This document shows positions 1-64,000 of a stretch of DNA of 64,000 bases, in pieces (the stretch's first letter is position 1; the number at the start of each line of letters is the position of its first letter). The stretch lies in the NCBI GenBank assembly GCA_001438605.1, contig LIDE01000012.1, forward strand, positions 26,001 to 90,000, written 5' to 3'. The DNA comes from SAR92 bacterium BACL16 MAG-120619-bin48 (GTDB taxonomy: Bacteria; Pseudomonadota; Gammaproteobacteria; Pseudomonadales; Porticoccaceae). The position numbers were made by a program, and so were the translations under genes. The notes under the pieces are model-generated. The model made no database searches, was not told the DNA's origin, and was given only the letters and a program-made list of their open reading frames with translations.

Positions 1-123
1 GGCACACCTTACGGCGCGACCCATGTGGAAGCCGAGCAGTTAAGCCCCGAAGAAATAGACCTCTGCCGCGCCCAAGGCAAGCGTATCGCCACGTTGGCAA
101 AACATCTCACTGGAGTTAAATAG
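1..123 (+). CDS. wrbA: NAD(P)H:quinone oxidoreductase WrbA-like, C-terminal fragment (5' truncated by window)
   Basis: Frame 1 reads GTPYGATHVEAEQLSPEEIDLCRAQGKRIATLAKHLTGVK*; GTPYGAT and the C-terminal helix resemble WrbA. Confidence 0.75.
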   Translation, partial: GTPYGATHVEAEQLSPEEIDLCRAQGKRIATLAKHLTGVK

Positions 124-124
124 C

Positions 125-496
125 ATGACGTTGCAAACAAAGATTGCGATCGCCAAACCCCTAACCCGCATTAGCTTCGGCCTAATGCTCGCCGCCATGG
201 CTGCCAACGCCTATGTGCAGGGGGCACCGTGGATTATCTATCTGCTGTGCCTATTTCCTCTGAGCATTTTTATTCCAGGACTTATCATCAACAGCACCCG
301 CACACTGATCTGGATTTGCTTTGTTATATTGATGTATTTCGCCGTTGCAGTAGATAACCTTGCAGGGCCAGCACCGCAAGCGCTGGATTGGGTCGAGCTC
401 ATACTCACCGTGATTTTATTTAATGCAGCGATGATGCATGCCCGCTGGAAACAAGCCCTCGGCAAAGAACTACAAGACCAGCAAACCGCGAGCTAA
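125..496 (+). CDS. DUF2069-type small membrane protein
   Basis: 123 aa, hydrophobic segments, directly after the wrbA-like gene, a common gammaproteobacterial arrangement. Confidence 0.7.
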   Translation: MTLQTKIAIAKPLTRISFGLMLAAMAANAYVQGAPWIIYLLCLFPLSIFIPGLIINSTRTLIWICFVILMYFAVAVDNLAGPAPQALDWVELILTVILFNAAMMHARWKQALGKELQDQQTAS

Positions 497-535
497 GGGC
501 TACACTGACAACACGCAACGTGAAAGGAATTTCCT

Positions 536-2383
536 ATGAGTGAGAAACCAGGCTGGATACGTAGAGTATTCAGATTTATCGGGAAGGTTGTAAGTGCCCT
601 GCGACAGGTCATCAGCCTGATTATCGTGATCTTTTTTATCACAGTGATTGCTGGCATGTTCGCCGATGATATTCAGCCCATGCCGGAAAAAGGTGCCCTC
701 TATCTCGCTCCCAGCGGTGTCTTGGTTGACCAACGCACCTACATGGATCCGATTGCCGAAGCATTCTCTCAGTCGAACCATCAAGATGCCGAGACTCTAG
801 TGCGCGATATAGTCACCGCTCTCGACCATGCTCAATACGATCCGCGCATCACTCATATTTTACTCGACACCGACTATCTGCAGGGTGCAGGCCTAGCCAA
901 ACTGGAAGAAATTAGCAGTGCGCTGATGCGCTTCAAAAAGAGTGGCAAACCGATTATTGCCATCGGCGATAGCTTCTCCCAGCAGCAGTACTTTCTCGCC
1001 GCCCATGCCAATGAAATTATTCTAAACCCCATGGGCCAAGTGTCACTAACGGGGTTTAGCGCTTATTCAAGCTACTACAAAGAAGCGTTGGACAAGCTAA
1101 AAATCAATATCCATGTTTTTAGAGTGGGTAAGTATAAAAGTGCGGTGGAGCCTTTCCTCGGCAATAGCATGTCAGAAGCTGCACGCAGTGATCGTCGCGA
1201 ATTAATCGACTCACTGTGGATATTTTACGCCTCAAAAGTAGAAGAGCTGCGCGAGCTACCCGCTGGTGCGATCGACAACTTGGTCAACAACATGCATGGG
1301 CTCATGGTTGCCGCAAAGGGCGATTCCGCAGCACTGGCGTTAGAGCAGGGCCTAGTTGACCGCATTGCCACGCGCAGCGAAATGAAAAACTACCTCAATC
1401 AAGTGCTGCCCACAACCAATGGCGAGTTTGACAGTATTCCCATGGCCGCCTATGTCAATCACATCAAGTTGAGCGCACTGAAGAGTGTTGAACCCAGCAA
1501 AGAGGTGATTGCTGTCGTAGTTGCCAGTGGCGAAATTCTGGATGGCGAACAACCTGAAGGTATGATTGGTGGCGATACACTGGCCAATATTTTTGCAGAT
1601 ATTCGCGATGACGAGCAGATTAAAGCCGTGGTTCTGCGGATTGACAGCCCCGGCGGCAGCGCCTTTGCCTCGGATGTTATCCGCGACGCAATTGGCGCCG
1701 TGCGCAAGCGCAATATTCCTGTGGTTGTCTCCATGGGCAGCTACGCAGCATCCGGTGGCTACTGGATCGCCACTGAGGCAGATCGTGTTTTTACACTATC
1801 CACCACCATTACTGGCTCTATCGGCGTCTTTGGCATCATACCTACCTTTGAAGAGTCGCTTAACGCTCTCGGCATTTATTCCGACGGCGTAGGTACGTCG
1901 GATATTTCCGGCATGATGAATTTAGACCGCCCAATGACCAAACAGACCGAAATTATTATTCAGTCGGGGGTTGAGCATGTTTACTCGTCGTTCTTGAAAC
2001 TGGTGGCAGATGCGCGCAACTCGACGCCGGACGCTGTTCATGAAATTGCCCAAGGCCGTGTCTGGACTGGAAGTCGCGCCGTTGAACTCGGGTTGGCAGA
2101 TCAGCTTGGCGATCTCAACGATGCAATCAGCAGCGCTGCGTCAATGGCTGGCCTGAGCAGCTATAAACTCGACTACCGTCGCAAGGCATTGACCTTTATT
2201 GAGCAAATCATGATGGAAGTCAGCGGCAACATTGGCGCCTCGGTGCGAAGCTTGGGATTGACCAGCTGGCTGCCTGCGACATTGCAGCAGCGTATGGCCA
2301 CTGTGCTTGAACCGCTGCAGACACTAGAGCGTCTGAACGACCCCAAAGGTATCTATCTCTACTGCGATAGCTGTCCCCGCTAA
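536..2383 (+). CDS. sppA: Signal peptide peptidase SppA, 67 kDa type (protease IV)
   Basis: 615 aa; tandem S49 domains; VLRIDSPGGSAFASDVIRDAI and SMGSYAASGGYWIA serine region. Confidence 0.93.
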   Translation: MSEKPGWIRRVFRFIGKVVSALRQVISLIIVIFFITVIAGMFADDIQPMPEKGALYLAPSGVLVDQRTYMDPIAEAFSQSNHQDAETLVRDIVTALDHAQYDPRITHILLDTDYLQGAGLAKLEEISSALMRFKKSGKPIIAIGDSFSQQQYFLAAHANEIILNPMGQVSLTGFSAYSSYYKEALDKLKINIHVFRVGKYKSAVEPFLGNSMSEAARSDRRELIDSLWIFYASKVEELRELPAGAIDNLVNNMHGLMVAAKGDSAALALEQGLVDRIATRSEMKNYLNQVLPTTNGEFDSIPMAAYVNHIKLSALKSVEPSKEVIAVVVASGEILDGEQPEGMIGGDTLANIFADIRDDEQIKAVVLRIDSPGGSAFASDVIRDAIGAVRKRNIPVVVSMGSYAASGGYWIATEADRVFTLSTTITGSIGVFGIIPTFEESLNALGIYSDGVGTSDISGMMNLDRPMTKQTEIIIQSGVEHVYSSFLKLVADARNSTPDAVHEIAQGRVWTGSRAVELGLADQLGDLNDAISSAASMAGLSSYKLDYRRKALTFIEQIMMEVSGNIGASVRSLGLTSWLPATLQQRMATVLEPLQTLERLNDPKGIYLYCDSCPR

Positions 2384-2391
2384 GAGCATTA

Positions 2392-2425
2392 GCGCCCTCA
2401 CAAACCGAGGGCGCCTTCGTTTTCC
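2392..2425 (+). terminator. Putative intrinsic terminator after sppA
   Basis: GCGCCCTC-N7-GAGGGCGC stem followed by CTTCGTTTTCC. Confidence 0.55.
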
Positions 2426-3142
2426 TTAAATATCGAGAACACTTTTCACAAAGGGCAGGGTCAATCGGCGCTGCTCGCGCAGAGAACCGGCATCGAGTTT
2501 TTCCAGCGCGGCCATCAAAACATGGCTATTGCGCGGAAGACGGTGCAGTAAAAAGAGTGCGACTTCGTCAGACAAATACAGCCCTAGGCCCATGGCGCGA
2601 TGTTGCAACAGGCGGCGCAGATCCGCGTCTTTGTATTCAATCAGCTGCAGGGAAATACCCGACTTCAAACGCGACAGCAAATCTGCCAAGCGGACATCGA
2701 GATAGTCTGGCAGTGTATGAGCCGTCACAATCAGTCGTGTACCGGACTCACCGCACAAATTAAACAGTTGGAACAGCGCCGCCTGCCAATCACTGCGGCC
2801 GGCAATTTCATCGAGGTCATCGAGACAGACAATGTCGGCCGACGCCAACCCCTGAAAAACCTGTTCCGCAGGGTAGTCGCACAACTCTTTCAACGGTAGA
2901 TAAATCGCTGGGCCATTATTTAAGCGCAAGCTGTGCTTGTGACAGACCGCCTGCAATAAATGGGAGAGACCGGTTCCCGATGCACCGCAGAGATAGGCGT
3001 ATTGCTTGCCCTCGTCCAGCAACAACATCTTCGCCAGATGCTGAGGTGTCCCATTGGGGGCGTATAAATTATCGAAGGTCGCCTGATTATCAAGTTTGAT
3101 ACCAAGGCTCAACTGCTGAAAATTGCTCACGGAGAGATCCAA
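2426..3142 (-). CDS. hda: DnaA regulatory inactivator Hda
   Basis: 238 aa DnaA-like AAA+ domain; N-terminal QQLSLGIKL resembles the beta-clamp-binding motif; adjacent to purM as in many Gammaproteobacteria. Confidence 0.9.
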   Translation of the reverse strand: MDLSVSNFQQLSLGIKLDNQATFDNLYAPNGTPQHLAKMLLLDEGKQYAYLCGASGTGLSHLLQAVCHKHSLRLNNGPAIYLPLKELCDYPAEQVFQGLASADIVCLDDLDEIAGRSDWQAALFQLFNLCGESGTRLIVTAHTLPDYLDVRLADLLSRLKSGISLQLIEYKDADLRRLLQHRAMGLGLYLSDEVALFLLHRLPRNSHVLMAALEKLDAGSLREQRRLTLPFVKSVLDI

Positions 3143-4179
3143 TCAAATTCTAAATTATCGCTTAAATACCCATTCTCAGATGCTTGCTTGCGGAACCGTC
3201 CGCTGCGCACCATCGCCGCCTCAAATAAGGCTCTATCCCCTTCAATCGCCAATCTGATAGACAGCCTGTCGCCGTCAACCGCAGAGACATTTAACCCGGC
3301 GACCAACTCCAGCTTATGCAACTGTGCAAGCACCTCTTGATAGGCCGCATAGGTTCTCACCTGATCGATCTGCAGAAGCAGATCACTGCTGTCTTCCTGA
3401 GGAATATACGTGTAGTGCGCCGCCAGCTCATCCAGTAGTGGGTTCATACTGAGATCGACAAATAACTGCGGGCTATCGGCATGGACATCGTTGAATCCGC
3501 GCTTATCACCGACATGGTAGACCCAGGTGCCGCGAGACTCGCCGGTGGCAGTGGTGAATAGTCGCAACAACACCCAACCATCGACCCAGTAGCGCTGCGA
3601 GGCTGCATCTATCGCAGCTTCCTGCAAACCCCAAGCTTCGTTCACCGATAGCGATAGCTGGTCTTCAAAATCCAACTCCGGCTCGCGATAAGGCATACCG
3701 CGATTTTCCATCAGCTGTCGCAAATGCTCACTCAATTGCGGCTGCGTGTGCCGACCCACAAACTGGCGACCACTGATTCCATCGTCCTGCACCACCCAAA
3801 TCAGTAGCTCCGGCCGCTGAGAAGGCAGCACAGGCAAATTAACCGATCGCACCAACTGGTCGACTGCTGAGGCTGAAAAACCGACCTGCAAGCCTAAATT
3901 GGACGCCGCGTTTGGCCCACCCGAGAGAGTCTGATACCCTATTCCAGCAATATATTTTTCCGCGTCGACAAGAAACTGCTGCATGCCCGGCTGCATCATA
4001 ATAGTGCTGTTGCCCGTCAGCTTCACAAGCACTTGCGCAAATGTCTCACGCACACCTTCGCGACGAGATTGCTCGGATTGATCAGCGACCAAAACCAAGC
4101 CGGTATAAAGACCAGAGACCTCTTTCGCCGCAATCGACGTGCAAAAAAGGGTAAAAACCAAAATTAATGTCCGTTTCAA
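3127..4179 (-). CDS. DUF2066 domain-containing protein
   Basis: 350 aa with signal peptide; upstream of and overlapping hda, the usual context for DUF2066. Confidence 0.8.
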
Positions 4180-4278
4180 CGGTTTTTCTCCAAAAAATTT
4201 GCAACATTATATCAGCGCTTGATGAAAAGTAGGCTCACTCTCTCTAAAATAGCCGGTCACCAACGGAAGCCAATTACC

Positions 4279-5334
4279 ATGACAGAAAAAACACAATCAC
4301 TCAGCTACAAAGACGCAGGTGTCGACATTGATGCCGGTAATGCCCTAGTCGAAAAAATCAAGGGTGCAGCAAAGCGCACACGACGTCCAGAAGTACTGGC
4401 GGGATTAGGCGGATTTGGCGCGCTGTTCGAACTGCCCAGCGGCTATAAACAGCCTGTGTTAGTCTCTGGCACTGACGGTGTAGGCACAAAGTTGCGACTG
4501 GCGCTGGATCACGGAAAGCACGACACCGTTGGCATCGACCTTGTTGCCATGTGTGTTAACGATCTGATTGTGTGTGGCGCCGAGCCACTGTTTTTTCTCG
4601 ATTACTACGCCACCGGCAAACTCGACATAGAAACCGCCGCTGCTGTAATCAACGGCATCGCAGACGGCTGCGGCATTTCTGGCTGCTCGCTAATTGGTGG
4701 CGAGACTGCTGAAATGCCCGGCATGTATGAAGGCGAAGACTACGATCTGGCTGGCTTCTGCGTTGGTATTGTCGAAAAATCTGAATTGATCGATGGCAGC
4801 AAAGTTGCCGTGGGCGACACATTGATCGGCCTAGCCTCAAGCGGTCCCCACTCAAACGGCTACTCGCTGATTCGCAAAGTATTGGAAGTAACCGGCACCG
4901 ACCCGGCCGTCGACACAATCGATGGCCAACCCATTATCGACCTGCTGATGAAACCGACAAGAATTTACGTTAAACCGCTACTCGAGTTAATCAAAAAATC
5001 ACAGGTCAATGCACTAGCCCATATTACCGGCGGCGGGTTGTTAGAAAACATTCCCCGCGTTCTGCCTGCCGACACGAAAGCCGTGATTGACACCAAGGCA
5101 TGGCAGCGACCCGCGATTTTCAACTGGCTGCAAAAAGGCGGCAATATCGACGAACACGAAATGCACCGCACACTCAACTGTGGCGTGGGCATGGTGATCT
5201 GCGTACCTGCAAACCGCGCAACCGAAGCCCTGAGTATGCTCGCAGCCAGCGGCGAAACAGCGTTTATCTTGGGCAATATCTCCGCGTTAGCGCCCGGCGA
5301 AGAACAGGTACAGCTGATTGGATTAACCGAATGA
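4279..5334 (+). CDS. purM: Phosphoribosylformylglycinamidine cyclo-ligase
   Basis: [28 protein letters not shown] and [14 protein letters not shown] are characteristic. Start trimmed from 4219 to 4279. Confidence 0.96.
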
Positions 5335-6005
5335 GTGATCGCTCGACGCGCAGGCGACGACTTGTCATTCTAATCTCCGGGGGCGGCTCTAATCTGCAGT
5401 CTTTTATGGATGCCTGCGCCGAGGGAAGCCTCAATGCAGAAATCGCCGCCGTTATCAGCAATAAGGTCAGCGCAAAAGGTCTTGAGCGCGCTGCCAACGC
5501 TGGAATTCCCAATATCGTTCTCGACCACACCGAATTCCCGTCACGAGGCGAGTTTGACGCAGCGCTCGGCGACATTATCGATAGTTTCTCGCCAGACTTA
5601 GTGATTCTGGCTGGCTTTATGCGAATTCTGACGCCTCCATTCGTCAATCGCTTTCTTGGCCGCCTGATGAATATTCACCCCTCACTTTTGCCAAAGTATC
5701 CAGGCTTGCACACCCACCAGCGCGCGATTGATGCTGGCGACAAAAAAGCCGGAGCCACTGTGCACTTTGTCACCGCGGAGCTAGACGGTGGCCCCGCCAT
5801 CGTCCAAGCAGAAGTACCAATATTCAAAAAGGATACCGCCGAAATATTGGCAGCACGAGTACTCGAGTATGAGCATCACATCTACCCACTGGCGGCCCAA
5901 TGGTTTTGTGAGGGCCGTCTCGAGCTGGACGATGGCGATGTACTGCTTGATAACGAGTTACTGCCGGAAGGTGGCGTATGCGTAGAAATTCGACAAAAAA
6001 GATAG
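5331..6005 (+). CDS. purN: Phosphoribosylglycinamide formyltransferase
   Basis: [17 protein letters not shown] and [38 protein letters not shown] overlap with the purM stop. Start trimmed from the longer ORF at 5100. Confidence 0.95.
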
Positions 6006-6074
6006 CGCCGAACCAATGAGTATTTTGCTACTCTAACGTCACCAGCGACGACAAATAGTGGGGCTCTAATAGTA

Positions 6075-6923
6075 ATGCTACGTTTGACACCAAAAACAAT
6101 GGCTTCTAACCCTCTGTACGGCCGCGGCATTGCCTCACAGGTAGCGGCCAGGCTGCTAGCATTGCTCCTCATGGCCAGTGGCTCGGCAATTTCCGCTGAA
6201 AACCCAACGGCAAAAACAGACGCTGCCAGCAAAACAAGCAGCCTCGCCCCCTACCGCGCCAATTACTCGGCAAAATTTAGCGGCATGACCATTGAGGCCG
6301 AACAGCGCCTCGAAGAAATTGAGCCCGGCATCTACCGCGAAAGCCTCGTGGCAAAAAACTTTCTTGGTAAAATTGACGAACAAAGCACCTTTGAACTGAC
6401 TGCCGACGAGCGGCTTTGCCCTACCGAATACCATTACATTCGCTCAGTATTAGGCCGCGATCGCACCGAAAAGCAGACCTTTGACTGGCCCAATCTCAGC
6501 GTTCGCTATCAGAAAAATGACCGCACCAGCGACCATGACCTGAGCGCAGGCCAACTCGATCTGATCACTCAGCGCTTGCAGCTTCGCCGCGACATCAAAG
6601 CAGGCCAGACTGCACTCTCCTACTCTGTGATGTCGCGAGGAAAAACCAAACAATACGACTACCGCGTGGTCGCCGAAGAAGTCCTTGAGACAGCCATTGG
6701 CCCGCTCAATGTTGTCAAAGTCGAAAAAATTACCGAGGGTGATGACGATCGTCAAATCACCGTCTGGCTGGCCACCGACTGGGACTACCTCATTGTCAAA
6801 TTACAGCAATCGCAAGACGGCGACAGTCACCAACTGGAATTGCGGAGTGCCGAAGTAAACAGTATTCCGGTAACACCACTAACAACAAAAACCTCACCTC
6901 TAACGGATGATCAAAAGTTATGA
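6075..6923 (+). CDS. DUF3108 domain-containing protein
   Basis: 282 aa; signal-peptide-like start, YRANYSAKFSGMTIEAEQRL; downstream of purN. Exact start uncertain. Confidence 0.75.
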   Translation: MLRLTPKTMASNPLYGRGIASQVAARLLALLLMASGSAISAENPTAKTDAASKTSSLAPYRANYSAKFSGMTIEAEQRLEEIEPGIYRESLVAKNFLGKIDEQSTFELTADERLCPTEYHYIRSVLGRDRTEKQTFDWPNLSVRYQKNDRTSDHDLSAGQLDLITQRLQLRRDIKAGQTALSYSVMSRGKTKQYDYRVVAEEVLETAIGPLNVVKVEKITEGDDDRQITVWLATDWDYLIVKLQQSQDGDSHQLELRSAEVNSIPVTPLTTKTSPLTDDQKL

Positions 6924-7753
6924 ACACCCCGCGTAAAAAGCCTGGCTCAAATAGGACCGTTTTTATTATTGGCACGCTTATCGCCGTCTCGATTATCGCC
7001 GGCATTCTCTATAAAACTCAATCGACAGAGGGGCCAGACCCAGAGCTGACCACGTTTTCCGAACCGGAAGAAGTGGCGGTTGTGCAAGCACCTGTTGTCC
7101 CAGAGGCGGAAATTCCGCAAGAACCAGCACCCACAGCAGCGCAAAGCTCGGTCTCAAAACCACCCGCACTGCCTGGCCTCAATGACAGTGACAGCTTTAT
7201 ACGTGAGCGTCTTGCCCTGTTAAATAGCAAGGCAGACTTTGGCAAATGGATTCAAACTGACGATCTTATCCGACGCACCGCCAGTTACTTTGACGGCCTG
7301 TCAAACGGCGTTCTGTTGAATAAAGTCTTCCCTCTAACGCCACCCGAGGGAAAATTTGCAACTCACGCCGACGACAATGGGATCTGGCTCAATGCCGGTA
7401 ACTACGAGCGTTACGACCGCACGATCGGCGCCGTATCAGCCATGGATATGACAGCGGTTGCAAAAATGTTTCATTTCTCGCGACCACTCTTAGAAGCTGC
7501 CTTTGCCGAAATGGGCTACAACTCAAGACAAATGGACGGCATTATTTTACAGTCTCTCGACGTAATCTTAGCAACGCCGATTATTGTTGAACCGATTGAA
7601 CTGACCAGAGAATCTGTTGTGTATAAATTCGCAGACCCAGCCCTCGAGTCACTCTTGCCCCTGCAAAAACAGCTACTCCGGGCCGGCCCAGAGAACACCA
7701 AGCGCCTGCAACAACAAGCGAGTGCACTGCGCGAAGCACTGCTGAATCCCTGA
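6920..7753 (+). CDS. DUF3014 domain-containing protein
   Basis: 277 aa, N-terminal TM, Pro-rich linker; ATGA overlap with the DUF3108 gene. Confidence 0.75.
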   Translation: MNTPRKKPGSNRTVFIIGTLIAVSIIAGILYKTQSTEGPDPELTTFSEPEEVAVVQAPVVPEAEIPQEPAPTAAQSSVSKPPALPGLNDSDSFIRERLALLNSKADFGKWIQTDDLIRRTASYFDGLSNGVLLNKVFPLTPPEGKFATHADDNGIWLNAGNYERYDRTIGAVSAMDMTAVAKMFHFSRPLLEAAFAEMGYNSRQMDGIILQSLDVILATPIIVEPIELTRESVVYKFADPALESLLPLQKQLLRAGPENTKRLQQQASALREALLNP

Positions 7754-7802
7754 GACCCCTAAATCTCTGACACGCTCAAATCTCTGAAAATCGTACAGAC
7801 AT

Positions 7803-7836
7803 AAAAAAACCTAGACTCAACATCTAGGTTTTTTTA
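7803..7836. terminator. Bidirectional intrinsic terminator between convergent genes
   Basis: AAAAAAACCTAGA-N8-TCTAGGTTTTTTT inverted repeat with A/T tracts on both sides. Confidence 0.85.
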
Positions 7837-7870
7837 TATTCAGAACGCTTGCGATACTCGCGAGACACCA

Positions 7871-8437
7871 TCAAGTTTTCGGCAGAGTCACGCCAGTCTG
7901 GCCCTGATACTTGCCGCCACGATCAGCATAGGATGTGGCACAGACTTCGTCCGATTCAAAAAATAACATCTGCGCCACGCCTTCATTGGCATAAATTTTT
8001 GCCGGCAGATTAGTCGTATTCGAGAATTCGAGGGTCACGTGCCCTTCCCACTCAGGCTCAAGTGGCGTCACGTTAACGATAATACCGCAGCGCGCGTAGG
8101 TAGACTTGCCCAAACAAATGGTCAGCACTGACCGCGGAATGCGGAAATACTCAACCGTGCGTGCTAGCGCAAAGGAATTCGGTGGAATAATGCAGTAATC
8201 GCCCACCATATCGACGAAAGAATCATTATCGAAGTTTTTCGGATCCACGGTTTTTGAGTGCACGTTGGTAAATACTTTAAACTCATTGGCACAGCGCACA
8301 TCGTAGCCATAACTCGAGGTCCCGTAGGAAATAACTCGATTCTCCCCTGAGAAACGCACCTGCTCAGCCTCAAATGGCTCAATCATTTTGTGTTGCTCAG
8401 CCATGCGGCGGATCCAGTTATCAGACTTAATGCTCAT
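7871..8437 (-). CDS. dcd: dCTP deaminase
   Basis: 188 aa; [49 protein letters not shown]. Confidence 0.96.
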
Positions 8438-8597
8438 TGATTCTTCTCTTAATGGGTACCAACAGGGATACCAAAGGCTTTGATTTTGATGAGCTTACAG
8501 CCTGCCGCTGCCGCCCAATGAAACGCGCAGCCGGTATGATACCGATTTACGCGAGCTGGGCAAGGGGCAGTCGCTTGACGTCGACCTGCGCCCGATG

Positions 8598-8677
8598 TAG
8601 CGCCATCGTTAAATAGCGCCATCGTTAGATAGCGCCATCGTGATATAGCGCCCCCATGATAAAGCGCCGTGGGGTTA
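8598..8677. repeat. Short imperfect tandem repeat, 16-bp unit
   Basis: tagcgccatcgttaaa / tagcgccatcgttaga / tagcgccatcgtgata / tagcgcccccatgata / aagcgccgtggggtta in the dcd-apbC intergenic region. Confidence 0.85.
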
Positions 8678-8759
8678 GACTAGCAGCTATGTTTCCAGCA
8701 ACGTCACTCGCCACGCTCTTTGCTTAAATGGCAGAAATATAAACGCTCACTCAAACAAA

Positions 8760-9563
8760 CTATTCAAACACTATTTCAGGCCCGCTATCAGCATCTTGAT
8801 CGGCCAGCTGAGTCACGACTTTTTGCGCGATTTCTCGGTAGCGCTTGGCGATCTCGCCGTCAGGTTCGGCCACCACTGAGGGTGTTCCACTATCGCCACG
8901 CTCACGGATACGTCTGTCCAGTGGCAAGCTGCCGAGCAATTGCGTTTGATATTCTGCAGCCACTTTTTCACCGCCGCCGGCACCGAAAATAGAGTCTTCA
9001 TGACCGCAGTTAGAGCAGATATGCACGGCCATATTTTCGACAATACCCAGCACTGGAATTTTCACTTTGGCAAACATTTCTATACCTTTTTTGGCATCCA
9101 GTAACGCGATATCTTGAGGCGTGGTGACAATCACAGCGCCAGCAACCGATGCTTTTTGTGCCAGAGTGAGCTGTATATCGCCAGTGCCTGGCGGCATATC
9201 GACGACAAGAAAATCCAGCGCACTCCAATGGGTTTGTTCGAGCAATTGTTGCAGTGCACCCCCAGCCATTGGGCCGCGCCATGCCATCGGCGTGCTTGCG
9301 GGTACCAAATAGGCCATGGACATAGTTTCCAGTCCGTGGGCCATAACTGGGGTGAAGGATTTGCCATCCGGCGAGTCGGGCTTCTGCGCGTCGGGAACGC
9401 CGAGCATCATAGCGATACTGGGACCGTAGATATCCGCATCCAACAGACCAACTTTGTGACCTTCAGCTTGCAGGGCCAAGGCGAGGTTCACCGCCGTGGT
9501 CGATTTGCCTACGCCACCTTTGCCGGAAGCGACAGCGATAATCGTTTTTACTTTATCTAACAC
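8760..9563 (-). CDS. apbC: Iron-sulfur cluster carrier protein, Mrp/ApbC P-loop ATPase
   Basis: IIAVASGKGGVGKSTTAVNLALAL; MAWRGPMAGGALQQLL; CSNCG. Confidence 0.93.
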   Translation of the reverse strand: MLDKVKTIIAVASGKGGVGKSTTAVNLALALQAEGHKVGLLDADIYGPSIAMMLGVPDAQKPDSPDGKSFTPVMAHGLETMSMAYLVPASTPMAWRGPMAGGALQQLLEQTHWSALDFLVVDMPPGTGDIQLTLAQKASVAGAVIVTTPQDIALLDAKKGIEMFAKVKIPVLGIVENMAVHICSNCGHEDSIFGAGGGEKVAAEYQTQLLGSLPLDRRIRERGDSGTPSVVAEPDGEIAKRYREIAQKVVTQLADQDADSGPEIVFE

Positions 9564-9687
9564 AAAAATACTCCGTTAATGTCTGTTTTGGCCTGTATTC
9601 AGCGATACAGGTCGATAGCACATGAAAAGTTCGCGCAAAATCGCTATAGTTGCGCGCACTAAAACCGTCTCAACAAGAAGCTTTAAC

Positions 9688-11703
9688 ATGTCATCAAAAC
9701 GTCAAATTCTGGTTACCAACGCTCTTCCCTACGCCAATGCTGCGCTGCATCTTGGTCATGTATTGGAATATACGCAAACCGACGTATGGGTGCGTTTCCA
9801 GAGAATGCGCGGGCACGAATGTTACTACCTTTCTGCGGACGATGCTCACGGAACTGCGATTATGCTGAAGGCCGATGAGAAGGGTATTACGCCTGAAGAG
9901 CATATTGCGGCGATGCGTGCGATCCACGAGGCTGACTTCCGCGACTTTTATATCAGCGTCGACAATTACCACTCGACCCATTCCGATGAAAACCGCGAGC
10001 TCTCGGAGCTGATTTACAACCGCTTAAATACCAACGGCCATATTGCCAAGCGGGAAATTACACAAGCCTTTGATCCTGAAAAAAATCTGTTTCTTGCCGA
10101 CCGTTACATCAAAGGCACCTGCCCAAAGTGCAAAACCGACGATCAATACGGCGACAACTGCGAAGCCTGTGGGGCAACCTATTCGCCAACCGATCTGATT
10201 AACCCCGTGTCAGTCATTTCCGGCGCAACGCCAATTGAAAAAGCCTCTACCCACTACTTTTTCAAACTGCCTGAATTCACCCAATTTCTGAAAGAGTGGA
10301 CCCGCAGCGGCGCAGTGCAAGACGAAGTGGCCAACAAGTTGGGCGAATGGCTCGACAGTGGCCTGCAAGAGTGGGATATCAGCCGTGACGCCCCCTACTT
10401 TGGTTTTGAAATTCCCAACGCGCCGGGCAAGTACTTTTATGTTTGGCTCGACGCGCCAATAGGCTACATGGCAAGCTTTAAAAATTTCTGCGATCGAGAA
10501 AATATCGATTTCGATCATTTCTGGAAAAAAGACAGCCCAACTGAGCTCTACCATTTTATCGGCAAGGATATTGTCAATTTCCATGCGCTGTTTTGGCCCG
10601 CCATGCTCACCAGCGCCGAATTCCGCACACCGACCAAAATCTGTGTTCACGGATTCGTAACCGTCAACGGCAAGAAAATGTCCAAATCGCGCGGCACCTT
10701 TATCAATGCGCGCTGCTACTTAGACCACCTAAATCCCGAATATCTGCGCTACTACTACGCGTCGAAACTGTCCGGCTCCGTTGAAGATATCGACCTCAAT
10801 CTGGAAGATTTTCAGCAGAAAGTGAACAGCGATCTCGTTGGCAAGGTGGTCAATATTGCCAGTCGCTGTGCGAAATTTATTGCCAACGGCAACGACGGCG
10901 TACTCTCCAGCACCATTGAAAATCCAGAGCTGTGGGCTCAGGTTAGTGGCGCAGCCGACAAGATTGCCGAGCACTACGAGAACCGTGACTACAGCAAAGC
11001 GATTCGCGAAATTATGGCCCAAGCCGATGCCGCGAACGAATATATTGCGTCCAAGGAACCGTGGAAACTCAACAAAGACGAGAGCAAGAAACAGGAAGTT
11101 CAGGATATCTGTTCACTGGGCATCAATCTATTCCGCGTGATCCTCACCTACCTCAAACCGGTGCTGCCCGCCATGACTGAGGCCGGAGAGGCCTTTCTCA
11201 ATGACAGCCTGAACTGGAACTCGGTGCAGCAACCGCTGACCAACCACAAAATCAATCCTTTTGTGCCGCTGATGCAGCGCATTGAAAAAGAGAAAGTCGA
11301 CGCCATGATAGAAGCAAGTAAAGAGGAAGCCGCCAGCGCCACACTGCGCACAGGGCCACTAGTGGATGATCCTATTGCCGCCGAGATTAGCTTTGATGAC
11401 TTTATTAAAGTCGATTTACGCGTTGCGCTTATTGTCAAAGCCAACCATGTAGAAGGCGCAGAAAAGTTGCTGCAGCTGACACTGGATATCGGTGGCGAAA
11501 CGCGCAATGTGTTCTCTGGCATTAAATCGTCTTACAAACCAGAAGATCTTGAAGGCCGTCTGACTGTCTTGGTCGCCAATTTAGCGCCGCGAAAAATGCG
11601 CTTTGGTATGTCCGAGGGAATGGTTTTGGCTGCCGCGGACAGCAACGGCATTTATCTACTCGAGCCCGATAGCGGCGCACAGCCGGGCCAGCGCATCAGC
11701 TGA
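9688..11703 (+). CDS. metG: Methionine--tRNA ligase
   Basis: [45 protein letters not shown]-terminal tRNA-binding domain. Start trimmed to 9688. Confidence 0.97.
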
Positions 11704-11899
11704 GTTGGTCGTTTTTGTTGCCCCCGCCGTAATAAATGGCGCAACTCGCTGGCCTGCGCTGGGGCAGCGGATGCTCTGTTAAAACAGTTACACTATTAGT
11801 TAGAGCCAAAAGTACTAACAACACGCACCTTATTATGTTGAATAGCATTAGACGATTCCACGATAATAGGGCCCTTAAACCCTTTCACGTGTGCACAAC

Positions 11900-12475
11900 A
11901 TGCAAGAATTTGCCGTTATTCTGGTCAGCTCTATCTTGATCAATAACTACGTACTGGTTCAGTTTCTCGGACTGTGCCCCTTCATGGGCGTCTCGAACAA
12001 ACTGGAATCGGCCATTGGTATGGCCGCGGCAACGACGTTTGTCCTCACCTTGACCGCCATGGCCAGCTACATTGTGAATGCTCTGGTACTTGAGCCGTTG
12101 GGTCTGATCTACCTGCGCACCATTGCCTTTATTCTAGTGATCGCCGCGGTCGTGCAATTCACAAAAATGTTTATTGAAAAGACCAGCCCACTACTCTATC
12201 GCGTGTTAGGCGTCTTTTTACCGCTGATCACCACCAACTGTGCGGTACTCGGCGTAGCGCTGCAAAACACCTCGAAAGACCTTAACTTTGTGCAGTCATC
12301 CCTCTACGGATTCGGCGCCGGAGCCGGTTTTTCCCTAGTGCTTATTTTATTTTCCGCGATGCGCGAGCGTCTCGCCTCTGCTGATATTCCAGAGTCATTT
12401 AAGGGTGCCGCGATCGCCATGGTTACCGCTGGCCTAATGTCACTGGCCTTCATGGGATTTAGCGGACTCGTCTAG
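11900..12475 (+). CDS. rnfA: Rnf electron transport complex subunit A
   Basis: [36 protein letters not shown]. Start trimmed to 11900. Confidence 0.95.
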
Positions 12476-13105
12476 ATGATTGAACTTATCGCGCAAAACC
12501 CCATTCTTGCTGCACTGATTGCCCTTGTTGGACTGGCGATCATTTTTGGCGCACTCCTTGGCTTTGCCGCTGAAAAATTTAAAGTAGAAGGCAACCCTAT
12601 TGTCGAGCAAATCGATGAACTGTTGCCGCAAACACAGTGCGGGCAATGTGGATTTCCCGGCTGCCGTCCCTATGCCGAATCCATCGCCAATGGCGATGCT
12701 ATTAACAAATGCCCTCCCGGCGGACAAGCGACAATCAACGCGATTGCCAGCCTGCTCGATGTACCCGCGCCAGAATTAGACGAAGAGCACGGCCAAGAGA
12801 GCCCAGTAAGAACTGTCGCCTATATTCGCGAAGATGAGTGCATCGGCTGCACAAAGTGCATTCAGGCCTGCCCTGTTGACGCTATTCTCGGCGCAGCAAA
12901 ACTTATGCACACCGTCATTGCAGACGAATGCACCGGTTGCGATCTCTGTGTTGAGCCCTGTCCAGTAGACTGTATTGATATGCTGCCAGTGGCTGAAACC
13001 CTGACCGACTGGAGCTGGTCAATCCCGAAGAAACCCGGCCAGTTAATTGCTACCGACACCCGCGGTGAGCTCAGCCATGCTCACACACAAGGGGGTGGCG
13101 CATGA
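12476..13105 (+). CDS. rnfB: Rnf complex subunit B, ferredoxin-like
   Basis: [14 protein letters not shown] plus two 4Fe-4S motifs ([24 protein letters not shown]). Confidence 0.95.
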
Positions 13106-14835
13106 GTCAAACGTGGGTCACACCGGGTGGCGTACATCCGCCGGAAAATAAGCACCAGTCCCTAACACAGAGCATAGGCGTGCTGCCGCTGCCGGAAAAG
13201 TTGGTCGTTCCCCTCAACCAGCATATCGGTGCGCCAGCCATTCCCTGCGTCGAAGTGGGTCAAAAGGTATTAAAAGGCGAGGTGATCGCCAAGGCCGCCG
13301 GCACTGTCAGTATTCCAATGCATGCGCCGTCGTCTGGTGTTGTCAGTGCCATTGAACACCGCCCCATTGCCCATGCATCCGGCATGCTTGCGCCTTGCAT
13401 TGAAATTACTACAGACGGCGAAGACCGCTGGATCGCCCATGAAGGCGTCGACGATTACGAACATCTCGCGCCGCGAAAATTGCTCGAAATAATTGCCAAT
13501 GCCGGTATTTCAGGTATGGGTGGCGCGGGTTTCCCCTCCGCAGTGAAGCTCAATCCCGGGCGTCAACGGCCAATTCTTACCTTGATTGTCAATGCCACAG
13601 AGTGCGAGCCCTATATCACCGCCGACGATTCTGCTATTCGTGAGCGCGCCGCTGAAATTGTTGAAGGCATAAAAATTCTCAGTGCCATTCTCGATCACCC
13701 CGATAATATTTTTATCGGCATTGAAGACAATAAACCGGAAGCCATCGAAGCCCTTGCCCCCCACGTTGAGGGCACCGGTATTTCGGTTGTGTCATTTCCG
13801 ACCAAATACCCATCGGGTGGCGAAAAGCAGCTAATCTATATCCTCACCGGCAAGGAAATTCCGTCCGGCAAGCTGCCTGCTGATCTCGGCATGGTCTGTA
13901 TTAATATCGGAACAACCTACGCCATCAAACGGGCTGTGGTGAATGGTGAGCCGCTGATCTCCCGTGTGACAACGGTCACCGGTGATGCTGTCGGCGTTCA
14001 GCGCAACTATGAAACGTTAATCGGCACACCGGTCAGCCACCTGCTGGCCCACTCGGCATTCGATGAAAAAGCCTGCAGCCGAGTCATTATGGGTGGCCCA
14101 ATGATGGGCTTCACCCTGCCGTCTGCAGACGTGCCGATCGTTAAAACCACCAACTGCATTCTGGCCCCCAGCTATGCCGAGATCCCCGATGACGAGCCGG
14201 CGCAGCCCTGTATCCGCTGTGGCATGTGTGCAGAAGCCTGTCCCGTCTCCCTGCTGCCGCAACAGCTGTTCTGGTACTCCCAAGCACAAGACCACGAGCG
14301 CCTCGAAGCGCACAACCTCTTTGACTGCATCGAATGTGGTGCCTGCTCCTATGTGTGCCCAAGCAATATTCCACTGGTGCAATACTATCGCGCCAGCAAA
14401 AGTGAAATACGCAAGGCCCGCGCCGAGAAGGTAAAGTCAGATCACGCCCGCGAGCGCTTTGAATTCCACAAACTGCGCATGGAACAGGCCGAGCGGGAAA
14501 AAGAAGAAAAGCGCACAGCGCGCCGTGAGGCCGCTTTGCAGGCCAGTGCAGCGCCAAGCAACCCTTCAAGCTCTGTGCCAAGCTCATCGGCAGCCGACAT
14601 TATTGCCGCAGCACAGGCGCGAGCCGCTGCCAAGCAAGCAACGCCGGAGCAACAGCAAGCGCAGCTCGAACGCACCATCGCCGCGGCTGAACAGCGCTTA
14701 ATCGTCGCCGAGCAAAAACTCGCTGAAGCGATCGAAAAAGGCAGCGCCAATCAGTCCGTGCTGAGTGCAGCCGTAGAAAATACTCGCCAAAAATTAGAGC
14801 AAGCCAAGGCAAAGCTCGCGGAGCTGACAGCATAA
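13102..14835 (+). CDS. rnfC: Rnf complex subunit C
   Basis: [21 protein letters not shown] and [12 protein letters not shown]; Ala/Glu-rich C-terminus. Confidence 0.95.
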
Positions 14836-15899
14836 TGGCATTCAAACAGGTCACCTCACCCCACGCCCACAGTGCACAAAAAACCAGCAATGTGATGCAA
14901 CTCGTTTTATTGGCCACCGTTCCAGGATTGGTCGCCTTAACGTGGCAGTTCGGCTGGGGCAGTATCATTAACGTGCTCCTCGCGTCCATTACCGCTGTCG
15001 TCTGCGAAGCGGCAATTGTGCATTTGCGCGGGCGCTCGGTGGCGTTTTATGTGTCGGACTACAGTGCCTTAGTGACCGCCGTTCTACTCGGCATTGCCCT
15101 GCCGCCACTAGCGCCTTGGTGGGTGATTGTGGTCGGCACGGTGTTTTCCATTGTGATTGCCAAACAGCTCTACGGTGGCCTCGGTTACAACCCGTTCAAC
15201 CCCGCCATGGTGGGCTATGTGGTTGTGCTGATTTCGTTTCCCATCCAGATGACAACCTGGGTCACGCCGCTGGCGCTTCTGCCCGAGGGCGTGAGCCATC
15301 CCGGATTAATAGAATCGCTGCACATTGTGTTTAGCGGCTACACCCCCGCAGATGGCGTAACCGGCGCCACTCCCCTCGACAGTTTTAAACACAGCAGCGG
15401 CCTGTTAGTCGACCAAATTTACCAGCGCGACCCGCTGTTTGCTCAGGGAATATGGGCTGGCGCAGGCTGGGAATGGGTCAACCTCGGCTTTTTACTCGGC
15501 GGCCTGCTATTGATCGCTAAGCGTATTTTTACCTGGCACGGCCCAGTCGGAATGCTCGGCGCCCTCGCGCTCATGTCCGCGCTTTTTTGGGATTCAGGCA
15601 GCTCCACAAGCCCTGGCTCACCCGTTATGCATCTCTTGAGCGGGGCGACAATGCTCGGAGCATTCTTTATTTTGACCGACCCAGTCTCCTCCGCCGTGAG
15701 TAATCGAGGACGATTGATTTATGGCATATTGATTGGTCTGTTAGTGTTTATTATTCGCGCATGGGGCAACTACCCAGACGCCGTTGCCTTCGCAGTCTTG
15801 CTGGCCAATTTTGCCGCACCGTTTATCGACAACTACACCCTGCCGCGCACCTACGGCCACACTGATCGACGTCGCGCCACCGAGAAGGAGGAAGGCTAA
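14835..15899 (+). CDS. rnfD: Rnf complex subunit D
   Basis: Multi-TM; DGVTGATPL flavinylation-like motif; position in rnf operon. Confidence 0.95.
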   Translation: MAFKQVTSPHAHSAQKTSNVMQLVLLATVPGLVALTWQFGWGSIINVLLASITAVVCEAAIVHLRGRSVAFYVSDYSALVTAVLLGIALPPLAPWWVIVVGTVFSIVIAKQLYGGLGYNPFNPAMVGYVVVLISFPIQMTTWVTPLALLPEGVSHPGLIESLHIVFSGYTPADGVTGATPLDSFKHSSGLLVDQIYQRDPLFAQGIWAGAGWEWVNLGFLLGGLLLIAKRIFTWHGPVGMLGALALMSALFWDSGSSTSPGSPVMHLLSGATMLGAFFILTDPVSSAVSNRGRLIYGILIGLLVFIIRAWGNYPDAVAFAVLLANFAAPFIDNYTLPRTYGHTDRRRATEKEEG

Positions 15900-16561
15900 T
15901 GATTTTAAAATCAATGCGATTCAATAGCATCGCCCTCGCTATCTTCGCCCTGGTAACGGCACTGGTCTTGGCGGGTACCAACGAACTGACCCGTGAGCGT
16001 ATTGCCGACGCAGAACGCCAGGCGGCGCAGCGCGCACTGCTGGAAATTATTCCTCTGGAGCGCCACAACAACGATCTTTTAATGGATGTGCAGCCAGTTC
16101 CAGAACAGTATTGGGCGCTACTGGGATTAAAGAAAGGCGGCAATATCCATATTGCTCGAGACAACGGCCAACCCGTCGCAGCGATTATTCCCACCGTCAC
16201 GGGCGATGGCTACAGCGGTGACATTTCAATGATTATCGGGATTAATTTCGACGGTACAATTGCAGGTGTGCGCGTGGTCGATCACCATGAAACACCGGGA
16301 CTTGGCGACAAAGTTGATCTGAAAAAAAGCGATTGGATCCTCAGCTTTAATGGTAAGTCTTTGACCAATCCCACTGCGGATCGATGGAAAGTGCGTAAAG
16401 AAGGCGGTGATTTCGATCAGTTTACAGGAGCCACTATCACTCCTCGCGCCGTGATCTCCCAGCTCGTAAATGCGCTAGAATACTTTAATCGCGACAGTGA
16501 ACGTTTATTGCAAGTGAGCGCAGAACACTTGGCACAGGAACAACAAAAGGCAAGCCAATGA
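15899..16561 (+). CDS. rnfG: Rnf complex subunit G, FMN-binding
   Basis: [12 protein letters not shown] and [11 protein letters not shown] flavinylation-like motif. Confidence 0.94.
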
Positions 16562-17271
16562 GCGACGTCAGTATTTCCCAAGTCACTAAAAATGGACTTT
16601 GGACAAACAACCCCGCCCTAGTTCAACTGCTCGGACTCTGCCCACTACTGGCTGTCACCGGCACTGTGGTCAATGCCCTCGGGCTAGGCATTGCTACGAT
16701 GATGGTGCTGATCGGCTCCAACAGCATCGTTTCACTGATTCGTCATCATGTCAGCGACGCCGTGCGACTGCCCGCCTTTGTCATCATTATCGCCGCATTT
16801 GTTACCTGCGCCGAACTGTTAATGAAAGCCTACACCTACGATCTCTTCCAAATTCTCGGCATCTTTATTCCACTTATCGTTACCAACTGTGCCATCCTTG
16901 GACGAGCGGAAGCCTTTGCCAGCAGGCAACCACTGGGTTACGCCGCGCTGGATGGCTTTATGATGGGGCTGGGCTTCTTGTTAGTCCTAGTGTTATTGGG
17001 CGCAATTCGCGAACTGTTCGGCCAAGGCACCCTGTTCGATAGCATGCATTTACTGTTTGGCCCTGTCGCAAAAGACTGGACACTGCGACCATTCGGCGAA
17101 AACTACAGTTTCTTGGTCGCCGTGTTGCCGCCGGGGGCATTTATTGTCACCGGACTGTTAATCGCCGGAAAAAACAGCATCGACGCAGCGTTCAAGCGCC
17201 GTGCCGACAGACACAAGCATCGTCCCGTGAAGGGCGCAAAACGGATTAGAACGACAGGCAATATTGCCTGA
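16558..17271 (+). CDS. rnfE: Rnf complex subunit E
   Basis: [27 protein letters not shown] overlap with rnfG. Confidence 0.95.
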
Positions 17272-17300
17272 CAGTTAGACCACAAAGGACGTTGGTAGCA

Positions 17301-19031
17301 ATGAATAAAACAGGCGCATGGTTGGTGCGATATGCGTTAGAGCAGCTCGGCATCAACCACACCTTTGGCATTCCGGGTGTACAGAATGCTGAAATTTACG
17401 ATCAACTCAGCCAATCCGACAGCATTACGCCGCACCTCGTCAATCATGAGATGAGCGCGGCTTTTATGGCGGATGCTGTCAGTCGCACCCACGCCGGTAG
17501 CATAGGCGCCATGGTGATTGTCTCTGGCTCCAGCGTTACCCACAGCGCCAGCGGCATTGGCGAAGCACTGCTGGCTGGGGTGCCCATGTTAATTATTGCC
17601 GGAAGTGGTCACCGCGATCAGGTACCGCAAATTGACCAAGAACAGATCGTCAAAGCGCTGACCAAAGCCTACTTTAAAATTGACGCGCACAAACAGATTG
17701 TCGAGACACTCTTCCACGCCTACAGCATAGCGACCGGTGACAGCCCAGGACCGGTGTTTGTTGAAATACCACTGCATATTCAGCTGCTCAGCGCAGATGT
17801 TGACGACCCCCTGCCCAGCCATCCAGCGGCCCCCAAAAACCCTGAACTCATCGTCAGCGACGCCGACATCACCGCCGCCGCAACGCAGTTATTGCAGGCA
17901 AAAAATCCAGGCATACTCGTCGGTTGGGGTGCAGTTGACGCCCATGCAGAGCTGATTGCCGTCGCTGAACATATCGCCGCGCCTGTTTGCACCACCCTCT
18001 CGGGCATCAGCAGTTTCCCAGCGTCACACCCCCTGCATGCAGGCATGTTGTTTGGCCCAGCCGCCGTTCCAAGCGCCGAGAACGCCTTCAATGACTGCGA
18101 CTGTCTCATCGCCATTGGCACCGACTTCAGCAATATTGATACCGCCAGCGGCAGCGCCGAGCCACCGGAGATGCTGATTCATATTGACCGCAACGAGCAG
18201 ACATTTAACCAGCGATACGACGCTAAAATCACCCTCTGCGGCAGCCCCAAAGAGGTGCTTACAGCACTGCTCTACAAACTGCAAGAGCAGATGCATTCAC
18301 CGCGCGACGCTGGCGAAATAGTGGCCGCGATCAAGCGCGACAAACTGGCACTGAAAAATGACTGGTACAACCACAACAGCAAGGGCCGAGTGAATCCTGC
18401 GGTATTCTTTGATCATCTCCGCGACTGCCTAAAAGACGACGCCATTATTGTTACCGACGATGGCAACCATACCTTTTTGGCCGCCGAGCTTATGCCAATC
18501 AATCATCCGCGCGGCTTTATTTCACCCTCAAAATTTAATGCGATGGGCTACTGTATACCGGCCGTAAACGCCGCTAAATTGGTTAATCCCGAGAAACAGG
18601 TGGTGGGTATTGTCGGCGACGGCGCCATGTTGATGACGGGCATGGAGGCACTGACGGGTGTGCGCAACAACCTTGGCACCATATACTGTATTTTTAACGA
18701 TGGGCAGCTCTCGCGCATCACCCAAAGCCAACAGGTCAACGACCGTCAGCGCAAGTACACGAAAGTTGGCAATGTCAATTGGGGTGCTTTTGCGGACGCC
18801 ATCGACTGCGGCTACATTCCCATCACCAACAATAACGATGTCGCGACAGGCCTGCGCCACGCGCTCGAAACTGCCGCGCAGGGGCAACCCGTATTTGTCG
18901 ATATCGCTATCGATTATTCGCGGCGCAGCAATTACGCCCTGGGTGTGGTGAAGGCAAATTTGGCCAAGTTTTCAGGACGGGACAAACTGCGCATCGTCAG
19001 CCGGGCCATCGTGCGCAAGTTTATCGGCTGA
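17301..19031 (+). CDS. Thiamine pyrophosphate-dependent enzyme, acetolactate synthase-like family, substrate unknown
   Basis: HTFGIPGVQNAEIYD, catalytic-Glu context VNHEMSAAFMADA, GDGAMLMTGMEALTGVRNNLGTIYCIFND TPP-binding region. Confidence 0.85.
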   Translation: MNKTGAWLVRYALEQLGINHTFGIPGVQNAEIYDQLSQSDSITPHLVNHEMSAAFMADAVSRTHAGSIGAMVIVSGSSVTHSASGIGEALLAGVPMLIIAGSGHRDQVPQIDQEQIVKALTKAYFKIDAHKQIVETLFHAYSIATGDSPGPVFVEIPLHIQLLSADVDDPLPSHPAAPKNPELIVSDADITAAATQLLQAKNPGILVGWGAVDAHAELIAVAEHIAAPVCTTLSGISSFPASHPLHAGMLFGPAAVPSAENAFNDCDCLIAIGTDFSNIDTASGSAEPPEMLIHIDRNEQTFNQRYDAKITLCGSPKEVLTALLYKLQEQMHSPRDAGEIVAAIKRDKLALKNDWYNHNSKGRVNPAVFFDHLRDCLKDDAIIVTDDGNHTFLAAELMPINHPRGFISPSKFNAMGYCIPAVNAAKLVNPEKQVVGIVGDGAMLMTGMEALTGVRNNLGTIYCIFNDGQLSRITQSQQVNDRQRKYTKVGNVNWGAFADAIDCGYIPITNNNDVATGLRHALETAAQGQPVFVDIAIDYSRRSNYALGVVKANLAKFSGRDKLRIVSRAIVRKFIG

Positions 19032-19037
19032 CGACAC

Positions 19038-19490
19038 TCAGTAATTATCGAGATCTTTGTCGAACAACATATCGATATTGCGAAACGCTTTAAACTCTAA
19101 ATGATTGCCGCTGGGGTCGCTCACAAACAGCGTGGCCTGCTCGCCTTTGCGGCCTTCAAAGCGAATATAGGGGGCAATCACAAAACGCATCTCCAGCGCT
19201 TCAAGCCGCGACACCAACTGCTCGTACTTGTCCCAGTCCAAAATAACGCCAAAGTGTGATGCCGGCACTGCATGGCCGTCCACTGCATTGGTCGCCGCAG
19301 ACGGATGGTCTTCTGGCGCGACCAGATGGGCCACCAACTGATGTCCAAAAAAATCAAAATCGATCCAGCGATCAGACTCCCGACCTGTGCCACACCCTAA
19401 CGTACCGCCGTAAAAAGCGCGGGCTGCCTCAAGATCAGTCACCGGAAACGCAAGGTGAAAACGTGGATAGTCTGCCGAGAGAGTGGTCAT
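19038..19490 (-). CDS. VOC (glyoxalase/dioxygenase-like) family protein
   Basis: FHLAFPVTDLEAARAFYGGTLGC; FVSDPSGNHLEFKAF. Confidence 0.85.
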   Translation of the reverse strand: MTTLSADYPRFHLAFPVTDLEAARAFYGGTLGCGTGRESDRWIDFDFFGHQLVAHLVAPEDHPSAATNAVDGHAVPASHFGVILDWDKYEQLVSRLEALEMRFVIAPYIRFEGRKGEQATLFVSDPSGNHLEFKAFRNIDMLFDKDLDNY

Positions 19491-19577
19491 TTTTTTTATC
19501 TACCTAAAGGTTGCGGAAGCTCGAGCTGTCAGCTCAGTTATAAAAATTTATAGAGAAAGTCTGTTTTGTTGAAGCCT

Positions 19578-20540
19578 TCACCACGGCAGCGCATCCAGAT
19601 CAACATTGCCGCCACTCAGAATAATGGCCACGCGCTTGCCATAAAAAAGCTCAGGATTTTCCATTATAGCGGCGAGACATACCGCGGAAGACGGTTCAAC
19701 AATAATTTTTAAACGCATCCAAATCAGGCGCATCGCCTTCACAATGCTCTCTTCAGAGGCGAGTAATATATCGTCAACCTGCTGGTACATAATGTCAAAG
19801 TTGCGCACCCCAACCGTTGACCGCAAACCGTCAGCGATAGTCTTTGGCGTTTGCTCCGCGACCCGAACGCCGCTTTTAAAACCCTGCCACGCATCACTGG
19901 CGCCAGCGGGTTCTGCTCCAATCACCTGAATGGTCTTGCCTGTCTTGTCCGCCCAAGCTTTTGTAGCGATAGCCGTGCCAGACAGTAGTCCGCCGCCGCC
20001 CACCGGCGCCATAATAATGTCCGGCAGTGCATCGGTCTGACATTGGCGCAACAGTTCCAGCGCAGCCGTGCCTTGGCCTGCAATAATTTGATCGTTGTCA
20101 TAGGGATGAACCAGCAGGCAACCGCGAGCCTCCATCTGCTCGGCAACGGTCCCTTCGCGGGCTTCCATCGTTGGAAGGCACTCAATAACAGTTGCCCCAT
20201 AGCCTGCTACGGCAGCTTTTTTTACGATGGGCGCATTGCTCGGCATCACCACCGTACACTCAGTACCGCGCAGTGCAGCAGCCCATGCCAGAGCTGCACC
20301 GTGATTTCCAGAGGAGTGAGTGATTACTCCCCTTTTAAGATCTGCGGCATCCATGGAGTAAAGCGCATTGCAACCACCGCGGGCCTTAAAGGCGCCCACT
20401 TTCTGCAAATTTTCAGCTTTAAAGGAAAGTTCGCAGCCAAACAATTTGTTGACCTGCTCGCTACTCATAACGGGCGTTTCGTGAATGTGCGGTTTAATCC
20501 GCTGGTGAGCTTGTTCGATATCGCGAAACGTTACGGGCAT
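19578..20540 (-). CDS. PLP-dependent serine/threonine dehydratase-like enzyme
   Basis: SFKAENLQKVGAFKARGGCNAL, HSSGNHGAALAWAA, MAPVGGGGLLSG. Likely start MPVTFRDIEQAHQRI at 20540. Confidence 0.87.
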   Translation of the reverse strand: MPVTFRDIEQAHQRIKPHIHETPVMSSEQVNKLFGCELSFKAENLQKVGAFKARGGCNALYSMDAADLKRGVITHSSGNHGAALAWAAALRGTECTVVMPSNAPIVKKAAVAGYGATVIECLPTMEAREGTVAEQMEARGCLLVHPYDNDQIIAGQGTAALELLRQCQTDALPDIIMAPVGGGGLLSGTAIATKAWADKTGKTIQVIGAEPAGASDAWQGFKSGVRVAEQTPKTIADGLRSTVGVRNFDIMYQQVDDILLASEESIVKAMRLIWMRLKIIVEPSSAVCLAAIMENPELFYGKRVAIILSGGNVDLDALPW

Positions 20541-20805
20541 GGAATACTCTGTTTTAGTCTGTTTTAAGTGTCGAGACATCCCAGTCTTGAGGGTAAAGCT
20601 AACTCCGGCGCCAAGCTTAAACCAGTTGCGACGTTTTAACTATTCGCCTGTCAAAAAACGATTCAACCGAGCCCGTAAATGTCAGTGTTAAACTTTTTCC
20701 GATTAGCCTCACTTGCCCTATACTGGTGCTGGTATTTTTAGTGGCTAAAGTGCGGCGGCTAGAGTGCGTACGCGCAGGAAACCTTTTTATCCATAAGGAA
20801 TTCTC

Positions 20806-21768
20806 ATGATCAAAGTCTGTCTCTACAGCGCTTCAACGTTTATTCAAGGCGGCGCCGAAGTGATCGCCCTGCCACGGGAAAAAGGCGCAGTGTTGTGGAT
20901 TGATATCCACAATGAGTCCAATGAGTCCGAGCAGCTAATCTTTGACCAGTTTGGCTGCCACCCGCTGACCATTCAGGACGCCAGACGGCGACGTCACCCG
21001 CCAAAAACCGAGCACTTCACCGACCAATCCTTTGTCTTGTTGCGCGAGTTGACCTCTGTCACCGGTAGCCTCGGGTTTCAAACACTGCAAATGTCCTGCT
21101 TTATTGGTGATGATTTTTTAATCACGCGGCACGACAAACCCTCAAAAGCCATCGATAGCTGGTGGGACAACGCCGAACTAGAAAAGACCGTCAAGCGCGG
21201 CCCCATGGTGTTGTTTGCCTCGATCACCAACAATATGGGCCTCGACTACCTCGATTTACTGTTGAATTTTGAACCGGCCCTGACCACTTACGAAGACACA
21301 CTGCTAACGTCACCAAGCGACAAATTACTGCGCGACCTAATCACCTGTAAAACATGGCTGCGCAAGCTTAAAAGACTGCATAGCTATCATGATCGCGTCT
21401 ATTCGCAACTGTTGGCGCACCTAAAACAAGAGCACGAATCAGATACCGACGCGATCCATTCCGTGACCGACGTCTATGAAAAATTTGAGCGGCTCAACAG
21501 CCTATCAACACTCTATTACGATTTAGCTGGCGACCTTATCGACGGCCACATTTCTTTGACATCCCACAAACTCAACGAAACCATGCGTGTGCTCACCGTT
21601 GTGACCGCCATTTTCGTGCCGTTGGGCTTTCTCGCGGGCCTGTACGGCATGAATTTCGACAATATGCCGGAATTACATCACCACAACGGTTACTATATTT
21701 TGGTCGGCGTAATGTGCGCCATTGCTCTTGGCTTAGTAGCACTGTTTAAGAGGAACAAATGGCTATGA
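20806..21768 (+). CDS. corA: CorA-family divalent cation transporter
   Basis: C-terminal LAGLYGMNFDNMPE contains the GMN signature followed by a TM helix. Confidence 0.9.
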   Translation: MIKVCLYSASTFIQGGAEVIALPREKGAVLWIDIHNESNESEQLIFDQFGCHPLTIQDARRRRHPPKTEHFTDQSFVLLRELTSVTGSLGFQTLQMSCFIGDDFLITRHDKPSKAIDSWWDNAELEKTVKRGPMVLFASITNNMGLDYLDLLLNFEPALTTYEDTLLTSPSDKLLRDLITCKTWLRKLKRLHSYHDRVYSQLLAHLKQEHESDTDAIHSVTDVYEKFERLNSLSTLYYDLAGDLIDGHISLTSHKLNETMRVLTVVTAIFVPLGFLAGLYGMNFDNMPELHHHNGYYILVGVMCAIALGLVALFKRNKWL

Positions 21769-22607
21769 TGGAAAATCTGCAAAATTGGCTGGCAATGCCG
21801 CTGTTTAGTGTTGGTAGCTACAGCCTCGAAACCATTGAAATTATTTCAGCCATGGCTTATTTCATCGGGGCCATGATCGTCTATCGTCTTATAGTGCGCG
21901 CATCTACTGCTGCCTCCAAACGCAGTCGAGCGAATGAAAAAGACCTTTATATCGTGCACCGCGTACTCAAATACGTCATCTACGGCATTGGTATATTGTT
22001 GGCGCTGTCCTCGCTGGGGGTTAGTTTTGACCGCTTGCTGATTGTTGCCGGCGCGCTGGGTGTGGGTATCGGCTTCGGCTTGCAATCTATCGTCAATAAC
22101 TTTGTCTGCGGCATTATTATTTTATTTGAGAAGTCTCTGCGCGTGGGTGATTTTGTCGAGCTGCCCAATGGTCTGCTCGGCGAAGTGAGGGAAATCAATA
22201 TCCGCAGCACCCTACTGCGCACTGTCGATAACGCCGATATTCTTGTGCCAAATTCCGATTTCATTAATAACCAGGTGAACAACTGGACTCTGAATGACGA
22301 CGTGCGACGCTTTTCGATTCGTTTCAGCGTGGCCTATGGCAGCGATATTGCGCTAGTGCGAAAAGCCGTGCTAAAAGCCGCTGAAAATGTGCCCTTAACA
22401 CTGCACCGCGACAATATTATGCCCGATGTGATGCTGACCGAGCTGGCCTCGTCAGGCGTAGATTTTATTCTCTCAGTGTGGGTTGAGGGCGAGTGGGTTA
22501 AACGACCTGGGCTGGTAAAGTCTCACTACCTAACCGCCATCTACAACAGCCTGCGAGAACACGGTCTGGAGATTCCATTCCCGCAGGTCGATGTGCACAT
22601 GCGTTAG
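21759..22607 (+). CDS. MscS-family mechanosensitive ion channel protein
   Basis: GVGIGFGLQSIVNNFVCGIIILFEKSLRVGDFVEL is diagnostic; overlaps the corA 3' end. Confidence 0.9.
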   Translation: MAMMENLQNWLAMPLFSVGSYSLETIEIISAMAYFIGAMIVYRLIVRASTAASKRSRANEKDLYIVHRVLKYVIYGIGILLALSSLGVSFDRLLIVAGALGVGIGFGLQSIVNNFVCGIIILFEKSLRVGDFVELPNGLLGEVREINIRSTLLRTVDNADILVPNSDFINNQVNNWTLNDDVRRFSIRFSVAYGSDIALVRKAVLKAAENVPLTLHRDNIMPDVMLTELASSGVDFILSVWVEGEWVKRPGLVKSHYLTAIYNSLREHGLEIPFPQVDVHMR

Positions 22608-22675
22608 CCGTCTACAAACACGGGCGCCGCCAGATATTCCCAAAGAATCACTGAGGCGCCCACTACGACAGAAAA

Positions 22676-23893
22676 TTACTTAAGCTCACGGCCGCGGTTA
22701 GCAGCAATGCGCAAACGCAGCGCGTTTAACTTAATAAAGCCTTCCGCATCCGCTTGGTTGTAGGCACCAGCATCGTCGTCAAAAGTCGCAATCTTGCCAT
22801 CAAACAAACTGTCAGCAGAGCGACGACCGACCACGGTAACATTGCCTTTGTAGAGTTTAAGTCGCACATCACCATTCACAGACTCTTGGCTCTTATCGAT
22901 AGCGGTTTGCAACATCAACCGCTCGGGTGACCACCAGTAACCGTTGTAAATCAGGTTCGCGTAGCGCGGCATCAACTCATCTTTCAAGTGCGCCACTTCG
23001 CGATCCAAACAGATAGACTCAATCGCCCGGTGAGCGCGCATCATTACCGTGCCCGCAGGCGTTTCGTAACATCCGCGCGACTTCATACCCACATAGCGGT
23101 TTTCAACAATATCCAAACGACCAATACCGTTCGCACCTGCCACCTTATTCAAATGCTCGATCACCGTGGCCGGCGACATCGCCTGACCATCAATCGCAAC
23201 GATATCACCCTTCTCGTAGGTCACTTCAATATAGGTTGCCACATCAGGTGCCGTCAGCGGGTCAACCGTCCAGCGCCACATTTCGTCTTCAGCTTCCGAC
23301 CAAGGGTCCTCCAAATTGCCACCCTCGTAAGAGATATGCAGCAAATTGGCATCCATTGAGAACGGCGATTTTTTACCGCGCTTCATTTCAACAGGAATAT
23401 TGTGTGTCTCGCAGTACTCCATCAGCTTGTCGCGGGAATTAAGATCCCACTCACGCCACGGCGCAATCACTTTAATGCCCGGCTTCAACGCGTAGGCACC
23501 CAACTCGAAACGCACCTGGTCGTTGCCCTTGCCCGTCGCACCATGAGAGATTGCATCAGCACCCGTTTCATTGGCAATTTCAATCAAGCGCTTAGCGATA
23601 AGCGGGCGCGCAATCGACGTGCCCAGCAGATACTCACCTTCATAGATTGTGTTGGCACGAAACATCGGGAAAACGTAGTCCCGCGCAAACTCTTCGCGCA
23701 GATCATCGATATAAATTTCTTTCACGCCTAAAGCCTGTGCTTTAAGCCGCGCAGGTTCAACTTCCTCACCCTGACCGATATCAGCCGTAAAGGTAACCAC
23801 TTCGCATTGATATTCCTCTTGCAGCCATTTCACAATGACCGAGGTATCCAAACCGCCTGAATAGGCTAAGACTACTTTGTTAATATTTGACAC
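22676..23893 (-). CDS. argG: Argininosuccinate synthase
   Basis: [27 protein letters not shown] start at 23893 favoured; ORF extends to 23920. Confidence 0.96.
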
Positions 23894-24021
23894 GTTGCTA
23901 TTACCTTCACTGGTTAACAAGAGGGCGGGATTTTACCCCAAGCAGCGTGGGGATTCATAGTTTAACGAAAAACCGGCCGAGTAAATCCGCACCCAACCAT
24001 CAACAGCGGCTAAACCCAGCG

Positions 24022-24705
24022 TTAAAAAATAGAGCTTCGAGTCAACGAAGTGAGATAGGCCAATGCCGCCGTCCCCACATAGGAATTTCCCGAAAGGTCA
24101 AGCTCCGGCGACCACACCGCCACCGAAATACTCATCGGCACATCAATCAATCTTTCCTCACGCTTTTGCGCCGTTACAATAATTTCATCAATCTGATTTT
24201 GCTTTTTAGCAGTCTGTCCATCGTTATTAACATCCTGCGCCATCACACCCTGAGTAACCGCCCCAGTTGCAAAAAACGCAATGAGTGTTGCCAGTAAAGT
24301 TCTTTTATTGTTTCTTCCCCGTTCCATAGTCTTCTCCTGATCTTTCAGTAAAGTATTTTGGCGAAGTGAAATAACAATCACGCCACCATCTGTAAGATCG
24401 CCAGAGAAGTCTGTGCCTCGCAGTAATATGCCGAGGGCTTCGTTAATCGTATGCACACCGTTGACTGGATTTACGCCGGTCATGTGAGCTAGTTCGTGGG
24501 GGTACAGCAGTTGGACGTTGGTGAGTTTGACGAAAGCATCCATTGCTGTTCCTAGCGTTCCCTGCTCGATACGAAAGTGATATCGCGCTTGGGGGTCAAG
24601 TGCGTTTGCATTTAGTGCGATCATGCCGAGTGCGACAACTATGCACAGGGCAAACTTAATTCGCTTTATACAAAACACTCTCCACAAACTAGACTCGGTG
24701 CTCAA
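24022..24705 (-). pseudogene. Truncated TonB-dependent receptor remnant (STN domain, TonB-box-like segment and start of plug only)
   Basis: 227 aa: STN-like YHFRIEQGTLGTAMDAFVKLTNVQLLYP...GGVIVI, then DEIIVTAQKREERLIDVPMSISV, then an abrupt unrelated tail and stop; no plug or barrel. Confidence 0.75.
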
Positions 24706-24850
24706 AATAGGATTTCAGTCTTGCCTACCGATCTTATGCATAAAGACTTCTAAGATTGGAAAACCCATAAATAACCCCTTGGTAGACAAAAATAATGTGT
24801 ACTGACCTCTGCAGGTGACTGCTGCCGTTGGGCGAGTACTGAAAAGATGG

Positions 24851-25945
24851 TTAGATCTTGGATATGCGCACGTGCTTTGAGTCGATGCGTTCGATACGCA
24901 CATTGATCATAATTTGTAATGCTTCAAACATGGCGTCTACTTCTCCTACGTTAAAGCTGCCGGCAATCGGTAATTGACGAAGGTCGCTGTCTTCGATGTC
25001 GATGCTGATGTCGGTGTAGCGGCTGATGCTGTCAACCACGGCGGACAGGGGTTCGCCGGCAAAGGCGAGCCTGCCTTCGCGCCAGGATAGTTTGCGTTGC
25101 ACGGTGTCGGGGGCAATTAGGTCGACGCGCTCGACTGTCTCTTCGAAGATGACGTTTTGCCCGGCGCTGACGGTGCCAAGCAGCGCTGCTGGCTGCGGGG
25201 TTGTGCCTTGCTCGGTGAGGGTGCGTGTGGCTGCACCTGTGGAGGCGCGTGTGGAGGAGAGTGCGACGGTGCCCTCTTCGACCATGACATCAATTTTTTC
25301 GTCGCGCAGGAAGACGCTGAACGCGGTGCCGACGGCGGTGACGATGCCATTACCGGCATAGACTGCAAAGGGTTTTTGTTTGTTGGGGGCGACGTCGAAA
25401 TAGCCTTCGCCGTATTTGAGGACTATTTTGCGCTGGGTTTTGCTGTAGGACACGTCTATTTGGCTGTTGGTGTTGAGTTGCACGGCGGAGCCATCGGGCA
25501 GTTGTATGGTTTTTCGTTCTCCGAGGGCGGTTGTGTAGGTGCCTTGGTGCAGTTGCGCGCTACTGTTGATGAGCTGATAGGTTAGGCCGAGTATTCCGAC
25601 AAGGGCTATGGAGGCGGCTGCGGTTATAAATTTGGGTGTTGCAAACAGGGTGCCGGCAAGTGCTTTTAGGCCTGCCCATCGCGCGGCGATGGCTGGCTTT
25701 TGGGGGCGCTGGTGGCTGTCGGTTGCGGCGTGGTCGTTGAGTTCTTCGAGAATATCGAGGCCACCCCATAAGGCGGCGAGGCGGGCGTAGGCTTCACGAT
25801 GTTGTTCGCCACTGTTGAGCCAGGCTTGAAACTCGCTCTTTTGCGCGGCGGATAGGCCATTTTCATCGGCGCGCATAACCCACAGGGCTGCTTGCGATTC
25901 GATTTCTTTGATGTCAGGAAAGCTAATAATACTGTCGGTGGTCAT
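24851..25945 (-). CDS. FecR-family anti-sigma/transmembrane sensor
   Basis: N-terminal AALWVMRADENGLSAAQKSEFQAWLNSGEQHREAYARLAALW; single TM; periplasmic FecR domain; C-terminal STN-like domain. Confidence 0.9.
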   Translation of the reverse strand: MTTDSIISFPDIKEIESQAALWVMRADENGLSAAQKSEFQAWLNSGEQHREAYARLAALWGGLDILEELNDHAATDSHQRPQKPAIAARWAGLKALAGTLFATPKFITAAASIALVGILGLTYQLINSSAQLHQGTYTTALGERKTIQLPDGSAVQLNTNSQIDVSYSKTQRKIVLKYGEGYFDVAPNKQKPFAVYAGNGIVTAVGTAFSVFLRDEKIDVMVEEGTVALSSTRASTGAATRTLTEQGTTPQPAALLGTVSAGQNVIFEETVERVDLIAPDTVQRKLSWREGRLAFAGEPLSAVVDSISRYTDISIDIEDSDLRQLPIAGSFNVGEVDAMFEALQIMINVRIERIDSKHVRISKI

Positions 25946-26595
25946 GACTGTTCACTCTCAGTGGTCTCTTCCTTTTTTCGCTCAGTCGGTTGTCGCTCGC
26001 TGGTTGGCTCGGGCAGGTTGAGCACGGAGCCAAACTCTTCAGGGTCGTAGCCCTGTTCTCGCAGCAGGCTGTTGCACATGACAAGCGCGGCGGCGACGCG
26101 CTTTTCTACGGTGCTTAGTGAGACGTTCAACCTTGTGGCTATTTGTTTAAATTTCAGTTTTTCCATTTTCCGCATGAGCAGTGCGCGTCGGTAGTCTGGC
26201 GGTAAGCTGGCAATCACTTTTGCTGCCACGACAAGTTTGCGCTGGCCGTCAATTTGGTTTTCGATGGAAACTTGACGCTCATCCTGTAAGACTTCCTCAC
26301 CCCCAGAATCCTCATAGTGATCTGTGTTGGTGTTCACTTTTCGTTTAATTTCACTGAAGGCGAGATTTTGTGCAACGCGCAATAAAAAGGCTTTTGGATT
26401 TTGGATGTCGGTTTTGGTTTCTGCGGCAAAGGCTTTGAGAAACGTTTCTTGGGTGTAATCTTCGATGTCTTCTGCACGACGGCAGTAGCGGGCGAAGATT
26501 CGCTTAATGGATTTTTCGTGCTCTTGAAAGGCCTGTAATATTTTCGACATGAGCGCTTCGGTTATTTGGTTCGCAGGTATTAATAAAGGTAGCAC
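25942..26595 (-). CDS. ECF sigma factor, FecI-like
   Basis: Sigma-70 region 2 (RYCRRAEDIEDYTQETFLKAF) and region 4 (RLNVSLSTVEKRVAAALV); 4-nt overlap with fecR. Confidence 0.9.
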   Translation of the reverse strand: MLPLLIPANQITEALMSKILQAFQEHEKSIKRIFARYCRRAEDIEDYTQETFLKAFAAETKTDIQNPKAFLLRVAQNLAFSEIKRKVNTNTDHYEDSGGEEVLQDERQVSIENQIDGQRKLVVAAKVIASLPPDYRRALLMRKMEKLKFKQIATRLNVSLSTVEKRVAAALVMCNSLLREQGYDPEEFGSVLNLPEPTSERQPTERKKEETTESEQS

Positions 26596-26704
26596 AGAGA
26601 AAAAATATCGCCGGAAAAGCGCGTGGACTCTTTTTGCGCATTAGCGGCTTAAAAGCGGTGGTGGAGGTGTGACGATTTGTGAGGTGCTAACTGTTCTTGC
26701 AGGC

Positions 26705-27475
26705 TTAAGACGTTATGGGGAGAGGTTGGGCTGAGCCGTCTGCGAGGTCATAGAGGCGATGGCCGAGGGAGGCGAATTGCGCTAGGTCGCTGCTGGTGGG
26801 GAAGCTGTAGTAGCCGGCGGGGCCTTGCTGCGGCTGCGCGGGCAGTGGCTGTCCGGCACTGATGGCGGCGACGGCGTGTTGAATTTGCTGGCAGCCGCCG
26901 GTGTATAAGCTGAGTACGTTGGCGAGGTAGGATTTGTCGCGGGCGAGGGGTATGGAGGCGATTGAAATAATATCGCCGGTATCTATCCCGCTGTCTTGAA
27001 TATAGTGGAGGGTTGACCCGATCTCGGGTTCTTGATTGAGCATGGCTCTAAAGGTTGCCATCACGCCCCGATAATCAGGCAACACGCCCGAATGCAGGTT
27101 AATAACACCGTGCTTGGGTATGGCGATTACGTCTTGTCGAATGATTAATCCAAAGCGCACTGAGATAATTAGGTCTGGCTGGCTCGCTTGTATGCGTGCG
27201 ATACCGGCGGGACTGTTGACGTTGTTGCCGAGGTCGGTGAATCCCTGCAGTGTGCAGCCTGCTTGTTGTGCGAGCATTTCAAACGTGGGGCGTCCGTCTG
27301 CCAGTTGCGCGCGCTCGACGGTGGCAAGGTCTATCAATGGCTGGGGTAACTGTTGATTGCCGCCTACTTTTTCGGAGAGAAAAATAGTCAATCTGTGGTC
27401 GCTGAGGATGTGAATAAGCTGACTTAGTGCTACGTGGCTCGCTAGGTCGCGGTTGGTTAGTAGCGTTATATTCAT
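26705..27475 (-). CDS. Formyltransferase-family protein, substrate unknown
   Basis: [23 protein letters not shown] and [10 protein letters not shown] match the N-H-D catalytic core of Fmt/GART folds. Confidence 0.8.
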
Positions 27476-27572
27476 GGTCTGCTCATTTGTTTTCGCTTAC
27501 TTTTCCACAAAACCTATTATGGCGCCACTGTTTCCGGTAGCATTCATGCTGCAATCTGTGGACATCATTACA

Positions 27573-28610
27573 ATGAATCGTATAACGCTCACCCAACCCG
27601 ACGACTGGCATCTTCATCTTCGCGACAACGCGACGTTAGCATCGACAGTGCCCGCTGCGACGCGGGGTTTTGGTCGCGGCATCATTATGCCGAATCTTCT
27701 GCCGCCGGCAACGACTGTTGCGCAGGCGTCCGCTTATCGCGAGCGCATTTTGGCGCAGCGTCCGGCGGGTTCGTCTTGGCAGCCGTTGATGGTTTTGTAT
27801 CTCACCGACAACACGACTTGCGATGAAATTCGTGCGGCAAAGGCCTGTGGATTTATTCATGGCTGCAAATACTATCCCGCGGGGGCAACTACTAACTCTG
27901 ACTCTGGCGTGACCGATTTGAAGAATATTTCTGCGGTGCTGGAGACTATGCAAGAGGTTGGTATGGTACTGCAGCTGCACGGTGAGGTGACGGCGGCTGA
28001 GATTGATATTTTTGATCGCGAAGCGGTGTTTATTGAGCGCCACCTGATCTGGCTGGCCGAGCAGTTTCCGCGTTTAAAAATTGTTTTGGAGCATATTACA
28101 ACGAAGCAGGCGGCGGACTATGTCGCTGCTGCGAGCAGTTATATCGCCGCAACCATTACACCGCAGCATTTGCTCTACAATCGCAACCATATGCTGGTTG
28201 GGGGTATTCGCCCGCACTTGTTTTGTCTGCCTATTTTGAAGCGCAATATTCACCAACAGGCGCTTATTGCGGCGGCAACGAGCGGTAACCCAAAGTTCTT
28301 TCTTGGCACCGACTCGGCGCCCCACGCGCAGAATAAAAAAGAGAGTGCCTGTGGCTGTGCCGGTTGTTTTAGCCACCATGCGGCTATTGAGCTATACGCT
28401 CAGACGTTCGATGATGCGGGCGCTCTGGACAAGCTTGAGGCCTTTGCAAGTTTTAATGGCGCTGATTTTTACGGCCTTCCGCGCAATACCAGCACGATTA
28501 CGCTGGTGCGAGAACCTTGGCAATTGCCAGCCACTATTCCGTTTGAGGATACGCAGCTCGTTCCTCTCGGCGCAGGATCGACCCTCAACTGGAAAATGAC
28601 TGACTCATGA
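27573..28610 (+). CDS. pyrC: Dihydroorotase
   Basis: [35 protein letters not shown]. Start trimmed to 27573. Confidence 0.96.
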
Positions 28611-29260
28611 ACCCTTCTTCTGACGTCGAGAGTGATAACAATTTACCCACAGGTGAAATAGGTCAGCGGTTTCGCGGATTTCTACCGGTGGTGGTCGACG
28701 TTGAAACAGGTGGTTTTAATTCTCGCACCGACGCGCTGCTGGAAATGGCTGCGGTTGTTTTAGAGATGGATGCGCAGGGTCACCTGCAAATCAAAGAGAG
28801 TTACAGTAAAAATATCGATCCGTTTCCGGGGGCTGTAGTTGAACGCGCCGCTCTCGACTTTACGGGTATCGATATCTACGATCCCGACCGTATGCCGGAA
28901 GATGAAGGCGAGGCGCTGCGGGATATATTTCGTCCGATCCGTCAGGAAATTAGCGCTACGGGCTGCACTCGTGCGGTGATGGTGGCTCACAACGCGCATT
29001 TTGATTTGGGTTTTGTTAACGCTGCGGTCAATCGCAATCAGATCAAACGCAATCCTTTCCACCCCTTTTCCTGCTTTGACACGTCGACACTGGCGGGGCT
29101 CGCCTATGGGCAAACGGTTCTGGCTAAGGCTTGCATGGCGGCTGAGTTAGACTTTGATAATCGCGACGCGCACAGTGCGCTGTATGATGCGATCAAAACC
29201 GCTGAACTGTTCTGCAAGATTGTCAATCGCTGGAAAACCCTTGGTGGCTGGCCGGGCTGA
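28607..29260 (+). CDS. rnt: Ribonuclease T
   Basis: [54 protein letters not shown]. Confidence 0.94.
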
Positions 29261-29272
29261 AACCTGCAGCCA

Positions 29273-29312
29273 TAAAAAAAACGCCTCTCCAGACAGTCTG
29301 AAGAGGCGCTTC
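29273..29312 (-). terminator. Intrinsic terminator for the downstream minus-strand symporter gene
   Basis: On the minus strand: GCGCCTCTTCAGACTGTCTGGAGAGGCGTTTTTTTT. Confidence 0.75.
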
Positions 29313-29354
29313 TGAACAGGCGCTTGTTGAGAGGTGCTACAACCGTTTTACGCG

Positions 29355-30785
29355 TTACTTCTTAACCCAAAAATCGGCGTTTTCAATTCCCGCTTTAACT
29401 GGATCAAAGACTGGATCTAACCCGTCGTCTAATTGTGATTCGTAATCTTTCAGTGCCAACATCGCTGGCTTTTGCAGAATAATAATTGCCACAATATTGA
29501 GCCAGGCCATTATGCCTACACCGACATCACCCAATGCCCAGGCTAAATCAGCGCTTTTGATGCCGCCGTAAACAACGGAGGTCAATACCAGCAATTTGAG
29601 TAAATTGGCTAACCATGGGCGATGCACTTTGCGGTTGATGTACATCACATTGGTCTCGGCAATGTAGTAGTAAGCAACGATGGTGGTAAAGGCAAAAAAC
29701 AGCAGTGCGATGGCCAAAATACTGCTGCCAAAGCCGGGTAAAATGGTGTCGAAGGCTGCCTGCACATAGGCTGGCCCTGCTACAGCGTTGGGCATTCCCT
29801 CATAGAGGAAGCCTCCGTCTGCGTTTTCGACGTTGTACATACCGGTGAGCAAGATCATGAAGGCGGTGGCAGAACAAATAAGCAGTGTATCGATATACAC
29901 CGAAAAGGCCTGAACCAGTCCCTGCTTTACCGGATGGGATACTTCTGCCGCAGCCGCTGGGTGCGGGCCACTGCCCTGTCCAGCTTCGTTGGAGTAAACA
30001 CCGCGCTTAACGCCCCACTGCACTGCCAGACCAATAATGGCGCCATAACCTGCGTCGAGGCCAAAGGCACTGCTGACAATCAATTTGAAGACGGCTGGCA
30101 CCATGTCGATATTGATCACCACAACCACCAGTGAGATGGCGATATAGCCCAGCGCCATCAGCGGCACTGCAACCTGGGCAAAGTGGGCAATGCGCTTTAC
30201 GCCGCCGATAATAATCAGGGCTAGACCAATCGCCAAAAAGCCTGCGGTGAATTTGGCGGGCACGCTCCAAGCAGTTTCCACGGCAGCGACAATGCTGTTT
30301 GATTGAATACCGGGGAGACAAAAGCCCATGGCGACGATTGTCGCGACGGCGAACGTCCACGCGTACCATTTTTGTTTCATGGCTTTTTCGATGTAGTAGG
30401 CGGGACCACCTCGGTAGTTGCCGTTGTCATCTTTTTCTTTGTAAATCTGCGCGAGTGTCGCTTCAACGTAGGCGGTTGATGCGCCGAAGAAGGCTACTGT
30501 CCACATCCAAAACACCGCACCGGGCCCGCCAATGGCGATGGCTGTGGCAACGCCGGCAATATTGCCTGTGCCAACACGGCCTGAAAGGGAGATGGCGAGA
30601 GCCTGAAAAGACGATACGCCAGCGTCTGAACTGCGCCCTTCAAACATGAGTTTGATCATGTGGCGAAAATGCCGCAGCTGCAAAAAGCGTGTGCGCAGAG
30701 AGAAATAGAGGCCGGTGCCGAGGCACAGATAAATGAGTGCCGAGCTCCAGATAATGCTATTCAGATAACTTACAAGTGCTTCCAA
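29355..30785 (-). CDS. Alanine/glycine:cation symporter (AGCS family)
   Basis: GRVGTGNIAGVATAIAIGGPGAVFWMW; YSNEAGQGSGPHPAAAA; multi-TM. Confidence 0.93.
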   Translation of the reverse strand: MEALVSYLNSIIWSSALIYLCLGTGLYFSLRTRFLQLRHFRHMIKLMFEGRSSDAGVSSFQALAISLSGRVGTGNIAGVATAIAIGGPGAVFWMWTVAFFGASTAYVEATLAQIYKEKDDNGNYRGGPAYYIEKAMKQKWYAWTFAVATIVAMGFCLPGIQSNSIVAAVETAWSVPAKFTAGFLAIGLALIIIGGVKRIAHFAQVAVPLMALGYIAISLVVVVINIDMVPAVFKLIVSSAFGLDAGYGAIIGLAVQWGVKRGVYSNEAGQGSGPHPAAAAEVSHPVKQGLVQAFSVYIDTLLICSATAFMILLTGMYNVENADGGFLYEGMPNAVAGPAYVQAAFDTILPGFGSSILAIALLFFAFTTIVAYYYIAETNVMYINRKVHRPWLANLLKLLVLTSVVYGGIKSADLAWALGDVGVGIMAWLNIVAIIILQKPAMLALKDYESQLDDGLDPVFDPVKAGIENADFWVKK

Positions 30786-30831
30786 GATCCATACCCCTTG
30801 ATCATAGTGCGACGGTGGGTCGCGTCAGAGA

Positions 30832-31833
30832 TTAATTATTTTTTTTAGTGCGTACTTTTTGATCTTCCATGGTGCGATCGGCCTCAGTAAAGAGATCGTC
30901 GAGACTGCCTGTGTAGTCATCGAGGCTCGCGCCGTCGGTGAAATGTAACGAGGGAACTTCAAGCCCCGAAAAATAATCTGGATAGGCTGAAAACTCTCCC
31001 CAATCGGCCAATCGCGAAGCCATACTAACAACTAATAGCAAGATCACAAAACCTAGAGAGGTTGACCAGCGCTGGCGCGGCAGTAGATTGGATGCCAGCG
31101 CTAGCATTGCTGATAGCAGAAGTCCCAGCAGGAGCAGTCCGAACAGCGGAATCACGAAGACGTCAAAAATGGGGGCGTTAAAATTGTAACCTGCCACATT
31201 GAAGAGGGCCTCTCCGACGGAAAACAGTGCGCCGGCAATTAATAGCAAGCTGTAATGACCTAAGAAGTGGCTCTCTTCCCGCAAAAATCGTCCTAGAATG
31301 CCGAAAACACCGGCCACGAGCATCAGTATCGCCTGACTTAGCAGGACTTGCATGACGATGTTCTTCCACTGCCACTCAACGAAACTGCTGAGATAGAGGG
31401 AGAGAATATCGACGCTGATGGCTAAGATGGCGATTGGCAACCAAACCGACCAGCGGTTTAATCCGTTGAGCCCTGCCTCTAGCCGATGCAGGCGTTTGGC
31501 TTCATCAACGGGCTGATGCTCGTTGACGATGCGCAAGCGGGTGCGGCCAATTTTAATTTCCGCACCGCTGCCAATAATCACCTCAGTAGACGGGTTAGCG
31601 GTGGCCTCGAGATGACCTGGCTTGAGAATTTCAACGCCGTTGAGGCTTTGCAGGTCAGTCACTTGCCATCCATCGTTGACAAGGTCTAGGCGCAGATGAT
31701 TGGCGGAAACATGGGCATCTCCCAGCACCACGTCATTTTGATAGCTGCGGCCAATGGCTATCGATGGCCCGTCCAAACGGTAAAATTGCTTTCGTTTGCC
31801 GCCCCATCCCAACACTTCAATTATGACGGCCAT
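30832..31833 (-). CDS. FHA-domain membrane protein
   Basis: N-terminal FHA core SIAIGRSYQNDVVLGDAHVSANHLRLDLVNDGWQVTDLQSLNGVEI; C-terminal region with several TM segments. Confidence 0.83.
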   Translation of the reverse strand: MAVIIEVLGWGGKRKQFYRLDGPSIAIGRSYQNDVVLGDAHVSANHLRLDLVNDGWQVTDLQSLNGVEILKPGHLEATANPSTEVIIGSGAEIKIGRTRLRIVNEHQPVDEAKRLHRLEAGLNGLNRWSVWLPIAILAISVDILSLYLSSFVEWQWKNIVMQVLLSQAILMLVAGVFGILGRFLREESHFLGHYSLLLIAGALFSVGEALFNVAGYNFNAPIFDVFVIPLFGLLLLGLLLSAMLALASNLLPRQRWSTSLGFVILLLVVSMASRLADWGEFSAYPDYFSGLEVPSLHFTDGASLDDYTGSLDDLFTEADRTMEDQKVRTKKNN

Positions 31834-33173
31834 TTGGCAACTCCCAAAAATCGCTGCACAAAGCGTTTAGCGTTGTCCTGACTCACTCCGGCAAGGGTGA
31901 AATGGCTGATAAACGCTGCGCGCGACGCATCGACGGTGCCGTGTAAAAACAGGACGTCGTAGAGGTCGGGAAAGTCTTTGTAGGCGCGAACACAGAAGAT
32001 GTTTTTGCTTTTGCGGCTATCACTGTTGCGATTCTCGGCAAGGGCGAGGAATTGGCTATCGCAACGATACTCACCCAGGTCCTCTTCACTGCCTTTATTG
32101 CCAGGCGCAAAGTCACCAAATAGTCGCTCATAGTAGGCATAAAACTGCATTGGATTGAGCTTGTCCGCTTCGAGCCAAAAAAACTGATACTCCATGACGC
32201 CGGTGTTAAAGCCGCCGCTGAGATAGATATTGTCCTCGCTTCGACAGGTGCGGTCGGCACTGCGAAACTGTGCTTTCTCGGATGCGCTATTTGAGCCACC
32301 CCAACATTTCGCGAAGGGCACTATTTCGGCAATCACTTGGGCGCTGCCCAGTGACATGGTCGGCCACTCAAGGGCGAAAAGGCGGGAGAACTTGTCTGCC
32401 TGATCGGCTTTTAGCTGCTCGCCGATACGCTGCGTGAAATCACTTACCCCTTGCCCTCTGGCGCGATGCTCGGCACGCAGGTTGTGCAGCGCCTTCACCG
32501 GCACGAGAAAGCTGACTTGATTGCCCGCGGTGGAAACATTGATTCCGACAACCTCCCCAGTTTCGCTCAGTGTCGGGCCACCACTCATACCGGCATTGAG
32601 GGAGCCTGTGAAATGTACGCGGGGATGGTAGCTGGTCTGATTGACGCCATTGTAGGTGCCGGGAACCACGGTCAGGCCAAGATCCAGCGGATTGCCTAGA
32701 GCGAACAAGGGTGAACCCATATCAGGTTCAACCATCGCCAAGGGCAGCGGTGATGGCATGGTATCTTGGGTTTGCAGCAGTGCTAGGTCGTTGACTACAT
32801 CGACATCAACCAGCTGCAAATCGCCGGTGCTGTCATCGGCAGCGCTATATTCAATTCTGTATTGTCCGGGTTCGCTCGCGGCCAGCTGCACAACGTGATA
32901 ATTCGTGGCAATAAGTCCATCGCTCTCAATGACAAAACCCGAGCCAATGGCACTCTTGCTGCCGGAGGTAATATCAATAATGCGTATCTGTAAAATACTG
33001 GCTTTGTTGTCGGAAAAAAGTGACCGCGCACTTTCCGTTTGGGCCAGGCTGCCAAGAGGCCAAATAATCAGCGAGACAAGCAGGCTAAGATAGAAAAAAA
33101 GGCGTGAGGGCCTGACATGACGGTGGATGTGCAATAGGTGACTCCCAATTAAATTGCTGCGGTATTCTTTCAA
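31821..33173 (-). CDS. Secreted or membrane-anchored trypsin-like serine protease (S1C/HtrA-like, no clear PDZ)
   Basis: Triad contexts ATNYHVVQ, VNDLALLQ, GSLNAGMSGGPTLSETGEVVGIN; N-terminal hydrophobic segment. Confidence 0.83.
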   Translation of the reverse strand: MKEYRSNLIGSHLLHIHRHVRPSRLFFYLSLLVSLIIWPLGSLAQTESARSLFSDNKASILQIRIIDITSGSKSAIGSGFVIESDGLIATNYHVVQLAASEPGQYRIEYSAADDSTGDLQLVDVDVVNDLALLQTQDTMPSPLPLAMVEPDMGSPLFALGNPLDLGLTVVPGTYNGVNQTSYHPRVHFTGSLNAGMSGGPTLSETGEVVGINVSTAGNQVSFLVPVKALHNLRAEHRARGQGVSDFTQRIGEQLKADQADKFSRLFALEWPTMSLGSAQVIAEIVPFAKCWGGSNSASEKAQFRSADRTCRSEDNIYLSGGFNTGVMEYQFFWLEADKLNPMQFYAYYERLFGDFAPGNKGSEEDLGEYRCDSQFLALAENRNSDSRKSKNIFCVRAYKDFPDLYDVLFLHGTVDASRAAFISHFTLAGVSQDNAKRFVQRFLGVAKWPS

Positions 33174-33298
33174 TACATCCCCGCTATTACAAGCACTGTC
33201 TGTTTGCGCGTAGCTATTTCAGGATTATGCACGTTAAAATGCGTGCTCATTTGCACTGACCCCGCCTGCCCGTCTTACATTACAGGAAAATCTCTCGC

Positions 33299-35569
33299 AT
33301 GACCGACTCATTCAAAGAAAGCGCGCTGAAATATCACACCCATCCCCGTCCGGGAAAACTTGAAATTCGTCCAACAACGCCCTTGGCGAACAAGCGCGAT
33401 CTTTCTCTAGCCTACTCACCGGGCGTCGCCTACGCCTGTCAGCTAATCGAAGAGCGCCCAACCGCTGCAGCCGAAGTGACCGCGCGCGGTAACCTGGTTG
33501 CGGTAATTACCAACGGTACTGCGGTACTCGGTCTGGGCAATATTGGGCCTCTGGCCGCAAAGCCGGTGATGGAGGGTAAGGCTGTTCTGTTTAAAAAGTT
33601 TGCCAATATCGACGTGTTCGATCTTGAGATTGATGAAACCGATGTGGACAAGCTGGTCGATATTATTGCTTCTCTCGAGCCTACCTTTGGCGGGATTAAT
33701 CTTGAGGACATTAAAGCGCCGGAATGTTTTATGGTGGAGAAAAAGCTCCGCGAGCGCATGAAAATCCCCGTTTTCCATGACGACCAACACGGTACGGCAA
33801 TTGTTGCTGCCGCTGCAATTTACAACGGACTGCGTATCGTCGACAAAAAGTTTGAAGATGTAAAACTGGTGGTCTCTGGCGCAGGCGCGGCGAGTATCGC
33901 CTGTGTCGATCTGCTGGTGAGCATGGGGCTGCAAAAGAAAAATGTGCGCATGATCGATCGCACTGGCGTTATCTATGCCGGCCGCACCGAGGGTATGAAC
34001 CCGTGGAAGGAAGCGTACGCTGTGGAGACCAGTGATCGCACCATTGAAGATGCGATTGAGGGTGCCGATCTGTTTATGGGTCTGTCTGGCCCTGGCGTTT
34101 TAAACGGCGAAATGCTGAAGAAGATGGGCGAAAAGCCGATTATTTTGGCGATGTCGAATCCGATTCCCGAGATCATGCCGGAGGAGGCAATGGCAGCACG
34201 GCCAGATGCAATTCTGGCCACGGGTCGCTCTGACTACCCTAACCAAGTGAATAATGTTCTCTGCTTTCCGTTTATTTTCCGCGGCGCATTAGACTGCGGT
34301 GCGTCGACTATTAACGAAGAGATGAAAATGGCCGCCGTGAAGGCGATCGCTGACCTCGCGCTAAAGGAAACCTCCGATGTGGTGGCAGCGGCCTATGTGG
34401 GCGAGAAACTGCGTTTCGGTCGCGACTACCTTATTCCAAAACCCTTTGACCCCCGTCTAATCGAAGACGTGCCAATGGCTGTGGTTAAAGCGGCGATGGC
34501 CAGCGGTGTGGCCACGCGACCGATCGAAGATTTCGAAGCCTATCGCCAAACCCTGCATGAGTTTGTCAATCAAGCGGGACTGTTTATGCAGCCGATTATT
34601 GAAGTGGCGAAAAAGTCACCGGCAAAAATAGTCTACGCCGAGGGTGAAAATGACGATGTGTTAATGGCTGTGCAGGCGGTGATTGACGAAAAGATTGCCA
34701 AACCGATTTTGATCGGCCGGCGCCACAAAATCGAAGCCGGCATTGAGCGTCTTGGTTTGCGTATCGACCTCGATGTGGACGTGGAAGTCTACATCCCCGC
34801 CGACAACGAAAAGCATGAAGCCTATGCCGCGTTTTACCATGCCAAAGTGGGCCGCAGTGGCGTGTCTGTTGCAGCGGCGAGAAAAATAATGCGCGATGAC
34901 AACACTGCGATTGCTGCGGTCATGGTTGCGATGGGTGAAGCAGGCGGATTAATTTGTGGCAAGGTTGGGCGCTTTGACTTCCATCTGCGAGAAATTATGC
35001 AGTTGCTCGGTTCGGAGAAAAAAGATCAACTCGTGTCGACGTCAGCGGTTCTCTTAATGGACGATGGCCCGCTGTTTTTGGCAGACACTGCCATGAATAT
35101 TGATCCGACGGCGGAGGAGCTCGCCACCATTACGGAAGCCTGTATGGACTTGGTCGCACGCTTTGGCATTGAACCCAAAGTCGCCCTGTTGTCCCATTCA
35201 AACTTTGGCACGTCCAATGCGCCGTCCGCGAAAAAAGTACGTCAGGCGGCAGAAATTTTGCGCGAACGGCACAAGACGGTGCAAATAGATGGTGAGATGC
35301 ATGTGTTGAGCGCCCTTAATCCTGCACTGCGCAAGACTATTTATCCTCAGGCTAATCTGTCGGGCCGGGCCAATGTCTTGGTAATGCCCAACCTCGATGC
35401 GGCGAATATTGCCATGGGATTGATTCGCTCGCTGACTGACGCGCTGCTGATCGGTCCGTTTATTACGGGGCTGGCAAAACCTGCGCATGTTGTTATTCCG
35501 TCGGTATCATCGCGCGGTATTTTCAATATGACAGCACTGACGGTTGCCGATATCCATCAACGCAAGTAA
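33299..35569 (+). CDS. maeB: NADP-dependent malic enzyme with C-terminal phosphotransacetylase-like domain
   Basis: 756 aa; [27 protein letters not shown]-terminal Pta-like region. Confidence 0.93.
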
Positions 35570-35582
35570 CTCAACAGCGGCA

Positions 35583-35609
35583 TTGGCGAGAGGAATACTC
35601 TCTCGCCAA
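35583..35609. terminator. Possible shared hairpin between convergent maeB and rsmI
   Basis: Perfect 10-bp stem TTGGCGAGAG-GAATACT-CTCTCGCCAA; no strong T tract. Confidence 0.4.
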
Positions 35610-35614
35610 GGTCA

Positions 35615-36460
35615 CTATCCTTTCTGAGCCAGCGCCATTTGATAGAACTGCTTTTTGTCACCACCGGTGATTTTGGCCGCCAGCGCCGCTGCCTTCGCGG
35701 CCGGCAACTCTGTGAGCAGCAGCCGCAACAGCCGCTCGTCATCCACTGAGGTTGCCGTTGTGGTGATCTCGCTCGCGCCGAGCACCAATACAATCTCTCC
35801 GCGCTGCTGATTACTGTCGGTTTCAACCTTCACGAGTAACTCTGCCAAGGTGCCATACAAATAGGTTTCAAAGGTTTTGGTGATTTCTCGCGCAATAAAG
35901 CCAATATGCGCTCCGCCAAAAACCGCTATCGCGTCTTTGAGGCACTCCAAAATACGGTGTGGCGCCTCGTAGAACACCATGGTCTCATCAACGCCTTTGA
36001 GTTGTTCAAAACTCTTGATGCGCTGACTGCTCTTTGCCGGTAAAAATCCGATAAAACGAAATTTGTCGGTGGGTAAGCCTGCCACGCTGAGCGCTGCTAT
36101 GGCGGCGCAGGCGCCAGGGATGGGTACGACAGCAAAGCCCTGCTCACGGGCCGCGAGCACAAGACGATAACCGGGGTCAGAAATCAGCGGTGTACCCGCA
36201 TCGGAAATTAATGCAATATCTTGCCCAGAAGCGAGTCGCTTAAGAATTTTGTAGCTGCTAGTCTTGTCACTGTGATCGTGATACGCCACTAACGGTTTAT
36301 CAATGCGAAAATGATCCAGCAATTTTTTGCTGTGGCGGGTATCCTCACAGGCAATGGCGCTAACTGATTGAAGCGTCTCGATGGCGCGAGGTACCATATC
36401 ACCCAGATTACCAATGGGTGTGGCGACAATATATAACGTACCGGATTGATTTGAATTCAT
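35615..36460 (-). CDS. rsmI: 16S rRNA (cytidine(1402)-2'-O)-methyltransferase
   Basis: GTLYIVATPIGNLGDMVPRAIETL; CEDTRHSKKLLDHF; SDAGTPLISDPGYRLV. Confidence 0.95.
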   Translation of the reverse strand: MNSNQSGTLYIVATPIGNLGDMVPRAIETLQSVSAIACEDTRHSKKLLDHFRIDKPLVAYHDHSDKTSSYKILKRLASGQDIALISDAGTPLISDPGYRLVLAAREQGFAVVPIPGACAAIAALSVAGLPTDKFRFIGFLPAKSSQRIKSFEQLKGVDETMVFYEAPHRILECLKDAIAVFGGAHIGFIAREITKTFETYLYGTLAELLVKVETDSNQQRGEIVLVLGASEITTTATSVDDERLLRLLLTELPAAKAAALAAKITGGDKKQFYQMALAQKG

Positions 36461-38318
36461 GACTAAAAGACTGTTTCTCTCGATAATTTATGCAGGATGC
36501 ATCTTAGCCTTTATCGGGGGCTGTGCGCCAACAACTACGCAACAATCGGCCGTGCCGCGCATGACCTCCGGTGCGCAAACTCAAGAGTCGGATCCCTCGC
36601 TGCTGCGCCAAGCTGAACGCACGGCTGACCGCGCTCTGATGCCGGGTGTTACTACCCGCGATTCACTGCTGTTAGATGCTGCCCTGCTCTTTGCTCAGGG
36701 CGGAGATGTCACTCAGAGCCTTGAAACCTTGCAGCTGATCAATCCTGACAATCTCTCTGATGACTTTTACAGTGAGTACATTCTTCTCGGCGTCGAGCTG
36801 GATCTCACCACTCACCAGCTGGCGGCAGCACACCAGCGCTTAAAGCAGCCGCGCTTTAACGCTGCGCGCAACAATCTGAGCGCCAATTTTTCCCAGCGCC
36901 TGCTGAGCCTTGAAAGTGATCTCTACTACGCTGAGGGCAACGTAGAGCAGAGCATTGCGCAGTCTGTCGCTCTGGCCGAGCTGTTTAGTCTGACAAAACC
37001 GACAGAACAGAAGTCTATCGCTCTGATCCAAAATAAAATTTGGCGTCAACTCAACGAGCTGCCCTTTTACAAGCTGCAAAAAGCTAAACTCGGCGCCAAA
37101 GATGTTCTGTCTGGGTGGCGCGAATTAGCCGTCACCATGCGCTACCAACAGGGTGACCGCATGGCTCAAGAGCGTCTATTTAATGTGTGGAAACAGCGCT
37201 GGCCGCAGCATCCCGCGGCGATTGTTACGCCCTCTGCTCTGAAAAGAAAAGCGCGTGACACCACCGTTGAAACTGTTGCCCTGCTGCTTCCGCTGCAAAA
37301 TGAATACGCTATTCCGAGCGAAACTCTGCTCAACGGTTTTATGAGCGCCTATTACGAAAGCATGGCGCGTGGCAGCGCGGTGCCTCACGTCGATATCTTG
37401 GATACCTCTTCGCGCCCCATCGAAGACGTCTACAACAGCGCCATCGAGCGCGGGGCACAGAGAGTCATCGGCCCCATGCGGCAGTCGCAGGTGGAGGAGC
37501 TGCTGTTATTGCCGACGCTGAGCGTGCCGACGATTACTCTAAACCGCATCGATAAAGCCCTTGATAATCCCCCTGCCAATCTATTTCAGTTTGGCCTTTC
37601 CGCATTGGATGAGGTGGAGCAAATCGCTGACCGGGCGTGGCAGCAAGGGAAAGTCAATGCGCTGATTATTTCCCCGAACAATGGCTGGGGCGAGCGCGCG
37701 AGTGCCCATTTTGTTCGCTACTGGCAAGATAAAGGGGGCGTGATTACCAATGCCGTCAGCTATGGCCAGTCAACCAATGATTTCACCAGTCTTCTCAAGG
37801 CGCCTCTGGAGATTGATCTCAGCGAGCAGCGCGGGCTTGAATTGCGTCGCTACGTCAATCGCAATTTGTCCTATACCCCGCGCCGACGGCAGGATATCGA
37901 TTTTGTTGTAGTGCTGGGCTATTCGGAAAAAGTGCGGCAGATAAAGCCTGCTTTGGACTTTCTCTACGCTGGTGATTTGCCGGTCTATGCCACATCGCAC
38001 ATATATAGCGGCACTCAGGAAGCAGAGCTAAACCGCGATCTCGCCAACATCGAGTTCAGCGCTATGCCGTGGTCGATGGAAGGTTATATGGCAAAAAAAC
38101 TCACGCCAGACCAGCGCCTGCCGACAGCCTACCGACAACTCTACGCCCTTGGCTACGATGCTTTTATGCTGCACGGCATGCTTGAGGAGTTGAGTAGGCC
38201 CAATACGGTGCCGCTGTTTGGCTCTACGGGTCTGCTGACAATTTCCGCTGGGGTGATTAAGCGCGAAGGTCAGTGGGCGGTATTTAGCAATGGTCAAGCG
38301 AAGCCGATACAGCCCTGA
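36459..38318 (+). CDS. lpoA: Penicillin-binding protein activator LpoA
   Basis: Lipobox AFIGGC; LLPLQNEYAIPSETLLNGFMSAYYES; divergent from rsmI as in E. coli. Confidence 0.88.
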   Translation: MTKRLFLSIIYAGCILAFIGGCAPTTTQQSAVPRMTSGAQTQESDPSLLRQAERTADRALMPGVTTRDSLLLDAALLFAQGGDVTQSLETLQLINPDNLSDDFYSEYILLGVELDLTTHQLAAAHQRLKQPRFNAARNNLSANFSQRLLSLESDLYYAEGNVEQSIAQSVALAELFSLTKPTEQKSIALIQNKIWRQLNELPFYKLQKAKLGAKDVLSGWRELAVTMRYQQGDRMAQERLFNVWKQRWPQHPAAIVTPSALKRKARDTTVETVALLLPLQNEYAIPSETLLNGFMSAYYESMARGSAVPHVDILDTSSRPIEDVYNSAIERGAQRVIGPMRQSQVEELLLLPTLSVPTITLNRIDKALDNPPANLFQFGLSALDEVEQIADRAWQQGKVNALIISPNNGWGERASAHFVRYWQDKGGVITNAVSYGQSTNDFTSLLKAPLEIDLSEQRGLELRRYVNRNLSYTPRRRQDIDFVVVLGYSEKVRQIKPALDFLYAGDLPVYATSHIYSGTQEAELNRDLANIEFSAMPWSMEGYMAKKLTPDQRLPTAYRQLYALGYDAFMLHGMLEELSRPNTVPLFGSTGLLTISAGVIKREGQWAVFSNGQAKPIQP

Positions 38319-38346
38319 GGCGCTAGGGTAATCACTCAATTCAAGG

Positions 38347-38811
38347 ATGAATGTAATGAAGCAAGGCACTTTAAAGCCCAGCTCTAAAGGACTCGGCCCG
38401 ACGTCTATTGGCCGTGGTAACTCAGCGGAGCAAATTGCGCTGGATTATTTGCTGTTGCAGGGCTTTCAGCTGGTGGCGCGAAACTATCGCACACGCAGGG
38501 GCGAGATTGATCTGATTATGCGAGATGGCCGCTGCCTCGTCTTTGTGGAAGTGCGTTTTCGCAAGAGTAGTCGCTATGGCAGTGCGGAAGAGTCGATTAC
38601 CGCCGCCAAATGCCAGCGTTTGCAATCGGCGGCTGAGGCCTATTTCCAGCACTTTCGTCTCACCGATAGCATCGGCGCTCGGTTTGATGCTATTGCTGTG
38701 AGTCCGGTAGCGTCGCGCACTGATAGTGACAATCTCGGCGCCAAGGACACAAAGGGGGCTGATGTTAGCGCGGGCTATCGTGTAAACTGGCTGAAAAATA
38801 TCCTGCAGTAG
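38347..38811 (+). CDS. yraN: YraN/UPF0102 family nuclease-like protein
   Basis: GNSAEQIALDYLLLQGFQLVARNYRTRRGEIDLIMRDGRCLVFVEVRFR. Confidence 0.9.
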   Translation: MNVMKQGTLKPSSKGLGPTSIGRGNSAEQIALDYLLLQGFQLVARNYRTRRGEIDLIMRDGRCLVFVEVRFRKSSRYGSAEESITAAKCQRLQSAAEAYFQHFRLTDSIGARFDAIAVSPVASRTDSDNLGAKDTKGADVSAGYRVNWLKNILQ

Positions 38812-38869
38812 AGCGCGCAGCCTCTCTGCAGCGACACAAAAACAGCACAAGAGCGGTGTAGCAAAGGCA

Positions 38870-39433
38870 ATGGATCAATCTGTATTTAACCAATTCCAAT
38901 CGATGATCGAAGCGACGATGGCCACAGGTGAGGCTGCCGCAGAACCGATCGCGATCAGTGCCGAAAAAATAGCCTCTGCTCTGCTGGGTGGTAACACTAT
39001 TTTTACCTGCGCATCGGGGCCGGGCACGTCAATTGCTCAGCTGTTTTCAGACTATCTCGCGTTTGGCTACCATATCGATCGACCCGCTTTCCCTGTTATC
39101 AACCTTAATCAAATCACGGCCCAACATACCAATGACGATCGCTTTAGTCAGGCACTCAATGCTCACGGTAAGGGGGGCGATATACTGGTGCTGATTAGCG
39201 CTGGAGATTCTGCTGCCGCACTGATCGATGGATTTAATACTGCGGTAAATCGAGGTATGACCGTCGTGGTATTGTCAGGCGAAAATGATGATTTATTAAC
39301 CAGCGCGGTGAGCTACAATGATATTCATATTGGCAATGGCGGTCTTTCGGGGCCATTGACAACACAGTCTCAGCTACAGGTTATTCAGTGCATCTCGGCA
39401 CTGGTCGAAAATTTCATTTTTGGAGGTGAATAA
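38870..39433 (+). CDS. SIS-domain protein, DiaA/GmhA-like
   Basis: SIS fold segments (TIFTCASGPGTSIAQLFSDYL, GDILVLISAGDSAAAL); between yraN and a BON lipoprotein, the diaA position. Confidence 0.82.
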   Translation: MDQSVFNQFQSMIEATMATGEAAAEPIAISAEKIASALLGGNTIFTCASGPGTSIAQLFSDYLAFGYHIDRPAFPVINLNQITAQHTNDDRFSQALNAHGKGGDILVLISAGDSAAALIDGFNTAVNRGMTVVVLSGENDDLLTSAVSYNDIHIGNGGLSGPLTTQSQLQVIQCISALVENFIFGGE

Positions 39434-40000
39434 ATGCGTGTTATTACAGCACTTGTCTTGATGGCCTGTTTGGTGTCCGGTTGCACATCGATTGTTAGCT
39501 CAGTCGTTAAAGAGCCGATCAATCCAGATCCAACAGCGTCAACCATCGGTTCAGACCTTAACGACCTCAAGATGGATACCTTTATCGGTGTGAATATTAA
39601 GAAAGCGGATGAGCGTTTGGCCGACTCCCACATCAATGTCCACGTCTACGACAGTGTGGTTCTATTGACTGGCGAGGTGCCCTCACAAGAGATGAAGACA
39701 CTGGCGGGAGACACTGCGCGAGCTTACACGGGCGTCCGTCAAGTGCATAACGAGCTGGCCATTCGCGGAAACACCTCCATTGTTTCGCGCACGAATGACA
39801 GCTTAATTACAGCTCAGGTCAAAACTAAGCTGGCCTTTGATAAGGAAGTTGAGTCTGGTGATATCAACGTCACCACCGAAGACAGCGTGGTTTACCTGAT
39901 GGGTAAAGTCCGCCGTCTGAGTGCTGAAAAAGCAACCGAGATCGCCAGCGCGTCTAGTGGTGTCCGTCAGGTGGTCAAGGTCTTCGAATACGTCGATTAA
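39434..40000 (+). CDS. dolP: BON-domain outer-membrane lipoprotein, DolP/YraP-like
   Basis: Lipobox LVSGC; two BON repeats; after the SIS gene as in E. coli. Confidence 0.85.
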   Translation: MRVITALVLMACLVSGCTSIVSSVVKEPINPDPTASTIGSDLNDLKMDTFIGVNIKKADERLADSHINVHVYDSVVLLTGEVPSQEMKTLAGDTARAYTGVRQVHNELAIRGNTSIVSRTNDSLITAQVKTKLAFDKEVESGDINVTTEDSVVYLMGKVRRLSAEKATEIASASSGVRQVVKVFEYVD

Positions 40001-41175
40001 ACCAGTTCCAGTGCCATTGCGGTGGCTTCGCCGCCGCCAATGCACAAACTTGCAATACCCTTTTTACCACCATGCTGCTGTAGCGCATGAATCAGTGTCA
40101 CAATGATTCTTGCGCCACTGGCACCAATGGGATGACCCAGAGCGCAGGCACCACCGTGCACGTTGAGCTTGTCATGGGGAATGCCAATCTCTTGCATCGC
40201 GGCCATTGCCACAACCGCAAACGCTTCGTTAATCTCCCACAGATCGACATCACTAACAGCCCAACCAACACGCTTCAGAGTTTTATTAATCGCGCTCACT
40301 GGTGCAGTTGTAAACCACTCGGGTTCATGGGCACTCTGGTCAAAACCGTGAATTAACGCGATTGGGCGCAAGCCTCGCGCCTCAGCCTCGTCAGCCATCA
40401 TCAAGGTCAAGGCTGCAGCGCCGTCTGAGATCGAGCTGGCATTGGCGGCGGTAACCGTGCCGTTTTTATCAAAGGCGGGATTGAGTTGTGGAATTTTCTC
40501 TGGCTTGGCTTTGCCCGGCTGCTCATCGGTATCAACGACGGTGTCGCCGCGACGTGAGGCGATGGTGACGGGGGCAATTTCATTGCTGAACCAGCCGTTG
40601 GCGATGGCCAGGTTGGCGCGACGCAGGGATTCAATCGCGTAGGCATCCTGCATTTCGCGCGTGAAGGTGTATTTTCCCGCACACTTTTCTGCAAACAAGC
40701 CCATGGCGACGCCCTGATACGCATCCTGCAGGCCATCGAACTGCATATGATCAAGCAATTGGCCGTGACCAAAGCGGTAGCCCTGACGACCCTGAGGTAT
40801 CAAATAGGGCGCTCGGCTCATGCTTTCCATGCCGCCTGCAACCACGGCGCTTGCCTGACCTGCACGCAGTGCATTGGATGCCATCATGATCGACTTCATG
40901 GCTGACCCACAGACCTTGTTAATGGTGGTACAGGCGGTGCTCTGAGCGAGACCGGCCGCGAGGGCTGCCTGACGAGCGGGAGCTTGGCCGAGACCGGCGG
41001 ATAGTACACAGCCCATCAGAACTTCATCAATTTGACTGTTATCCAGCCCTGACTGGGCCATCGCCGCGCGAATGGCAACCGCGCCCAGCTCTGGCGCAGA
41101 GACGTCGGCAAGTGAACCCATCATGCCACCCATAGGTGTGCGTGACGCAGAAAGAATTGCGATTGGCTGAGACAT
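39997..41175 (-). CDS. Acetyl-CoA C-acetyltransferase (thiolase)
   Basis: TTINKVCGSAMKSIM, NVHGGACALGHPIGASGARI, SLCIGGGEATAMALE. Confidence 0.94.
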   Translation of the reverse strand: MSQPIAILSASRTPMGGMMGSLADVSAPELGAVAIRAAMAQSGLDNSQIDEVLMGCVLSAGLGQAPARQAALAAGLAQSTACTTINKVCGSAMKSIMMASNALRAGQASAVVAGGMESMSRAPYLIPQGRQGYRFGHGQLLDHMQFDGLQDAYQGVAMGLFAEKCAGKYTFTREMQDAYAIESLRRANLAIANGWFSNEIAPVTIASRRGDTVVDTDEQPGKAKPEKIPQLNPAFDKNGTVTAANASSISDGAAALTLMMADEAEARGLRPIALIHGFDQSAHEPEWFTTAPVSAINKTLKRVGWAVSDVDLWEINEAFAVVAMAAMQEIGIPHDKLNVHGGACALGHPIGASGARIIVTLIHALQQHGGKKGIASLCIGGGEATAMALELV

Positions 41176-41198
41176 GAAAACTCCTCCTAAGTATTAGA

Positions 41199-41633
41199 TT
41201 ATTTAACAACTCGCAGCGAAGGCTTGAGTTTGGTCGGGCTGTTGGGGTGTGGGGCGGGCGATGCGGGCGACTTTGTTTTAACGGCCTTTGGTCCGCTTGG
41301 CGGTGGCGTTAAATCGGGGGCTTCATGTTCAAACACCATGCCCTGCCCATTTTCTTGGCTGTAAATGCCGATCACCGCTGAAATAGGCACTTGGATATCG
41401 ATTGGCATGCCACTAAAGCGCGTTGAAAAGGCGAGTATTTCGCGGTCAAGCAAAAAGTTAGTCACGGCCCGCGGTGCAATATTCAGAACGATCTGGCCAT
41501 TGGTAACATGGCTTTGCGGCACTTCGACGCCAGGATAGTGGGCGTCGATCACCACATAGGGTGTGCAATCGCTGTCCACAATCCAATCGAAGAAAGCTCT
41601 AAGCAGATAGGGCCGATTAGAGCGCATAGTCAT
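41199..41633 (-). CDS. sspB: ClpXP protease specificity-enhancing factor
   Basis: Pairs with sspA; C-terminal SLRVVK resembles the ClpX-binding (XB) tail. Confidence 0.92.
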   Translation of the reverse strand: MTMRSNRPYLLRAFFDWIVDSDCTPYVVIDAHYPGVEVPQSHVTNGQIVLNIAPRAVTNFLLDREILAFSTRFSGMPIDIQVPISAVIGIYSQENGQGMVFEHEAPDLTPPPSGPKAVKTKSPASPAPHPNSPTKLKPSLRVVK

Positions 41634-41634
41634 C

Positions 41635-42255
41635 TTAGGGACGAATCTCTAACTCAAGGTCTGTAAGGCTTTCTTGGAATGCAGGGCGCTCAAATAAACG
41701 CGTCATGTAATCGTGAAGCGGCTTGGTCTGGCGGTTATCGGGCAGGGTAATACCGAGCTCGGGTAAACGCCACAAAATAGGCGCCATACAGCAATCAACC
41801 AAGGTGAATTCTTCGCTCATAAAATAGGGCATATCGGTAAAGATACTAGCAACACTGAGCAGGGAATCGCGGAACTCTTTGCGCGCATCTTCAGCTTTCT
41901 TGCTCTCTGGGCTTTTCAGGATTTGAGCAATCAAGCTACACCAATCATTCTCGATACGGTGGATCCATAATCGGCTCTGCGCGCGAGCTACGGGATAAAC
42001 CGGCAGGAGCGGCGGATGCGGAAAGCGCTCATCCAAATATTCCATCACGACTTTAGACTCGTAGAGAGCTAAGTCACGATCGACCAATGTCGGCAGGGTT
42101 CCGTAGGGATTCGCTTCAAGAATTTCCTCGGTCACAGCACCGGCGTCAACATCTTCTATATCTACGGTTACACCCTTTTCAGCCAACACAATACGAACTC
42201 TGTGGCTGTACTGGCAGATGGGGTCAGAAAACAATGTCATCGAAGATCGTCGCAC
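41635..42255 (-). CDS. sspA: Stringent starvation protein A
   Basis: GST-like fold: MTLFSDPICQYSHRVRIVLAEKGV; adjacent to sspB. Confidence 0.92.
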   Translation of the reverse strand: MRRSSMTLFSDPICQYSHRVRIVLAEKGVTVDIEDVDAGAVTEEILEANPYGTLPTLVDRDLALYESKVVMEYLDERFPHPPLLPVYPVARAQSRLWIHRIENDWCSLIAQILKSPESKKAEDARKEFRDSLLSVASIFTDMPYFMSEEFTLVDCCMAPILWRLPELGITLPDNRQTKPLHDYMTRLFERPAFQESLTDLELEIRP

Positions 42256-42396
42256 AGGTACCTCTCATTTTACGTAATAAATAGGGGCAGCTTGCACTGC
42301 CCCAAAATAGACAGTCCATGTATTTCTGGTCTGTCTCAATTCCAAATACTGCCGTTTACTGCCGCAGTATTTCAGCGTCCTAATTGCAGCATCCTA

Positions 42397-44430
42397 TCAG
42401 TGGATGCCCTTCCAGTATTCGCGGTTCAACAACACAACAAATACCAACAGCAACAATAAGAACAGCAACACCATTCGACCAATATGTTTACGCTCTTCAG
42501 CCATTGGCTCAGCCACATATTCGAGGAAGTTGACTAAATCATAGACTGCTACGTCGTATTCTTCCGCTGAAAGTGTGCCGGGGACGGTAATATTGAAGCG
42601 TCCACAGGGATCATCAAGAATGTCTTCGCCAGTCAATACGTCCCGCTTGATGCCGCCGTTGGCCGCTAGCACTGGACCGGGCGCACACTCAGGTAAGCCT
42701 TGGAGATCAAGCAATGCGTGGGGCATACCTACGTCTTTAAAGACTTTGTTGTTCACACCCAGCGGGCGAGTTGGATCGACATAAAAGTTGCGCAGATAGG
42801 TATAGACCCACTCTGGCGAGCGTGCACGAGCGACCAAGGTCAAGTCCGGAGGAACAGCACCAAACCACTCTTTAGCGCCCTCTTCCGGCATAGCAATCTT
42901 CATCAGGTCGCCAATTTTCTGACCGCTGAAGACCATATTGTCTAGCATCATTTGATTGGGAATACCGAGGTCATTGGCCACACGCTCCCAGCGCGAGTAC
43001 TTGAATGAGTGACAGCCCATGCAGTAGTTAACCGCAAGCTTTGCACCATTTTGCAATGACGCATGGTCTGTTAAATCCGCTTCAAAGGCGTCGCAATTGA
43101 TCGTGCCGCAGTCTTTACCTTCGGCACCCACCGCTTTCAGCGGCAAGGTAACCATCAGAGCGACAAACAGGAACGCACCTATGGTTTTCCAAACACCCAT
43201 ACCGCCATCCATGGTTATGCGGTCCGGCACTGGCTTTGTGGTCTCCATGCGAGTCCAGAAGTACATACCGATAAAGTACGCGAAATACAGGATCGTACAG
43301 ATCTGAGCGAGCAGAGTGCGAGATTCTGTCGGCGCTTTAACACCCAAGTATCCGAGGATAATAAAGCAAGCCGCGAACACTAAAATACCAATGCGACTGA
43401 ATACACCTTTATAGCGCATTGAATTCACTGGACTGCGGTCAAGCCATGGCAACACAAACAGAATCGCAATCGCGGCTGCCATCGTAATAAAGCCACCAAG
43501 CTTGTCCGGCACGGCGCGCAGCATCGAGTAATAAGGCGTGAAATACCATACTGGTGCAATGTGCTCAGGTGTCTTCAGTGAGTTAGCAATTTCAAAGTTG
43601 GCGTACTCAAGGAAGTAGCCGCCCATCTCTGGCATAAAGAACAGAATGGCGCAGAATACAAACAGGAAGACCACAATTGGTACAAGATCATGAATAACAA
43701 AGTACGGGTAGAACGGAATACCATCGATAGGATTACCGTTCTCATCTTTGTACTTCTTGATGCTGACGCCATCGGGGTTGTTCGAGCCAACGTCGTGCAG
43801 AGCAATAATGTGCATCACCACCAGCGCGATCAAGATTATCGGCATGGCCACGACGTGCAGTGACATAAAGCGATTCAGGGTAATGCCTGAGATCAGGTAG
43901 TCACCGCGAATCCACTCAACAATATCACCGCCGACAACCGGAATCGCACCAAACAGGGAGATAATAACCTGCGCGCCCCAGTAGGACATCTGGCCCCATG
44001 GCAATACATAGCCAAGGAACGCTTCTGCCATGAGGGCAACATAGATGGTCATACCAAATATCCACACCAGCTCGCGTGGTGCCTTATAGGAACCATAAAT
44101 CAAGCCGCGGAACATGTGCATGTAGACCACGATAAAAAACGCCGATGCGCCGGTAGAGTGGGCGTAGCGGATTATCCAGCCCAGATCGACATCGCGCATA
44201 ATGTATTCAACTGAAGCAAATGCTTGCTCCGCTGAACCTTGGTAGCTCATCAACAACCAAATACCCGTGACCAACTGAATCACCAGTACAACCATCGACA
44301 GAACGCCAAAGTAGTACCACCAGTTGAAGTTCTTGGGCGCGTAGTACTCGGCCATGTGCCGATTCCACTCGCGCTTGAGCGTGGGCATACGCGAATCTAA
44401 CCACTCGGCAAAAGCAGCTGCTTTACTCAT
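42397..44430 (-). CDS. Cytochrome b / cytochrome c1 fusion of the bc1 complex
   Basis: 677 aa in one frame: complete cytochrome b, then signal-peptide-like MGVWKTIGAFLFVALMVTLPLKAVGA, then c1 with CMGCH, a GMPHALLDLQG Met-ligand context and a C-terminal TM. Confidence 0.92.
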   Translation of the reverse strand: MSKAAAFAEWLDSRMPTLKREWNRHMAEYYAPKNFNWWYYFGVLSMVVLVIQLVTGIWLLMSYQGSAEQAFASVEYIMRDVDLGWIIRYAHSTGASAFFIVVYMHMFRGLIYGSYKAPRELVWIFGMTIYVALMAEAFLGYVLPWGQMSYWGAQVIISLFGAIPVVGGDIVEWIRGDYLISGITLNRFMSLHVVAMPIILIALVVMHIIALHDVGSNNPDGVSIKKYKDENGNPIDGIPFYPYFVIHDLVPIVVFLFVFCAILFFMPEMGGYFLEYANFEIANSLKTPEHIAPVWYFTPYYSMLRAVPDKLGGFITMAAAIAILFVLPWLDRSPVNSMRYKGVFSRIGILVFAACFIILGYLGVKAPTESRTLLAQICTILYFAYFIGMYFWTRMETTKPVPDRITMDGGMGVWKTIGAFLFVALMVTLPLKAVGAEGKDCGTINCDAFEADLTDHASLQNGAKLAVNYCMGCHSFKYSRWERVANDLGIPNQMMLDNMVFSGQKIGDLMKIAMPEEGAKEWFGAVPPDLTLVARARSPEWVYTYLRNFYVDPTRPLGVNNKVFKDVGMPHALLDLQGLPECAPGPVLAANGGIKRDVLTGEDILDDPCGRFNITVPGTLSAEEYDVAVYDLVNFLEYVAEPMAEERKHIGRMVLLFLLLLLVFVVLLNREYWKGIH

Positions 44431-45056
44431 TACGCAATCTCCGAATCAATACCAATTGTTATGATGTCGTCCGACTCATAAACATGGGGAGGAATTTCAA
44501 GGTTGGTTGGCGCCGGTACACCCGCGAAAACACGGCCAGAAAGATCAAACTTTGAACCGTGGCAAGGGCAGAAAAAGCCGCCCATCCAAGAGGCTCCGCC
44601 GAGGTCCATTGCGCCAACGTCTGGACGATACATCGGTGCACAACCCAGGTGGGTACACAGACCGACTAAGACTAAAATCTCTTCATGCCCTGCCAGCGTG
44701 CGCGCACTGCCAGTCACATAGGCAGGCTGAGACGCAGCCGTTGAGTCAGCATCTCGGAGTATTGAGGTGTCCATGATCGCGATGGCCGCGACTGTCTCTT
44801 TTGATCGACGCACGATGTAAACAGGTTTCCCACGCCACTCGACAACCAAACGGCCGCCTTCTTCAAGCTTGGAAATATTAATCGTAACCGGCGCACCAGC
44901 GGCCTTCGCTTTCGCGCTAGGTTGCCAAGATGAAACGAAGGGTACCGCTGCACCCACTACACCAGCACCACCTACAACGCAGGTAGCCCCAGTAAGAAAT
45001 CGGCGGCGACTATGGTTGACACCGTCACTAGTCATGACGTTCTCCCTAAACAGCAA
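44430..45056 (-). CDS. petA: Ubiquinol-cytochrome c reductase Rieske iron-sulfur subunit
   Basis: Tat-like RRRFLTG; CTHLGCAP and CPCHGSKFD. 1-nt overlap (TAATG) with the cytochrome b-c1 gene. Confidence 0.95.
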   Translation of the reverse strand: MLFRENVMTSDGVNHSRRRFLTGATCVVGGAGVVGAAVPFVSSWQPSAKAKAAGAPVTINISKLEEGGRLVVEWRGKPVYIVRRSKETVAAIAIMDTSILRDADSTAASQPAYVTGSARTLAGHEEILVLVGLCTHLGCAPMYRPDVGAMDLGGASWMGGFFCPCHGSKFDLSGRVFAGVPAPTNLEIPPHVYESDDIITIGIDSEIA

Positions 45057-45181
45057 TATTTGGATGTTAAAACACGCGGATTCGCATGCAATTGAAAAAT
45101 GCGCTGCATAGTAACGGAAAGCAGTTATCTACGCAACCAGAGAGTTTTAGCGCAATAGTGTAAGCTGTTGTTTTTAAAGGC

Positions 45182-45218
45182 AAAAAAAAGCCCGACTCGT
45201 TGGTCGGGCTGTTTTTTT
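45182..45218. terminator. Intrinsic terminator after rplM-rpsI, bidirectional appearance
   Basis: AAAAAAAAGCCCGACTCGTTGGTCGGGCTGTTTTTTT. Confidence 0.88.
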
Positions 45219-45227
45219 GATGCTGTA

Positions 45228-45620
45228 TTAACGCTTGGAGAACTGCGGACGCTTACGCGCTTTGTGCAGACCCACTTTCTTACGTTCAACCTGACGCGCA
45301 TCGCGAGTCAAGAAGCCTGCTTTTCGCAGCGGTGAGCGAAGGTTTTCGTCGTATTGCAGCAATGCGCGCGCAATACCGTGGCGAATAGCGCCAGCCTGAC
45401 CGAAGTTACCACCGCCATCAACTGTGATTTTCATATCAAAACGATCGACCAGGTCAACCACTTCAAATGGCTGACGAACGATCATACGCGCCACTTCACG
45501 GCCAAAATAGGCTTCGATAGTGCGGTCGTTGATAGTGATGTTGCCTTTTCCTGATGTCAGGAAAACACGAGCGGCTGCTGTCTTGCGACGGCCTGTACCA
45601 TAATATTGAGTTTCTGCCAT
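45228..45620 (-). CDS. rpsI: 30S ribosomal protein S9
   Basis: [17 protein letters not shown]-terminal RKRPQFSKR. Confidence 0.98.
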
Positions 45621-45635
45621 GATGATCGCTGTCCG

Positions 45636-46064
45636 TTACAGTTCTAGAACTTGGGGTTGCTGCGCTGTATGAGGATGCTCAGTACCAGCGTAGATCTTCA
45701 GTTTTCTAAACATCTCACGGCCGAGAGGTCCGCGTGGCAACATGCCCTTTACCGCAGACTGAATAACGCGCTCTGGCGCCTTATCAATCAACTTTTCAAA
45801 GGTAATGTCTTTGATGCCACCAGGATAACCGGTGTGAGAGTAATAAATTTTCTGTGTTGCCTTGTTACCTGTGACGCCAATTTTTTCGGCGTTAACGATA
45901 ACAATATAATCACCTGTATCAACGTGGGGAGTATATTCCGGCTTGTGTTTTCCACGCAACCGAGTGGCCACAGCTGCCGCCAAACGACCCAGGGTTTTGC
46001 CCTCGGCGTCAACGATATACCAATCGCGTGTAACTGATTCTGCTTTTGCACTAAACGTTTTCAT
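45636..46064 (-). CDS. rplM: 50S ribosomal protein L13
   Basis: [29 protein letters not shown]. Start trimmed to 46064. Confidence 0.98.
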
Positions 46065-46175
46065 TTTATTTTGCCTGACTTTTCGGGATACCAAAAAAGG
46101 GGGCGAATTGTAATGATCGGCAGCACGCATTACAAGGGGGCATTTGAGCAAACTGAAAGTTTTTTACAAAGACTG

Positions 46176-47291
46176 TCATGGACGGTGCGGACGGGCCAAA
46201 TACTCGCGGCTCTGCATCTCCAATAAACGGCTCTCCGTGCGTTGAAATTCGAAGCCTAATCGGCCGCCACTGTAGAGCTGATGCAGAGGCGCGGCGGCGG
46301 ATACAATCAATTTCACGCTGCGATCGTAGAACTCATCAACAAGATTGATAAAGCGCCGAGCGGCGTCATTATTGGCCGCAGAAAAGATCGGTACACCGGC
46401 GACAACCACGGAATGGAACTCTTTGGCGACCTCAATATAGTCGTTTTGGCTTCGCGGGCCCTCGCAGATCGCCTCAAAATCGAACCATACTATGTCCTCA
46501 GCGACCTTGCGCGCAGGAATTATTCGCCCTTCGATCAACAAATCAACATGGCACCTAATTTCACCCTCTACCGCCACTAAACTGTTAAACGTAGCCTCGA
46601 GCGATTGATCTGCCGGATCGCCAAGTGGGGTGTAGTAGAGCGCGGCTTGCTCCAGCGCGCGCAGACGGTAATCTGTGCCGCCATCAACATTTACGACTAA
46701 ACAGTGCTGATTGAGGAGCGCAATGGCGGGGAAAAAGCGCTGACGCTGCAGACCATCGCGGTAGAGTAGATCAGGCACGATATTGGAAGTGGTGACGAGG
46801 GTGACCCCTCTTTTAAACAGGCCATCCAAAAGCCGCGCCAAAATCATCGCATCAGTGATATCGCTGACAAAGAACTCATCGAAGCAAATTACGCGAGCTT
46901 CACTGGCTATCGACTCCGCAACCTTATCGAGCGGGTTGACCTGCCCCTTGAGCCGATCGAGATCCCCGTGCACGCGTCGCATAAAGCGGTGAAAGTGCAC
47001 ACGCATCTTTTGTTCGAAAGGAAGGCTCTCGTAAAAACTGTCCATTAAGAAGGTTTTACCCCTGCCCACACCACCCCACAGGTACAGGCCGCGCTCCGGC
47101 TCCAAACTAGATTTAGAGGGCTTGGCGAGCCTTGCCAACAGCCCGCTGAGACCTGACCGCTTGAGGTCAGACCGACGCACCAGTCGATGGTACAATTTGT
47201 CCAATAACTCGACAGCATGCGCTTGCGCCGAATCGGCGGTAAAGCCCAGACGAGTGAGATCGTTTTGGTAGCGTTGTTTGGGGGTTAACAT
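46176..47291 (-). CDS. zapE: Cell division protein ZapE (AFG1-family ATPase)
   Basis: GLYLWGGVGRGKTFLMDSFYESLP; RVHFHRFMRRVH; CFDEFFVSDITDAMIL. Likely start MLTPKQRYQND. Confidence 0.92.
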   Translation of the reverse strand: MLTPKQRYQNDLTRLGFTADSAQAHAVELLDKLYHRLVRRSDLKRSGLSGLLARLAKPSKSSLEPERGLYLWGGVGRGKTFLMDSFYESLPFEQKMRVHFHRFMRRVHGDLDRLKGQVNPLDKVAESIASEARVICFDEFFVSDITDAMILARLLDGLFKRGVTLVTTSNIVPDLLYRDGLQRQRFFPAIALLNQHCLVVNVDGGTDYRLRALEQAALYYTPLGDPADQSLEATFNSLVAVEGEIRCHVDLLIEGRIIPARKVAEDIVWFDFEAICEGPRSQNDYIEVAKEFHSVVVAGVPIFSAANNDAARRFINLVDEFYDRSVKLIVSAAAPLHQLYSGGRLGFEFQRTESRLLEMQSREYLARPHRP

Positions 47292-47522
47292 GGAATAGTG
47301 TGCAGTCGACGGATAAAGACAAACTGTAACCATGGCTGCGATGCAAGACAACCACTAAATGGCTGACCACCCGCGCCAAGCGCCATAAACGCGCAGTGCA
47401 GGCCGTCAATCTTTGGTAGGAGCGGCGCAGTTGCGCAATTAACAAATAAAATCATTGATTCGGCAACACGCTTTGGCGACACTAAGAGACGCTGAACATT
47501 TGAGCATAGGAGCAACCTTTTG

Positions 47523-48047
47523 ATGACATTGACAACCCTTCTGATCGCAGCTGCCAGTTTCCTGATAGGCGCAGGTATCGGCCACCTGTTCTCACGGAAA
47601 ATAGATAGCAGCGAAAAGTCAGTGCACAAACTCCAGCAGAAATTGCGCCAGAGCCAAGACGACCTTAAAAATTATCAGCAAGAAGTCACCGAGCACTTCG
47701 TTGCCACCGCGCAGCTCACTGGCAATGTTACCCAGAGCCAAAGAGAGTTTAACGAACACCTCGCAGCGGGAGCGATAAGACTCGCCAACACAGAAGTCGG
47801 TCGCCAATTGTTAAAAGCCAGCGGTCACGACATTAACATGCTCGATTCAATGGGCAATCCGATTATTGATCTCCATCACATTGAAGTACCCAGAGACTAT
47901 GCCCCAAGCGTCCCAGGCGGCGTGCTCAACGAACGCTACGGGTTTGAAGAAAGCAAAGCCAAAAAGTCACCACCCGACAGCCTGGCGGACAATACTGACA
48001 GCGACGATGACTACGATGACCGAGACCCCACGCAACGGGTAGGCTAA
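47523..48047 (+). CDS. YhcB/DUF1043 family protein (ZapG-like)
   Basis: N-terminal TM, GAGIGHLFSRK, coiled coil; divergent from zapE, the common context. Confidence 0.82.
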   Translation: MTLTTLLIAAASFLIGAGIGHLFSRKIDSSEKSVHKLQQKLRQSQDDLKNYQQEVTEHFVATAQLTGNVTQSQREFNEHLAAGAIRLANTEVGRQLLKASGHDINMLDSMGNPIIDLHHIEVPRDYAPSVPGGVLNERYGFEESKAKKSPPDSLADNTDSDDDYDDRDPTQRVG

Positions 48048-48089
48048 TGTCACTGCAAGGATGATGTCACGCAAGCACGGAGGTTTGCG

Positions 48090-48860
48090 ATTCACAGGTT
48101 TTTCACCCATCCCACACTAAACGGTGCCCTGCGCAAAGCGCTGCCCAGCAGCTGCGCGATTTGCTGCGGCGATATTTCGGACTGCAAGTACAGTCTCTGC
48201 CATGACTGCATCGCCGATTTACCCTGGTTAAGCAATCAATGCCAGCAGTGCGGCGTCTCGCTGCCAGACAACCATCTCTGTGCAAACTGCCAAAAGCGCC
48301 CGCCACCGTTCCACTGCTGCCTTTCCGCGTTCGCCTATGACGCCCCAATAGACCAAATTATTACGCGCTTTAAAAACAACCCTCACACCACAGAAATAGT
48401 TCAGTTGGCGGCCCTATCCGCGCAGCGCATTACCGAGGAATATGAGCGCCGGCAGATGGAATACCCGAGTATTGTTATACCGCTGCCCTTGCACTGGAAA
48501 AAACTCACCTATCGAAGCTTTAACCAAAGCCAGATCATTGCACGTCTGCTCACATCCGATATTCAGCGTCTGACGCAAAAAACCCTGAATCTTCGCACAG
48601 ATATAGCCGTCCGCACGGTTCACGGCCAAGCCCAACATCTACTGGATCGACGCAAGCGGCTGCAGGGGATCAGACAGGCGTTTAACCTGCGACCTCAAAC
48701 CGCAGCTGACATCCATCAGCAGACCATCGCCATTGTTGATGATGTGGTCACCACCGGCGCAAGCGCATCGGCGCTCGCGCGCACATTGCTTGAGGCAGGG
48801 GTGCACAGGGTCGATGTGTGGTGCATTGCCAGAACGAGCTGGAATAAAAACCCGCGCTGA
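48090..48860 (+). CDS. comF: ComF-family protein with N-terminal zinc finger and PRTase domain; apparent ATT start
   Basis: Open frame from 48090 reads IHRFFTHPTLNGALRKALPSSCAICCGDISDCKYSLCHDC...CQQCGVSL...CANC and continues into the 48405 ORF with IVDDVVTTGASASALARTLLEAG. GGAGG lies 6 nt upstream of ATT. Confidence 0.82.
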   Translation: MHRFFTHPTLNGALRKALPSSCAICCGDISDCKYSLCHDCIADLPWLSNQCQQCGVSLPDNHLCANCQKRPPPFHCCLSAFAYDAPIDQIITRFKNNPHTTEIVQLAALSAQRITEEYERRQMEYPSIVIPLPLHWKKLTYRSFNQSQIIARLLTSDIQRLTQKTLNLRTDIAVRTVHGQAQHLLDRRKRLQGIRQAFNLRPQTAADIHQQTIAIVDDVVTTGASASALARTLLEAGVHRVDVWCIARTSWNKNPR

Positions 48861-48866
48861 CTCAAA

Positions 48867-49670
48867 ATGGGCGACATGACATCACTTAGCAATCAACCCG
48901 ACGCCATTTGGCAACATATCTATGCCGAAGCACTGACCGCCGCCCAAGATGAACGGCTGTTGGCCAACTTCCTACAAGAGTCTGTCCTCAACCACAGCTC
49001 AATGGCACAGGCACTCAGCCACTACCTCGCGCAGAAACTCGCGAGCAACGCAGTGCCGGTAGCTGTTCTGCAAGAGGTTGCCGCAAGCGCCTTTGCAGAG
49101 CCGAGCATTCTTCACGCTGCCGCCAGTGACATTAAGGCAACCGTCGACCGAGACTCCGCCTGCAACGCCTACTTGACGCCCTTTTTATACTACAAAGGGT
49201 TCCTCGCCCTGCAGTCCTATCGCGTGGCCCACCATTTGTGGCACGCGGGCAGTCATTCACTCGCGCGGCTGTTGCAATACCGTATTTCACTAACCTTTGC
49301 TGTAGACATCCACCCCGCAGCAAAAATCGGTAGCGGCGTGATGATTGATCACGCTACCGGACTAGTAATTGGCGAGACTGCGGTAGTAGAGGACAGCGTT
49401 TCCATCATGCAGTCGGTCACTCTTGGCGGCACGGGAAAGGCCTCCGGCGATCGTCACCCAAAAATTGGCAAAGGCGTCTTAATTGGGCCCGGCGCAAAAA
49501 TCCTCGGCAATATCGTGGTGGGAGAAGGCGCAATGGTTGCCGCCTCGAGCGTTGTTTTAAAAGCCGTACCAGCACATGCAATTGTCGCCGGTGTGCCAGC
49601 GTCGGTTATTGCCGACACACGCTACGACCAGCCCGCACAATCCATGGACCACTACTTTAAGTGCGACTAA
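48867..49670 (+). CDS. cysE: Serine O-acetyltransferase (copy 1)
   Basis: Left-handed beta-helix hexapeptides; KIGSGVMIDHATGLVIGETAVVEDSVSIMQSVTLGGTGK. Confidence 0.93.
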   Translation: MGDMTSLSNQPDAIWQHIYAEALTAAQDERLLANFLQESVLNHSSMAQALSHYLAQKLASNAVPVAVLQEVAASAFAEPSILHAAASDIKATVDRDSACNAYLTPFLYYKGFLALQSYRVAHHLWHAGSHSLARLLQYRISLTFAVDIHPAAKIGSGVMIDHATGLVIGETAVVEDSVSIMQSVTLGGTGKASGDRHPKIGKGVLIGPGAKILGNIVVGEGAMVAASSVVLKAVPAHAIVAGVPASVIADTRYDQPAQSMDHYFKCD

Positions 49671-49848
49671 AACGATTGTGCAGCGCCACTTAGCAAAAAT
49701 GGGCGGTCGCTGGAATTGCTCAGATTGATCAGGAAATTTGACTACACTTAGAGGCATATAGGGACAACCACAGGACAGTCCCACAAAAAGGCGCGACTGC
49801 GTCTATTTTGGCCACCAATGGATCGGGAAGCGTTTTGCGCTAAATGTT

Positions 49849-51504
49849 ATGAATGTACTCTCAGACAACAATATTTCAGCACTGCTAAATATTATCAAAC
49901 CGTCGCTGGCTGACGAGCTCGCCACGGAGACTCAATGCCCACTGACCGACGTTGCCAGCACTGAAGACTGGATCAGCCAGCTTTCAGCCACTAACTATGC
50001 CGATAACGCCGTCCAGCTCTACCGCGTACTGCCATCGCTGGTTAGGCTGGATACCGACCCCTCCGACAAAATGGCGATTCTCGACAGCTTGGCGCCCACC
50101 GTCGCGCGCTGCGCCGACTGCCTCCTGCAAACGCAGTTGCGTGCGGACTCTGCGAAAGCTATCTCTCTCGGCCAAGCCCTTATGAGGCTGGTTTACGAAG
50201 GCTACAAACTCGTCATTTTTCAGCTCGGAACAGCATTGCAGCGCGACAACCAGCAGCAGACCAAAAAACTGGCCAAGGCCATCTTTAACGCCTGCAACGT
50301 GCTGGCGAAAATCCAGCTCAACAGCCTCAGCCACTATCTTGCGCAACCGCCCTACTTCTGGCGCGAATTGCACTGCCTAAACCTACTCGCAGAAAGGCTC
50401 AATATCCACGACATGGATATCCCATCAGCGACGGGCATCAATACATCCATCAGCAAGGTGTACTTAAAATTGCTGCTGTTTAACTGCACGCGACCCAATC
50501 ACTTTTCTCACTACGAAATGATGTTTGTTTACACCGAACTCGATTTTTGGGCACCACTGGCAGAACTTCAGAAAGGCTCGAAAGGTGGACTTTTTGCCAT
50601 CGACCCATCGAGCAATCGAGGTGCCGTCTACGCTGACGAAATTGACCCCAGCTCACCCTATGTAACATTGGATACATTTAATCTCGTTAAATTTTTGAAC
50701 AGCACCCTCGAAGAAACCAATAGTGCGTTATTTTCCGATCGCGTATCTCGACGCGTCATCAAAGACCTCGTACGTCAGTGGGGAACGAAGATAAAGCGCA
50801 GAGAAACGCACATCAAAGATAAAATCGAAGTGAGCATTGCTAGCGGCTTTACCTCGAGTGTATGCATGCTCTCGAGAACAGATTCTTTTGAAAATTTTCT
50901 TCTTTTATGCGGACAAAAACCCTCTCGAGCCGAGCAGGGCGTGAGAGGTATAAAACGGGTAGACGACGCCTGGGGGACATCCTTCGAAGCAATTGACAGC
51001 CACCCTGCCGATCCCGTTATCTACACACCTACTCGCGCTAAAAAAACCAAACTCAGCCTCATAAGAGGGATGCGCACAGATATTAGTTTGAACGGATGCT
51101 GCATCGAACTACCTCGCGAGGAGTCTGAGCTTAAACCAGGAGAAGTGGTCGCCATACGCGTTAAAGGATCCAGCAAATGGCAAGTCGGTATTATCCGCTG
51201 GAAACACACATCGCCATCACTTACCGCGCTCTGTGGCATTCAATTCCCCTCGCGCTTTTGCGCAGCCGGCGCCATTCAAAGCGGCCCATCGGATGCGCAG
51301 GGTCAGCAGCATTTTGTGCATGGGATACTGCTCTCAAAAAAGAAGGATATGTCAGACCAATTATCGCTGCTCTGCCCGCCTTTGCGCTACCACAAAGGAA
51401 GCAAAATACGCTTGCTCAGCACGCACAAAAAAATGCGTGTCATTCTTGGCGAGGAGCTCGACAGCACTGAACATTTAACACACTTTAAAATAACACCCTG
51501 CTAA
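49849..51504 (+). CDS. PilZ domain-containing protein (C-terminal PilZ, helical N-terminus)
   Basis: TKLSLIRGMRTDISLNGCCIELP...PGEVVAIRVKG...VGIIRW fits PilZ (D/N)xSxxG; upstream of the fimX-like gene. Confidence 0.75.
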   Translation: MNVLSDNNISALLNIIKPSLADELATETQCPLTDVASTEDWISQLSATNYADNAVQLYRVLPSLVRLDTDPSDKMAILDSLAPTVARCADCLLQTQLRADSAKAISLGQALMRLVYEGYKLVIFQLGTALQRDNQQQTKKLAKAIFNACNVLAKIQLNSLSHYLAQPPYFWRELHCLNLLAERLNIHDMDIPSATGINTSISKVYLKLLLFNCTRPNHFSHYEMMFVYTELDFWAPLAELQKGSKGGLFAIDPSSNRGAVYADEIDPSSPYVTLDTFNLVKFLNSTLEETNSALFSDRVSRRVIKDLVRQWGTKIKRRETHIKDKIEVSIASGFTSSVCMLSRTDSFENFLLLCGQKPSRAEQGVRGIKRVDDAWGTSFEAIDSHPADPVIYTPTRAKKTKLSLIRGMRTDISLNGCCIELPREESELKPGEVVAIRVKGSSKWQVGIIRWKHTSPSLTALCGIQFPSRFCAAGAIQSGPSDAQGQQHFVHGILLSKKKDMSDQLSLLCPPLRYHKGSKIRLLSTHKKMRVILGEELDSTEHLTHFKITPC

Positions 51505-51553
51505 CGCGAGGCGGGCATCGCGCGCACTTCAAAACGGGTTCTATAGCCACGGA

Positions 51554-53653
51554 ATGGATACTTTTATGCTCTCGAATGACACACTGAATATTCTTATTGT
51601 CGAGAAATCCCACGACGAAGCAAATCGCTTTATTAGTATTCTGCGCAGCGCCGATTTCAATGTGGACGCCAAGCTAGCAACCAACGAAGAAGAGTTACAA
51701 AAATACATCTCAATGCGCAACTGGGATCTTCTGCTAGCAGCGCTCGGCTATACAACTGTGCCGGTGCAAAATATTTTTCAACGCATTAGACGGGCGGAAA
51801 GAGACGTCTCTGTCATTTTAATTAGTCAACAATACAGCGAAAAAAACCTTATCGAAGGTCTGCGTCTCGGCGCTGTCGATGTGGTTATCGAAGACCAAGA
51901 CCAACACCTTATACAGGTGGTTCAACGCACACTGGCAAGCGTGCACGACCGACGTCAATGTCGCGAGTGGGAGCGTAAGCTCTCCGTTGCAGAAAAGCGC
52001 GCACACCACCTAATGGAGATATCACGTTTTCCTATCGCGATTATCAAAGAAGGGGCCTACGCCTACGCAAATGAGGCCTGCGCCAATATCTTCGGCTTCT
52101 CCGACCCCGACGAAATGCTCTGCCTGCCGATTATCGACAACATAGCGCCCAAGGACCGGGAAAAATTAAAGGCCTACATGGTACCTCTAGAAGCTAACAA
52201 CGACATTGTTCCATTTGAAGCAGCAGCGCAGATACTAGACATTAACAATCGTCAAATAGAATCCTTTCTTCAAATACATCAGATCCAATATGAAGGCGAA
52301 CCAGCACTGCAACTCACGATTAACAAAGACAAACTGTTCGAAGCGCACATGGCCCCCAGTGAAGCCCAAGCCCAGACAGAATACAGCGCAATTCAGCCCC
52401 ATCTGGTCTACGAACTCATCAGCCGAGGCATTAACCGGTCTGCTCAGAACGGCCAAGACGGCATGTTACTGAATATACAGATTGATAACTTTGATCAACT
52501 CAAAGAAGACTTGGGCATCGCCAAAGCTGAAAAGATTGCCCACTCTGTTGTGATGTTTGCCGCCAAATTATTTGACTACAACGTTGACTGTGGGCGAATT
52601 TCTGAAAACTGTTTTATCGTTGTTCTCGCTGAGAGTGACGCTGAAAAAGTGTTAGCGCTCAGCGAAAAAATGTCGCAACAAATAAGCGATGAAGTTTTCG
52701 ATATTGATAATCAAACATTTTCCCTCACCACATCGATTGGCATTACCGTACTCAACGAAAACGTCCCTTCAGTCGAGCGCGCACTCGAGCGCAGCCAAGA
52801 AGCGATAAATGAACTTCGCACTGATGGTGAGCGTGGCAACGGCGCAAAATTTTACGTGCCGGATATTCACTCTGACGATATTTCTAAATCTGAAGCTGTG
52901 ATTATTACCGCAAAAAACTTTTTGTCCAATGGTTCTTTTTCGATCCACTATCAACCCATTGTGCCGTTGATGGACGACAGCCATGGCAAGGAATACTACG
53001 AAATAATTCTCGGCATCGGCAGTGACGTTCCAACATCCGAAATACCCAATGACTTTATTAACAATCTCTTTAAATCTGAAATTGCCGCAGAGGTTGACCG
53101 CTGGATTATCGGGCATGCGCTTACCGCTCTGGCAGAGAAACTCAAAAGTCATCCCGAAACACAGCTTTTCGTGAATATCAGCGCACAGTCTTTTACTGAC
53201 GAAGCCTTCATGCCGTGGTTGCAAGAGACTCTAAAGGCGAGCCATCTCTCCCCTAGCGCGCTGATTTTCCAGTTTCGGGAAATTGATGCGGTGCGCCATC
53301 TGAATCAAGCTGCGTCAATCTGCAGACAGATGAAGCAAGCTAACTTTAAGGTGGGAATCAGTAATTTTGGTATCGCCATCAATCCCGCTAAAACCATTGA
53401 AATGATTGCCGCAGATTTTATTAAAATAGACCGTATGATTGCCGAAAAGCTCGAAAAAGGGCCAGAAGGTAAAACAGATTTTCAAAAGCTGATGGGAGCT
53501 ATGACCGGCACTGGCGTGAACACCATCGTTCCCTTTGTTGAACGGGCCTCAATTATCCCTACCCTCTGGCAGCAGGGTGTGCAGTATATTCAAGGCCACT
53601 ATATTAAAAAGCCGTCCCCCGACATGGACTTTGACTTCTCTGAGGGCACTTAA
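51554..53653 (+). CDS. fimX: FimX-like REC-PAS-degenerate GGDEF-degenerate EAL protein
   Basis: REC-like N-terminus without a phosphoacceptor Asp; GGDEF site reads GRISENCF; EAL site reads YEIILGIG; next to serB as remembered for Pseudomonas fimX. Confidence 0.72.
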   Translation: MDTFMLSNDTLNILIVEKSHDEANRFISILRSADFNVDAKLATNEEELQKYISMRNWDLLLAALGYTTVPVQNIFQRIRRAERDVSVILISQQYSEKNLIEGLRLGAVDVVIEDQDQHLIQVVQRTLASVHDRRQCREWERKLSVAEKRAHHLMEISRFPIAIIKEGAYAYANEACANIFGFSDPDEMLCLPIIDNIAPKDREKLKAYMVPLEANNDIVPFEAAAQILDINNRQIESFLQIHQIQYEGEPALQLTINKDKLFEAHMAPSEAQAQTEYSAIQPHLVYELISRGINRSAQNGQDGMLLNIQIDNFDQLKEDLGIAKAEKIAHSVVMFAAKLFDYNVDCGRISENCFIVVLAESDAEKVLALSEKMSQQISDEVFDIDNQTFSLTTSIGITVLNENVPSVERALERSQEAINELRTDGERGNGAKFYVPDIHSDDISKSEAVIITAKNFLSNGSFSIHYQPIVPLMDDSHGKEYYEIILGIGSDVPTSEIPNDFINNLFKSEIAAEVDRWIIGHALTALAEKLKSHPETQLFVNISAQSFTDEAFMPWLQETLKASHLSPSALIFQFREIDAVRHLNQAASICRQMKQANFKVGISNFGIAINPAKTIEMIAADFIKIDRMIAEKLEKGPEGKTDFQKLMGAMTGTGVNTIVPFVERASIIPTLWQQGVQYIQGHYIKKPSPDMDFDFSEGT

Positions 53654-53738
53654 TATGGCTTTGCTAAAAAAGTGTCTAGTGCAGTAATTTTTTGGCGGCG
53701 GTGACCTGTCCACAGACACCGCTCTCGTGCCCACCCCG

Positions 53739-55031
53739 CTAGTCGAGCAACCGCGTGTCCTTGTCGCTGTAGCCCAACAAATAGAGAATACCATCCAGCC
53801 CCAAATTTGAAATAGACTGCTTAGCAGAGGCTTTTACCAGCGGTTTAGCGCGGAACGCAATACCAAGACCAGCAATGCTCAGCATAGGTAAATCATTGGC
53901 GCCATCGCCAACAGCAATGACCTGCTCAAGTCTGAGACCTTCCTGCGCCGCAATCTGACGCAGCAATTCCGCCTTGCGCTGCCCATCAATAATATCGCCG
54001 GTAACACGCCCCGTCACATAGCCATTTTCGATATCCAATTGATTGGCATAAACATAATCAACACCCAAACGCTTCTGTAAATGTTGGCCGAAAAAAGTAA
54101 AGCCTCCGGAAACAATCGCCGTTTTGTAACCCAGTTTCCTGAGGGTTGAAATAAGATGCTCGGCGCCTTCGTTGAGCACCAGGCGCTCGGCAACTGATTG
54201 TAAAACGTCGGCACTAAGGCCCTTAAGAAGGCCAACTCGCTGGGTAAAGCTCTGTTTAAAATCGAGCTCGCCCTGCATCGCCGCCTCGGTTATCGCGGCT
54301 ACCTGTTCACCCACACCAGCCTCATAGGCAAGCTCATCGATAACCTCTGCATCGATCAGGGTTGAGTCCATATCGAATACCACGAGCCGTCGGTTGCGAC
54401 GGAAAATAGTATCCTCTTGATAGGCGATATCAATTTCATAGCGACTCGAGAGCTCAAGCAATTCACTTTTAAACTGCACGGCATCTGTGGGCTCGCCGCG
54501 CACGGAGAACTCAACACAGGCACGTCCCAGCTGATGGGTTTCATCCAAGCGCACACGCCCCGACAAGCGGACAATTTTATCGATGTTTAAGCCGTGGTCG
54601 CTGATGACTTTGGTCACCGCCGCCAAATGGTCCGCGTCTATTTTGCGCGCCAGTAGGGTGACGATGTAGCGAGACTTGCCCTGCTGCTCAACCCAATGTT
54701 GATAATCGGCCTCTGAAATTGGCTGAAATCGGGTATGCATGCCCAGCGCTAACAGCTCTGACTGCACTTGACTAGTCATCTCAGCGGTTTCAGAGCTCTG
54801 CGGCACGGCCGCTAAAATCCCTAAATTGAGTTGATCGTGTATCACGGCTTGGCCGATATCTAAGACGGTTACCGCAAAGCGGGACAACACCGCGGTCACC
54901 GCACTGGTGACGCCGGGCTTGTCATGCCCCGAAACATTTATCAGTAATATGTCTTTCACAGATTTGGACCATTGTCGTTTTGAGGTCGCCATTATATAAA
55001 AGCTGGAGGAATAGGATAGAATACGCAGCAA
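53739..55031 (-). CDS. serB: Phosphoserine phosphatase with N-terminal ACT region
   Basis: LVVFDMDSTLIDAEVIDELA; AIVSGGFTFFGQHL; IAVGDGANDLPMLSIAGLGIAFRAKP. Confidence 0.95.
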   Translation of the reverse strand: MLRILSYSSSFYIMATSKRQWSKSVKDILLINVSGHDKPGVTSAVTAVLSRFAVTVLDIGQAVIHDQLNLGILAAVPQSSETAEMTSQVQSELLALGMHTRFQPISEADYQHWVEQQGKSRYIVTLLARKIDADHLAAVTKVISDHGLNIDKIVRLSGRVRLDETHQLGRACVEFSVRGEPTDAVQFKSELLELSSRYEIDIAYQEDTIFRRNRRLVVFDMDSTLIDAEVIDELAYEAGVGEQVAAITEAAMQGELDFKQSFTQRVGLLKGLSADVLQSVAERLVLNEGAEHLISTLRKLGYKTAIVSGGFTFFGQHLQKRLGVDYVYANQLDIENGYVTGRVTGDIIDGQRKAELLRQIAAQEGLRLEQVIAVGDGANDLPMLSIAGLGIAFRAKPLVKASAKQSISNLGLDGILYLLGYSDKDTRLLD

Positions 55032-55066
55032 TTAAATTTTAATCGGGCAAGACACAAGGACTCGGA

Positions 55067-56266
55067 ATGCACCGCCACTATTCCATGGCTCAAAAACTAC
55101 CCGCCGCAGTACTGTCAATATGCCTACTGCTAGGCCTCGTTAGCTGGGCGCTGCTGCACTCCTACGCGAATGACATTAGCCAGCAAACTATCCAAGAGAA
55201 AGGCGATATCACCATCAATCAATTGATGGAGCTGGTTCGAACACCCCTATTTAACAACGATACCATTAGTATTCAGGTAGCACTTCAGAATGTCACAAAA
55301 GATGATTTAATCATCAGCGCCAGCGTCTATGGCGTCGACAACCAGTTGATCGCGCAAAGTAAGAACACCCCCGCTGACAAGACAGTGGTCAATAATTTCA
55401 GCCGCGACATCATGTTGCAAGACACTCAAGCGGGCAAAATTCTACTGACCGTCAATAGCCAAGCGATACAAGCGCGCCAGAATGCAGCTGTAACAGGATG
55501 CTTAGTGTTGTGGTTATTGTTCACCGCAGCCTGCACCTACGGCTGTCACGTATTTGCGGAACAGCTGTCGCGGCGCATTCGCCTATTGATCAATCGACTG
55601 CCCGGCAATTCAGAAACCTTTGGCGACGAGATAGCGGCGCTTGAGCTGCGCCTGCAACCGCTATTGTCGCGACGCACCGATGAAGGATTGGCAGACACAG
55701 ACTACTACTGCTCACTGATTACCGCGACCATTAAAAATCGACAGCGACTAGACAGCCAGCTCAATCGTCAAAATTTGACGCTGCTCTTTGAAAAAATTGA
55801 CTACTGCACACTGCGCACGCTGGAACTCTACGGCGGACAGCGCATTGAAGGCAGTGAAGGTGCCATACACTTTTATATTCGCTCAACCCAGCTCTCAAAA
55901 CAGCATCTGCTAGTGTGTCTGATGGCGGTCTACTCCCTGCAACAACTTCTTGAGCGGCTGTCTAAGGCCCTTGGCATTGACTTGGAAATTGCTTGGACAG
56001 TGTGCAGCAAGGCGCTGCCGTCGGCGCCATTATTTCAATATCACGAGGGATTGGATGAATTGAAGCAGCAAGCTATGGTGATGGCCACACAACTGCAAGA
56101 AGGAACTATCGGCATGCATTCATTGGAATTCGACATTGATCAACTCTCGTCGATCGCCCGATTCTTGCCCTTCGATGACCACTTTTTTGTTCTGCAGGGC
56201 TTTCCCGAAGGACGCCAGTTACTGTTAGAAAAGCAAATTCAGCACTTGGTTGGCATTTGTTTATAA
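55067..56266 (+). CDS. Smp/AhpA (YtjB)-family membrane protein
   Basis: N-terminal TM, periplasmic domain, second TM; divergent from serB as smp/ytjB is in E. coli. Confidence 0.68.
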   Translation: MHRHYSMAQKLPAAVLSICLLLGLVSWALLHSYANDISQQTIQEKGDITINQLMELVRTPLFNNDTISIQVALQNVTKDDLIISASVYGVDNQLIAQSKNTPADKTVVNNFSRDIMLQDTQAGKILLTVNSQAIQARQNAAVTGCLVLWLLFTAACTYGCHVFAEQLSRRIRLLINRLPGNSETFGDEIAALELRLQPLLSRRTDEGLADTDYYCSLITATIKNRQRLDSQLNRQNLTLLFEKIDYCTLRTLELYGGQRIEGSEGAIHFYIRSTQLSKQHLLVCLMAVYSLQQLLERLSKALGIDLEIAWTVCSKALPSAPLFQYHEGLDELKQQAMVMATQLQEGTIGMHSLEFDIDQLSSIARFLPFDDHFFVLQGFPEGRQLLLEKQIQHLVGICL

Positions 56267-56303
56267 CAGATTAATAAGAGTTATCTTCGAAAGAAGCTAG
56301 TAC

Positions 56304-56828
56304 TCACTCCAGAGATAAATGAGAAGTATCAACCTGCACTGCATCTGTGGCATCAACTTCCTGAGGTTTAATAATCTCGCTGCCAATCGGCTCGAGCGAT
56401 AAATGATCAACGGGGATATTGCCAACGGGCTGCGCTGTCTCGACTGCGGGTAGGACATTTGTACCCAGAGGCGCGAGTGAGAATTTGCTGGATGAACTGG
56501 GGCTAGGGATGCTGGGGTTAGCGGGACTGGTGCTGGCCGATATATCCGCTGGCTCACGACAACTCTCCACGACCCGCGCCTGCGCCCCGGCATCGAAAAG
56601 ACGCTGATAAATTCGCTGCGCTGTCAGCTTGTCGATATTTCGCTTAACGTATACCACAGACCCTGAAAACAGCTTGTCGACCGCAGCGTCGTTCAAGGAA
56701 AAACTTGTCGCGACGCGCCGCTTGACCTCGTCTGTAGTGGCGCCGTCAAGGATATCGCCACGAAATACAACATCGAAAGTGGCACTCTCTGGCCCACTAC
56801 TGGATTCTTCTGGCGTCTCATCAACCAT
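56304..56828 (-). CDS. Conserved hypothetical soluble protein with Ser/Pro-rich C-terminus
   Basis: 174 aa; FDVVFRGDILDGATTDEVKRRVATSFSLNDAAVDKLFSGSVVYVKRNIDKLTAQRIYQRLFDAGAQARV resembles a small domain often fused to membrane proteins. Confidence 0.7.
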   Translation of the reverse strand: MVDETPEESSSGPESATFDVVFRGDILDGATTDEVKRRVATSFSLNDAAVDKLFSGSVVYVKRNIDKLTAQRIYQRLFDAGAQARVVESCREPADISASTSPANPSIPSPSSSSKFSLAPLGTNVLPAVETAQPVGNIPVDHLSLEPIGSEIIKPQEVDATDAVQVDTSHLSLE

Positions 56829-56912
56829 AAGCGACCTCCTAGTCTTTCACTCACATGATCATTGTAGTGTAGCCGCCGTACTGCGCATGTCTAATGCCAA
56901 GCGGCGACCCTG

Positions 56913-57710
56913 CTAACTGCCGCTCAAATGCTGATCCATTTCAAGTGCCGGCTGATCTTCAACAGGTGTGCCAATAATCCGCGCGGGAACACCTGCAACA
57001 GTAACGTGGGCTGGCACCGACTCGAGCACTAAGCTTCCCGCGCCGACCTTCACGCCATCGCCGACAGAAATGTTACCCAAAATTTTAGCCCCAGCTGAAA
57101 TCAGGACGCCGTTGCCGATTGTCGGGTGCCGGCTGCCACTCGCGCAGCCACTGCCGCCCAGCGTGACCGAATGCAGAATCGAAACATTATTGCCAACAAT
57201 GGCTGTCTCTCCAATGACGACGCCAGTGGCATGGTCAATCATAATGCCTGAACCCAAGCGCGCACCCGGGTGAATATCGACAGTGAACACAGCAGAAATC
57301 TTGCTTTGAAAAAACAGCGCTAGCATCTTGCGCTCTTGCAGCCACAGCCAGTGGGCCACGCGATACAGTTGTAGCGCCTGAAAGCCTTTAAAGTAGAGCA
57401 TCGGCATAAAATGCGTCTGACAGGCGGGGTCGCGTTCGAAACAGGCGAGGATATCGCTGCGCACAGCGTCTAAAATGGTTGGCTCTTGGGCCAACGCATC
57501 CGCGATAACAGTACTGATAACACCCTCAGAGAGCATAGTGTCGCCCAACTGCTCCGCCAAATTAGCACTCAACGCCTGCGCAAGACTGGGGTGCTGTAAA
57601 ATGGCGGCATTAAAAAATGCTGCCATGATCGGTTCGCGCTCTGCCGCGTTTTGCGCTTCAGTTCGGATCAATTGCCACAGTGGGTCTGGCTCGAGCATCT
57701 TTTGTTCCAT
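56913..57710 (-). CDS. cysE: Serine O-acetyltransferase (copy 2)
   Basis: MLYFKGFQALQLYRVAHWLW; SGIMIDHATGVVIGETAIVGNNVSILHSVTLGGSG. Confidence 0.93.
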   Translation of the reverse strand: MEQKMLEPDPLWQLIRTEAQNAAEREPIMAAFFNAAILQHPSLAQALSANLAEQLGDTMLSEGVISTVIADALAQEPTILDAVRSDILACFERDPACQTHFMPMLYFKGFQALQLYRVAHWLWLQERKMLALFFQSKISAVFTVDIHPGARLGSGIMIDHATGVVIGETAIVGNNVSILHSVTLGGSGCASGSRHPTIGNGVLISAGAKILGNISVGDGVKVGAGSLVLESVPAHVTVAGVPARIIGTPVEDQPALEMDQHLSGS

Positions 57711-57722
57711 CTCTTGTATCGG

Positions 57723-58427
57723 TTAGTCGCGCAACTGAATGTAACGCTGATAGATCTCATCTAAATGCGCCAGCACAACATCGCGCAGCAAAATCTGCGA
57801 ACTTTCTATTCGCTCAGTTATCAATTGCGTGTTCAATTTTGCGGCGAACTGCTCCGCGAGAGGGCGGTAACTAATATGCCAGCGCTCCGGCGCAATACCC
57901 CCCCTATCGAGTGCGTAGGGCCGGTAAAACTCAGCACCTGGCGCCAATAGAGTGTCCAGCCAATTGTGCATCGGCGCAAAAACACCGTCGCCCTCGACTT
58001 CGTCTGGCGTCAGCTGAACGCGGTAATTGCTATCAACCGCCGCTGCATCATAAATATCAAAATCAGTACCCCAGTGATGCCGTGACGTTCCAGGCAGTGC
58101 AGACCAGCGCAAAATCGCCTGCGCCTGCTGCCATTCACTTAATTGACTCAAATCAATAACCGCACCGTCATCATTGTAGACCGGCCGCAACCCCAGCACC
58201 TTATCGTTCCAAATTTTAAGTTGCCGATCAAAACTGCGGAAGCTACTGCAAAGACGCAACTGAAAGCCGTGCTCCGCAGCATGGGAAACCAACCTATTAA
58301 GCGGATCAATAACCTCGCCATGAACCAAAAAAGGCGAGGCGCAACCCTGCCATTCCGCCAGATGCTTTTCTGTGGAGCCGGTTAGGCTGTCTCGATTGAT
58401 CGATAAATGGCTATGATTGACCTGCAT
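57723..58427 (-). CDS. M15-family metallopeptidase (D-Ala-D-Ala carboxypeptidase-like)
   Basis: LCSSFRSFDRQLKIWNDK, SRHHWGTDFDIYD, ERWHISYRP. Start uncertain; ORF extends to 58496. Confidence 0.85.
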   Translation of the reverse strand: MQVNHSHLSINRDSLTGSTEKHLAEWQGCASPFLVHGEVIDPLNRLVSHAAEHGFQLRLCSSFRSFDRQLKIWNDKVLGLRPVYNDDGAVIDLSQLSEWQQAQAILRWSALPGTSRHHWGTDFDIYDAAAVDSNYRVQLTPDEVEGDGVFAPMHNWLDTLLAPGAEFYRPYALDRGGIAPERWHISYRPLAEQFAAKLNTQLITERIESSQILLRDVVLAHLDEIYQRYIQLRD

Positions 58428-58589
58428 GGCATTGTTTATACTCGCGCGGCGGCCTAGAAGTAAAGGCCGATTTGCCGCAAAATCTGTCCTGCGCATGGAT
58501 AAATATATATTTGTAGTCGGTGATTGAAATATTTCTGCCTGACCTCATCTATAGACACAGCAGTAATTACGACAAACCTGGAGACACAA

Positions 58590-59483
58590 ATGTTTAGAAT
58601 CGGTTTATTTCTTCTCACTAACGTGGCCATTATTGCGGTCGCGAGTATTACCTTAAGCCTGCTCGGGGTGAGCGGTATTTTGGCCAACAACGGCGTTGAC
58701 CTAGATCTAGGGTCTCTGCTGATTTTCTGCGCAGTGTTTGGCTTTGCCGGATCTTTTATTTCCCTCCTGCTGTCCAAATTTATGGCGAAAATGTCCAGCG
58801 GCACGAAGATTATCAGCCAACCGCAAAATGACGATGAGCGCTGGCTGCTGACGACGGTTGCTGAACTGGCCAAAAAAGCCGATATCGGAATGCCCGAAGT
58901 CGGTATCTTCCCAGCGCAGCAATCGAATGCCTTCGCCACGGGTTGGAATAGAAACAACGCGCTTGTCGCCGTAAGCGCAGGATTGTTGCAGCGTTTCAGC
59001 CGCGACGAAGTGCGCGCCGTGCTGGCTCACGAAATTGGCCATGTTGCCAATGGCGACATGATCACCCTGAGTCTGGTGCAGGGCGTGGTCAACACCTTTG
59101 TGATGTTTTTTGCCCGCTTGATTGGCTTCTTTGTCGACCGCGTAATCTTGAAAAACGAACGAGGCTTAGGCCTTGGCTACTGGATTACCACTATCGTCGC
59201 AGAAATTTTTCTGGGCATTCTCGCATCCATCATCGTTATGTGGTTTTCGCGCAGACGAGAGTTCCGCGCGGATGCTGCCGGCGCAGAGCTCGCCGGGCGT
59301 TCAGCGATGATTGGCGCGTTGCGCAAACTTCAGGAAGAGACCAAGGCGCACGTATCAAACCAGATGCCAGACACATTAACGGCGTTCGGCATCTCGTCCG
59401 GCTGGAAGCAGCGCACCTCGAAGTTATTTATGACTCACCCACCGCTTGAAGAGCGAATTGAGGCGCTGCGCTTTGGTCAGTAA
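58590..59483 (+). CDS. htpX: Membrane zinc metalloprotease HtpX
   Basis: [38 protein letters not shown]. Start trimmed to MFRIGLF at 58590. Confidence 0.96.
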
Positions 59484-59889
59484 CCCTGACACGCAGCAGA
59501 GCATCGATCGCGATTATTTTCTCTGCTGCCTCAGCGACCTCGAGGATTTGCAAACCATCGAGCTGACGATTGCCGATCGTCAGCTCTTCGCAATTCGTCA
59601 GGACAACCAGCTGTTTGCCTATTGGAACAGCTGTCCGCATATGGGGGTGCCACTTAATTGGCGGCCCGAGAGATTTTTAGACTTAGATCGAACCTTTTTG
59701 CAGTGCTCGTCACACGGTGCACTGTTTCAAATTCACGACGGCGAGTGCGTCGCAGGGCCCTGCGTGAGCGATCACCTGACTGTCATTAGCTTAAAGGCCG
59801 AGGGCGACCACTATTTTATTTCCGCCAATCAGCCACTGCCGGCGCCGTTGATCAATCTACGCGCTGCAGCTATGCGTGATCTCGACTAG
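59446..59889 (+). CDS. Small Rieske [2Fe-2S] protein
   Basis: [10 protein letters not shown]...[10 protein letters not shown] Rieske ligands. True start probably downstream, near the htpX stop. Confidence 0.82.
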
Positions 59890-59899
59890 TCTCTAGAAA

Positions 59900-60589
59900 C
59901 TAGAGCTTGAAGGGCAGAGGGCGCTGCAAGCGTATATCAGCGCCATCAAAATCCGCCTGCCACGCCAAAACTTCAACGCCGCTGGCCATGGCCTCAGCGA
60001 GTGTCTCTGCGTAGACTCGGTCGATATGCGAGGCAACAGAAACCCTGTCAACGCCGCTCAGCTGAACACAGAATAGCAGCACTGCACGATGCCCCGCCGC
60101 AACCATGGCCGACAGTTCCCGCAGATGTTTCGCGCCACGTGCGGTCACAGCATCTGGAAACTGTGCGCAGCCATTGCCGCAATCTAGGGTAACGTTTTTT
60201 ACCTCGACGTAGCAGGATTCACCGTCGCGTTCAAGCAACAAGTCGATGCGGCTCTTTTCGTCGCCATAGCGCACCTCACTGCGAATCGTCGAATAGCCGC
60301 AGAGGTCAGGTATCAGATCAGCCTCTATTGCCCCTTTTACCAGCGCGTTGGGGCGAGCGGTGTTGACCCCAGCAAGATTGCCAAAGGCCGTTGTCACGAT
60401 TTCTAATGTGCCGACCAATTTGCGCTTCGGATTATCGGAGAGCGAATACCAGCAGGGCGAGCCCTCGACTAAGCAATTCTGCATAGAACCTGTGTTTGCG
60501 CAATGTAGGGTCAGGAGCTCGCCACTCTCGGTTTGGACGTCGGCAAAAAACCGTTTATAGCGTTTCAAGAAAAAAGCACGGTGCAACAC
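59900..60589 (-). CDS. sfsA: SfsA family protein (sugar fermentation stimulation protein homolog)
   Basis: FLKRYKRFFADVQTESGELLTLHCANTGSMQNCLVEGSPCW; YVEVKNVTL. Confidence 0.94.
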   Translation of the reverse strand: MLHRAFFLKRYKRFFADVQTESGELLTLHCANTGSMQNCLVEGSPCWYSLSDNPKRKLVGTLEIVTTAFGNLAGVNTARPNALVKGAIEADLIPDLCGYSTIRSEVRYGDEKSRIDLLLERDGESCYVEVKNVTLDCGNGCAQFPDAVTARGAKHLRELSAMVAAGHRAVLLFCVQLSGVDRVSVASHIDRVYAETLAEAMASGVEVLAWQADFDGADIRLQRPLPFKL

Positions 60590-60859
60590 GTATAACCCAC
60601 TCTTTGATTAATTTCAGTCGTCGAGTGGCAATACTAGCAGTTTATGTTATGAATAAGAGGTGTAAAAAATCGTGATGTCTCTCAGGCAGACATTATGATT
60701 GAGAGAGATACGGTGATTAATCCCTGCTCTCAGCAAAAAATGCGGCGGTGCTAGAGTTTTTATCGGGATTACGTTAAATTTCTCTTGAATAATTGGCTCA
60801 ATGTCTCTATAAACTCACGTCCTTTAATCTAGCCTAATAACTCAACACGGACTTTAGGG

Positions 60860-61327
60860 ATGGCAACAGCGAAAACCAAATCGACTTCAACTGCTAACGC
60901 AAGCAGCTCAACGACCCTTCATGGGCTTTCTCCTTATGTGGAGAAAAAAAATGAAGAGTACATGAACGAAAATCAGCGCAAGCACTTCAAGCAGATTCTC
61001 CAAGCTTGGCGCCGCGAGCTTATGGAAGAAGTGGATCGCACCGTTAATCACATGAAAGACGAAGCCGCTAACTTTCCGGATCCTGCCGACCGAGCAACGC
61101 AAGAAGAAGAGTTTAGCCTTGAACTGCGAACTCGCGACCGCGAACGCAAGCTGATCAAAAAAATTGATAAAACTTTGTTGCGCGTCGAAGACAATGACTA
61201 CGGGTTTTGTGACCAATGTGGCGTTGATATCGGTATACGACGTCTTGAAGCTCGCCCAACCGCTGACCTTTGCGTCGACTGTAAGACTCTTGACGAAATT
61301 AAAGAAAAACAGATCACTGGCGGCTAA
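60860..61327 (+). CDS. dksA: RNA polymerase-binding transcription factor DksA
   Basis: Zinc finger [25 protein letters not shown]; coiled-coil [25 protein letters not shown]. Confidence 0.96.
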
Positions 61328-61408
61328 CCTGCCAATCAATCTACTGCAAAAATACCACGGCACGCGCGCAGCGGCGGCGACTGCCTATTACTTGCAGTAG
61401 ATTTTTTT

Positions 61409-62338
61409 ATGGACAAAAAGCCCTATATTGGCCGCTTTGCCCCTTCCCCCACCGGTCCCCTGCACTTTGGCTCACTGATATGTGCCTTAGGCAGTTATCT
61501 TGATGCACATCACAACGCAGGCCGCTGGCTGGTCAGAATTGAAGACATTGATCCTCCGCGAGAAGTCCCAGGCGCCACGACAACAATACTGCACCAATTG
61601 GAAGACCACGGTCTGGTATGGCAGGGTGACCTGCTCTATCAAAGCGCGCGCCTACCTGCCTATAGAGACGCCTTAGAGCAACTTCAGGCCGCAGGGCTCA
61701 CCTATCACTGTGATTGCACGCGGCAGCGAATTGTTTCTCTCGGTAGTATTTATGATGGGCACTGTCGCCACCGACAGTTATCAGCACAGGGCGCGATCCG
61801 CCTGCTCACACCCGCCGCTGACTGCGCGCATGCCAGCTTGCGTTTTAACGACCTTGTTATGGGTGACTACCAACAAAACCTTGCCACTCAAGTGGGTGAT
61901 TTTGTTCTGCAGCGCCGCGATGGGTTATTTTCCTATCAACTCGCGGTGACTGTTGATGACCTCTTTCAGAATATTACCCATGTTGTGCGCGGCGCCGATT
62001 TACTCGACTCCACGCCGCGACAACTCTATTTGCGACAACTCTACTCTCGAGAGTGCCTAGCGCTACCTGTCGCTCAGTCTGCCGCACCCCACTTCGCACA
62101 TCTGCCTCTTGCAACCAACGCGGAAGGACAGAAACTCAGCAAGCAAAACTTCGCCAAACCATTGCTAAAGGGTGATGAAGCCAACAATCTCTGGCAGGCG
62201 CTGCTCTGGTTGCGGCAATCACCCCCGCGAGAATTGCAGCTATGCTCGGTGCAAGAACTGCTCGACTGGGCGATTCCACACTGGCAACTGGCGGCAGTGC
62301 CCAAGCAGCTGAACTTGCCTGCTCCCAGCAGTTATTAA
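61409..62338 (+). CDS. gluQRS: Glutamyl-Q tRNA(Asp) synthetase
   Basis: GRFAPSPTGPLHFGSLICALGSYLDA; YHCDCTR; GQKLSKQNFAKPL; downstream of dksA. Confidence 0.94.
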   Translation: MDKKPYIGRFAPSPTGPLHFGSLICALGSYLDAHHNAGRWLVRIEDIDPPREVPGATTTILHQLEDHGLVWQGDLLYQSARLPAYRDALEQLQAAGLTYHCDCTRQRIVSLGSIYDGHCRHRQLSAQGAIRLLTPAADCAHASLRFNDLVMGDYQQNLATQVGDFVLQRRDGLFSYQLAVTVDDLFQNITHVVRGADLLDSTPRQLYLRQLYSRECLALPVAQSAAPHFAHLPLATNAEGQKLSKQNFAKPLLKGDEANNLWQALLWLRQSPPRELQLCSVQELLDWAIPHWQLAAVPKQLNLPAPSSY

Positions 62339-62463
62339 TCCCTCAACCAATAGCTCCACTGCCGTCTCAACTACCCTCTCAAGAGCGGCACATTTGCTTT
62401 GCACCTCGAGCTTGCATACCATCGTGGCTAAATTCATCGTGGCGATTAGCGCCGAGCGTTGTC

Positions 62464-62640
62464 ATGCTTAACTATCGACTAGTGGCTGTTCTTATTTTTC
62501 TCAGCAGTGTGTTTGTGCCGCTGGCCTCAAAGTGGGCCGCTGAGTCGCACGGGAGCTGGTTCAGACCCTTTGTTGTCTGGGCAATTATTGTCTTTGCTGC
62601 CTATATTTTGCAGCGTCACAGGACCACTAATGAGTCTTGA
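62464..62640 (+). CDS. Small membrane protein, CbrX-like by position
   Basis: 58 aa MLNYRLVAVLIFLSSVFVPLASKWAAESHGSWFRPFVVWAIIVFAAYILQRHRTTNES; two TM segments; overlaps the next start by 11 nt. Confidence 0.72.
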   Translation: MLNYRLVAVLIFLSSVFVPLASKWAAESHGSWFRPFVVWAIIVFAAYILQRHRTTNES

Positions 62641-64000
62641 AATCACCCTACTCACGTTGACCTTCATCGCGGTCGGCGGGCTGCTCTCTTTTATACTGTC
62701 AACCTTTGGCGGCAAGACCGGGCACAGCCTAATCCTTGTGTTGGCGCTGTTTTCCGGTAGTGGCGTGCTTTTGGCGATGGGCTCCATCGAAATGGCTGGC
62801 CGCTACGGGTACAGTACATTGCTGGCACTCTTTGCCTTCACCATGGTGTTTGTCTTTTCGCCCCTTATCTTCTACCCCATTCGCCGGCTCAACGGCATTA
62901 TTCGACTGGCTTCGGTAGCAGATTTTTTAACCTTTCGGTTCCGCGGTAAGTCGGTGGCAGTAGTCGTTTGCAGCGCATTTGTGCTGGCGACAGTGCCGCT
63001 TTTCATCGCCCAGCTCAGAGCCTTAACGTCCGTCAGCAGCTTTCTTTTTGGCGACGAGAAGTTACTGCTCTTAGTTGCCATATTTACGATTATTGTGGTC
63101 TTTAATTGGCGCTCGATAGAGGCCAACCTCGTCACCTCTTTGCGCTGGATTATGGCTGCGGCGGGGTTGTTACTGCTGGTGGCTCTCGCGCTCTCGGCGC
63201 TGGTATCCGTCAATGCTATTTTTGGTGGCATCAACGATATGAACACTTGGGTTATCGACAGCGGCCAGCGATTTATTGTCCAGCGTATGGACTCTTCCTA
63301 CAGCCTGTTTGTGATTTTTTTAGCGGCGAGTTTTGCGCTGCCAGTGAACTTCACCATTGTTATCTCTGAGTATATTTCCAACAAGCAGTCGGGTATGACC
63401 GCGTGGGCCTACCCGCTGCTGATGCTGCTTGCCAGTATTCCGATCTTTCCACTGCTGTGGTCGGGGATTGCCGTGCAATCTGCCTCGCCACTGCAAGACT
63501 ACTTGTTCGCCCTTCCAGCAATCACTGGGCATCCTGCAGTGGCTGCCCTCGGTGCCGCCAGCATTATTCTGGTCGCTATTGCTCTGCTGTGCAGCCTGTC
63601 AACCATGCTGGCTAAAATGGTGCTCAACAGTTTTGTGTTGCCGACCAAAAAACTGCAAGAGCAGCCTCAGCTCAGCCGCTGGATAAACTCCCGATTGCTC
63701 ATTATCTCCAGTGGCCTGCTGCTGGCCTGTGCGCTGCTTGATGCCTTGGTTAAAAACACCAGCATTACCGACCTTTACTTAATTGGATTTGCAGGGCTGG
63801 CGCAGCTAACGCCCGGTATGCTCGCCGCAATTTATATACCGACTGCGAATCGCCGAGGGTTTATCGTCGGTCTGGTCGGGGGCATGCTGATATGGCTTGT
63901 CACCTTAGTGTTACCGCTATTTTTCGGCGACTGGAGCGGCCACGTTCCCGGCACATCGATTCATGTGACGACCGGAATGCAGAGCTGGGATGTCTGGGCC
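62630..64000 (+). CDS. cbrA: CbrA-like sensor kinase, N-terminal SLC5/sodium:solute symporter-like part (3' end beyond window)
   Basis: Open frame from ATG 62630 to window end: MSLEITLLTLTFIAVGGLLSFILSTFGGKTGHS...ADFLTFRFRGKSVAVVV, many TM; follows dksA-gluQRS as in Pseudomonas. Kinase domain not visible. Confidence 0.72.
   Translation, partial: MSLEITLLTLTFIAVGGLLSFILSTFGGKTGHSLILVLALFSGSGVLLAMGSIEMAGRYGYSTLLALFAFTMVFVFSPLIFYPIRRLNGIIRLASVADFLTFRFRGKSVAVVVCSAFVLATVPLFIAQLRALTSVSSFLFGDEKLLLLVAIFTIIVVFNWRSIEANLVTSLRWIMAAAGLLLLVALALSALVSVNAIFGGINDMNTWVIDSGQRFIVQRMDSSYSLFVIFLAASFALPVNFTIVISEYISNKQSGMTAWAYPLLMLLASIPIFPLLWSGIAVQSASPLQDYLFALPAITGHPAVAALGAASIILVAIALLCSLSTMLAKMVLNSFVLPTKKLQEQPQLSRWINSRLLIISSGLLLACALLDALVKNTSITDLYLIGFAGLAQLTPGMLAAIYIPTANRRGFIVGLVGGMLIWLVTLVLPLFFGDWSGHVPGTSIHVTTGMQSWDVWA

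Follow-up and report, generated by a model that had tools for sequence, protein, structure and literature searches.

A trypsin-like protease and a membrane protein with an FHA domain form a conserved two-gene module, the members of which are paired near-obligately across several phyla. We analysed this pair in a window of 64,000 nucleotides (the whole stretch of DNA under study) from the Porticoccaceae genome of SAR92 bacterium BACL16 MAG-120619-bin48. As a whole, we lean slightly towards the view that the two proteins act as an envelope protease module, in which a periplasmic tail of the membrane partner docks or gates the protease and the FHA domain serves as an accessory cytoplasmic input.

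Gene structure and distribution of the pair

Both genes are located on the minus strand. The protease ORF spans 31821..33173, and its long form opens with a TTG at 33173. A TTG at 33134 appears to be the likelier start, judging from a GGAG Shine-Dalgarno sequence 6 nt before it and from the Sec signal that it would open (MHIHRHVRPSRLFFYLSLLVSLIIWPLGSLA, residues ~1-31, ending in GSLA and followed by Q). The gene read from this start (31821..33134) would encode an S1C/trypsin-like periplasmic protease of 437 aa (AlphaFold2 pLDDT 93.3, pTM 0.89), secreted and not anchored; thus, of the "secreted or anchored" enzyme of the original prediction, only the first half stands. The partner gene (30832..31833) encodes an FHA protein of 333 aa with five transmembrane (TM) helices (AlphaFold2 pLDDT 92.8). 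The ORFs and the PF13365 and PF00498 matches confirmed that the protease gene overlaps the FHA gene, the stop of the former and the start of the latter sharing 13 nt (ATGGCCGTCATAA, 31821..31833, minus strand). The ribosome site of the partner gene, GGGAG, sits within the end of the protease gene, and the two genes overlap by a similarly short stretch in relatives within the genus. The overlap and the internal GGGAG suggest translational coupling, as had been proposed, and the module is probably co-translated. The upstream gene, divergent from the module, was read from its sequence as encoding malic enzyme, and the next gene, 46 nt after the module, as encoding a product resembling an alanine/sodium symporter; the module region showed no terminator-like site.

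The co-occurrence of the two families in other genomes, on which the original prediction hinged, was borne out. In a first tblastn search for relatives, all 18 full-length FHA-5TM loci had the protease directly upstream. When 80 named genomic loci were gathered by protease alignment, the FHA-5TM gene lay directly downstream of the protease at 78 of them, and the remaining two ended at a contig edge. These loci range over Porticoccaceae, Microbulbifer, Rheinheimera, Colwellia and other Gamma- and Betaproteobacteria, and were also found in Omnitrophota, Fibrobacteres, Deferrisomatales and Myxococcota. Samples of the order, class and phylum agreed with this picture. Among 294 genomes of the order, full-length matches of both profiles, about 41 for each, stood out as one clearly delimited set, and every full-length FHA-5TM match adjoined a protease, contig edges aside. 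Module matches were detected in 26 of 370 genomes of the class sample; besides the window's own, 23 had an adjacent FHA-5TM gene, one had its protease cut by a contig edge, and one (G458) was a variant described below. The phylum sample contained 18 such genomes out of 398, with a 5-TM partner at all 18 loci. The search for conserved neighbours, kinases included, came out differently: ORF clustering in the 80 loci gave genus-level synteny only, with neither a third module gene nor a kinase conserved across genera. No match of the module was found on plasmids.

Within the window's genus, the module was patchy, being present in 13 of the 34 other species sampled, and genomes of 1.2-1.4 Mb lacked it with one exception. 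One locus (L144) carries the title 'Klebsiella pneumoniae isolate MH-08apr19-278' (MAG), which is probably a mislabel; the match position is that of G042:C4, in the window's order.

The protease and its five-helix partner

The trypsin/HtrA-type domain of the protease (residues ~46-218, 32481..32999, minus strand) matches PF13365 at 3e-24. In numbering from the TTG at 33134, its catalytic triad consists of His80 (32895-32897), Asp116 (32787-32789) and Ser184 (32583-32585), all on the minus strand; the motifs, described as intact in the original prediction, were identical in 141 of 141 aligned family members. PF13365 and the HtrA/Deg models cover only the first half of the protein. The second half is an alpha/beta domain (residues ~228-437, 31824..32453, minus strand), which every family member carries next to the protease domain. 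Its four near-invariant cysteines (277, 297, 358 and 381), kept in 140-141 of the 141 aligned members, probably form disulfides. Pfam models gave no convincing match to this C-terminal domain in any of 79 members, and PDB sequences gave none either. The predicted lack of a PDZ domain extended to all 79 members in the Pfam search. An internal duplication of the C-terminal domain, which has two strand-rich halves with two cysteines each, was considered and dropped, as hhalign of the halves gave a probability of 0.2%.

The best sequence and fold matches of the protease are HtrA/Deg S1C enzymes (DegP, DegQ, DegS and HtrA1), with which it shares the trypsin-like domain, the H-D-S order, the GxSGGP motif and the periplasmic location; Foldseek placed its model with HtrA1, DegS and Deg1. 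In contrast to these enzymes, it has no PDZ domain, a four-cysteine C-terminal domain of its own and a dedicated 5-TM partner gene, and it widely missed the NCBIfam cut-offs for HtrA/Deg proteins (TIGR02037, DegS, DegQ, DegP; 73.9 against 416.2, the others lower).

The TM helices of the partner comprise residues 128-149, 156-185, 190-218, 222-247 and 252-278 (31000..31452, minus strand). Four had been counted originally, but the average hydropathy of the partner family has five peaks and the AlphaFold2 model five confident helices; 58 of 79 members had five TM helices by a simple hydropathy threshold. Loops 2-3 and 4-5 carry positive charge (+1.5 and +2.1), the remaining loops are slightly negative, and the tail has a charge of -4.4; by the positive-inside rule, the predicted topology is N-in/C-out. 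With five helices instead of four, the tail would lie in the periplasm, on the same side as the protease, and the FHA domain in the cytoplasm, in keeping with the cytoplasmic position first assumed for it. The acidic C-terminal tail (residues 279-333, ~55 residues, 30835..30999, minus strand) carries the pattern F-x3-P-x-Y-x3-L-x2-P ... S-x-D-x-F-x6-L-F, which is common to most distant relatives, and the second part of this motif corresponds to a confident helix (304-332) in the AlphaFold2 model. The Foldseek matches listed were confined to the FHA domain, with no PDB fold match for the TM part among them, and no curated family was found for either this part or the C-terminal domain of the protease.

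Taken together, these features are consistent with the following scheme. The first gene would give a soluble periplasmic HtrA-type (S1C) serine protease, in which the alpha/beta domain replaces PDZ, and the second, translationally coupled gene would give a five-helix inner-membrane partner with a cytoplasmic FHA domain and an acidic periplasmic tail. The tail and the periplasmic loops would bind the protease, holding it at the inner membrane, and the tail may gate its activity or its access to substrates. An analysis of inter-protein coevolution over 134 pairs of sequences was too shallow to give a usable signal; tail columns made up 28% of the top 50 inter-protein column pairs, against 16% expected. 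Alternatively, the tail could be a substrate or an assembly signal.

The tail may also be read in the opposite direction, as the target of a protease that senses envelope damage and, by cutting it, alters or releases cytoplasmic factors bound to the FHA domain. DegS cleaves RseA, and the HtrA/DegS-type fold of the protease, the periplasmic location and conservation of the tail, and a gene coupling compatible with a protease-substrate pair would all fit such signalling from outside in. However, we regard it as quite improbable: the pair has no conserved sigma/anti-sigma, second-site protease or transcription factor neighbour, the protease has no PDZ sensor, and the tail is mostly a helix with scattered anchor residues and no single invariant cleavage-like site.

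The FHA domain, its phosphopeptide site and kinases

The FHA domain (residues 16-105, 31519..31788, minus strand) was recognized by PF00498 and PF16697 and by Foldseek, in which it matched GarA, OdhI and FhaA. The PF00498 match (3.6e-9) is above the cut-off, but it is outscored by that of PF16697, the Yop-YscD cytoplasmic domain (1.7e-12; 47.8 bits against a cut-off of 33.2). The phosphothreonine-site residues Arg29, Ser43, His46 and Asn65-Gly66 are all present in the window copy, and the site is complete in the window's own family, Porticoccaceae. Across the 140-141 members of the protein family, Arg29 is kept in 136 and Asn65 in 137, His46 in 118 of 140, and Gly66 in 114 of 139, the NG pair often being NP. 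The phosphate-contacting position 43 is Ser in only 46 of 140 members, and otherwise Asp (36), Cys (29), Ala (15) or Gly (11). Ten of the module genomes provided a control set of 38 further FHA domains; of these, 33 (87%) have the Ser and all 38 the His. In the FHA domains of one family, f43 (L184, L185 and L207), GS replaces GR, so that the near-invariant Arg is gone, yet the other site residues are kept, which makes for an uncommon pocket.

The repeated loss of the phosphate-contacting Ser and of NG, together with the higher score of PF16697 in the window copy, would be expected if the FHA domain were a phosphorylation-independent docking domain and the membrane protein a scaffold siting the protease at the inner membrane. 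A precedent has been considered for YscD/EscD-like proteins, as a purely structural role of the FHA domain in EscD/YscD was raised earlier (PMC1084347). Against this explanation, which we hold to be possible but doubtful, about one third of the members, the window's clade included, retain the full site, intact sites are less frequent in genomes without a kinase, and a scaffold role alone does not explain the conserved periplasmic tail. In the scheme of a tail-gated protease, which we prefer, the FHA domain would dock a cytoplasmic protein, via phosphothreonine where the site is intact, as in the window copy, and through this input the state of the cytoplasm would bias periplasmic proteolysis.

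The single FHA domain of the window's genome is the module's own. No kinase is visible in the window, as had been remarked; elsewhere, the genome encodes just one clear Hanks-type kinase (G000:C39:20113-20766; L002 1363..3255, plus strand), directly 3' of a dehydrogenase E2 gene. This protein of 630 aa, with HGDIKPSN and DWG motifs, is the sole candidate for a writer acting on the genome's one FHA domain. The presence of this kinase and the complete site in Porticoccaceae would suit an inside-out switch, in which a kinase gives rise to a phosphothreonine protein that binds an essential FHA domain, and the 5-TM partner then toggles the protease. The R-H-N-G residues were intact in 37 of 55 module genomes with a PF00069 match and in 1 of the 8 that lack one (Fisher p=0.005, shared ancestry ignored), and in Microbulbifer TPR-kinases are encoded 3-9 kb upstream of the module, both of which favour such a switch. 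However, when Ser/Thr43 was added to the site, the proportions were 16 of 55 kinase-bearing and 0 of 8 kinase-free module genomes (p=0.10, shared ancestry ignored), so that the complete site has no clear link to kinases. Moreover, NP or Asp/Cys pockets occur in the kinase-rich genomes G051, G095 and G637, FHA position 43 is Asp in Microbulbifer, and kinase genes are not conserved neighbours across the 80 loci, being nearby in Microbulbifer only. PF00069 matches were found in 57 of 65 module genomes and 33 of 40 non-module genomes, with no clear difference. With the FHA domain deleted in one genome that keeps the module, as described next, a switch of this kind appears unlikely to us.

In two Microbulbifer loci, L094 (108..4876, plus strand) and L104 (142..6590, plus strand), two kinase-TPR proteins are encoded on the module's strand within a few kb upstream of it; in L104 they are joined by a further FHA protein.

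In G458, a complete genome in one contig, the protease is followed by a protein with five TM helices and a tail but without an FHA domain (L175 2110..2748, plus strand), the ATG of which overlaps the protease stop (TGATG). Over 189 aa, this protein and the FHA-bearing partner of G556 share 39% identity, and the two loci have the same flanking genes. Both genomes have an intact protease triad, and neither has a PF00069 match for a Hanks-type kinase; the FHA domain of G556 has already lost its Arg. Judged from these sequences, one lineage is seen to have dropped the whole FHA domain and kept the protease, helices and tail. As the rest was kept, the conserved core of the module would consist of the protease, the five helices and the tail, and the FHA domain would be an accessory.

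A broader interpretation, that throughout the phyla a kinase signal read by the FHA domain controls the protease via the five-helix protein and its tail, and that lineages losing the kinase erode and then delete the reader but retain the core that controls the protease, seems to us rather unlikely. Since Ser43 is present in 46 of 140 members only, NG is often NP, the Arg has been lost in some lineages and the whole domain was deleted once, phosphothreonine reading finds no support as the general rule, nor does the phospho-signalling link of the original prediction as the general purpose of the module. In Porticoccaceae, which combine a complete site with a kinase, the link may still hold, and the FHA domain is possibly phospho-dependent in lineages such as the window's.

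Relation to known systems and implications

Several known systems resemble parts of the module. Like YscD, EscD and PrgH of type III secretion, the partner has an N-terminal cytoplasmic FHA-like domain, a membrane region and a periplasmic C-terminus, but those proteins have one TM helix and large periplasmic ring domains; we rejected a link to type III secretion, as the architecture differs (five TM helices, a tail of ~55 residues) and no secretion genes are conserved nearby. A link to type VI secretion through TagH was also rejected (TIGR03354, 20.4 against a cut-off of 120.25; no conserved neighbours). The actinobacterial FhaB/FipA and GarA/OdhI proteins share the FHA fold and, with the window copy, the phosphothreonine-binding residues; however, they are soluble or single-TM and tied to kinases, whereas the module partner has five TM helices and is tied to a protease (FhaB model, 43.9 against a cut-off of 125). 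In MarP, a periplasmic protease of mycobacteria, a trypsin-like domain likewise works with a multi-helix membrane part. There, protease and helices form one polypeptide without an FHA domain, in contrast to the separate genes and the FHA domain of the module, and the module protease scored 45.7 against a cut-off of 250 with the MarP model NF033740.

The S1C-NTF2 part of RsgI9 from Clostridium thermocellum, the sensor part of a single-chain anti-sigma factor (PMC12203970), likewise combines an S1C domain with an alpha/beta domain after it, linked to a transmembrane signalling protein. This structure (7sjy), among the better Foldseek matches, aligned over 331 columns, reaching past the protease domain, with an rmsd of 17 A, so that the similarity of the second domain is only a lead; the relative orientation of the domains differs, and RsgI9 is one chain. 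Bacteroides thetaiotaomicron NP_811686.1 also joins FHA with trypsin, but as an FHA-FHA-trypsin fusion in one protein (PMC2605481). A role as a defence system was rejected, as PADLOC gave only an RT-protease match and a weak candidate match, via the trypsin domain. Searches of openly licensed PubMed Central full texts yielded no description of this pair, in line with the original view that it is not a characterised system; its component kinds are known, but within those texts and the libraries searched their obligate combination appears to be previously undescribed.

Periplasmic HtrA-type proteases are usually seen as controlled from the periplasm, through PDZ domains and misfolded proteins. 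The module instead provides a PDZ-less S1C protease with a dedicated inner-membrane partner that spans the cytoplasm and the periplasm. Its carriers include culturable Microbulbifer, Rheinheimera and Colwellia, and the natural FHA-less variant lets the core be tested against the optional part. If the tail controls the protease, the module would constitute a route from the cytoplasm to envelope proteolysis.
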